Of a stretch of 37,195 bases of DNA, positions 1-37,195 are shown piece by piece. A program made the translations under genes and the position numbers. Numbering within the stretch: the first letter of the stretch is position 1; each line of letters begins with the position of its first letter. Source of the stretch: an uncultured Alphaproteobacteria bacterium (GTDB taxonomy: Bacteria; Pseudomonadota; Alphaproteobacteria; Sphingomonadales; SMXR01); assembly GCA_937126915.1 (NCBI GenBank), contig CAKZLM010000062.1, positions 1-37,195 on the forward strand, given 5' to 3'. Under the pieces are notes generated by a model. The model was not told where the DNA came from. It was given only the letters and a program-made list of their open reading frames with translations, and made no database searches.

Positions 1-912
1 ATATGCTTTCCTTCTCTCATTCTTTCTGTATTTCTCATCACCACGCAAGCCTAACATGTGGCAAATGGCATAGGATAGATCAGCCCTGTTTAGGGTATAG
101 AAATGGAAGTCTTCTACACCGCCCTCAGCCAACTTAGTGACCATTTCAGCGGCCACCATCGCCGCCACCAACTGGCGGGTTTTGGGATCTTCATCCAAGC
201 CTTCAAACATGTGCGCCATCCATTCAGGAATTTTGGTACCACAAGCCCCTGCAAATCGTTTCAGGGTAGTGAAATTGGTCACCGGCAAAATGCCGGGTAC
301 AATGGGCACATCAATACCAAAACTTTGGGCGTGATCCAAAAAGCGGAAATAATCATCCACATCAAAGAAAAATTGCGTAATGGCACGGTTGGCACCAGCA
401 TCAATTTTGCGTTTTAAGTTTTCTAAATCTGCGGTCAGGTTCAAGCTGTCAGGATGTTTTTCAGGATAGGCTGCCACTGAAATATCAAAATCATGCAAGT
501 CTTTAAGCCCCTTCACCAAATCTTCTGCATTTTCATAACCACCGGGGTGAGGGGTATAACCATCGCTTCCCTCTGGCGCATCACCACGTAAAGCAACAAT
601 GTGGCGAACCCCTGCTTGCCAATAGGCATCAGCCACCTCATTAACCTCTTCTTTGGTGGCAGAAACACAGGTTAAATGGGCCGCAGGCGGCACCGACGTT
701 TCTTTTGCCAGTCGCGCCACAATATCATGGGTGCGGTGACGGGTTGACCCACCAGCGCCATAGGTCACCGACATAAAAGCGGGGTTTAAAGGCGCCAAGC
801 GCTCAACCGCCTTCCATAAAGAAACCGTCATTTCCTCGGTTTTTGGAGGGAAGAACTCAAACGACACATTCACAGATTTATTGCGAAGTAATTTATAAGT
901 AGAAACTGACAT
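1..912 (-). CDS. metF: 5,10-methylenetetrahydrofolate reductase, 3' end cut by window edge
   Basis: Reduces 5,10-methylene-THF to 5-methyl-THF, the methyl donor for methionine synthesis; a cytoplasmic FAD enzyme with a TIM barrel. The frame runs from an ATG at 912 down to base 1 with no stop, giving 304 residues. MetF proteins are about 300 residues, so only a few codons are missing. Visible signatures are FEFFPPK at residues 18-24 (with the family's catalytic Glu at 19), the SVTYGAGGSTR segment near residue 50, the LRGDAP segment that contacts flavin/folate, and ITQFFFD in the second half. It starts 16 bases after the stop of the ArsR-methyltransferase gene and is almost certainly co-transcribed with it. 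Regulation by that protein through the palindrome at 1881-1906 is inferred. Confidence 0.95.
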   Translation of the reverse strand, partial: MSVSTYKLLRNKSVNVSFEFFPPKTEEMTVSLWKAVERLAPLNPAFMSVTYGAGGSTRHRTHDIVARLAKETSVPPAAHLTCVSATKEEVNEVADAYWQAGVRHIVALRGDAPEGSDGYTPHPGGYENAEDLVKGLKDLHDFDISVAAYPEKHPDSLNLTADLENLKRKIDAGANRAITQFFFDVDDYFRFLDHAQSFGIDVPIVPGILPVTNFTTLKRFAGACGTKIPEWMAHMFEGLDEDPKTRQLVAAMVAAEMVTKLAEGGVEDFHFYTLNRADLSYAICHMLGLRGDEKYRKNERRKAY

Positions 913-928
913 GATTGATCCAAACTCA

Positions 929-1858
929 CTAAGAAGACTTTACCAAATGCCAAATTACGACGGTTAGTTCACCACCTTCTAAATGTTGTACATTTTTAAT
1001 TTGAAGGCCAGCATTCGCACCCCATCTTGAAATATCATCATCATCAAAACCTAACCGACGATGAGCATGTTGATCGCGCATAAACTCAAGTTGGTGTGGT
1101 GCAAAGTCTATAATGACCAAATTTGCATTCTTTTTTATGACCCTAGATGCCTCACGAATAACCGCATCTGGATCATCTGCATAATGCAACACTTGATGCA
1201 ACAGAACCAAATCATGGGCTTCATTTGAACTGGATAAATTATACATATCACCAACCCGCACTTGGCAATTTGACATCGCCTTGTCAGCTATAAGGGTGCG
1301 TGCAATTCCCAACATATCTCTGCTTAAATCAATACCCGTTGCCTGATCAACAATTGGCGATAAAAGCTCCAACATACGGCCTGTGCCCGTGCCAATATCA
1401 AGGACGCTTTTCACGGCTAATGGCTTGATGGTATCAACAATAGCTGCCTCAACATCGGTTTCTGAGACATAAAGCGAGCGAATCTCATTCCATTTCTCAG
1501 CGATGTTCTCAAAATATTTAGACGCCTCCTCGCGGCGTTGTTTTCTAATTTCAGCTAACTTTTCTTGATCCCTTAAATACAGGTCATCATCGGTAGGAAT
1601 TAGGTCAAATATTGTCTTGCCATATCGCCCTTCTTGGCCCTTATCGGTTAATCGAAAGAAGGCCCAAGTCCCCTCTGAAAAGCGCTCGATAATACCCGCT
1701 TCCATCATCAATTTTAAATGACGAGAAACCCGTGGCTGACTTTGCCCCAAAATATGGGTTAATTCTGTCACAGTCAGCTCACCGTGTCCCAATAAAGCTA
1801 GCAGTCTTAGTCGTGTGGGTTCGCCAGCGGCCCTTAGGGCAGATAATAGTTTTTCCAT
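929..1858 (-). CDS. ArsR-family HTH regulator fused to SAM-dependent methyltransferase domain (SahR-like)
   Basis: A 309-residue two-domain protein. Residues 1-85 form an ArsR winged helix; the recognition helix lies around residues 41-53 (QPRVSRHLKL). The metal-sensing cysteines of ArsR/SmtB proteins are absent at the usual place (LTVTELTHIL, residues 28-37), so it is not a classical metal sensor. Residues 112-300 form a class I methyltransferase fold with the SAM motif VLDIGTGTG at 152-160. ArsR-type regulators beside metF or ahcY are known as SahR, which senses S-adenosylhomocysteine and controls the methionine cycle. Here the methyltransferase-like domain could act as the SAH/SAM sensor rather than as an enzyme; that is inference. 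The start has AGAAGGGA upstream and metF follows after 16 bases. Confidence 0.85.
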   Translation of the reverse strand: MEKLLSALRAAGEPTRLRLLALLGHGELTVTELTHILGQSQPRVSRHLKLMMEAGIIERFSEGTWAFFRLTDKGQEGRYGKTIFDLIPTDDDLYLRDQEKLAEIRKQRREEASKYFENIAEKWNEIRSLYVSETDVEAAIVDTIKPLAVKSVLDIGTGTGRMLELLSPIVDQATGIDLSRDMLGIARTLIADKAMSNCQVRVGDMYNLSSSNEAHDLVLLHQVLHYADDPDAVIREASRVIKKNANLVIIDFAPHQLEFMRDQHAHRRLGFDDDDISRWGANAGLQIKNVQHLEGGELTVVIWHLVKSS

Positions 1859-1880
1859 TTCTAAGAATCCCTTCTGCCGA

Positions 1881-1911
1881 AATATATAAAGATATATTTA
1901 TATATTGTAAA
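1881..1911 (-). promoter_or_regulatory. Promoter with embedded perfect inverted repeat, likely autoregulatory operator of the SahR-like gene and metF
   Basis: On the minus strand a -35 TTTACA (1911-1906) and a -10 TATATA (1888-1883) are separated by exactly 17 bases. The arms AATATATAAA (1881-1890) and TTTATATATT (1897-1906) are a perfect 10-base inverted repeat around GATATA. A dimer bound here would cover both promoter elements. The start codon is 23 bases downstream. Binding by the adjacent ArsR-type protein is inferred from position and symmetry; the AT-rich composition alone makes some symmetry likely by chance. Confidence 0.6.
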
Positions 1912-2104
1912 CACATGATCTATGCCACAAGAAATTTTTCTCCTCACAAGGGCTTCAGTGAAACATGCCAGCATCACTTATCATTTAATAATCCCCTCCA
2001 ATTCAGCTAGATAAATATTCTTCTTGTTTTTGCCTTAATCAACGCCTATTTAAGGAAACAATGAGATAAGCTTTAAAGCAATTGTGCTGTTAGAAAGAAC
2101 GTGA

Positions 2105-3001
2105 ATGTTGGGTCTTGGACAATTTCATCATTTGGTCAAACGCCTTGTGCTGTTATCATTGCTGGCTGTCAGCATCAGTGCTTGTGCGACACGGCCACCT
2201 GAATCAGACCCCTTAGCGGTTGCTGAATATGAATCAGCCAATGACCCTTTTGAACCCGTTAACCGCACAATTTTTGGCTTTAACACCTTCATTGATAAAA
2301 CTTTTGTCCGACCGGCATCGCAGGTTTATACCGCCGTCACTCCTAATTTCATGGAACGCGGCGTAACCAATTTCTTGCATAACTTGGCTGAACCTTGGAC
2401 CGCAACAAATCAGGTGCTGCAAGGTAAACCCCTTGAAGCGGGTGACACCCTTGGTCGCTTTTTGATCAACTCAACCGTTGGCATTCTTGGTCTGTGGGAC
2501 CCGGCAAAGCATCTTGGTTTCATCCGCACAGAAGAAGACCTTGGACAAACATTAGCCGTTTGGGGTGTTGGCGAAGGACCCTACATTATGTTGCCGTTTT
2601 TTGGCCCATCCTCGCTGCGTGATACCGTTGGTTTTGGGGGTGACATCGTGCTTGATCCAATGGGTATGGCCATTCACCAACTCAATTTAGAAAATGACTT
2701 TCTTCTTGGCTTTGACCTAACCACCTATATCACCCGCGGCTTAGATGCCATTGACACCCGCGCTCGTTATTTCTCTATTATCGACGAGTTATATGAGGCT
2801 CAAGACCCTTACGTTATGGCCCGCAGCGCGTGGCGCCAAAACCGTAATTATGATATTGCCGATGGAAAAATCACCCCAACACAAGAAGAGGAAGATCTCT
2901 TCAACACTGAATTTGATGATTTGGAAATGTTTGAGGAAGAATCATCCAGTGAAAAGCCAAAGTGTGAGAAAAATAGCACCGACAAACGCTGTAAAAGCTA
3001 A
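2105..3001 (+). CDS. mlaA: MlaA/VacJ family outer-membrane lipoprotein
   Basis: Outer-membrane component of the Mla phospholipid-trafficking system, which removes misplaced phospholipids from the outer leaflet and passes them to periplasmic MlaC. The 298-residue protein has a lipoprotein signal with lipobox ISAC, so Cys27 would be the lipidated residue. The family core spans about 46-235, opening with NDPFEPVNRTIFGFN and containing the amphipathic PFFGPSSLRDTVG segment. The C-terminal 55 residues are an acidic, low-complexity tail with two further cysteines (KCEKN and RCKS) not needed by the family fold. The mlaB-F genes are not in this window. The tail is unusual but the family call is firm. 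Confidence 0.92.
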   Translation: MLGLGQFHHLVKRLVLLSLLAVSISACATRPPESDPLAVAEYESANDPFEPVNRTIFGFNTFIDKTFVRPASQVYTAVTPNFMERGVTNFLHNLAEPWTATNQVLQGKPLEAGDTLGRFLINSTVGILGLWDPAKHLGFIRTEEDLGQTLAVWGVGEGPYIMLPFFGPSSLRDTVGFGGDIVLDPMGMAIHQLNLENDFLLGFDLTTYITRGLDAIDTRARYFSIIDELYEAQDPYVMARSAWRQNRNYDIADGKITPTQEEEDLFNTEFDDLEMFEEESSSEKPKCEKNSTDKRCKS

Positions 3002-3119
3002 TTAGGCTGCGATACATTTCGACCTTATCAGATGCTTTTCTGCCCTTGAGTGTTCGCTTGTAATCATGATTTACTGCTGTAAGATACCCACATAAATTAG
3101 ACAAGCGGGGGGATTTATT

Positions 3120-4052
3120 ATGCTTAAATTAGTGCCATTATTTTTTATCATTGCCATTGGTTTAGGGCTTTCAGGTTGGATGGGCAATCCTCAAAACAAG
3201 GATATGGATGCCCTCAAACTACAAGCCATTGAAACCTTAGATAAACTTCACAAAGCCGAAGAAGCTGGCGACCTTGACGGTATTTTAGCGGTTTACAGCC
3301 CCAATGCATGGTTTTTAGGCACCGACAAAAGTGAAGCTTGGTCGATTAAAAACCTACCCGATGACTTAAAGAAAGCATTTGAAGCTGGTTGGGCCTTTGA
3401 CCTTAAATCGCGCGAGGTTGGCGTGTCTGATCATGGCACAACTGCATGGTTCCGCGAAGAGGTATGGTTTGCGCCAACAGGTTACACCCTTCGCCCGACA
3501 GGCACCATGACCCGTATCAATGGCGAGTGGCGCATCATGCAATTGCATATGGGCACCCCCGTTCCAAATGATGTTCACAGCCCCTTTACCCAAATGACAC
3601 AGGCCTATGATAATGGCGCAGAGGCTGAAAAAACCGCCATTGCTGGCGTTTTGGATAGCTTTCATTTAGCTGCCGCCAAGGCCGATGGCGAAACCTATTT
3701 TGGGCACTTTACTTCGGGCGGTGTGTTTGTAGGAACCGACGTTAAAGAACGTTGGACCGTGGATGAATTTAAAGCCTATGCCGAACCTTATTTTTCCAAA
3801 GGCCAAGGATGGGTTTATAGTGCTCGCACCCGCTGGATTGAGTTAACCCCTGGCATGAACACAGCGTGGTTTTTAGAGGTGTTGGATAGCAAAACATATG
3901 GCACAGCCCGGGGTGCAGGCACCATGGTGCGCGAGGGCGGCGTTTGGAAGGTGGCGCAATATGCCCTTACCTATCCCATGCCCAACGAATTTGCCGTAGA
4001 ATTTACCGATAAAATTAAGGCGTTTGAAAAACAACAAGCTGGTCAGGAGTAA
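3120..4052 (+). CDS. Tandem SnoaL/NTF2-like domain protein, exported or membrane-anchored
   Basis: 310 residues. An N-terminal hydrophobic segment (3-20) without a lipobox cysteine suggests a signal peptide or anchor. Two copies of the same roughly 120-residue unit follow, at about 30-150 and 165-300. Each opens with a helix (LDKLHKAEEAGD; VLDSFHLAAAKADG), then a Y/F-x-gly-x-x-V/W-F-x-GTD element, a conserved aromatic-rich strand ending in TAWF, and a closing strand around GTM followed by W-R/K. This matches the SnoaL-like/NTF2 cone fold, and the repetition indicates internal duplication. Substrate is unknown. A strong RBS (GGGGGGA) precedes the ATG, and the peptidase gene starts 6 bases after its stop, so the two are translationally linked. 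Confidence 0.75.
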   Translation: MLKLVPLFFIIAIGLGLSGWMGNPQNKDMDALKLQAIETLDKLHKAEEAGDLDGILAVYSPNAWFLGTDKSEAWSIKNLPDDLKKAFEAGWAFDLKSREVGVSDHGTTAWFREEVWFAPTGYTLRPTGTMTRINGEWRIMQLHMGTPVPNDVHSPFTQMTQAYDNGAEAEKTAIAGVLDSFHLAAAKADGETYFGHFTSGGVFVGTDVKERWTVDEFKAYAEPYFSKGQGWVYSARTRWIELTPGMNTAWFLEVLDSKTYGTARGAGTMVREGGVWKVAQYALTYPMPNEFAVEFTDKIKAFEKQQAGQE

Positions 4053-4058
4053 AAAGAC

Positions 4059-5261
4059 ATGATTGGTCATTCTAAAATCGACACCGAATTGGAGCGCCTA
4101 ACGTCACTGACTTTTGCCCAAGAAAGCACACCCATTTCAAAAGCTGAATATGCGGCCCGCATTGAAAAAGCCCAAGGCTTAATGCAGGAACAAGGCATTG
4201 ATGCTTTATACCTTAACGCAGGAACCAATCTTTATTATTTCACTGGCACTCGCTGGTATGCAAGTGAGCGTATGGTGGGCGCCCTTCTACCTGCTAATGG
4301 TTCGTTAGTTTACATCAGCCCCTTCTTTGAAATATCGACCCTAAAACAATTCATGGCTATCGAGGGTGACGTTAAAGGTTGGCAAGAACATGAGTGCCCT
4401 TATCAATTAACCGCTGACATTTTAAGGGGGCTTGGCATTCAAAAAGGCACCATTGCCATTGATGAATCCAGTTCGTTTTTTATCTCCAACGGCATTCGCA
4501 ATGCTGCCCCTGATCACACTTATGTCGATGGGAAGTCTATTACCGCCACTTGTCGCATGATAAAAAGCGACCATGAAATTGCTTTAATGCAGGCCGCAAA
4601 AAACATCACCCTTGAGGTGCAAAAATCTGCCGCGGCGATCTTACATGAGGGCATCACCACCACCGAAGTGGCCAGCTTCATCAACCAAGCCCATATTGCG
4701 GCAGGGGCGCCGAAGGGTAATTATTTTGTCATTGTGCTTTTTGGTGAGGCCACCGCCTACCCCCACGGTGTGAAAGACCCTCAAACCCTTAAAAAAAACG
4801 ATATGGTTCTTATTGATACCGGCTGTCAGGTTCATGATTATATTTCAGATATCACACGATCTTATGTTTATGGTACACCAAGTGATAAACAGCGCAGTGT
4901 TTGGAACCATGAAAAACAGGCACAAAAAATTGCCTTTAACGCAGCCCAACTTGATACCCCCTGCGGCATAGTTGATGTGGCAGCGCGTGACTATTTAGCC
5001 AGTGTCGGTTATGGCCCTGATTATCAAGTTCCGGGCCTGCCCCATCGCACTGGTCATGGTATAGGCTTAGACATTCATGAATGGCCTTATTTAGTGCGAT
5101 CAGACCAAACACCGCTAAAAAAGGGCATGTGTTTTTCCAACGAACCGATGCTGTGTTTGTATGGCGAATTTGGTGTCCGCCTTGAAGACCATTTTTATAT
5201 GACCGACCAAGGCCCTAAATGGTTTACCCAGCCATCACCCTCTATTGATCAACCCTTTTAA
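4059..5261 (+). CDS. M24 family metallopeptidase (Xaa-Pro aminopeptidase/dipeptidase type)
   Basis: 400-residue pita-bread-fold enzyme. The creatinase N-terminal domain covers about 25-150 and the M24 catalytic domain about 170-395. The five metal ligands of the family are all present: Asp253 (DTG), Asp264 (SDITR), His333 (GHGIG), Glu362 (NEPM) and Glu376 (RLED). It should therefore bind two metal ions and cleave N-terminal Xaa-Pro bonds, although some M24 proteins act on creatine or other substrates. There is no signal peptide, so it is cytoplasmic. It sits in an operon with the tandem SnoaL protein, 6 bases downstream. The exact substrate cannot be read from sequence. Confidence 0.9.
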   Translation: MIGHSKIDTELERLTSLTFAQESTPISKAEYAARIEKAQGLMQEQGIDALYLNAGTNLYYFTGTRWYASERMVGALLPANGSLVYISPFFEISTLKQFMAIEGDVKGWQEHECPYQLTADILRGLGIQKGTIAIDESSSFFISNGIRNAAPDHTYVDGKSITATCRMIKSDHEIALMQAAKNITLEVQKSAAAILHEGITTTEVASFINQAHIAAGAPKGNYFVIVLFGEATAYPHGVKDPQTLKKNDMVLIDTGCQVHDYISDITRSYVYGTPSDKQRSVWNHEKQAQKIAFNAAQLDTPCGIVDVAARDYLASVGYGPDYQVPGLPHRTGHGIGLDIHEWPYLVRSDQTPLKKGMCFSNEPMLCLYGEFGVRLEDHFYMTDQGPKWFTQPSPSIDQPF

Positions 5262-5457
5262 AGAAGATATCACAACACGATCACAAAGATTTTTAGAATT
5301 GTCCTTGCCAGCAACTGGGAAGATTGGCACACTATTTTCATATAATTTTTTTATAATAAATGTTGTTAACATGGTTGTGATAATCGGCCATTAAAAACTT
5401 CTTTGTCGGTGCATTGCGTCAATTAGAATAAATCCTGTTTGGTCAGGCGGAGATATT

Positions 5458-7911
5458 ATGTCCAAAAAGAATTTTTTTCATGGCATTACCATTGTTGCTG
5501 CAAGTGTGGCACTTGCCGCCTGTGGGGGTGGATCCAGCTATAATGGAACACCATCTTACCCTAATTTTCAGCCCCCTGCACCGCCTCCGCCGCCTCCGCC
5601 GCCGCCTCCGCCGCCACCATCGCCAAATTACACGCCAGAAGATTTCCGCACGCAAGAATTTGAGGCCCAATATGGTCTTGCGTCTATTGGCGCTGAATAT
5701 GCCTATGCCGAGGGTTATACCGGCGCCGGGGTCACGATTGGTTTTGTCGATTTCAACTTTGACCTTGATAGTGACGAGGTGAATTACACCGCCGCAAGCC
5801 GTGGCATTGACCCAGAAATGCTGGAATTATACGATATTCAAATAGGTGAGGACAATGATCCACCAGCAGAACCCCATGGTCATGCAGTTGCTGTTGTTGC
5901 AGCGGGCATTAAAAACCAAATGGACACCCATGGCGTTGCCTATGATTCCCCCGTTATTGCAGTGGACTATTTCAGCGGGGTCAACAAAACCATCGAGCAA
6001 TCCAACGGCAATCGTTATCATGTCTCTAACCCCTATACCTATCTGGTTGAAAACGGTGCACGGGTTGTCAGCATTTCTATAGGATATGACGAAGAAGATA
6101 TTATTGAAAACCCGCCAACCCGAAATCCCGATGGCAGCCCTTTAACAGATCGTTATATTGTTGATACGCCAGCATACGTTATTTATGGCAATGGGCTGTT
6201 AGTTGCCGCGGCAGGTAATGACAGTGACCCTGACCCGCAACTTTCACTCATAGATATGTATAATGATGTGATCACGCCCAACAATCTATTATCTGGTGGT
6301 GGCGGTTTTCTTGTGGTTGGTGCCGTTGATCAATCGAATAACTTGGCCGATTTTTCGGATAAAGCTGGCGTTTTAAAAGACCATTATGTTGTGGCCCCTG
6401 GTGTGCGCATCGTCGCCCCTTGGGAAACCGAAGATGATGGTCCCGGCCTTTATTATGTTGGTGGCACCAGCTTTGCCGCACCGCATGTGGCAGGCGCAGC
6501 AGCCATTATCATGCAAAAATGGCCATCCTTAAGCGCCAATCAAGTAGCACAAATCATCAAAGACACAGCCACCGACCTTGGTGACCCTGGGGTTGATGTG
6601 ATTTATGGCCATGGCATGTTAAATCTGCGGGAAGCGATCAGCGCCCAAGGCGGCGTGCAAACATCGTCTTCCACCGCCACACCGGTTAAGCCCAACAGCG
6701 ATATTGATATCACTGGCATTCGCTTAGGTGCTGCCTTTGGTGATGCCAGCATTTCGGGGTTGGACCGTGTTATGGGCCTTGATAAATATGGCCGTGATTT
6801 TTATTATAATGTCGCCGACAAAATTGTGAATGAGGCTGATTATGGCTTTGATTTAAAACAGCAAATGCAGGCCGCGCGACACTATAATGCCCATCAATGG
6901 CAACTGGGCCGCAGCACCAACATGACCCTTGGCTTTAGCGAGATTGAATTAAGCGAAACGGCTCTCTCAGCACAAAGCAATATGGTGCAGCATTTCACCA
7001 AACCCGCCAAAGTAAAGTCCTTACGTTTGGGCGGAAAAATTAGCCAAAACCTAACGTGGCAAGCGGGTATCAGCAGCAGTCTTCATTATGCCCTTAGAGG
7101 CCATTATGATGAAAGCCAAAACCGCCCCTATATGATGACTGATCAAGGCCAAGACACGCTTTTAGGTGGCAACGGCATTTGGGCCTTAAGCGATTATTAT
7201 TTAAATGACAATCAACGGTTTAGCCTTGCCATCAATGTAGGGCAAGATCACGGTGTTAACCGCCATTTCTTGGCCCCTTTCCGCCAAGATACCACTAACC
7301 AATCAGCCATTGCAGCATGGTCAGTGATGGCAACAAACAGCACCCTCGCCCTGCAATTGGGTAACCTTTTGGAACGCGACACTTTGCTTGGATCGCGCTT
7401 TTCAGGTGGCTTAAAAATGGCTGATAAAACCAACACCAGCTTTGCGGGCTTGCGGGTTTGGCAAGGCCTGACTGAGCACTTATCCCTCAGCCTTGATGGT
7501 AAAGTGGGGTATAGCCAAATTGATGAAGTGGCAGGCAGTTTATTTTTAAGCATGCCAAATTTTGCCTCCACCCAATGGCAGGCGAATATTGCCCTTAAAA
7601 ATGCCTTCCTTGATGGGGACAGCTTAATGCTAAGGGTTAGTCAGCCTTTACGGGTTGAAAACAGCTCCGCCTTAGTTGAGCAAGGAATTGGCTTGGACAT
7701 TGAAACTGGCAATCCCTTGTATCAAACCAATCAAGTGTCTTTGTCACCAACGGGTCGTGAAGTGGCTTTTGAAGCGGGCTGGCAAAACAAGGTTTCTTTC
7801 TTAGGTCAACTGTGGACCCTAGAAGCCAACCTTGCTTACCGCCTAGATGCGGGCCACACCAAAGACCGCACCGATACGGCAGGCATGATTAGGGCTCGTT
7901 TACGCTTTTAG
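5458..7911 (+). CDS. S8 subtilisin-like autotransporter serine protease with lipoprotein signal and proline spacer
   Basis: 817 residues in four parts. Residues 1-22 are a lipoprotein signal ending LAAC (Cys22). A glycine-rich start and 13 consecutive prolines (42-54) form a spacer. The subtilase domain covers about 65-400: Asp98 (FVDFNFD), His140 in PHGHAV, oxyanion Asn254 (AAGND) and Ser338 in GGTSFAAPH. The C-terminal 270 residues have the alternating aromatic/polar pattern of an autotransporter beta-barrel and end in ARLRF, with the terminal Phe typical of barrels. Known relatives are surface or released proteases. The canonical HGTH is HGHA here, so the Thr and second His are replaced while the catalytic His is kept. 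The RBS is GGCGGAG. No partner genes lie adjacent. Confidence 0.9.
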   Translation: MSKKNFFHGITIVAASVALAACGGGSSYNGTPSYPNFQPPAPPPPPPPPPPPPPSPNYTPEDFRTQEFEAQYGLASIGAEYAYAEGYTGAGVTIGFVDFNFDLDSDEVNYTAASRGIDPEMLELYDIQIGEDNDPPAEPHGHAVAVVAAGIKNQMDTHGVAYDSPVIAVDYFSGVNKTIEQSNGNRYHVSNPYTYLVENGARVVSISIGYDEEDIIENPPTRNPDGSPLTDRYIVDTPAYVIYGNGLLVAAAGNDSDPDPQLSLIDMYNDVITPNNLLSGGGGFLVVGAVDQSNNLADFSDKAGVLKDHYVVAPGVRIVAPWETEDDGPGLYYVGGTSFAAPHVAGAAAIIMQKWPSLSANQVAQIIKDTATDLGDPGVDVIYGHGMLNLREAISAQGGVQTSSSTATPVKPNSDIDITGIRLGAAFGDASISGLDRVMGLDKYGRDFYYNVADKIVNEADYGFDLKQQMQAARHYNAHQWQLGRSTNMTLGFSEIELSETALSAQSNMVQHFTKPAKVKSLRLGGKISQNLTWQAGISSSLHYALRGHYDESQNRPYMMTDQGQDTLLGGNGIWALSDYYLNDNQRFSLAINVGQDHGVNRHFLAPFRQDTTNQSAIAAWSVMATNSTLALQLGNLLERDTLLGSRFSGGLKMADKTNTSFAGLRVWQGLTEHLSLSLDGKVGYSQIDEVAGSLFLSMPNFASTQWQANIALKNAFLDGDSLMLRVSQPLRVENSSALVEQGIGLDIETGNPLYQTNQVSLSPTGREVAFEAGWQNKVSFLGQLWTLEANLAYRLDAGHTKDRTDTAGMIRARLRF
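5581..5619 (+). repeat. CCG/CCT trinucleotide tract encoding 13 prolines
   Basis: Thirteen proline codons in a row, almost all CCG or CCT, inside the protease gene between the lipobox and the catalytic domain. Such tracts can gain or lose codons by slippage without breaking the frame, so spacer length may vary between strains. The reverse strand reads as a spurious arginine-rich frame. Confidence 0.9.
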
Positions 7912-8048
7912 GCTCCGACAAAAACATGCACCAATACACCAAAATCCTTTCGTTTTATAGACTGGTCAAGGAAGGTGCCTGTCTTCGCTTAATGGCTGGT
8001 AACGACATCCCTTTTAACGACGGTGACGGCTTCCATTATTAAGAGCGA

Positions 8049-8077
8049 TTGACAATGGCCTGATAATCTTTTCATAT
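8049..8077 (+). promoter_or_regulatory. Sigma70-type promoter for the trans-sulfuration enzyme gene
   Basis: TTGACA (8049-8054), a 17-base spacer and TCATAT (8072-8077) lie just ahead of the gene starting at 8108. The -35 is a perfect consensus and the -10 matches less well. Confidence 0.55.
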
Positions 8078-8107
8078 GGCATTTAAGTCATTTAGGGGGA
8101 ATATGTC

Positions 8108-9244
8108 ATGACCAAAAAGCATCGTTTTGAAACCGCAGCCATTCATGCGGGCCAAGAGGTTGATCCGCACACCGGCGCTATTAGCCAAGCCATTCATCCA
8201 TCAACCACTTTTGAACGCGATTTAGACGGCGGCTATGAGCGAGGGTATCAATATACCCGCTCTGGCAATCCTAATCGGTCATCACTTGAAACCTGCATGA
8301 CCGAGCTGGAAGGTGGTGCGGCGTCTGCGGCTTTTTCTTCCGGTATGGCAGCAGTATCAGCAGTGTTTCAATGCCTGAAACCCCATGACCATGTGATCGT
8401 CCCTGATGACATGTATTATGGCGTTAAAGTGCTGCATCAAACCATTTTTGATCGCTGGCAATTGGCGGTTAGCCCTGTGGACATGACAAATCTAAAAGCA
8501 GTGGAAGAGGCCATCAATAACAACACCCGCCTTATTTGGGCAGAAACCCCCTCAAACCCACAATTAAAAATTTGCGATATTGCGGCTCTTGCCTCCATCG
8601 CTAAACGACATGGCCTGATGTTGGGCTGTGATAACACATGGTCTACCCCTGTTATCACCCGCCCGCTAGAATTAGGCGCTGATATTGTTATGCATTCCAG
8701 CACCAAATATATTGGCGGGCATAGCGATGTCTTAGGCGGCATTGTCACGGTGAAAGAAGACAATGACTTTTTTGAAGAATTACGCAATGTACAAAAAGAA
8801 ATTGGCGCGGTGCCATCGCCGTTTGACAGCTGGTTAACCCTGCGCGGATTGCAAACGCTGGCGTTGCGGGTTCGTGCCCACAGCCAAAATGCCGAACAAT
8901 TGGTACAATGGTTAATTGATCACCCCAAGGTGGCAAAGGTGCATTATCCAAGCCTAGAAAGCCACCCGCAACATGATATTGCCCAGCGTCAAATGGCCCT
9001 AAATGGCGGTATGATTTCTTTTGAAACCAAGGGTGATGAACAAACCGCCATAAAACTCACCCATCATGTTGAGACCATAAAACGCGCCACCAGCTTAGGT
9101 GGCACCCATTCGCTGATTGAGCATCGTCGCTCTATTGAAGGGGATGACAGCACAACGCCGCCAACCTTAATTCGCATGTCGGTGGGGTTAGAGCATATTT
9201 TAGATATTATTGAAGACCTTGAACAAGCGTTTAATAAAATCTAA
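8108..9244 (+). CDS. Cys/Met metabolism PLP-dependent trans-sulfuration enzyme (cystathionine beta-lyase/gamma-synthase type)
   Basis: 378-residue fold-type I PLP enzyme. The Schiff-base lysine is Lys200 in HSSTKYIGGHSD. Also present are the YTRSGNPNR segment (phosphate/substrate contacts), SSGMAAVSAV, the cofactor aspartate in LGCDNTWSTP, and the C-terminal SLGGTHSLIEHR and IRMSVGLEH signatures. The family interconverts cysteine and homocysteine through cystathionine. Gamma-synthase, beta-lyase and gamma-lyase cannot be told apart safely by eye, so metB versus metC is left open. The ATG follows AGGGGGA at suitable spacing; an ATG six bases upstream is out of frame and closes at once. The consensus promoter at 8049 suggests constitutive expression. 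Confidence 0.92.
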   Translation: MTKKHRFETAAIHAGQEVDPHTGAISQAIHPSTTFERDLDGGYERGYQYTRSGNPNRSSLETCMTELEGGAASAAFSSGMAAVSAVFQCLKPHDHVIVPDDMYYGVKVLHQTIFDRWQLAVSPVDMTNLKAVEEAINNNTRLIWAETPSNPQLKICDIAALASIAKRHGLMLGCDNTWSTPVITRPLELGADIVMHSSTKYIGGHSDVLGGIVTVKEDNDFFEELRNVQKEIGAVPSPFDSWLTLRGLQTLALRVRAHSQNAEQLVQWLIDHPKVAKVHYPSLESHPQHDIAQRQMALNGGMISFETKGDEQTAIKLTHHVETIKRATSLGGTHSLIEHRRSIEGDDSTTPPTLIRMSVGLEHILDIIEDLEQAFNKI

Positions 9245-9299
9245 GATCATAGATGAACCGTATAGCGATAAAACAGAAGACACTTGAGGGGAAAATATC

Positions 9300-9878
9300 A
9301 TGATCAAAACTTTCACAAAAGCCGCCTTAGCAGTTGCATGCGCCACAATGACCATGCCCGTTTTGTCGCTGCCTGCCAGTGCCCATATTGACCTTATTTC
9401 ACCGAAACCTTTGGTCGGTGGTCGTGTTGATCGTGGTCGTGCCTTAAAGGTTCATCCTTTTGGAGCGCCGGGTGTTGACCCTGCAGAAGAACCATCAACC
9501 GAAGTTGAAAGCGGGTCAGTTCTTCAATTAGACCTAAATCATTATGTTTACCACCCGGGTGATATTGTCGTCCTATGGACCACTGACCCTGAAGGCAAAG
9601 ACGTGATGCCCGCCATGACCATTCCATCAATGGATACACCCGTACCTCATAACAACTGGCTTGCAGGCATGACCGCACCATGTTCAGAAGAAACCGGTTG
9701 CAAGGTGGCCCGCACTGACATTCCGTTCAGCATGTGGGTAAAATTACCTGAGGTTAAGGGCGACATTTATCTAGTTGTGCGCCAAGTGATGCACGATAAA
9801 TTCGATCAGATGGATAACGGTAGTGTTGGTTTAAGCCGTATTTATTATCACCAAACAGCAAAACTGACCCTGAAATAA
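9300..9878 (+). CDS. Secreted protein with predicted mature N-terminal histidine; LPMO-like (SCE4755-type) candidate
   Basis: 192 residues. A clear Sec signal ends PASA, with cleavage predicted between Ala28 and His29, so the mature protein would begin HIDLISP. An N-terminal histidine after signal cleavage is the hallmark of copper histidine-brace proteins (lytic polysaccharide monooxygenases and relatives). Further candidate ligands are His81 and His85 (NHYVYHPGD), His165 (VRQVMHDK) and His184 (YYHQ). The VYHPG segment and late VVRQ...YYHQ pattern recall, from memory, the family annotated as SCE4755 polysaccharide-monooxygenase-like. Cys128 and Cys134 could form a disulfide. The RBS is GAGGGGA, 55 bases after the PLP enzyme. 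Oxidative activity is not established; a copper-binding or structural role is equally possible. Confidence 0.6.
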   Translation: MIKTFTKAALAVACATMTMPVLSLPASAHIDLISPKPLVGGRVDRGRALKVHPFGAPGVDPAEEPSTEVESGSVLQLDLNHYVYHPGDIVVLWTTDPEGKDVMPAMTIPSMDTPVPHNNWLAGMTAPCSEETGCKVARTDIPFSMWVKLPEVKGDIYLVVRQVMHDKFDQMDNGSVGLSRIYYHQTAKLTLK

Positions 9879-9893
9879 ATCAGGGTCAGTTCT
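9864..9893 (+). terminator. Rho-independent terminator overlapping the stop codon
   Basis: CTGACCCTGA (9864-9873) and TCAGGGTCAG (9880-9889) form a perfect 10-bp stem around a 6-base loop that contains the stop codon, followed by TTCT. The T-run is weak. Confidence 0.6.
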
Positions 9894-9938
9894 AATATGG
9901 CTGACCAACCAATCATATGTTGAAAATATAAACCAGCT

Positions 9939-10169
9939 TTAATGGGCGATCATTGATTTGCGGGCCTTTTCAATAAATTTAAGGTCCTTAAGGGCAATGC
10001 CTTTGCCAGCCCCTTCACGGGCAAGCTCAATCATTTCTTTATAGCGCTTGGTGCGCCAGCATTCATAAAGTTGGGCATTAACCGCTTCCATTGGGGTATG
10101 AAAAAATTCTTTACCATCGGCTTCTGCCTGACAGGTTTTTAACTTCGCTGCGTCCAAGGTGTAGGACAT
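9939..10169 (-). CDS. Small conserved-looking protein of unknown function, 76 residues
   Basis: Starts at ATG 10169 behind a strong RBS (GAGGAGA), five codons inside the longest possible frame, which has no RBS. The 76-residue product (MSYTLDAAKL...) has no signal peptide or membrane segment. It is rich in Lys, Glu and Ala, is predicted largely helical by eye, and has two cysteines (residues 13 and 37). I do not recognise the family. The strong RBS and unbiased codon use suggest it is real. It converges on the secreted histidine-N-terminus gene, and the tRNA lies beyond its 5' side. Confidence 0.6.
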   Translation of the reverse strand: MSYTLDAAKLKTCQAEADGKEFFHTPMEAVNAQLYECWRTKRYKEMIELAREGAGKGIALKDLKFIEKARKSMIAH

Positions 10170-10415
10170 TTTATTTCTCCTCACACTATTTAATTATTCT
10201 TATATTACAAAATACCACTCAATTATTAATAATTAGTAAACATGTAATGACTATAGCGCCATTAATCAATAGAACGCATAGGCAATTTGTCGCACCAATA
10301 CAGCGGGTTACCGCAAAGTGGACAAATTAAACAATGAATGATGATTTCTTTTTAAAAATTGAATGAATTAGGGATTGCCTTTTTAATCAATCCTGATTAT
10401 TGAATGCCTATCGGT

Positions 10416-10492
10416 GGGCCTGTAGCTCAGTTGGTTAGAGCCGGCCGCTCATAACGGCTTGGTCGGGGGTTCGAGTCCCTCCGGGCCCACCA
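10416..10492 (+). tRNA. tRNA with CAU anticodon, probably tRNA-Ile2 (lysidine-modified) rather than tRNA-Met
   Basis: 77 bases fold into a full cloverleaf: acceptor GGGCCTG/CGGGCCC with one G-T pair, D-arm GCTC/GAGC, anticodon stem GGCCG/CGGCT, anticodon loop CTCATAA, T-arm GGGGG-TTCGAGT-CCCTC, and encoded CCA. The CAU anticodon fits elongator Met or Ile2. The acceptor stem, the D-arm and the TTGGTCG variable region resemble tRNA-Ile species, and the full first pair G-C excludes an initiator. Ile2 would need TilS to convert C34 to lysidine. Automated annotation often labels such genes tRNA-Met. Confidence 0.93.
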
Positions 10493-10511
10493 ATATCATT
10501 TTTATTAAGGC

Positions 10512-11495
10512 TTAAGGCTTTCTAATAGCCTCTAACAAAGCTTTATTGTCTGGCACATCGGCAAACACATCCCATTCGAGATAATATCCTTCAGGGTCAT
10601 AAGCCACAAAGGTTCTAACCTTATTGCCTGTATTGCCCTCTTCACTTAAATGGTCCGATCGTATTTTAATCTGGGGGTGAGACTTCATATAATTAAACCA
10701 GCCCTCGATATTATCAGTTAGGATGGACAAGGTAACAGCTTTCATTTCTGTAAAACGATGCATGCCGCGCTGTTCGTCCACCGGACCAAAAAAGCCCGTG
10801 CCACCCATGGGATAAATTTTTGCCCAGCCCTGATCAACGATCAGATCAAAGCCCAAAATATTTTCATAAAAGTTTTGGATGTTTTCCATGTCTTTATAGT
10901 AGAACCACACAATGGTTGCCTTAAAGCCAAGGCCTTCGGGAACCTCTGAAGCACCCTCTTCTGGATAGAGGGTTTCAAAGCTGTCCAATACGGGCATGAG
11001 ATGCTCATTTTCTGGATGCGGATTAAAGCGCTCAAACTCCAGCAAATAGCCCTCTGGGTCAACCGCTACAAACCCGTGATGCGGGCGACCTTCCACTGGA
11101 TTATACTCTTTAGATCGAAGCTCAATTCCTGATGATGAGACATAATCCCACCAGCCGTCTAATTGATCTGTGACCAGCGCTATTGCCGTGGTTTTGGGTT
11201 CATCGGCATGGTGCATACCTTTGGCAGAATCCACCAAGGTAACAAAGGATTTTGGGGCCACTTGCATGATTTTAGCAAAGCCATAGTCAACCACCACCCG
11301 CAGCCCCAATTTATCGCGGTAAAAGGCAGTCGCAGCCTCAACATCTTTATAGTAGAAAAAAACGTTGGATGCTGTGGCACCAAACTCACTCATGGCATCA
11401 ACATTCTGCTCTTCAGCTACAGCGCCATTGCTTGATGAAACTGGCATTGCCACCACCATTACGAACACCCCAATCATTGCTAATATCTTCTTCAT
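10512..11495 (-). CDS. Secreted protein with two VOC (glyoxalase/dioxygenase-fold) domains
   Basis: 327 residues from the ATG at 11495, chosen because GAGAGGGGG lies just upstream and a typical signal peptide (MKKILAMIGVFVMVVAMP) begins there. Two VOC units follow, at about 30-165 and 185-325. Each opens with a VFFYYKD or VWFYYKD strand, continues with FYRDKLG or FYENILG, and closes with DPEGYLLEFE or DPEGYYLEWD. VOC proteins include glyoxalase I, extradiol dioxygenases and resistance proteins. The usual first-strand metal histidine is not obvious (F/Y-rich instead), while the closing Glu is kept, so metal binding is uncertain. Export is unusual for this fold. The gene ends 19 bases from the convergent tRNA gene. 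Confidence 0.8.
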   Translation of the reverse strand: MKKILAMIGVFVMVVAMPVSSSNGAVAEEQNVDAMSEFGATASNVFFYYKDVEAATAFYRDKLGLRVVVDYGFAKIMQVAPKSFVTLVDSAKGMHHADEPKTTAIALVTDQLDGWWDYVSSSGIELRSKEYNPVEGRPHHGFVAVDPEGYLLEFERFNPHPENEHLMPVLDSFETLYPEEGASEVPEGLGFKATIVWFYYKDMENIQNFYENILGFDLIVDQGWAKIYPMGGTGFFGPVDEQRGMHRFTEMKAVTLSILTDNIEGWFNYMKSHPQIKIRSDHLSEEGNTGNKVRTFVAYDPEGYYLEWDVFADVPDNKALLEAIRKP

Positions 11496-11728
11496 AGAGC
11501 CCCCTCTCAATTTAAAGCAGCATGACACGACACTTGAGGAAATTCCAGAAGTTATTCTAGACTAACACGCCTCACATTTAGCGCCTAATTTTCTATAATT
11601 ATAGCTTTATCACTTAATAATTTAGCCCTAGGCTATGAAAATAACAAACCTTGGAAAAGCGCTTAAAAGGTACTTTGTTGTTGTAGGTCACTCGTATAAT
11701 AATCATTATTGGATAGGAAACTATCTTT

Positions 11729-12242
11729 ATGGACCCTAGACTAGAAAAGCACGCGATTGACCGTTCGATATTTAGAACACAAAGCCATCGCTGTTCAAAC
11801 CACCACGCTAAATGAAACAGCCCTAAAGGCAACCTATCATACATTAGTTGCTGATAAACCTGATGCCGTAACACATGCCATTGCTTTATTTATTGAACCG
11901 CCCTTTGGCAACATCGACCAACGCCAGCACTTAATCGGCTATGACCACCCACCAAGCGGCATGAGAACCGAAAAGCTCTATGATATTCCTGCTGGCTATT
12001 ATGCCTATCATTCATCAACAGGTAGCATGGCAGATTTACAGCAATCCATGCTCTCTTTTCGAAAAAACCACCTTGACTCGTCGCCCTAAGAAAGTGCCTC
12101 AACATTATTTTTTGAACATGTCCCTTTAACCACTTTGCCATTCGACTATAGCGCAACAGAGCGCACACTTTATGTAAAAGTGCGCAAAAAACAGCAAGAA
12201 TTGCACAGCTTTATTTTTTGTCTTTTCCTATATCTAAAATAA
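11729..12242 (+). pseudogene. Decayed GyrI-like (AraC effector-binding type) domain gene
   Basis: The longest intact piece is 11757-12089 (110 codons, TTG start, no good RBS). Continuing past its TAA (12087-12089) in the same frame gives about 50 more codons (ESASTLFFEHVPL... RTLYVKVRKK) to a TAA at 12240. The joined sequence has the GyrI-like two-unit pattern: IGYD-P, then DIPAGYYAYHSSTGSMADLQQS, then a C-terminal strand close to E-R-x-LYVKV. The nearest ATG with a Shine-Dalgarno-like AGGA is at 11729 but in another frame (MDPRLEKHAI), implying a one-base shift near 11757. One nonsense codon plus one frameshift point to a disabled small-molecule-binding protein. The next gene begins 14 bases later in the same direction. 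Confidence 0.5.
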
Positions 12243-12256
12243 ATTAGGAGAACACA

Positions 12257-13126
12257 ATGATACGACCAGCGGTACAATATGGGCTCTATCCCACCCTTTT
12301 AGCCTGCACGTTTGGCTTTATTGCCTATACCATTCATTAAGATTGGGACTTAAAAAACGCCTTCATATGGTTTGCTTGAGTGCGCTTTACCCTCTTATTT
12401 GTCACTGAGTTTCTGCTCCCTGCTAAAGATGAATGGAAAATGACATGGCGGTCTTTTTGGCGTGACATTAAATATGGGTTAATAGTTATGGCGGTTTCGC
12501 GCTTGATGCGATTTTTTATTGTTCTATTGGCCCTTGACTTAGCTCCCATTAATCAATCTGGCCTACTATTTAATAGCAATTTATTTGTTGGGTTCATTTT
12601 AACCGCCCTGACGGCAGAGTTTTTACAATATTGGTTTCACCGCTTTTGTCATGAAGGTAAGGGCAAGCTAGGGCGTTGGTGTTGGCACATTCACGCTGCA
12701 CACCATCTGCCAGCTAAAGTATATTTGGTTATGCACGGTGTTATGCATCCCTTTAATCAGATCATCTCCTTTTCCCTAATCCAACTTTCCCTTGTTGGCT
12801 TAGGAGCAAGCGCGCCATCTATTTTTATGGTCAACGCTTTGATGGGTTTTCACGGGTTAATATCTCATTTTAACGTTGATATTCTTGCTGGCTGGCTAAA
12901 TTACATCTTCATCAGCACAGAATTGCACCGCTATCACCACAGTGCAAATTTAGATGAATCTAAAAATTATAGCGGCTTTTTAACCATCTGGGATTTGGTC
13001 TTTGGCACATTTTATTACCGCCCCAACCAACTGCCCTTAAAATTAGGTGTTACAGACCCTAAGAACTACCCTGAAAGCAATGATGTCGTGAAGGTTTTAG
13101 CGCTACCATTTAAAAAGTACACATAA
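12257..13126 (+). pseudogene. Sterol desaturase / fatty acid hydroxylase family gene with two in-frame stop codons near the start
   Basis: An ATG at 12257 with a strong RBS (TTAGGAG, six to seven bases away) begins MIRPAVQYGLYP, which looks like the normal N-terminus of this membrane family. The frame meets TAA at 12338-12340 and TGA at 12377-12379, then stays open for 248 codons to 13126 with no frameshift. The distal part keeps all the histidine clusters of the di-iron superfamily: HRFCHE, HIHAAHH and ELHRYHH, plus hydrophobic segments around them. A GTG at 12380 could start a shortened protein but has no RBS and lies inside a transmembrane region. Total length without stops is about 289 codons, normal for the family. 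Recent inactivation, assembly error and restart at GTG are the three options. Confidence 0.75.
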
Positions 13127-13153
13127 AAAGAGGCACCAAAAGGTGCCTCTTTT
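13126..13153. terminator. Bidirectional rho-independent terminator between convergent genes
   Basis: AAAAGAGGCACC, loop AAAA, GGTGCCTCTTTT: a perfect 12-bp stem with A/T runs on both sides, so it can stop transcripts from both strands. It abuts the desaturase stop codon and serves the transporter pair from the other side. Confidence 0.9.
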
Positions 13154-13174
13154 AATAATGGTTAATGCGTTCTT

Positions 13175-13594
13175 TTATTTTTTCAAAGGCGTTAAGTCAA
13201 ACACCAGCATACCCGCAATAAAGGCGGTGAGGAAAATATAAACATCCGTGCCACCGAGCGTAATAGCTGCCAACGCTGGCCCTGGGCATAAACCGACAAG
13301 CCCCCAACCAATGCCAAAGAATACCGCGCCCAACACCAAACGTTTGTCGATATGTCTGCCTTGTGGAATGTGGAAACAGACATCGAACACAGGCTTAGCC
13401 CGTTTGGTAATCACTTTATACCCTAGAAAAGTGAGCACCAAGGCACCCCCCATCACAAAAGCCAATGACGGGTCCCAATTGCCTAAAATATCGAGGAAAG
13501 AACGCACTTTTTGAGGATTAGTCATTTCTGCAACGGTTAAGCCAACGCCAAACACCACACCAGATATTAAAGCTGTTAAATTTTTCATCATCAT
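13175..13594 (-). CDS. YeeE/YedE-family half-transporter, DUF6691 type
   Basis: 139-residue membrane protein with about four hydrophobic segments. Signatures of the DUF6691/PmpB-like half are [25 protein letters not shown] near the N-terminus, [14 protein letters not shown], and [19 protein letters not shown] with the conserved Cys. Family members are linked to uptake of thiosulfate or other sulfur compounds and pair with a second half. The partner is directly upstream, 4 bases away, so both are translated from one mRNA. The usual neighbouring sulfide-responsive regulator (BigR type) or rhodanese is not in this window. Confidence 0.88.
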
Positions 13595-13598
13595 GGCC

Positions 13599-14024
13599 TT
13601 ACCCTCCCATCATCATATTCATGATGGCAACGGTGACCATGCCAGCAAACATGAAAGTCAACACCGCCACAAGCGAGCGAACCGATAGACGAGACAAGCC
13701 ACAAACACCGTGTCCCGATGTGCATCCAGAACCAAGGCGGGTACCAAAACCCACCAACAGGCCACCGGCAATAATCAAACCTTTATTGTCGGTCATCACA
13801 AAATTGGGTTGTACCCCCATCACCATGGTATAGACAACCGGACCCGCAATTAATCCCAACACAAATGCAACGCGCCATAAGCGATCACCCGCATCGGCAA
13901 ACACGGTGCCTGAAAATATGCCACTGATGCCTGCAATGCGGCCATTGAACATCATCAGCAATAAAGCTGATAAGCCAATAATCAAGCCGCCAATTAGGGC
14001 ACTAATTGGTGTGAAATTTTCCAT
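13599..14024 (-). CDS. YeeE/YedE-family half-transporter (sulfur compound transport)
   Basis: 141-residue integral membrane protein, first gene of the pair. It carries the family motifs [14 protein letters not shown] near residue 30 and [23 protein letters not shown] around 93-115, with the paired cysteines thought to handle thiosulfate or persulfide sulfur in the TsuA/YeeE family. An RBS (GAGGGAAG) precedes the ATG. With its downstream partner it makes the two-piece version of a protein that is fused in many bacteria. The substrate (thiosulfate, sulfite or another sulfur species) is not determined by sequence. Confidence 0.9.
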
Positions 14025-14203
14025 ATTCTTCCCTCTTTTCCAAATTATCAGAATTAAAAGCGTTGATTGTCATTTCGCTAGACGAAACCTTAAAATCTTA
14101 TATCATAATGGAACTGACTAATCAGTAACCCATAGCAATTTGTTTATTAGATAAACTTAATATACATTGATTCTATTAGATTTGACAAGGCCTATTTATT
14201 TCT

Positions 14204-15313
14204 ATGTCCTTTAAAAGCATTACCATCCGCTTAGGCTCAAGAGCAAAACGTATCATCCAAGAACATGGGCTAAAACCTGACCTCTTTCATGTCATGCCAG
14301 CTGCTTCGGGTGGACCAAAATGGATCATTTTACATCAATTGGATAAAGTGCTGTTTCCTTGGCTCTTAAACCGCGACACTGACAATCCGCTTCACACCAT
14401 TAGCTCATCCATTGGGGCATGGCGCATGACCTGCTTGGCGAATAAAGACCCAGTTGCAGCGCTAGATCGTTTTAAGCACCATTATTTTAATTTCCCCTTT
14501 AGCGATGGAGATGGACCCAGAGACATTACCGAAAACAGTTACCCCGTTTTGGCACACATTGCTGATGGTGCTTATGCTGACCAAGTTTTGAACAACCCAA
14601 AGGTTTTTAGCCATTATTTGGTGAACCTATCGCGCGGGCCCTTTCACAGCGAAAATAAAACCCTCCTCATTCCCTGCTTACTATCCCTTGCTGCGGCTAA
14701 TTTTGTTTGCCGTAAAGCCATTGGATGGGGCTTCAAGCGCGCCTTATTTTATGATCCCCGCCAAAAACCACCCTTTTATGATGCCAATGACTTACCTATT
14801 GTTCATGTGCCCCTAGCAAAAGATAATTTGATGGATGCCATCGTTGCCACCAGTACCATCCCTGTAGTGATGACTGGGGTTAAAGACATTCCCGGGGGCC
14901 CCAAAGGAACTTATCGCGATGGTGGTTTAACCGATTATCATTTTGATATGGACTTTTTAGGTCACCGCTATCAAAGCCCACCCATAGATGTTCTTGACGA
15001 TGATCACCGCTTAGTGATCTATCCTCACTTTATGGATCGCATTCATCCCGGTTGGTTTGATAAATATCGCCCCAACAGGCGCCCTCACCCAAAAAACTTA
15101 AGTGACATGGTTTTCATCGCCCCGAAGGATGATTGGATAAAAACACTGCCCGGTGCCAAAATTCCTGATCGCAAAGATTTTGAGACAATGTCGTGGGAAG
15201 AACGACTAATGCGCTGGGAGTTGGTTTTAGAGCAATCAAAAATCATGGCTGATGAGCTGAAAAATTGGTTAAACAGCCCTGATCCTATGAAAAAATGTCA
15301 AGACATGTGGTGA
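14204..15313 (+). CDS. Patatin-like phospholipase family protein
   Basis: 369 residues. The patatin catalytic dyad is visible: Ser69 in S-S-S-I-G (67-71, followed by AWR) and Asp239 in YRDGGLTDYH. The oxyanion-hole glycines lie in ASGGPKW (34-40). The nucleophile elbow is normally G-X-S-X-G; here the first Gly is Ser67, a substitution that may be subfamily-specific. No signal peptide is seen, so it is probably a cytoplasmic or membrane-associated lipid acyl hydrolase. The start is weakly supported because only a poor RBS precedes the ATG. A YjiH-type membrane protein follows 46 bases downstream, possibly co-transcribed. Confidence 0.85.
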   Translation: MSFKSITIRLGSRAKRIIQEHGLKPDLFHVMPAASGGPKWIILHQLDKVLFPWLLNRDTDNPLHTISSSIGAWRMTCLANKDPVAALDRFKHHYFNFPFSDGDGPRDITENSYPVLAHIADGAYADQVLNNPKVFSHYLVNLSRGPFHSENKTLLIPCLLSLAAANFVCRKAIGWGFKRALFYDPRQKPPFYDANDLPIVHVPLAKDNLMDAIVATSTIPVVMTGVKDIPGGPKGTYRDGGLTDYHFDMDFLGHRYQSPPIDVLDDDHRLVIYPHFMDRIHPGWFDKYRPNRRPHPKNLSDMVFIAPKDDWIKTLPGAKIPDRKDFETMSWEERLMRWELVLEQSKIMADELKNWLNSPDPMKKCQDMW

Positions 15314-15359
15314 TGGTCGCGATAAACTAACATTCGAGAGATTGTAAAGAGGGTGGGAT

Positions 15360-16700
15360 ATGAAAACGCAAAGCAGCACACCAAGTGCCAGACTGAAATT
15401 TATCTTGGCATCATTAGTGGGTATCATGTTTTTCCTGTTTCCCATTGAAGATGGCGGCAATTACACCATTGGCCTTGGTATTATCACTGATAAAGTAAAA
15501 TATGCCGTTGCCGCTCAATTGCCCTTGATGATCACCTTAACCATTTGCCTAGCCTCCCTTTTAACCTTGGTTTATAGCGTGCGTCCCTTTGGCGGTGAAA
15601 AATGCGCGACGCTCTTTAAAACATCGCCTGTTTGGAATGGCCTTAGGTTATTAGGAGCGATCATTACCCTGATGGTATTTACCGCCACGGGGCCTGAAAT
15701 GATCATTGGTGCAGGCACTGGTCAAACCATGTTTAAGGATTTGGCACCGACCATTTTTATTCTGTTCATCCTTGCTGGTATCGTCCTACCTTTTCTGACT
15801 GATTATGGCTTGATGGAATTTATTGGTACGCTATTAAGGCGGCCTTTTAAGGCGCTTTTTAAAGTGCCCGGCAGGTCAGCCGTTGATGCCGTTGCCAGCT
15901 GGATGGGGTCTGGCACCTTGGGCGTTGTTATCACCACACAGCAATATCAAAAAGGCTATTATAACCAGCGCGAAGCATCGGTTATTGCAACAAACTTTTC
16001 TGTTGTCTCAACGGCCTTTTGCCTAACCATTGCAGAAATTATTCGCATTGACCACATGTTCTTTAGCTATTATTTCGCGATTGTGGTTTGCGGCGTGTTC
16101 GCTGCCCTGATCATGCCACGCATCCCGCCTTTATCACGCCTTCCTGATCTATATATTGATGGGCATGTGGGCAGCATGCGTCATGATCCACCAACCGACA
16201 AAGCCATTTTAACCGTTGCCTTTGATAAGGCTATTGCCCGCGCAGAAAAAGCAACATCTGTGGTTGCTTCTGCCAAAGAAGGGTTGTTTTCAGGCATTCT
16301 CATTTGGGTAACGCTGCTGCCGTTAGTGATGGCTGTGGGTACCGTTGTGCTAATTGTTGCGGAATACACATCCTTTTTCACCCTTATTTCCACCCCCATT
16401 CAATGGCTGCTAGATGCTGTGGGCATTGCTGAGGCTGATAAAGCGGCACCCGGTTTCTTAGTCGGCTTTGCAGATCAATTTTTACCGCCCATTTTAGCGC
16501 AAGGCATAGAATCAGAAACCACACGCTTTCTGATTGGTATTATGGCGGTGACGCAATTAATTTACATGTCGGAAATTGGTGTTATTTTGCTGCAATCTGG
16601 CTTGCCTTTAAGCGTTGGGCGTTTGGCGATAATCTTTCTACAAAGAACCATTATCATCACCCCATTAGCGATCTATTTATCCTTCTACTTCACAACCTAA
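15360..16700 (+). CDS. YjiH family membrane protein with nucleoside-recognition (Gate) domain
   Basis: 446-residue integral membrane protein with about ten hydrophobic segments. It opens with FFLFPIEDGGNYTIGLGIITD and has Gate-domain patterns around LTDYGLMEFIGTLLRRPFKALFKVPGRSAVDAVASWMGSG and QTMF in the first half, with GFADQFLPPILA and VTQLIYMSEIGVILL later. These match the YjiH group related to nucleoside transporters and spore maturation proteins. The transported molecule is unknown. It has a good RBS (AGAGGGTGGGA) and is followed after 15 bases by the acetyltransferase, implying one operon. Confidence 0.85.
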   Translation: MKTQSSTPSARLKFILASLVGIMFFLFPIEDGGNYTIGLGIITDKVKYAVAAQLPLMITLTICLASLLTLVYSVRPFGGEKCATLFKTSPVWNGLRLLGAIITLMVFTATGPEMIIGAGTGQTMFKDLAPTIFILFILAGIVLPFLTDYGLMEFIGTLLRRPFKALFKVPGRSAVDAVASWMGSGTLGVVITTQQYQKGYYNQREASVIATNFSVVSTAFCLTIAEIIRIDHMFFSYYFAIVVCGVFAALIMPRIPPLSRLPDLYIDGHVGSMRHDPPTDKAILTVAFDKAIARAEKATSVVASAKEGLFSGILIWVTLLPLVMAVGTVVLIVAEYTSFFTLISTPIQWLLDAVGIAEADKAAPGFLVGFADQFLPPILAQGIESETTRFLIGIMAVTQLIYMSEIGVILLQSGLPLSVGRLAIIFLQRTIIITPLAIYLSFYFTT

Positions 16701-16715
16701 AACAAAGAGAGTTTG

Positions 16716-17195
16716 ATGACCTTCACCATTCAACAAACCACCAAAAAAGATGCCGGTTTAATTTTACAGTTCATTCAAGACTTGGCTGATTATGAAAAAC
16801 TGGCCCATGAGGCTGTTGCCACCCTTGAAGATATTGAAAACACCCTTTTTGGCGATAAAGCCTATGCGGAATGTGTCATTGCCTATGAGGGGGAAACAGC
16901 TGTTGGCTTTGCCCTATTTTTTCATAATTATTCAACCTTTTTAGGCAAGCCAGGGCTTTATTTGGAAGACTTATTTGTTAAGCCAGCGTACCGTGGCAAG
17001 GGCTATGGCAAGGCATTGCTAAGTCATTTAGCCAAGCTTGCGTTAGACCGTAAGTGTGGTAGGCTGGAATGGTCGGTGCTAGATTGGAATACCCCTGCCA
17101 TTGATTTTTACAAAAGCATTGGGGCAGACCCGATGGATGGCTGGACCGTTAACCGAATGGATGTTGCCGCGATGCAAAACTTAATAAAACTGTAA
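16716..17195 (+). CDS. GNAT family N-acetyltransferase (spermidine/spermine acetyltransferase-like)
   Basis: 159 residues from the ATG at 16716, chosen over the TTG one codon upstream because AAAGAGAG lies at normal distance. The acetyl-CoA motif A is VKPAYRGKGYGKALL near residue 90. The preceding LYLEDLFV and following LEWSVLDWNTPAIDFYKSIGA are the pattern of the SAT1/SAT2-like group, which acetylates polyamines or thialysine. Substrate specificity is not certain. It lies immediately downstream of the YjiH gene. Confidence 0.88.
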   Translation: MTFTIQQTTKKDAGLILQFIQDLADYEKLAHEAVATLEDIENTLFGDKAYAECVIAYEGETAVGFALFFHNYSTFLGKPGLYLEDLFVKPAYRGKGYGKALLSHLAKLALDRKCGRLEWSVLDWNTPAIDFYKSIGADPMDGWTVNRMDVAAMQNLIKL

Positions 17196-17248
17196 AAATA
17201 AACGATTAAAAGAATATTGTTGGGTGACGTTAAAAGGTAAAAACAAAA

Positions 17249-17602
17249 ATGACCAAAGTTTTAATTGTTGATGACAGCAAATTTAGCCTTCTTCTTCTAA
17301 AAGAAGGCCTGCAAAAACGCCAGCCTGAATGGCATATTACAGAATGCCAAGACCCAACCAAAGCAATGGGTATTCTGGCGCAAGCCCCTTATCAACTTGC
17401 CATTGTTGATTTTAACATGCCTGGCATAAACGGTATCAATTTATTGCGTGAAATGCGCCAAAAGCATGCTGATTTAAAACTCATCCTCTGCACCGCAAAT
17501 GTTCAAGAAAGCATAAAGCATGAAGCCCGCGCCCTTGGGGTTGTTGGCATTGCCTATAAACCATTAAATGATGAAATTCTTGATCGCATAGCCTCGTTGT
17601 AA
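17249..17602 (+). CDS. Single-domain response regulator (CheY-like receiver)
   Basis: 117 residues, a receiver domain with no output domain. The acidic pocket is Asp8/Asp9 (VDDS), the phosphoacceptor is Asp54 (AIVDFNMPG), the conserved Thr is in LCTANV and the Lys is in AYKPL. It should be phosphorylated by a histidine kinase encoded elsewhere. The CheC-type phosphatase gene starts 26 bases downstream, so the pair forms a phosphorylation and dephosphorylation module. No other chemotaxis or flagellar gene is in the window. Confidence 0.92.
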   Translation: MTKVLIVDDSKFSLLLLKEGLQKRQPEWHITECQDPTKAMGILAQAPYQLAIVDFNMPGINGINLLREMRQKHADLKLILCTANVQESIKHEARALGVVGIAYKPLNDEILDRIASL

Positions 17603-17628
17603 GAGGCCAAAGTTGAGAGGAGCCCTTT

Positions 17629-18273
17629 ATGGCTGAACTTGATCCCCTAACAGAAGATGCCTTGATGGAACTATTTAACATCGGCGTTAGTCGGGCAGCC
17701 ACATCGCTCTCAAGCTTGGCAAAGCGTGAAGTTAGCATTACACCGCCCAACATTAAATATCTTTCCCGTAACGAGATGATTGATTATGCCATAGAACATA
17801 TTGGTGGCGAGGTCACTGCGATGGGGATTGAATTTGAAGGCAATGTCGATGGTCACATTCAATTACTATTAGCGCGGCAACAAGCACTACCTATTTCAAA
17901 GCTTATGTTGATGGCGCAAGGCCTAGAAATTAATGATAAGTCCATTTTACGAGAATCATTACTGGAAACTTCCAACATTCTTCTAAACGCCTGCCTTGGG
18001 TCACTTGCCAACTCCTTAAAAGTGCGGTTTGAAACGCAAGTTCCAAAACTGATCCCTTCGATTAAAAAACAAGACATAGCTCATGATTTTGATGATGATG
18101 ATTTCTGCCTTGATTGGCAGTTTTCTGAAATATCTTTGGGAGTTCTGCTACAAATGGACCTAAGTATCCAAATTGACGATTTTAACGCCAAAATGATGAT
18201 ATACTTGGAATTGCCTTCCACCACCGTTTTTGAAGAACGTTTAAGCGCATTTGTCAAACGCTTAACGTCGTAA
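17629..18273 (+). CDS. CheC-like protein phosphatase
   Basis: 214 residues with two copies of the CheC/FliY/CheX active-site pattern. The first is D10-x3-E14-x2-N17, with Pro39 at the expected 22-residue spacing. The second is E-x2-N in LLETSNILLN, with a proline 23 residues later. These residues dephosphorylate CheY-P in known members. The RBS is GAGAGGAG, and the gene follows the receiver gene after 26 bases. The C-terminus has an acidic stretch (HDFDDDD) and a closing strand. The natural target is probably the neighbouring receiver, which is inference from position. Confidence 0.85.
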   Translation: MAELDPLTEDALMELFNIGVSRAATSLSSLAKREVSITPPNIKYLSRNEMIDYAIEHIGGEVTAMGIEFEGNVDGHIQLLLARQQALPISKLMLMAQGLEINDKSILRESLLETSNILLNACLGSLANSLKVRFETQVPKLIPSIKKQDIAHDFDDDDFCLDWQFSEISLGVLLQMDLSIQIDDFNAKMMIYLELPSTTVFEERLSAFVKRLTS

Positions 18274-18299
18274 AACCAACTGTCAAACGTTTAAGACAG
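18241..18299 (+). repeat. Direct and inverted repeats at the end of the CheC gene
   Basis: GTCAAACGCTTAA (18253-18265) recurs as GTCAAACGTTTAA (18282-18294). The second copy sits in an inverted repeat CTGTC...GACAG (18280-18299), and TTAAGCG (18241-18247) pairs with CGCTTAA (18259-18265). No T-run follows. It may be a weak stem-loop at the 3' end of the operon. Confidence 0.35.
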
Positions 18300-18353
18300 C
18301 GCCACGTGTTTGCCATTAAAACCCTGCTTGCATCAAGAGGCTTTTCTTGTAAA

Positions 18354-18369
18354 TATACAAGTCTGTCTA
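18354..18369 (+). promoter_or_regulatory. Candidate operator of the TetR gene
   Basis: The sequence TATACA-4 bases-TGTCTA is an inverted repeat of the form TAnACA...TGTnTA, 26 bases before the TetR start. Autoregulation of TetR genes through such sites is common; binding here is inferred from position. Confidence 0.4.
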
Positions 18370-18394
18370 TTTTTATTCAAAAGGCGTTTTGGCT

Positions 18395-18949
18395 ATGCCC
18401 TATCGATCAAAGAAAAAAGAAATTCTCATCACCACTGCCGAGGAATTGTTTTATCAAAACGGGTTTCACGCGGTGGGCATTGACTATATCATCGCCGAAA
18501 GCGGCGTCGCTAAAATGACACTGTATAAACATTTTAAATCAAAAGACGATTTGATCATGACCGTGTTAGAACACGCCAGCCAGCGTATCATCCAATGGTT
18601 AGAGCGTGAAACAGATCGCCTTAGTCTTACCGATGAAATGCGCATTGACGCGCTTTTTGATGCCCATGAACACTGGTTTCGTGAGCATCATTTTAAGGGC
18701 TGTTTATTTGCCCGCGCATGTGCGGAATACCCTGATCCTGAAATGCCAATCCACCAAATGGCCGAACGCCACTTTAGAAACGTGTTTCGGGTAGTAGAAC
18801 GACAAGCCTCACTGGCCGGTGCAAAAGACCCCGCCAACACAGCAGAAAACATTATGGTGCTCTTAGAGGGGGCCAAAGCGCTTGCCTTTGCCGCCAGTGC
18901 GCCGATCGCCGCAAGGCGCGCCAAGCGGGTGGCAAAATCACTGCTTTAG
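18395..18949 (+). CDS. TetR/AcrR family transcriptional regulator
   Basis: 184 residues from the ATG at 18395; a TTG two codons upstream is an alternative. The N-terminal HTH reads AEELFYQNGFHAVGIDYIIAESGVAKMTLYKHFKSKDDL, with the TLYKHFKSKDDL signature of the family. The C-terminal ligand domain (about 65-184) has one cysteine in CLFARAC and the MVLLEGAKALAFAA helix common in TetR regulators that respond to electrophiles or xenobiotics. The likely target is itself through the site at 18354, and possibly the convergent hydrolase gene, whose stop lies 9 bases away. Confidence 0.9.
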   Translation: MPYRSKKKEILITTAEELFYQNGFHAVGIDYIIAESGVAKMTLYKHFKSKDDLIMTVLEHASQRIIQWLERETDRLSLTDEMRIDALFDAHEHWFREHHFKGCLFARACAEYPDPEMPIHQMAERHFRNVFRVVERQASLAGAKDPANTAENIMVLLEGAKALAFAASAPIAARRAKRVAKSLL

Positions 18950-18958
18950 AAAGCTGAC

Positions 18959-19609
18959 TTATCCTGCCAAAACCTGATCACCCACAAAGGGGTTAGTAGC
19001 GCGTTCTTCAGCAAAAGTAGACATGGGGCCATGCCCTGGAATGAAGCGCACATCACCGCCCAACGGCCACAGTTTTTGAACAATTGAATCGATCAATTCC
19101 TGGGTATTGCCGCGCGGAAAATCAGTACGCCCAACACTGCCCTTAAAAAGAACATCGCCCACAATCGCTAATTTTTGTCCTTCATGATACAGCACCACAT
19201 GACCCGGCGTATGGCCCGGACAATGAAACACATCAAGGGTTTCTTGACCAATAGTGAGCTGATCACCATCATTTAGAAATTGATCAGGGGCAAATGTCTT
19301 GGCCCAATTAAACTGGTACCTCGCACCGTCTTCTTCAAGGCGTGCAATCCAGAACATATCTTCTTCATGTGGGCCAATGATGGGAACACCTGTGCCATCT
19401 TTTAAGGTTTGCGCTGCACCACAATGATCAATATGACCATGGGTAATCCAGATGGCTTTTAAGGTAAGGCCTTCTCGGTCAAGGACGGTTTGAATTTTGT
19501 CCAGATCACCACCAGGATCAACAACCGCGGCTTCCATGGTTTGATCACACCATAAAACCGAACAATTTTGCTGAAACGGCGTTACCGGAACAATTTTAAC
19601 TTTTAGCAT
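18959..19609 (-). CDS. Metallo-beta-lactamase-fold hydrolase (glyoxalase II-like, YcbL type)
   Basis: 216 residues from the ATG at 19609, selected because GGGAGAT precedes it; the longer frame upstream has no RBS. The metal motif T-H57-G-H59-I-D61-H62 is intact, with later ligands in CPGHTPGH, the bridging Asp in IVGDVLFKGSVGR, and His in FIPGHGP. This is the short glyoxalase II-like group, which hydrolyses thioesters such as S-lactoylglutathione or other small substrates. It is cytoplasmic. The exact substrate is unknown. It faces the TetR gene tail to tail. Confidence 0.9.
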   Translation of the reverse strand: MLKVKIVPVTPFQQNCSVLWCDQTMEAAVVDPGGDLDKIQTVLDREGLTLKAIWITHGHIDHCGAAQTLKDGTGVPIIGPHEEDMFWIARLEEDGARYQFNWAKTFAPDQFLNDGDQLTIGQETLDVFHCPGHTPGHVVLYHEGQKLAIVGDVLFKGSVGRTDFPRGNTQELIDSIVQKLWPLGGDVRFIPGHGPMSTFAEERATNPFVGDQVLAG

Positions 19610-19861
19610 CCAAATCTCCCATCTTTGATTGCTTGACGTAACAGATTCACATAAAAACCTCAAGCCAGAACCGCAGTGAGAGCATGACTAGCGCGCCTAA
19701 CTTGCTGGCAACAAAGGTCTTTTAATACACCTTAAATTGGCTGTTAATTTATCCTTGATTATTCAAGACATTTTTACTAGACACATGCCCTATTCAGAAA
19801 TGAACATAAAAAAATCTAAAAACAACCAAAATAAAAAAGCATTACTAAACGGAGCATCCCC

Positions 19862-20617
19862 ATTAGACCGCTGTTTGTTTTAAAGTCACTGTTATTATTG
19901 TGTTTTGTTGCATCCACACCTTCCATGGCACAAGTGCGCCTTGTAACTGCTAACTTGCCACCCCACGCCATGAATGAGGGCAAGGAAGGCATTGCTGTGG
20001 CCATTTTGAAAGAAGCCGAAAAACATCTAACTTTTAAAAGCACCATTGAAACACGCACCATCAACCGTGCCTTGGTCACACCTCAGCATCATGAACGCAA
20101 TACGCTGCTGTTTCCTGTTTCCCGCTCAAAAAAACGTGAAAAGGATTACCGTTGGATCGCTCCACTTTATGCTGTTGAATTTGCTTTTGCCCATAATCAC
20201 CAAAAATTCAGCCTTGAAGAAGCCAAAAAGCTGGACATGATCGGTGTACGCCAAAACAGCATGTTTGAAGAGGTGCTTAAAAATTTAGGGTTCGATAATG
20301 TTTATTCAGGCTCGCCCAATCCTGAACAATTGGCCCATATGTTGGACCGTAAACGCCTTGATGCATGGTTCGGCGATGCAAGCCAACTAAAGTATATTTT
20401 AGACAAAAAACTAAATACCAAAACCTCCTTTAAAGTCTCTCATTCCGTTGGCGCATTTCCGACCTATTTAGCCGGCGATTCTCAAACAGATGAAACAATC
20501 ATTGAGGCCTATCGCCAAGCTATTTTAACGGTTCAACAGAGTGACTTTTATAAAAAGCTAATAGCGGCCTACCCAATGGCACACCCCATCAGCCGCAACC
20601 ACCCCTTGATGCCATAA
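19862..20617 (+). CDS. Periplasmic solute-binding protein (SBP family 3-like), probable ATT start codon
   Basis: From an ATT at 19862 the frame reads (M)RPLFVLKSLLLLCFVASTPSMA then QVRL, a textbook Sec signal of 22 residues, for a total of 251. GGAG lies 7 bases upstream (19851-19854). The nearest standard candidate, TTG at 19898, has no RBS and would lose most of the signal. The mature part resembles amino-acid-type binding proteins: VTANLPPHAMNEGKEGIAVAIL, then a basic RTINRAL region, a RSKKREKDYRWIAPL hinge, and a second lobe with IGVRQNSMFEEVL, DAWFGDASQLKYIL and a closing helix. No permease genes lie nearby, so it may be an orphan sensor or binding component. Ligand unknown. Confidence 0.75.
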   Translation: MRPLFVLKSLLLLCFVASTPSMAQVRLVTANLPPHAMNEGKEGIAVAILKEAEKHLTFKSTIETRTINRALVTPQHHERNTLLFPVSRSKKREKDYRWIAPLYAVEFAFAHNHQKFSLEEAKKLDMIGVRQNSMFEEVLKNLGFDNVYSGSPNPEQLAHMLDRKRLDAWFGDASQLKYILDKKLNTKTSFKVSHSVGAFPTYLAGDSQTDETIIEAYRQAILTVQQSDFYKKLIAAYPMAHPISRNHPLMP

Positions 20618-20647
20618 AAAAAGCTGCCACACGTTAAGCATGGCAGC
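20614..20647 (-). terminator. Rho-independent terminator of rpoD
   Basis: On the minus strand GCTGCCATGC and GTGTGGCAGC form a stem with a TTAAC loop, followed by a run of seven T. It overlaps the last codons of the convergent binding-protein gene. Confidence 0.85.
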
Positions 20648-20672
20648 CATTTCAATGTTATTAATGGAAACC

Positions 20673-22739
20673 TTAGTTATCCAAGAAACTTCGCAATTTA
20701 CGAGAGCGACTTGGGTGCTTAAGTTTGCGTAACGCTTTTGCTTCAATTTGGCGAATACGTTCACGGGTAACCGAGAACTGCTGACCAACCTCTTCTAGGG
20801 TGTGATCCGTGTTCATACCAATACCAAAGCGCATCCGAAGCACACGTTCCTCACGCGGGGTCAATGACGCCAACACGCGGGTCGTGGTTTCACGCAAGTT
20901 AAGGTGAATAGCCGCATCCAAAGGAATAATGGCATTTTTGTCTTCAATAAAGTCACCTAAATGGCTGTCTTCCTCATCCCCAATAGGTGTTTCCAGCGAA
21001 ATTGGCTCTTTAGCGATTTTCATCACCTTGCGCACTTTTTCAAGCGGCATTGATAAACGCTCTGCCAATTCCTCAGGGGTGGCTTCGCGGCCAATTTCAT
21101 GCAGCATTTGGCGACCCGTACGAACCAGTTTGTTAATCGTTTCAATCATATGAACTGGAATACGAATGGTGCGTGCTTGGTCTGCAATTGAGCGGGTAAT
21201 CGCCTGACGGATCCACCATGTTGCATAGGTCGAGAATTTATAACCGCGCCGATATTCAAACTTATCAACCGCTTTCATCAAGCCAATGTTACCCTCTTGA
21301 ATAAGATCAAGGAATTGTAGGCCACGGTTGGTATATTTTTTAGCGATTGAGATAACCAAACGAAGGTTGGCTTCCACCATTTCTTTCTTAGCAATTCGGG
21401 CTTCTTTTTCACCCTTTTGCACCATATGAACAACGCGGCGGAACTCACCTACAGCCATGCCCGCTTTTTGGGCAACTTCGGCTATTTGGTCACGCATATT
21501 GTTAATCGATTCAGCTTCTTTGCTGGTAAAATCAGCCCAGCCACGACCCGGCAATTTAGAAACCCGCTCAAGCCATTCATGCTCAAGCTCGTTACCTAAA
21601 AACTCATCCAAGAAAGCTTTACGGCTAATTTTATAGCGCTCTGCCAAACGTAACATCTTACCTGACAGGCTAACCATACGACGGTTCATACCATACAATT
21701 GGTCTACCAATTCTTCGATTCGGTTACCATTAATGTGCATGGATGATACCAATTCAACCAATTCTTCTTTTAGCTTTTTAAAGCGGCGCTCTTGTGACGC
21801 GCTAATCGCCTCGCCTTTTTGGCCTAACTCAAAGCTTTGAACTTGAAGGCGGTTATATTTTTTATAGGTAGACGCAATCGACTTAAATTTCTCGATGGTT
21901 TCAGGCAATAAATTTTCTTCCATTGCCGCCAATGACATGTTGGCATGGGCCTCATCATCGTCTTCGTCGTCATCATCGTCTTCGCTGCTTTCACCCTCTT
22001 CGCCATCTTCATCATCAGATGATGGTTTTGACGTCACATTATCATCTTTTTTGGGGTCATCTTTTTTGGTCTCAGCCGTTTTTGACTCAGCTGCCTTAGA
22101 CTCATCATTATTGTTTTCGCCATCACTGTCATCATCAAAGTCATCCGCATTTGGGCCTTTGCCTGATGTGGCATCTAGGTCGATAATGTCACGTAGTAAA
22201 ATTTCGCCTTCTTCCAAGGCCTCTGCCCAGCTGATAATAGCTTGGAAGGTTAACGGGCTTTCGCATAAGCCATCAATCATGGTACCACGACCAGCCTCAA
22301 TACGCTTAGCAATGGCAATTTCACCTTCGCGGCTTAAAAGCTCAACCCGGCCCATTTCGCGCAAATACATGCGCACGGGGTCATCGGTGCGATCGCTTTC
22401 AGGCTTTTTAGTAATAACCTCAAATTTTTCATCTTCGTCATCACCGTCGTCATTATCGCTTTCGTTATCGCTGTCATTAGAATCGCCATCTTTGTCATCT
22501 GGCTCATCACCCTCAATAACATTAATGCCCATGTCATTTAGCATGGTCATAATGTCTTCAATTTTTTCTGACGACATCTCGTCTTGAGGCAGGGTCTCGT
22601 TCAGCTCGTCATAAGAAATATAGCCACGCTTTTTGGCGCGGGCGATCATCTCTTTTACTTTTTTTGCTTCAGCATCCACCAGTGGGCTTTCGCCCTCACC
22701 GCCACCTTGTTGACCGCTGTCAGTAGGTTTCTTTGCCAT
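20673..22739 (-). CDS. rpoD: RNA polymerase primary sigma factor, sigma-70
   Basis: 688 residues. Region 1.1 lies at about 15-75. A first acidic stretch at about 80-110 leads into region 1.2 ([22 protein letters not shown]). A second, longer acidic insertion covers about 200-270 and includes a run of mixed D and E ending near DDEAH. Regions 2-4 are intact: [43 protein letters not shown] around 500-515, [26 protein letters not shown], and the -35 helix-turn-helix [24 protein letters not shown] around 645-675. It recognises housekeeping promoters. It lies downstream of dnaG in the same direction, as in the macromolecular-synthesis operon. The acidic insertion is typical of alphaproteobacteria, though long here. 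Confidence 0.98.
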
Positions 22740-22769
22740 AAAATCGATTTACCCTTCATTCCTAGAGTG

Positions 22770-22800
22770 ATCACCTCTTTCGCTTATGCTAAAAGGTGAT
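22770..22800 (-). other. Stem-loop in the dnaG-rpoD gap
   Basis: ATCACCT (22770-22776) and AGGTGAT (22794-22800) form a 7-bp stem in the 72-base gap between dnaG and rpoD. No T-run follows on the minus strand, so it may be an RNA-processing or promoter-adjacent feature rather than a terminator. Confidence 0.4.
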
Positions 22801-22811
22801 AGCGACCTTCT

Positions 22812-24755
22812 CTATGTGGTCATAACGCGCCCAGATGCAAGCCCATATCCGTCGATTTCAGACTCATTTCCAGCCGCATTTTCCAATTCTTCTTTCAATG
22901 CCTTCAGGCGTTCGAACCCCTCCTCAGTGAGGTTCTGGCTTACATCAAGCTCCACTTCCTTAAGCTGACGCATCAATTGGTGAATGCGGCGCTGTCGGTT
23001 CAAAACTTGAAGCCAACCTGTTTCGGCATCTTGCAAATTTGCATCGGGCCAGGCAAACCAATCTGGACGATGCGAATCAGACTGCGTTAATCGTATATAA
23101 AGCGACTCGTAGCCTTTTTCCAGTAAATGCTGACGAATCGTGTCAGAATCTAGTGAATCTAACTCAATTGCCAAAGCAACTATCTCATTTCTCAGCGAAT
23201 CAAGGTCAGAATCGGCCATTTTGACCCCTTGAAAGTCATCCAAATGGGTCACCAACAGTTGCGGATGGTGAAGAATCGTCAAAATTAGCAATTCATCAAG
23301 CCGAATCGTTACCGATTCGGCACTCACGCTTTGCCCCAATCGTGTGCTCGATAAATTACCCTCTGCCGGGATAAGTCTGGATGCAGGGCCAAATTTTGAT
23401 TTGCGCCCGCCACGGCCATAAGACCCAGTCCGCGTTGAACCACCCTTATAGGGTCCGGCCCCAGCTTGCCCGTTTTGCTTCTGCCATTGTGGGCGCAGCA
23501 ATTCATTCAATCGACGGCGATAATCTTGCTGGTAAAAGGTTTTAACTTGCTCGTCTTCAATATCTGACAATTTTAAGAAGACCGATTTTTCAAAACCTGC
23601 CTTACGTTCTGGTGTATCAACCAAAACACCCTCGCTTAAGGTATCCCACAATAATTGCGCTAAGGGTTTGGCACTATTTAATAGATTTTGAAACGCAGCA
23701 GCCCCTTGCTGGCGCACCAAATCATCAGGATCCTGACCTTCTGGCATAATAACAAATTGCAGCGATTGTCCCGGCTGTATCATTGGTAAAGCCCGATCCA
23801 AAGCGCGCCCTGCGGCCCGAACACCAGCCTGGTCACCATCGAAACAAAGGAAAGGTTCGGGGACCACCTTCCACAAAATACGCAATTGATCCTCAGTCAG
23901 GGCGGTTCCAAGAGGTGCTACAGCCTGCTCGAATCCTGCTTGTGATAAGGCAATCACATCCATATAACCCTCAGCTACAATCAACTGACCCTTATCAAAG
24001 GCCGCTTTTCTGGCAAGGTGAAAATTATAAAGATTATGGCCCTTATGGAACAAAGGTGTTTCCGGTGAATTTAGATATTTTGCTTTGGCCTCTTTATCCA
24101 TAGCGCGACCACCAAAGGCGATGATACGGCCTGCCCTGTCGGCAATAGGGAAAATGATACGGCCCCGAAACCGATCATACGTTTCGCCGCTATCAGGCTT
24201 AATTAACAAGCCTGCTTCAACCATTTGGTCTTCGGTAATATTGCGCGACAAAAGCGCCTGTTTTAAGGCCGTGCGCTGATCTGGCGCAAAACCAAGGCGA
24301 AACTTTGCTACCGTTTCAGGGGTTAAAGCGCGCCCCTTGATATAATCACGAGCAGCTTCTCCTGCCATGCCTTTCAACTGCCCCTCAAACCACACCGCAG
24401 CGGCTTCCATCACATCGTAAAGACTGGCGCGTTTTTCTTCGCGCTTGATGTCTTCTGGCGTCATTTGTGGCATTTGTAGGCCCGCCTCGCCTGCTAAACG
24501 CTCCACTGCCTCTGGAAAGGGCAGTCCCTCGGCATCGGTTAAAAAGCGAATCGCATCGCCATGGGCACCACAGCCAAAGCAATGATAAAAGCCTTTCTCT
24601 TCAACAACCGTGAAAGAGGGGGTTTTTTCATTATGAAAAGGGCATAGTCCAGAATGCTCACGCCCTTTTTTAATCAAGCGTACCTTGCGCCCCACCACGT
24701 CAACGATGGAAACGCGTTGCCTAATCTCATCCAAAAAGGTTGGCGGAAAACGCAT
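22812..24755 (-). CDS. dnaG: DNA primase
   Basis: 647 residues. The N-terminal zinc finger of the CHC2 type has Cys38, His41, Cys59 and Cys62 (CPFHNEKTPSF, YHCFGCGAHGD). The RNA polymerase core follows, with a catalytic TOPRIM domain at about 255-345 (VAEGYMDVIA, then CFDGDQAG with the metal-binding acidic residues). A basic, glycine-rich linker at about 440-470 leads to the DnaB-binding C-terminal domain. It synthesises RNA primers at the replication fork. The gene is preceded by yqeY, separated by a terminator at 24855-24890, and followed 72 bases later by rpoD. The start MRFPPTFLDEIRQRV is the standard family start. Confidence 0.98.
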   Translation of the reverse strand: MRFPPTFLDEIRQRVSIVDVVGRKVRLIKKGREHSGLCPFHNEKTPSFTVVEEKGFYHCFGCGAHGDAIRFLTDAEGLPFPEAVERLAGEAGLQMPQMTPEDIKREEKRASLYDVMEAAAVWFEGQLKGMAGEAARDYIKGRALTPETVAKFRLGFAPDQRTALKQALLSRNITEDQMVEAGLLIKPDSGETYDRFRGRIIFPIADRAGRIIAFGGRAMDKEAKAKYLNSPETPLFHKGHNLYNFHLARKAAFDKGQLIVAEGYMDVIALSQAGFEQAVAPLGTALTEDQLRILWKVVPEPFLCFDGDQAGVRAAGRALDRALPMIQPGQSLQFVIMPEGQDPDDLVRQQGAAAFQNLLNSAKPLAQLLWDTLSEGVLVDTPERKAGFEKSVFLKLSDIEDEQVKTFYQQDYRRRLNELLRPQWQKQNGQAGAGPYKGGSTRTGSYGRGGRKSKFGPASRLIPAEGNLSSTRLGQSVSAESVTIRLDELLILTILHHPQLLVTHLDDFQGVKMADSDLDSLRNEIVALAIELDSLDSDTIRQHLLEKGYESLYIRLTQSDSHRPDWFAWPDANLQDAETGWLQVLNRQRRIHQLMRQLKEVELDVSQNLTEEGFERLKALKEELENAAGNESEIDGYGLASGRVMTT

Positions 24756-24854
24756 GATTAAAACCTAATAATCCCGTCTATGAAAATTGCTTTTATCCAA
24801 GGCCAACATTCTGGCACATCAAAACATGCTTCGTCTATAAGATAAAGCGGCGAT

Positions 24855-24890
24855 AAAAAAGGCCTACCATCCTTTAGGAAGGTAAGCCTT
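24855..24890 (-). terminator. Rho-independent terminator after yqeY
   Basis: On the minus strand the arms AAGGCTTACC and GGTAGGCCTT enclose a smaller TTCC/GGAT pairing and a TAAA loop, followed by six T. It separates yqeY from dnaG. Confidence 0.85.
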
Positions 24891-24911
24891 GCTGTAACGC
24901 TTTAGCTTAAT

Positions 24912-25367
24912 TTAAGAAAGTCGCTCTTTCACCAAGCGAGACGCCATACCAAAATCCATGGTGCCAGCGTGCTGTGATTTTAAAATAGCCATCACCTTAC
25001 CAATATCTTTCAAGCCACTGGCATCGGTTTCACCGATGGCACCATCAACAGCGTCTTTAATCTCGTCTTCATTCATTTGCTTTGGCAAAAAGCTTTGGAT
25101 CACGTCAATCTCTTCACGCTCTTGCTCAGCCAACTCTGCACGCCCCGCTTCTTCATAAGCTTTAATGCTATCTTGGCGTTGTTTGACCATTTTAGATAAT
25201 ATACCCAAAACAATAGCATTATCATCCGCTTCGTTGTTTTCCTCAGTGCGGGCGGCAATATCCCGATCTTTAATCGCAGCTAGGATCAAACGAACCGTCG
25301 ATAATGTGCGTTGATCTTTGTCACGCATGGCCTGTTTCATGGCTTCTTTTAATTGATCTCTTAACAT
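24912..25367 (-). CDS. yqeY: GatB/YqeY domain-containing protein
   Basis: 151 residues from the ATG at 25367 (MLRDQLKEAMKQAMRDKD), the length usual for the family. The frame extends upstream but no RBS supports it. The helical GatB/YqeY domain covers the whole protein: STVRLILAAIKD, EEREEIDVIQSFLPKQM around the middle, and the C-terminal GKVMAILKSQHAGTMDFGMASRLVKE. It is related to the tRNA-binding tail of amidotransferase GatB, but its own role is unknown. In alphaproteobacteria it commonly precedes dnaG and rpoD. Its own promoter at 25430-25402 faces away from that of carA. Confidence 0.92.
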   Translation of the reverse strand: MLRDQLKEAMKQAMRDKDQRTLSTVRLILAAIKDRDIAARTEENNEADDNAIVLGILSKMVKQRQDSIKAYEEAGRAELAEQEREEIDVIQSFLPKQMNEDEIKDAVDGAIGETDASGLKDIGKVMAILKSQHAGTMDFGMASRLVKERLS

Positions 25368-25401
25368 TCTTAGTGGCCCCTTAAATGAATCAGAAACGAC
25401 C

Positions 25402-25430
25402 ATAATAGTCAAAAGCCTAACATTTGGCAA
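25402..25430 (-). promoter_or_regulatory. Promoter of yqeY
   Basis: Minus-strand TTGCCA (25430-25425), 17-base spacer, TATTAT (25407-25402), with the start codon 35 bases downstream of the -10. It is divergent from the carA promoter. Confidence 0.5.
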
Positions 25431-25487
25431 CGATGTATTTTATCCGTAACCCATTGATTTTAAACAATATTTTTTCTACGCTTTTGC

Positions 25488-25516
25488 TTGACCTAGAGCG
25501 ATGAATTGCCTATTGT
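25488..25516 (+). promoter_or_regulatory. Promoter of the carA-carB operon
   Basis: TTGACC (25488-25493), a 17-base spacer and TATTGT (25511-25516). The transcript would have a leader of about 165 bases before carA. The yqeY-carA gap of 322 bases holds this promoter, the divergent yqeY promoter and the stem-loop at 25529; I see nothing else in it. Confidence 0.5.
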
Positions 25517-25528
25517 CCGTTCAATTTA

Positions 25529-25548
25529 GGCCTGATTCAGGCCGCTTT
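25529..25548 (+). promoter_or_regulatory. Stem-loop with short T-run in the carA leader (possible attenuator)
   Basis: GGCCTGA and TCAGGCC form a tight palindrome, realistically GGCCT/AGGCC with a five-base loop, followed by GCTTTT. It begins about 5-12 bases after the predicted transcription start. The T-run is short, so terminator activity is doubtful. Confidence 0.35.
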
Positions 25549-25689
25549 TGACGACCTGACCTATATGCCTTTGTTGGCTTGGCTTTATCGCGACACTGTT
25601 CGCTTTTACTATCCCAAAGCCAGCCCTTCAAAAACAAAGGCTTACAGGTACCGACATAACAAATCTGACTGCTAAGGAATGATTTCTCA

Positions 25690-26856
25690 ATGGATGAAAA
25701 ACTGACCATGACCCCACCGCATAACGGCGTAACGGGGGCATTGATTCTGGCTGACGGAACCATATTTTGGGGTCGCGGCCTTGGCAAGGCGGGATCCGCT
25801 GTTGGTGAAGTTTGCTTTAACACAGCAATGACGGGCTATCAGGAAATAATGACTGACCCATCCTATGCTGGCCAATTAATCACTTTTACCTTCCCCCATG
25901 TTGGTAATGTCGGTTCCAATTCAGAAGACCATGAAACCAAGCAGCCTTTCGCGCTTGGTTTTATTTTGCGCGAAGACATTACAGACCCTTCGAACTACCG
26001 CGATGAAATGCATTTTAACCAATGGGCCGAAAATCATGGCTTGGTTGGTATTTGCGACATTGATACGCGCCGCCTAACCCGCTACATACGCGACAATGGC
26101 GCACCAAACGGTGTGGTTGTTCACAGCCCTGATGGCACGTTTGACATTCCTGCACTGATTAAAATGGCGCAAGACTGGCCCGGCCTAGTAGGCATGGACC
26201 TTGCCAAAGAGGTTTCTACCAAAGAAACCTATCAATGGACCGAAGGCCTGTGGGACTTGGGCCAAGGCTATGTTCCTTTAAAAGAAGAAAAATTTCATGT
26301 GGTTGCCGTTGACTACGGCATTAAACGCAACATCCTGCGTTGTTTGGTTTCGGTTGGCGCGCGCGTCACGGTGGTTCCTTGCGACACCAAAGCCGAAGAC
26401 ATTTTAGCGATGAACCCAGATGGCATTTTCCTAGCTAACGGCCCCGGTGACCCGGCTGCCACAGGCACCTATGCCATTGCCGAAATTCAAAAATTGTTAG
26501 ACAGCAATAAACCGATCTTTGGTATTTGCCTAGGCCACCAATTGTTAGCCCTAGCCGCAGGTGGTAAGACTTACAAAATGCACCAAGGCCATCGCGGTGC
26601 CAACCACCCTGTAAAAGACTATAACACCAATAAAGTTGAGATCACCTCGATGAACCACGGTTTCAGTGTCGATGGTGACAGCTTGCCTGATCATGTTGAA
26701 GTGTCACATATCTCGTTGTTTGATAAAACCGTTTGTGGGTTGCAATGGAAAGATAAGCCGGTGTTCTCAGTACAGCATCACCCCGAAGCAAGCCCTGGCC
26801 CGCAAGATAGCCACTATCTATTTAAAAGATTCGCCGATTTGATGGAGAAAGCCTAA
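25690..26856 (+). CDS. carA: Carbamoyl-phosphate synthase small subunit (glutamine amidotransferase)
   Basis: 388 residues. CarA hydrolyses glutamine and channels ammonia to CarB for carbamoyl phosphate, the precursor of pyrimidines and arginine. The N-terminal CarA-specific domain covers about 12-150 (FNTAMTGYQEIMTDPSYAGQ). The class I amidotransferase domain is C-terminal, with the triad Cys280 (GICLGHQ), His364 and Glu366 (HHPEASPGP). The RBS AAGGA lies about 11 bases before the ATG. carB starts three bases after its stop, so the subunits are co-translated. Confidence 0.98.
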   Translation: MDEKLTMTPPHNGVTGALILADGTIFWGRGLGKAGSAVGEVCFNTAMTGYQEIMTDPSYAGQLITFTFPHVGNVGSNSEDHETKQPFALGFILREDITDPSNYRDEMHFNQWAENHGLVGICDIDTRRLTRYIRDNGAPNGVVVHSPDGTFDIPALIKMAQDWPGLVGMDLAKEVSTKETYQWTEGLWDLGQGYVPLKEEKFHVVAVDYGIKRNILRCLVSVGARVTVVPCDTKAEDILAMNPDGIFLANGPGDPAATGTYAIAEIQKLLDSNKPIFGICLGHQLLALAAGGKTYKMHQGHRGANHPVKDYNTNKVEITSMNHGFSVDGDSLPDHVEVSHISLFDKTVCGLQWKDKPVFSVQHHPEASPGPQDSHYLFKRFADLMEKA

Positions 26857-26859
26857 GTC

Positions 26860-29800
26860 ATGCCTAAACGTAATGATATTAAAAGTATTCTGATTGTTGG
26901 TGCGGGTCCTATTATTATTGGGCAAGCGTGCGAATTTGACTATTCAGGAACACAGGCCTGTAAAGCCCTTAAAGAAGAAGGTTACCGCGTTATTTTGGTG
27001 AACAGCAACCCTGCCACCATCATGACCGATCCGGGCCTTGCAGATGCCACTTATATTGAGCCGATCACAGCCGAAGCGGTGGAAAAAATTATCGCGCTTG
27101 AACGCCCCGACGCCATTTTGCCAACAATGGGTGGTCAAACAGGTTTGAACACCGCCTTAACGCTGTCACATAAAGGTGTGTTGGAAAAATATAATGTTGA
27201 AATGATCGGCGCCACCAAGGAAGCCATCGACAAAGCCGAAGACCGCGAATTATTCCGAAAGGCCATGGAAAAAATTGGCCTTAACTGCCCAGCCAGCTTT
27301 ATCTGTAATTCCATGGATGAAGCCGAAAAGGCGCTTGACCAAATTGGTCTGCCTGCCATTTTCCGCCCCAGCTACACCATGGGCGGCACGGGCGGCGGCA
27401 TTGCCTATAACAAAGAAGAATTTATGGACATTTTGCAACTGGGTCTGGATGCCAGCCCAGTGAACGAAGTGTTGGTAGAACAAAGCGTTCTTGGCTGGAA
27501 AGAATATGAGATGGAAGTTGTGCGCGACAAAGCCGACAACTGCATCATTATTTGTTCGATCGAAAACCTTGATCCCATGGGCGTACATACCGGTGATAGT
27601 ATCACCATGGCCCCCGCCCTAACCTTAACTGATAAAGAATATCAGATCATGCGTAACGCCTCGATTGCGGTTTTGCGTGAAATTGGCGTTGAAACCGGCG
27701 GCAGTAACGTTCAATTTGCCATCAACCCCGCCAATGGTGAAATGATTGTGATTGAGATGAACCCAAGGGTTTCACGCTCATCTGCTTTGGCATCAAAAGC
27801 AACGGGTTTCCCAATCGCGAAAATTGCCGCTAAATTGGCGGTTGGATACACGCTTGATGAACTGGATAACGACATTACAGGTGTTACCCCAGCATCTTTT
27901 GAGCCAACTATTGATTATGTGGTTACCAAAATTCCACGCTTTACCTTTGAAAAATTTGCTGGCACCGAGCCGATGCTTACCACCGCCATGAAATCGGTGG
28001 GTGAAGCTATGGCTATTGGTCGCAGCTTCCCTGAAAGCCTGCAAAAAGCGTTGCGCTCATTGGAAACCGACCTAAGCGGCTTGGATGATATTGCCATCGA
28101 TGGTTATGATCCTGAAAGCGGCGATAAAGCACCGATTCTTTCAGCTCTTGGTCAACCAACACCAACACGACTGTTGGTGATTGCCCAAGCCATGCGTGAA
28201 GGCGTTGACCTTGATACCATTCACCGCATCACAAGTTTTGACCCCTGGTTCTTGGCACAGATTAAACGCATCATTGATGCTGAAGCCGATGTCAAAGCCA
28301 ATGGCCTGCCAACCACCCAAGATGGCTTCTTGAAACTGAAAAAACTAGGCTTTTCCGACGCCCGCTTAGCCGCAGTAAGCGGTAAGACAGAGGCGGAAGT
28401 GACCGTCCTTCGCCATGGCTTAAAAGTACATCCTGTTTATAAGCGCATTGATACCTGTGCGGCAGAATTTGAGGCCAAAACACCTTATCTTTACAGCTGT
28501 TATGAAGAGCCAAGCTTAATCACTGATAGCAATGGTACGCGCTATGAAGCGGAAAACGATGCGCAACCAAGCGACCGTAAAAAGGTTATCATCCTTGGTG
28601 GTGGACCAAACCGTATTGGTCAAGGGATCGAGTTTGATTATTGCTGCTGTCATGCATGCTTTGCTATGAGCGAAGCTGACTATGAAAGCATCATGGTTAA
28701 CTGTAACCCTGAAACAGTGTCAACCGATTATGACACATCTGACCGCTTATATTTTGAACCTTTGACGGCTGAAGATGTGATTGAGCTGATCCGTGGGGAA
28801 CAATCGCGCGGTGAGGTTTTGGGCGTGATCGTTCAGTTTGGCGGCCAAACCCCGCTTAAATTGGCACAGGCCCTAGAAGATGCAAACATTCCAATCCTAG
28901 GCACCAGCCCAGACGCCATTGACTTGGCTGAGGACCGTGAGCGTTTCCAAACCCTGCTTTCAGAGCTAAACCTTAAACAACCTGAAAACGGCATTGCCCG
29001 CTCACACGAAGAAGCGCAAAAAGTGGCCGAAGAAATTGGCTTCCCCGTGTTACTTCGCCCTTCTTATGTTTTGGGTGGTCGCGCCATGGAAATTGTCCAT
29101 GATATGAAAGGCTTAAACCGCTATATCAATGAAGCTGTGAAAGTATCTGGTGACAGCCCTGTTTTGGTTGATGGCTATCTTGACGGTGCCACCGAAATAG
29201 ACGTTGACGCCCTTTGCGATGGCGAAAATGTTTTCGTCGCTGGCATTATGGAGCATATCGAAGAGGCTGGTATTCACTCAGGGGATAGCACCTGTTCATT
29301 GCCGCCATTTAGCCTGACAGAAGAAATTATTACGGAACTGAAACGACAAACTAATGAGTTGGCGTTAGCTCTTAACGTTAAGGGCCTAATGAATGTTCAG
29401 TATGCGGTGAAAAATGGCGAAGTTTACCTCATCGAGGTGAACCCGCGAGCCAGCCGTACCGTGCCATTTGTGGCTAAAGCCATCGGCCTACCCGTTGCTA
29501 AAATTGCCGCGCGTTTGATGGCTGGTGATAAATTATCTGACTTTGACTTGACCAGCAAATTAACCGGTAAATATGCGGTTAAAGCACCTGTGTTCCCGTT
29601 TGCACGCTTCCCAGGTGTTGATATTTTGCTTGGACCGGAAATGAAATCTACTGGCGAGGTTATGGGGCTGGATGATGACTTTGAAACCGCTTTCTTGAAG
29701 TCACAACAGGCCGCTGGCGTTAAATTACCAAAGTCGGGCATGGTATTTGTGTCGGTTAAAAGCAGTGACAAGCCTGCTGCCCTTGCCGCCTCAAAAGCAT

Positions 29801-30132
29801 TGAGCGATCTAGGCTATAAAATCATCGCAACACGCGGCACAGCGCAATATTTGACAGAAAACGGTGTTGAGGCTGATAGCGTTTATAAAGTGATTGATGG
29901 CCAACGCCCACACGTGGTTGACTTGATGAAAGATAAAAAGATTGACCTTGTCTTCAACACAACCGAGGGCAAGCAATCAATCAAAGACAGCTATTCTCTA
30001 CGCCGCACGGCCTTGATGGAGGGTATTCCTTATTATACCACCATGACCGGGATTAAGGCTGCTGTTGAAGCTTTGAAAACTTTAAGTAACGGAACACTTG
30101 AAGTTGGATCACTTCAACACTATTCTATGTAG
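26860..30132 (+). CDS. carB: Carbamoyl-phosphate synthase large subunit
   Basis: 1090 residues, a full-length single-polypeptide CarB. Two homologous ATP-grasp halves: the first (carboxyphosphate) starts with [20 protein letters not shown]; the second (carbamoyl phosphate) starts with [21 protein letters not shown] near 575. The metal-binding [18 protein letters not shown] and [18 protein letters not shown] segments are present. The C-terminal MGS-like allosteric domain (about 945-1075) binds UMP or ornithine in known enzymes. It is encoded with carA. greA lies 115 bases downstream, after a long stem-loop. Confidence 0.98.
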
Positions 30133-30159
30133 GAAATAGATTCTCCCCGACAATCGGGA

Positions 30160-30205
30160 AGCACACTTGGGAGTGAGGGAAGCCTCGCTACCCAGATGTG
30201 CTTTT
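30160..30205 (+). terminator. Long stem-loop after carB, probable terminator or attenuator before greA
   Basis: AGCACACTTGGGAGTGAGG pairs with CCTCGCTACCCAGATGTGCT, with one unpaired base and G-T pairs around a GAAG loop, followed by TTTT. A small CCCGA/TCGGG hairpin precedes it at 30147-30159. The stem is very stable but the T-run is only four, so some read-through into greA is plausible. Confidence 0.7.
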
Positions 30206-30247
30206 GACTGTTTATTGATTATTTGAACGCAGAAGTGAGTATGAAAA

Positions 30248-30718
30248 ATGGAAAAAGCACCTATGTTGCTTTCGGGTCACCAAGCCCTTACAGCAGAACT
30301 TAAAAACCTTAAGTCTGTTGAGCGCCCAGCCGTGGTAAAGGCGATCGAAGAAGCCCGCGCCCATGGTGACTTGTCAGAAAATGCGGAATATCATGCCGCT
30401 AAGGAAAAACAAGGCCACATTGAAACCCGTATTATTGAATTAGAAAGCGCCATTAGCCGCGCCGAAGTGATTGACCCAACCAAATTATCGGGCGATCGCA
30501 TTGTGTTTGGCGCGACCGTCACCTTATTGGATGAGGATGACGAAGAAGTGGTTTACCAAATTGTTGGTGAATTTGAATCAGACGTCAAATCGGGTCGCAT
30601 CTCCTACAGTTCGCCTTTGGGACGCGCCCTTATCGGACGCTCATTAGGTGATGATGTTGAGGTAAAAACCCCTAAAGGCATCAAGTTTTACGAAGTTTCG
30701 GCGATCGAATTTAAGTAA
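30248..30718 (+). CDS. greA: Transcription elongation factor GreA
   Basis: 156 residues, the standard GreA length. The N-terminal coiled coil (about 1-75) contains the tip motif around [20 protein letters not shown], which carries the acidic residues that stimulate transcript cleavage by RNA polymerase. The C-terminal FKBP-like domain includes [24 protein letters not shown]. It rescues backtracked RNA polymerase. The ATG at 30248 follows GAAGTGAG; an ATG at 30241 is in another frame. carB-greA order is common in alphaproteobacteria. Confidence 0.97.
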
Positions 30719-30746
30719 AATCTTCACCTACAAAAAAACACGCATT

Positions 30747-30780
30747 AAAAAAGGCACGGTCAAAACTGATCGTGCCTTTT
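30747..30780. terminator. Bidirectional rho-independent terminator between greA and the Lrp-family gene
   Basis: AAAAGGCACGGTC, loop AAAAC, then TGATCGTGCCTTTT, with one G-T pair and A/T runs on both flanks. It lies between convergent genes and should stop transcripts from both sides. Confidence 0.88.
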
Positions 30781-30804
30781 GGTGTTTTATAAGATCGAAA
30801 AACC

Positions 30805-31269
30805 CTAGTAATCAACAGGAACGCCAGGTTCTTTCTTAGAATTACGAATGGTCAGTGATGTTTTAACACTGTTCACATGCGGGGCAGAAACCAACTCTTT
30901 GGTTAAGAAGGTTTGGAACTCAGCCAAATCATGAGCGACAATTTTTAAGATAAAATCAATCTCACCATTCAGCATGTAACATTCGCGCACCAAAGGCCAT
31001 TCGCTGGTTTTTTCTTCAAATTTTTGCAAGTCAGCTTCATTTTGGCTATCCAAACCAACCATTGCAAAAACCGTGATGCCAAAACCAAGGGCATCATTGT
31101 TTAAATCGGCATGATAACCACGAATGTAACCTTCTTCTTCAAGGGCACGAACACGACGCAGGCAAGGCGGCGCTGTAATCCCCACACGTTGGGCTAATTC
31201 AACATTGGTCATACGACCTTCATTTTGTAAATTTTGCAAAATTTTAATATCAACTGCATCAAGCTTCAC
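30805..31269 (-). CDS. Lrp/AsnC family transcriptional regulator
   Basis: 154 residues from a GTG at 31269, preceded by AAGAAGG at nine bases; a stop in the same frame lies immediately upstream, so the start is well fixed. The N-terminal HTH (LDAVDIKILQNLQNEGRMTNVELAQRVGITAPPCLRRVRALEEEGYI) and the RAM ligand-binding/oligomerisation domain (GFGITVFAMVGL, VRECYMLNGEIDFILKIVAHDL) fill the protein. It is expected to act as a dimer of dimers, sensing an amino acid. The target is unknown; it is divergent from the split gene starting at 31548. Local Lrp members near no amino acid genes are hard to assign further. Confidence 0.93.
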   Translation of the reverse strand: MKLDAVDIKILQNLQNEGRMTNVELAQRVGITAPPCLRRVRALEEEGYIRGYHADLNNDALGFGITVFAMVGLDSQNEADLQKFEEKTSEWPLVRECYMLNGEIDFILKIVAHDLAEFQTFLTKELVSAPHVNSVKTSLTIRNSKKEPGVPVDY

Positions 31270-31442
31270 GGGCCATCACCTTCTTATTTTTATGTGATTA
31301 TTCAATCTGTGAAGATTCTGCTTTAGGCTAGAATCATCGGGTGAGCGATTTTTAACAGATAACGAAATATAATTCCACAAATTAATAGTTAACAAATGGT
31401 TTATGTCCTAATTATGTTATTCCATTGCGTCAAATTAAAGGC

Positions 31443-31470
31443 TTTTCATATATATAGTATGTGCTATAAT
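31443..31470 (+). promoter_or_regulatory. Possible promoter of the split DUF2336 gene
   Basis: TTTTCA (31443-31448), a 16-base spacer and a perfect TATAAT (31465-31470). The intervening TATATATAG could offer another -10. The -35 is weak. The gap between 31270 and 31547 shows no gene. Confidence 0.4.
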
Positions 31471-31547
31471 TTTATCTACTAATCATCGGGCTGTCTAAAT
31501 TTCTTTATTTAAGCGGCTTTTAGGGCAAATTAGGGGCGTTGCCGATT

Positions 31548-32390
31548 ATGACAAAAGCAGAAACTCATCTTGCGGAATTGCTGAAAAAAGTCAGCAATCA
31601 TTCCGATGGGTCTACTGGCTCGAATGATGCACAGAATGACAGCCAAAATGATCAAGAAAAACTGTTTCTAGCGTTGGCCAAAATGCTCACGAAGAATACT
31701 GCATCAAACGCCCCTAAGCAACCAGATCATGCGGGACCACCTGAAACAGGAAACAGTAAAATTTTATCAGATGTCATGGACAGTTTTCAGCAAGAAATTG
31801 AGGTTTCTGTGCGCCATGAAATGGCCAAGCAATTGGCCGCTGAAAAAAACCCACCCATTGATCTAGCCTTAAAACTTGCCCTCGATCAGGATTTAAATGT
31901 GGCGCGGCCTATTTTGGAAACGGTTAACTTCTCAGATGCTGAATTAATTCACATTATTGAGCACAGTGCCCACGATCATCATATGATCATCGCCAAACGC
32001 GGTGATCTTACCAAGCCTGTTTGGAAAGCATTAACTAGACAGCGCATGCAGGCTGAGCGGCATCGCTTTCAAAAAGCCACCCCACAAAACAATACGCCAA
32101 ATCTAAAAAGTGCTGATATTGAAAAAATTTCTCATCATCGCCCCTCCATAACCCCTGACAGCCAAGAAGGGCTTGAAGACAGCCAGTCTCACACCTCTTC
32201 AGGGCATGTTATGGAAAAACTGGATAATAACAGTCCATCATTGCCCAGTTTTTTACTGGACGCTACGCCGCTAGACCCTGTCTTTGAAAAAAAAAACACG
32301 ACCTGCAAAGCCAACAAAACCAGCAGCATAAAGGCCCCCATTATCATCAGGGTAAAACCGTTTTTCCACCACCCAATGATGTTCCCTTAG
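31548..32390 (+). CDS. N-terminal part of a frameshift-split DUF2336-domain protein
   Basis: 280 codons from the ATG at 31548, which has AGGGG upstream. A charged low-complexity N-terminus (residues 1-75) leads to a DUF2336-like helical repeat region (about 80-180): EIEVSVRHEMAKQLAAEKNPPIDLALKLALDQDLNVARPILETVNFSDAELIHIIEHSAHDHH, then AKRGDLTKPVWKAL. After about residue 247, at a run of ten A (32287-32296), this frame turns into an implausible, stop-terminated tail (NTTCKANKTSS... to TAG/stop at 32390). The true continuation reads on in the +1-added-base frame and is listed separately. DUF2336 is widespread in alphaproteobacteria, often with sensor domains; its function is unknown. Confidence 0.7.
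   Translation: MTKAETHLAELLKKVSNHSDGSTGSNDAQNDSQNDQEKLFLALAKMLTKNTASNAPKQPDHAGPPETGNSKILSDVMDSFQQEIEVSVRHEMAKQLAAEKNPPIDLALKLALDQDLNVARPILETVNFSDAELIHIIEHSAHDHHMIIAKRGDLTKPVWKALTRQRMQAERHRFQKATPQNNTPNLKSADIEKISHHRPSITPDSQEGLEDSQSHTSSGHVMEKLDNNSPSLPSFLLDATPLDPVFEKKNTTCKANKTSSIKAPIIIRVKPFFHHPMMFP
32287..32296 (+). repeat. A10 homopolymer at the frame junction
   Basis: Ten consecutive A follow G at 32286. Reading GAA-AAA-AAA-AAC gives the upstream frame. With one more A it would read GAA-AAA-AAA-AAA-CAC and continue in the downstream frame, which is open only from 32288 because TGA at 32285-32287 closes it. It is thus a natural slippage site. Confidence 0.95.
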
Positions 32391-32413
32391 AAGATAAGGA
32401 TGACACCGACGAT

Positions 32414-34033
32414 TTGGTTGAGGCAATTTTACATCAAACCCCGGATCCAGAATTAACCGGCTTTGAAAGTCAACCTTCGTCTACGGCGAACAGCGCAAGA
32501 TTTGGCAGTAAATATCAAGCCTTAAAAAATCGCAATCCATTGCAAACAGATGACAGCCAGCGCGATTTTGATGCGATTAAAAAAATTGCCGCACAAATGG
32601 CCCTGAAAGCAGGCACAGAACCAACTCCTAATCATGATGAAATCAATTGGCAGGATGAGGAAGATGCCCGCCAGTCAGCGGTTGCTGAAAAGGCCCTTCA
32701 TCATGTGCGGGAGATCATCCAACGCGATGATGCTGATGACATTGATGATGTAGATGTTTTAGCCCATATGGCAGAGCAAAGCACAACAAAACACTATGAC
32801 TTTGACGATAGCCTTAGTGACGTTATCGAAGACACCCCTTCATATCTATCACACCAAATGGAAAAACCGCGCCAACCCGGTAATAACCACTTTGACTTTG
32901 ACGATGGCGCGGTTGCTGAGGGGGGGTGGCAGTTCAGAACGGACCGCGCGGGTCATTTAGATGAATTAGACCAAGCAGGCAGTGCCTATTTTGGCAAGGA
33001 AGCCGATGATCTTAAAGAAAAAGGCTTCTTCCAGAAACTGGCCAGCAATGAGACCGGTGCCCTAAATCAAACGGTCAGTCATCATCAACCCATCCGTGAT
33101 ATGGTTGTGCAAATTGAAGCGCCTGACGGTTCGCCACGACCTTGGAAATTACGCGCTAAGGCCCGCTTTAACCCACTTGACGGGAGATTTATTGGCTATG
33201 AGGGCACCGCCATGCCCGTTGACCCATCTGAGGTGGCAAGTGAATTAGAAAGCTCCTTTGCCCCCCCACAAGGGCAGTATCAATCGAACGGCCTTGGCGC
33301 AGTCAAGCCATCGCACTCTACAAGCAAGGCCTTGCTACAAAAGCTATTTTTGAAACATTTGTCAGAAACAACGGCCAATGCAACGCAACACCTGACAGGC
33401 CTAGCCACCAGTCTTTTAGAAGAAGCGCAACTAAGCCAAAACCGCAGCATAATGCAACAGGCCCTAGAGATTTTAGAGCAAAGCCGCACCGTGCATCATC
33501 AATTAGAAAATGTTGGCGTTTTAGAAAATACCATCGCCTCAGACCTAGCCCAAAAACGTGGTCGCAAATATGCTATCAAACGGGTGATGGAAGAGGTGTT
33601 GGATGAAGATGCTATCATCGAAGGTGAAGCAGCCCGATATTATATCGACCCCAGCGCAAATGCCTTAGAAACAAATTTTGATTCGGCCCTTCTTCGTAAA
33701 ATCATCAGCCGCATGGTTTTAGTGGCTCGAAAATTTGGTAGCCGTGAAAGCGACCGCCTCATTAAAATCACCGCTAGCATCAGCGGGCATTTAATTATCC
33801 GCATTCCATTGGGCACGGTTGATCAATTATCTTGGTCAATTAATGACGTTTTATTTGACCCCGTTGCAGCCATGAAAGACGGATTAAAACGCCATGATAG
33901 CAATAACTTATCACGCATGGCAGCGTTTAGCTTATCAGCCATGAAACCTGCCGCGCAAAAAGCCGGCGCTGATATTAAAATCATCCGCACCAGTGGTAAC
34001 ATGCGTGAATTGATCTTAGACATTCAGTCTTAA
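32414..34033 (+). CDS. C-terminal part of the same split gene: PAS-like plus degenerate histidine-kinase-like region
   Basis: The frame is open from 32288; 32414 (TTG) is only the first possible start and lacks an RBS. Joined to the N-terminal part with one extra A, the product would be about 828 residues from ATG 31548. The region 32288-33080 is acidic and low-complexity. A PAS-like strand pair follows (GSPRPWKLRAKARFNPLDGRFIGYEG). The last 230 residues have the layout of HisKA plus ATPase domains, but the phospho-His position reads LSETTANATQ instead of SHELRTPL, and the N-box and DxGxG glycine loop are not recognisable (IPLGTVDQ). It looks like a pseudokinase or scaffold. Function is unknown. 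Confidence 0.65.
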   Translation: MVEAILHQTPDPELTGFESQPSSTANSARFGSKYQALKNRNPLQTDDSQRDFDAIKKIAAQMALKAGTEPTPNHDEINWQDEEDARQSAVAEKALHHVREIIQRDDADDIDDVDVLAHMAEQSTTKHYDFDDSLSDVIEDTPSYLSHQMEKPRQPGNNHFDFDDGAVAEGGWQFRTDRAGHLDELDQAGSAYFGKEADDLKEKGFFQKLASNETGALNQTVSHHQPIRDMVVQIEAPDGSPRPWKLRAKARFNPLDGRFIGYEGTAMPVDPSEVASELESSFAPPQGQYQSNGLGAVKPSHSTSKALLQKLFLKHLSETTANATQHLTGLATSLLEEAQLSQNRSIMQQALEILEQSRTVHHQLENVGVLENTIASDLAQKRGRKYAIKRVMEEVLDEDAIIEGEAARYYIDPSANALETNFDSALLRKIISRMVLVARKFGSRESDRLIKITASISGHLIIRIPLGTVDQLSWSINDVLFDPVAAMKDGLKRHDSNNLSRMAAFSLSAMKPAAQKAGADIKIIRTSGNMRELILDIQS

Positions 34034-34164
34034 CTTTTGCCCCTGTCCAACAGCCAAATATTACACTTGCAGAATTCGCTCACTGCTTTACAAATCTTTG
34101 TGGTTTGAAAAACTAACCACATAAATAATGATAAAATAACGTATCTGTTTTGAGAGGAAAGAAA

Positions 34165-34815
34165 ATGGAACTGATGGACGATTACGAATACGATTTCGAC
34201 TTTGACAATGTGCCCAGCGTTTTGGTTGGACAGCAAGCGCCAGATTTTGTTGCTGCTGCTGTTATGCCTGATGATACCATTAATGAAGAGTTTTGCCTTT
34301 CTGAGCATATCGAAGGTAAATATGCCCTTCTTTTCTTCTACCCGTTAGATTTCACATTTGTTTGCCCATCAGAAATTATTGCCTTCAACAACCGTATTGC
34401 TAAGTTTAAAGAACTGGGCTGTGAAGTGATCGGTATTTCTGTTGATAGCCAATTTAGCCACCTAGCATGGAAAAACACCCCACGTGAAAAAGGCGGCTTG
34501 GGTGGTCTTGACTTCCCATTGGTTGCTGATTTGACCAAAGAAATTGGCTATAACTATGGCGTTCTTCGTGAAGATGGCGTGACCTTCCGTGGCAGCTTCT
34601 TGATTGACACCAAAGGTGAGGTTCGCCACCAAGTGGTTAACGACCTTCCATTAGGCCGTAATGTTGACGAAGCCATCCGCATGGTTGAAGCGCTTCAATT
34701 CCACGAAGAGCATGGTGAAGTTTGCCCTGCTGGCTGGAACAAAGGTGACGAGGGCATGACTGCCGATGGCGACGGTGTTGCTAGTTACTTAGCGAAAAAC
34801 TCTGACAATCTATAA
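34165..34815 (+). CDS. Typical 2-Cys peroxiredoxin (AhpC/Prx family)
   Basis: 216 residues from the ATG at 34165, with GAGAGGAAAG just upstream; a TTG five codons earlier is less likely. The peroxidatic Cys67 is in LDFTFVCPSE, with the Thr and Arg environment around it, and the resolving Cys187 is in GEVCPAGW. The GGLGGLDFPLVADLTKEI loop is the GGLG motif linked to over-oxidation sensitivity in the Prx1/AhpC group. Residues 1-20 are an acidic extension rich in Asp and Tyr not required by the fold. The enzyme reduces hydroperoxides using thioredoxin, and trxB is 99 bases downstream. OxyR control is not visible here. Confidence 0.95.
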   Translation: MELMDDYEYDFDFDNVPSVLVGQQAPDFVAAAVMPDDTINEEFCLSEHIEGKYALLFFYPLDFTFVCPSEIIAFNNRIAKFKELGCEVIGISVDSQFSHLAWKNTPREKGGLGGLDFPLVADLTKEIGYNYGVLREDGVTFRGSFLIDTKGEVRHQVVNDLPLGRNVDEAIRMVEALQFHEEHGEVCPAGWNKGDEGMTADGDGVASYLAKNSDNL

Positions 34816-34826
34816 TCTTACTGTGT

Positions 34827-34882
34827 GGGGTATGCGTATTAATACCATACCCCATACCAGATTCCCCCGATACCAGATTCCC
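34827..34882 (+). repeat. Stem-loop followed by a 13-base direct repeat between the peroxiredoxin and trxB
   Basis: GGGGTATG and CATACCCC (34827-34853) pair around an inner GTAT/ATAC palindrome, but no T-run follows. Then ATACCAGATTCCC occurs twice (34854-34866 and 34870-34882) with period 16. The structure could stabilise the upstream mRNA or partly block read-through to trxB. Confidence 0.6.
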
Positions 34883-34914
34883 TATGGGAAAAGACTCTAA
34901 TTGGAGATAAGTGA

Positions 34915-35862
34915 ATGAGTGAGCCAATTCACAGTAAAGTATTAATTATTGGATCAGGCCCTGCAGGATATACCGCAGCGGTTTATGCTGCGCGTGCCTC
35001 ATTAGAGCCAATTATTGTGCAAGGCATGCAACCCGGTGGTCAGTTAACCATCACCACCGATGTTGAGAATTATCCGGGCTTTGCCGAAGCTATTCAAGGC
35101 CCATGGTTGATGGAACAAATGATGGAACAAGCCAAAAATGTTGGCACCCAAATCATTTCTGATTACATCAAGGAAGTAGACTTTGAAACCCGCCCGTTTA
35201 AAGCCATTGGCGACAGCGGTCAGGTTTATACCGGCGACACAGTTATTATAGCTACTGGCGCACAGGCTAAATGGTTGGGCTTGGAAACCGAAATGACCTA
35301 CCAAGGCTTTGGTGTTTCTGCTTGTGCCACTTGTGATGGTTTCTTTTACCGCGGCAAGGAGGTTGCTGTGGTTGGTGGTGGTAACACCGCCGTTGAAGAA
35401 GCGTTGTTCCTAACCAACTTTGCGTCAAAAGTGACCCTTATCCACCGTCGTGACGAATTGCGTTCAGAAAAAATCTTGCAAGAACGCTTGTTCAAAAATG
35501 AAAAAGTGGAAATTTTGTGGGATACTGAATTGGATGAAATCTTAGGCGAGCAAGACCCACTTGGTGTTACTGGCCTGCGCTTAAAATCAACCAAAACAGG
35601 CGACCTATCAGAAATCAACGTAGATGGTGTGTTCATTGCCATTGGCCACAAACCTTCAACCGAGGTGTTCCGTGGCAAGGTGGATATGGATGAAAGCGGA
35701 TATATCAAAAAAGCCCCTGACAGTACAGCCACCAACATCCCCGGTGTTTATGCCGCGGGGGACGTTTCTGACAAAATTTATCGCCAAGCAGTAACCGCTG
35801 CGGGTATGGGTTGTATGGCAGCTCTAGAGGCAGAAAAGTTTATTGCTGAACACGAAGGTTAA
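34915..35862 (+). CDS. trxB: Thioredoxin-disulfide reductase
   Basis: 315 residues. FAD/NADPH enzyme that reduces thioredoxin. It has the N-terminal FAD motif IIGSGPAGYTAAVYAARA, the redox-active pair Cys137-Ala-Thr-Cys140, the NADPH motif VVGGGNTAVEEALFL, and the C-terminal GVYAAGDVSDKIYRQAVTAAGMG flavin contact. An RBS (GGAG) lies before the ATG. The peroxiredoxin directly upstream is a likely user of the thioredoxin it maintains. A strong terminator follows at 35887. Confidence 0.98.
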   Translation: MSEPIHSKVLIIGSGPAGYTAAVYAARASLEPIIVQGMQPGGQLTITTDVENYPGFAEAIQGPWLMEQMMEQAKNVGTQIISDYIKEVDFETRPFKAIGDSGQVYTGDTVIIATGAQAKWLGLETEMTYQGFGVSACATCDGFFYRGKEVAVVGGGNTAVEEALFLTNFASKVTLIHRRDELRSEKILQERLFKNEKVEILWDTELDEILGEQDPLGVTGLRLKSTKTGDLSEINVDGVFIAIGHKPSTEVFRGKVDMDESGYIKKAPDSTATNIPGVYAAGDVSDKIYRQAVTAAGMGCMAALEAEKFIAEHEG

Positions 35863-35886
35863 ATCCTTGCTGTAATTTCTAAAATC

Positions 35887-35913
35887 AGGCCTTCCCAAGG
35901 GGAGGCCTTTTTT
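35887..35913 (+). terminator. Rho-independent terminator of trxB
   Basis: AGGCCTTCCC, loop AA, GGGGAGGCCT with one T-G pair, then six T. Confidence 0.88.
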
Positions 35914-35953
35914 ATATGCTGTTGACACATTAAGGCGCATAGGGGGCACCATC

Positions 35954-36874
35954 ATGGATTGGGACAAATTACGGTTGTTTTATATCGTTGCTGATAGCGG
36001 CAGTTTCACCACCGCCAGCAATCGCCTTAACATGAGCCAATCGGCCCTAAGTCGGCAAATTAAAAGCCTGGAAGACTCTATCGGTGTTAGCCTCTTTACA
36101 CGTCATGCCCGCGGTATCGTTTTAACCTCTGAGGGCGAAAAGCTTTTTAACACCGCCAATGATGTTTACCATAAAATTGAAGCCACCGAAGACAGCCTGC
36201 AAGAAGATAAAGAAAAGCCCATCGGGCGCTTACGGGTTACCACCACGGTCACCTTTGGGGCTTATTGGCTAACGCCGCGCTTAAAAGATTTTACCGATGC
36301 TTATCCTGGTATTGAGCTACAGCTTTTGCTATCTGATGATGATATGGACCTAGCCGCTGGCGACGCCGACATTGCCATTCGTTTCCACGCACCTGAACAG
36401 GCCGATTTGATCCAAAAATTTCTCACCCCCATTTATCATAATCTGTATTCAAGCCCTGATTATGTAAATGAAAAAGGCATGCCCACCACGGCAGAAGACC
36501 TCAATCATCATAACTTAATTGTTTATGGTGACTTAGCACCAACCGAGATTAAAAACGTCAACTGGGTTTTAAAACGTGGTGCTGGCAACTTTAAACGTCG
36601 CCCTTTGGTGGCGGTGAACAGTTTATTTGGCGTTTTAGAAGCAGTGCGCGCTGGTATGGGTATTGCCGCCTTGCCAGATTATTTGGTGCAACAAGACCAA
36701 AGCGTGGTGCGCATCCTACCCAATGAAGATGGCCCCGCATTTGAAGCCTATTTTGTTTATGCCAAAGAATTACGTGGTTCACCGCGTATCAATGCCTTTC
36801 GCGATTTTCTCTTGAAAAAAATTGACGAAGCCACCAAACAAAGTCTGAAATTTGATACCCGCGACGGGCAATAA
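35954..36874 (+). CDS. LysR family transcriptional regulator
   Basis: 306 residues. The N-terminal winged HTH (about 1-60) includes LRLFYIVADSGSFTTASNRLNMSQSALSRQIKSLEDSIG, matching the LysR consensus. The LysR substrate-binding domain follows, with PIGRLRVTTTVTFGAYWLTPRLKDF and the IRFHAPEQADLIQKFLTP linker to the second lobe. The gene begins 41 bases after the trxB terminator and is transcribed in the same direction. No divergently transcribed target is present, so the regulated genes are elsewhere or trxB itself. The effector is unknown. Confidence 0.93.
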   Translation: MDWDKLRLFYIVADSGSFTTASNRLNMSQSALSRQIKSLEDSIGVSLFTRHARGIVLTSEGEKLFNTANDVYHKIEATEDSLQEDKEKPIGRLRVTTTVTFGAYWLTPRLKDFTDAYPGIELQLLLSDDDMDLAAGDADIAIRFHAPEQADLIQKFLTPIYHNLYSSPDYVNEKGMPTTAEDLNHHNLIVYGDLAPTEIKNVNWVLKRGAGNFKRRPLVAVNSLFGVLEAVRAGMGIAALPDYLVQQDQSVVRILPNEDGPAFEAYFVYAKELRGSPRINAFRDFLLKKIDEATKQSLKFDTRDGQ

Positions 36875-36984
36875 TCTGGCTTTGAAAAACAAAAAGGCTC
36901 ATGAATCAAAGAGATATGCGTTTTGAGATGTTAACCTTTTATTAAATATGCAGAATATGCATATGTCCTATTCTGATTTAGCAC

Positions 36985-37013
36985 TTTTATTGTGTGAAAA
37001 GAAACCCTATATA
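36985..37013 (+). promoter_or_regulatory. Possible promoter for the structured RNA
   Basis: TTTTAT (36985-36990), 17-base spacer, TATATA (37008-37013), with the first helix starting eight bases further on, as expected for a transcript start near 37020. The -35 is weak. The 110 bases between the LysR stop and this site hold no gene; an ATATGCATAT palindrome at about 36954-36963 is the only feature noticed. Confidence 0.4.
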
Positions 37014-37020
37014 CCAACCA

Positions 37021-37122
37021 AGCAAGCGGTCGGCAGCTGTATACCCCAATTTACACTGCCTTGGTCAGGTTCCGATACCCTCCCCCCCAACGCACCTTCG
37101 GGCCTGACACCGTTGCTTTTTT
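37021..37122 (+). ncRNA. Candidate structured RNA of unknown family with two arms and intrinsic terminator-like end
   Basis: The strand folds as a three-way junction. The outer stem pairs AGCAAGCGGT (37021-37030) with ACCGTTGCT (37109-37117) with one bulge. Arm one is GGCAG-bulge-TGTA (37032-37041) with TACACTGCC (37052-37060). Arm two pairs GTCAGG (37064-37069) with CCTGAC (37103-37108), extended by CCGA/TCGG, and has a C-rich loop holding seven C in a row (37082-37088). Six T end it (37117-37122). I compared it mentally with SRP RNA, tmRNA, 6S RNA and common riboswitches and could not match it. It could also be a 5' leader for a gene beyond the window. Confidence 0.4.
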
Positions 37123-37167
37123 CATGGTTTTTCATAACGCATGAAACCTCCCTATATAAAACTTTGG

Positions 37168-37195
37168 CCGGGCTTTATGCCCGGTTTTCTTTTTT
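37168..37195 (+). terminator. Rho-independent terminator at the window end
   Basis: CCGGGC, loop TTTAT, GCCCGG, then TTTTC and six T. A TATATA box lies about 10 bases upstream (37153-37158), and a smaller GGTTT/AAACC hairpin lies at 37127-37147. Confidence 0.85.

Follow-up and report, generated by a model that had tools for sequence, protein, structure and literature searches.

A single gene that would encode an 828-residue protein with PAS-like and degenerate histidine-kinase-like regions is split into two reading frames at a run of ten A's in the window, i.e. the whole 37,195-nucleotide stretch of DNA that was analysed. We give about even chances to the reading that this is a lineage-specific, one-base break of a fused ancestral gene, made leaky by slippage of the RNA polymerase on the tract.

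The run comprises exactly ten A's in the context GTCTTTG-A10-CACGACC (Table 1). The upstream frame extends from the ATG at 31548 to an in-frame TAG (32388–32390) and yields a product of 280 residues. The downstream frame is closed on its 5' side by a TGA at 32285–32287, and from 32288 onwards it is open for 581 codons, up to the TAA at 34031–34033. Our recount agreed with the initial annotation that an eleventh A joins both frames into a continuous one of 828 residues, from 31548 to 34033. A fourth-order, three-periodic codon model, for which 427 long ORFs of this genome served as the training set, detected coding signal in frame 0 until the A10 and in frame 2 beyond it. The model places the switch best at 32300, and its 2-log-unit interval (32288–32305) coincides with the tract. 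Allowing the switch gives a log-likelihood of 135.6 vs −264 and −78 for the single frames, a margin of more than 200 log units. Both the coordinates and the model thus bear out the earlier proposal that two coding frames are separated at the A10. The last 34 codons of the 280-residue frame, located 3' of the tract, have an out-of-frame composition. Conversely, the coding signal is undiminished across the 581 downstream codons, and no second lesion was found in the gene.

Table 1. Features of the split gene and of its conserved neighbours in the window.
Feature	Position	Strand	Evidence
Lrp/AsnC-family regulator, conserved upstream neighbour	30805..31269	-	tblastn
Upstream reading frame, 280 aa: conserved N-terminal module and variable linker	31548..32390	+	ORF list, Pfam, orthologue alignment, codon model
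A10 tract, site of frame change	32287..32296	+	Sequence, genome-wide run count, maximum-likelihood frame switch
Downstream open frame, 581 codons: acidic linker, PAS-like module, degenerate histidine-kinase-like C terminus	32288..34033	+	ORF list, alignment, hhalign
A_AAA_AAC heptamer, zero frame, possible -1 ribosomal slippery site	32291..32297	+	Sequence
PAS-like module (approximate bounds)	32894..33220	+	Orthologue alignment, PAS_4 match in orthologue L006, hhalign
Pseudokinase-like region, DHp and CA domains (approximate bounds)	33320..34030	+	hhalign (97.5), homologous region in G001 and G004
Thioredoxin reductase (TrxB), conserved downstream neighbour	34915..35862	+	ORF list, tblastn

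Searches for orthologues covered 60 related genomes. In 24 of them, the profiles of the upstream and downstream parts both match a single uninterrupted ORF, and the 22 orthologues inspected harbour neither a frame break nor a run longer than 8. None of these 22 keeps the tract, and no conserved two-frame state emerged from the comparison. As judged from these sequences, the full-length fused protein is the ancestral form, since all 24 relatives with both modules carry one ORF and no run exceeds 8 in those inspected. Likewise, the two-frame state is peculiar to this lineage or to this assembly, given one unbroken frame in 24 related genomes. The closest orthologues are approximately 19–28% identical overall, too distant to date the break, and an evident orthologue is present in just two other genera of the family. 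Scanning the genome contigs with the downstream protein retrieved no relative, and with TrxB as bait, one orthologue, from Iodidimonas muriae, was found among 80 named loci. The flanks of the tract, with its length varied, matched no viral contig. The orthologues often adjoin the same Lrp-family regulator and/or TrxB, as detected by tblastn. In the window, a peroxiredoxin-like gene (34150–34815) intervenes between the split gene and TrxB, the latter being directly adjacent to the orthologue in G001 and G004.

Regarding the domain composition, the initial annotation had described a DUF2336 protein with PAS-like and kinase-like regions. Both the PAS-like module and the degenerate kinase part were recovered, but the DUF2336 assignment is too strong: the Pfam match (PF10098) is partial, covering residues 118–170 of the upstream product and 54 of the 262 model positions, and its score of 28.7 bits lies below the cutoff of 34.6. 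The DUF2336 match of the orthologues is likewise below the cutoff. Alignment of the orthologues shows that the A10 is located in a long, variable and non-conserved linker between the N-terminal and PAS-like modules. The PAS-like module is kept in all aligned orthologues, and in that of Iodidimonas it scores as PAS_4 in Pfam. The kinase part has no Pfam match and was detected by profile comparison alone, hhalign giving a probability of 97.5 against the PAS-HisKA-HATPase part of an intact histidine kinase. In that alignment, the SHELRTP motif of the intact kinase faces SETTANA, so that the phospho-acceptor His is absent, and neither the NLLTNA nor the DTGVG box is retained. The label 'pseudokinase' is therefore a fair one for this region, given the loss of the acceptor histidine and of the ATP-binding boxes, and on the same grounds the region does not qualify as an active histidine kinase. 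A sequence search of the PDB with a three-member profile yielded one weak PAS-like match (RpfR, E = 0.63).

Degenerate, or pseudo, histidine kinases with PAS domains occur in Alphaproteobacteria, an example being DivL. The product of the split gene has PAS and DHp/CA-like regions in common with the DivL-type proteins, but it lacks the acceptor His as well as the ATP-binding boxes and harbours an N-terminal DUF2336-like module. Based on its domains, the protein might have a sensory or scaffolding role, to which the fixed neighbours Lrp and TrxB provide the sole further hint.

The A10 tract is exceptional in this genome. It is the only run of ten A's or T's in the 2.79-Mb assembly, and no A/T run is longer. 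This uniqueness indicates that the position of the split at the tract is not due to chance. There are 11 A9 or T9 runs in the assembly, two of them within substantial ORFs that both look intact. By resampling synonymous codons in a 561-kb coding sample, approximately 12 sense-strand A runs of at least nine were expected, and none was observed. Coding A runs of this length are thus strongly avoided in this genome, which fits with such tracts being slippery in this bacterium. Many bacteria keep long runs from their genes, starting from a length of approximately nine (Baranov and colleagues, PMC1088944). The GC content of the window is approximately 45%; it contains 16 homopolymers of at least seven residues, including five in the split gene (A7 at 31843, A10 at 32287, A7 at 32579, G7 at 32920 and C7 at 33261).

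In the scenario that we favour, the ancestral single gene would have encoded an N-terminal DUF2336-like module, a linker, a PAS module and a degenerate histidine-kinase domain, and a one-nucleotide length state of the A tract in the linker would put it out of frame. The A10 would be truly present in the DNA, having arisen by replication slippage. The RNA polymerase would slip on it in turn, and part of the mRNA, perhaps 10–30%, would be read as full-length. Some full-length protein would thus probably be restored, and the interruption would be recent and leaky, with no programmed two-product system. The features of rescue by slippage that a DNA sequence can show are present, namely an A/T run of at least nine at the frame change, orthologues that are unbroken and a gene free of further lesions; rescue would also entail a mixed tract length in the mRNA and the production of full-length protein. 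Precedents provide a range of efficiencies, with A/T tracts of approximately 9–11 giving approximately 15–55% shifted product in the genes studied (PMC4256274), and A tracts of symbionts giving 12–50% corrected transcripts (PMC5009743; see also PMC3017870). T runs cause more slippage of the Escherichia coli RNA polymerase than A runs do (PMC6260861), and therefore the rescue could be weak. Polymerase slippage at the A10, as initially put forward, is thus chemically plausible in view of A9–A11 precedents at approximately 12–55%, but the accompanying idea of short and long proteins as built-in products of the gene is not supported.

The main rival, which we regard as less likely, is a miscount in sequencing or assembly, the true tract being in frame and the gene ordinary and intact. 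In its favour, all orthologues are intact, the gene has no other lesion, and the error would fall on the genome's longest A/T run, the kind of site at which any platform is most error-prone. To weigh it, 1.26 Mb (45% of the assembly) was scanned for frame switches without start codons, many apparent switches in the survey being ordinary gene borders with start codons. The A10 was the sole case in which a long coding frame crosses the break, and no other single-lesion frame break was found. In addition, homopolymers of seven or eight A, T or G occur 122 times in the 427 long ORFs without disturbing the frame, a count drawn by selection from long intact ORFs, so that it is the scan that carries the argument. 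The two other coding A9 runs also lie in intact ORFs. With no other single-lesion break in 1.26 Mb and 122 intact runs of seven or eight, the assembly does not appear to be generally prone to homopolymer errors, and one miscount at this particular tract, its longest, is possible and would produce the same picture. Homopolymer error, named in the initial annotation as the simplest competing explanation, is indeed the main rival, but the scan and the run count make it less likely than that generic warning implied.

We find it more doubtful still that the gene is a young pseudogene, with a real break, little or no full-length protein and decay starting. A poorly conserved, sensor-like gene broken between functional neighbours would suit such a fate, and the same genome does harbour a genuine pseudogene, coding for an acyl-CoA synthetase-like protein (C19; L074, reverse strand, approximately 3400–4870), which was detected in a looser first scan. 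This pseudogene carries three lesions: a frameshift near a tandem duplication with an A8, an in-frame TAA and a further frameshift. The split gene has one lesion, with coding signal undiminished over 581 codons after it, and A10 tracts are expected to slip; we therefore count the contrast with the three-lesion gene in favour of a recent, leaky break.

A small probability goes to an A10 that is maintained, as the only one of the genome, by a bacterium that otherwise removes coding A runs of at least nine, and at which slippage would set the ratio of the N-terminal-only form to the full PAS-pseudokinase protein, perhaps with reversible switching at the DNA level. We consider it even less probable that the gene is a regulated two-product system in which both forms are used, by RNA polymerase slippage or by -1 ribosomal frameshifting at the A_AAA_AAC heptamer. 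Both the A10 and the in-frame heptamer are present, and Citrobacter rodentium tssM1, both forms of which are required (PMC4256274), provides a precedent. Nevertheless, the site is not conserved in any of the 22 orthologues inspected, which argues against a programmed system, and the composition of the tail of the short form is that of an out-of-frame sequence. The initial view of a gene designed to make both a short and a long form is not borne out either by the 24 related genes, which are single ORFs, the tract being found in none of the 22 inspected. The downstream fold at the heptamer is not significant (z = 0.19), and no Shine-Dalgarno-like motif was seen by eye 8–14 nt upstream of it. Furthermore, in-frame A_AAA_AAN heptamers (where N is any nucleotide) are common in intact genes of this genome, with 126 in the 427 long ORFs, 25 of which are A_AAA_AAC. 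Programmed ribosomal frameshifting is thus disfavoured by both the lack of structure and the commonness of such heptamers, with the reservation that one proven A_AAA_AAC case has no known stimulator (PMC4066793). A second in-frame A_AAA_AAC is found in the same gene at 31844–31850, approximately 440 nt 5' of the A10, where the frame is unbroken.

Least probable of all is gene fission with separate translation of the downstream ORF, by re-initiation at the TTG at 32414 after the stop codon at 32388–32390: this TTG, approximately 24 nt past the upstream stop, would give a 539-residue protein with the entire PAS and kinase part, but the codon model has the downstream coding signal starting at the A10 rather than at 32414, and no well-placed ribosome-binding site was seen by eye.

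A leaky break of the kind that we favour would resemble several described systems, the feature being of a known kind, a poly-A frame break that is most likely lineage-specific and leaky. It shares with the poly-A-frameshifted genes of Buchnera and Blochmannia (PMC3017870; reviewed in PMC5009743) a long A tract at which a single base breaks the frame of an otherwise intact gene, the relatives being unbroken, and slippage would be expected to restore part of the mRNA. The symbionts, however, have AT-rich genomes in which coding tracts of at least nine number more than 100, whereas here the GC content of the window is approximately 45% and the tract is unique. The A11 of C. rodentium tssM1 (PMC4256274) similarly precedes an early stop, with no ribosomal stimulators. 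However, the long form of tssM1 is restored by slippage with an efficiency of 20–25%, and both forms have been shown and are needed; the A10 may be a recent or an erroneous length state. In the phase-variable tracts of Bacillus subtilis swrA and Listeria inlA (PMC2831843), poly-A length switches the frame at the DNA level. Those tracts are at the extreme 5' end of the genes, in contrast with the A10, which lies approximately 30% into the gene and is known from one assembled length.

If real, the split gene would provide a clean example from nature of a leaky poly-A frameshift, in a bacterium whose genes are otherwise kept free of such tracts. Many of the described rescues concern insertion sequences, secretion systems or the AT-rich symbionts of insects. 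At 31548–34033, automatic annotation would predict two genes where the relatives carry one.

Lastly, the genome survey revealed a similar, non-coding-looking element on two contigs, near position 5769 of L063 and position 6239 of L110. One frame of this element reads LFPDRPFGPPMKHAxGSELLSQF...IAVKTA.AL...PHVTTKGRI. It is probably a dispersed intergenic repeat.
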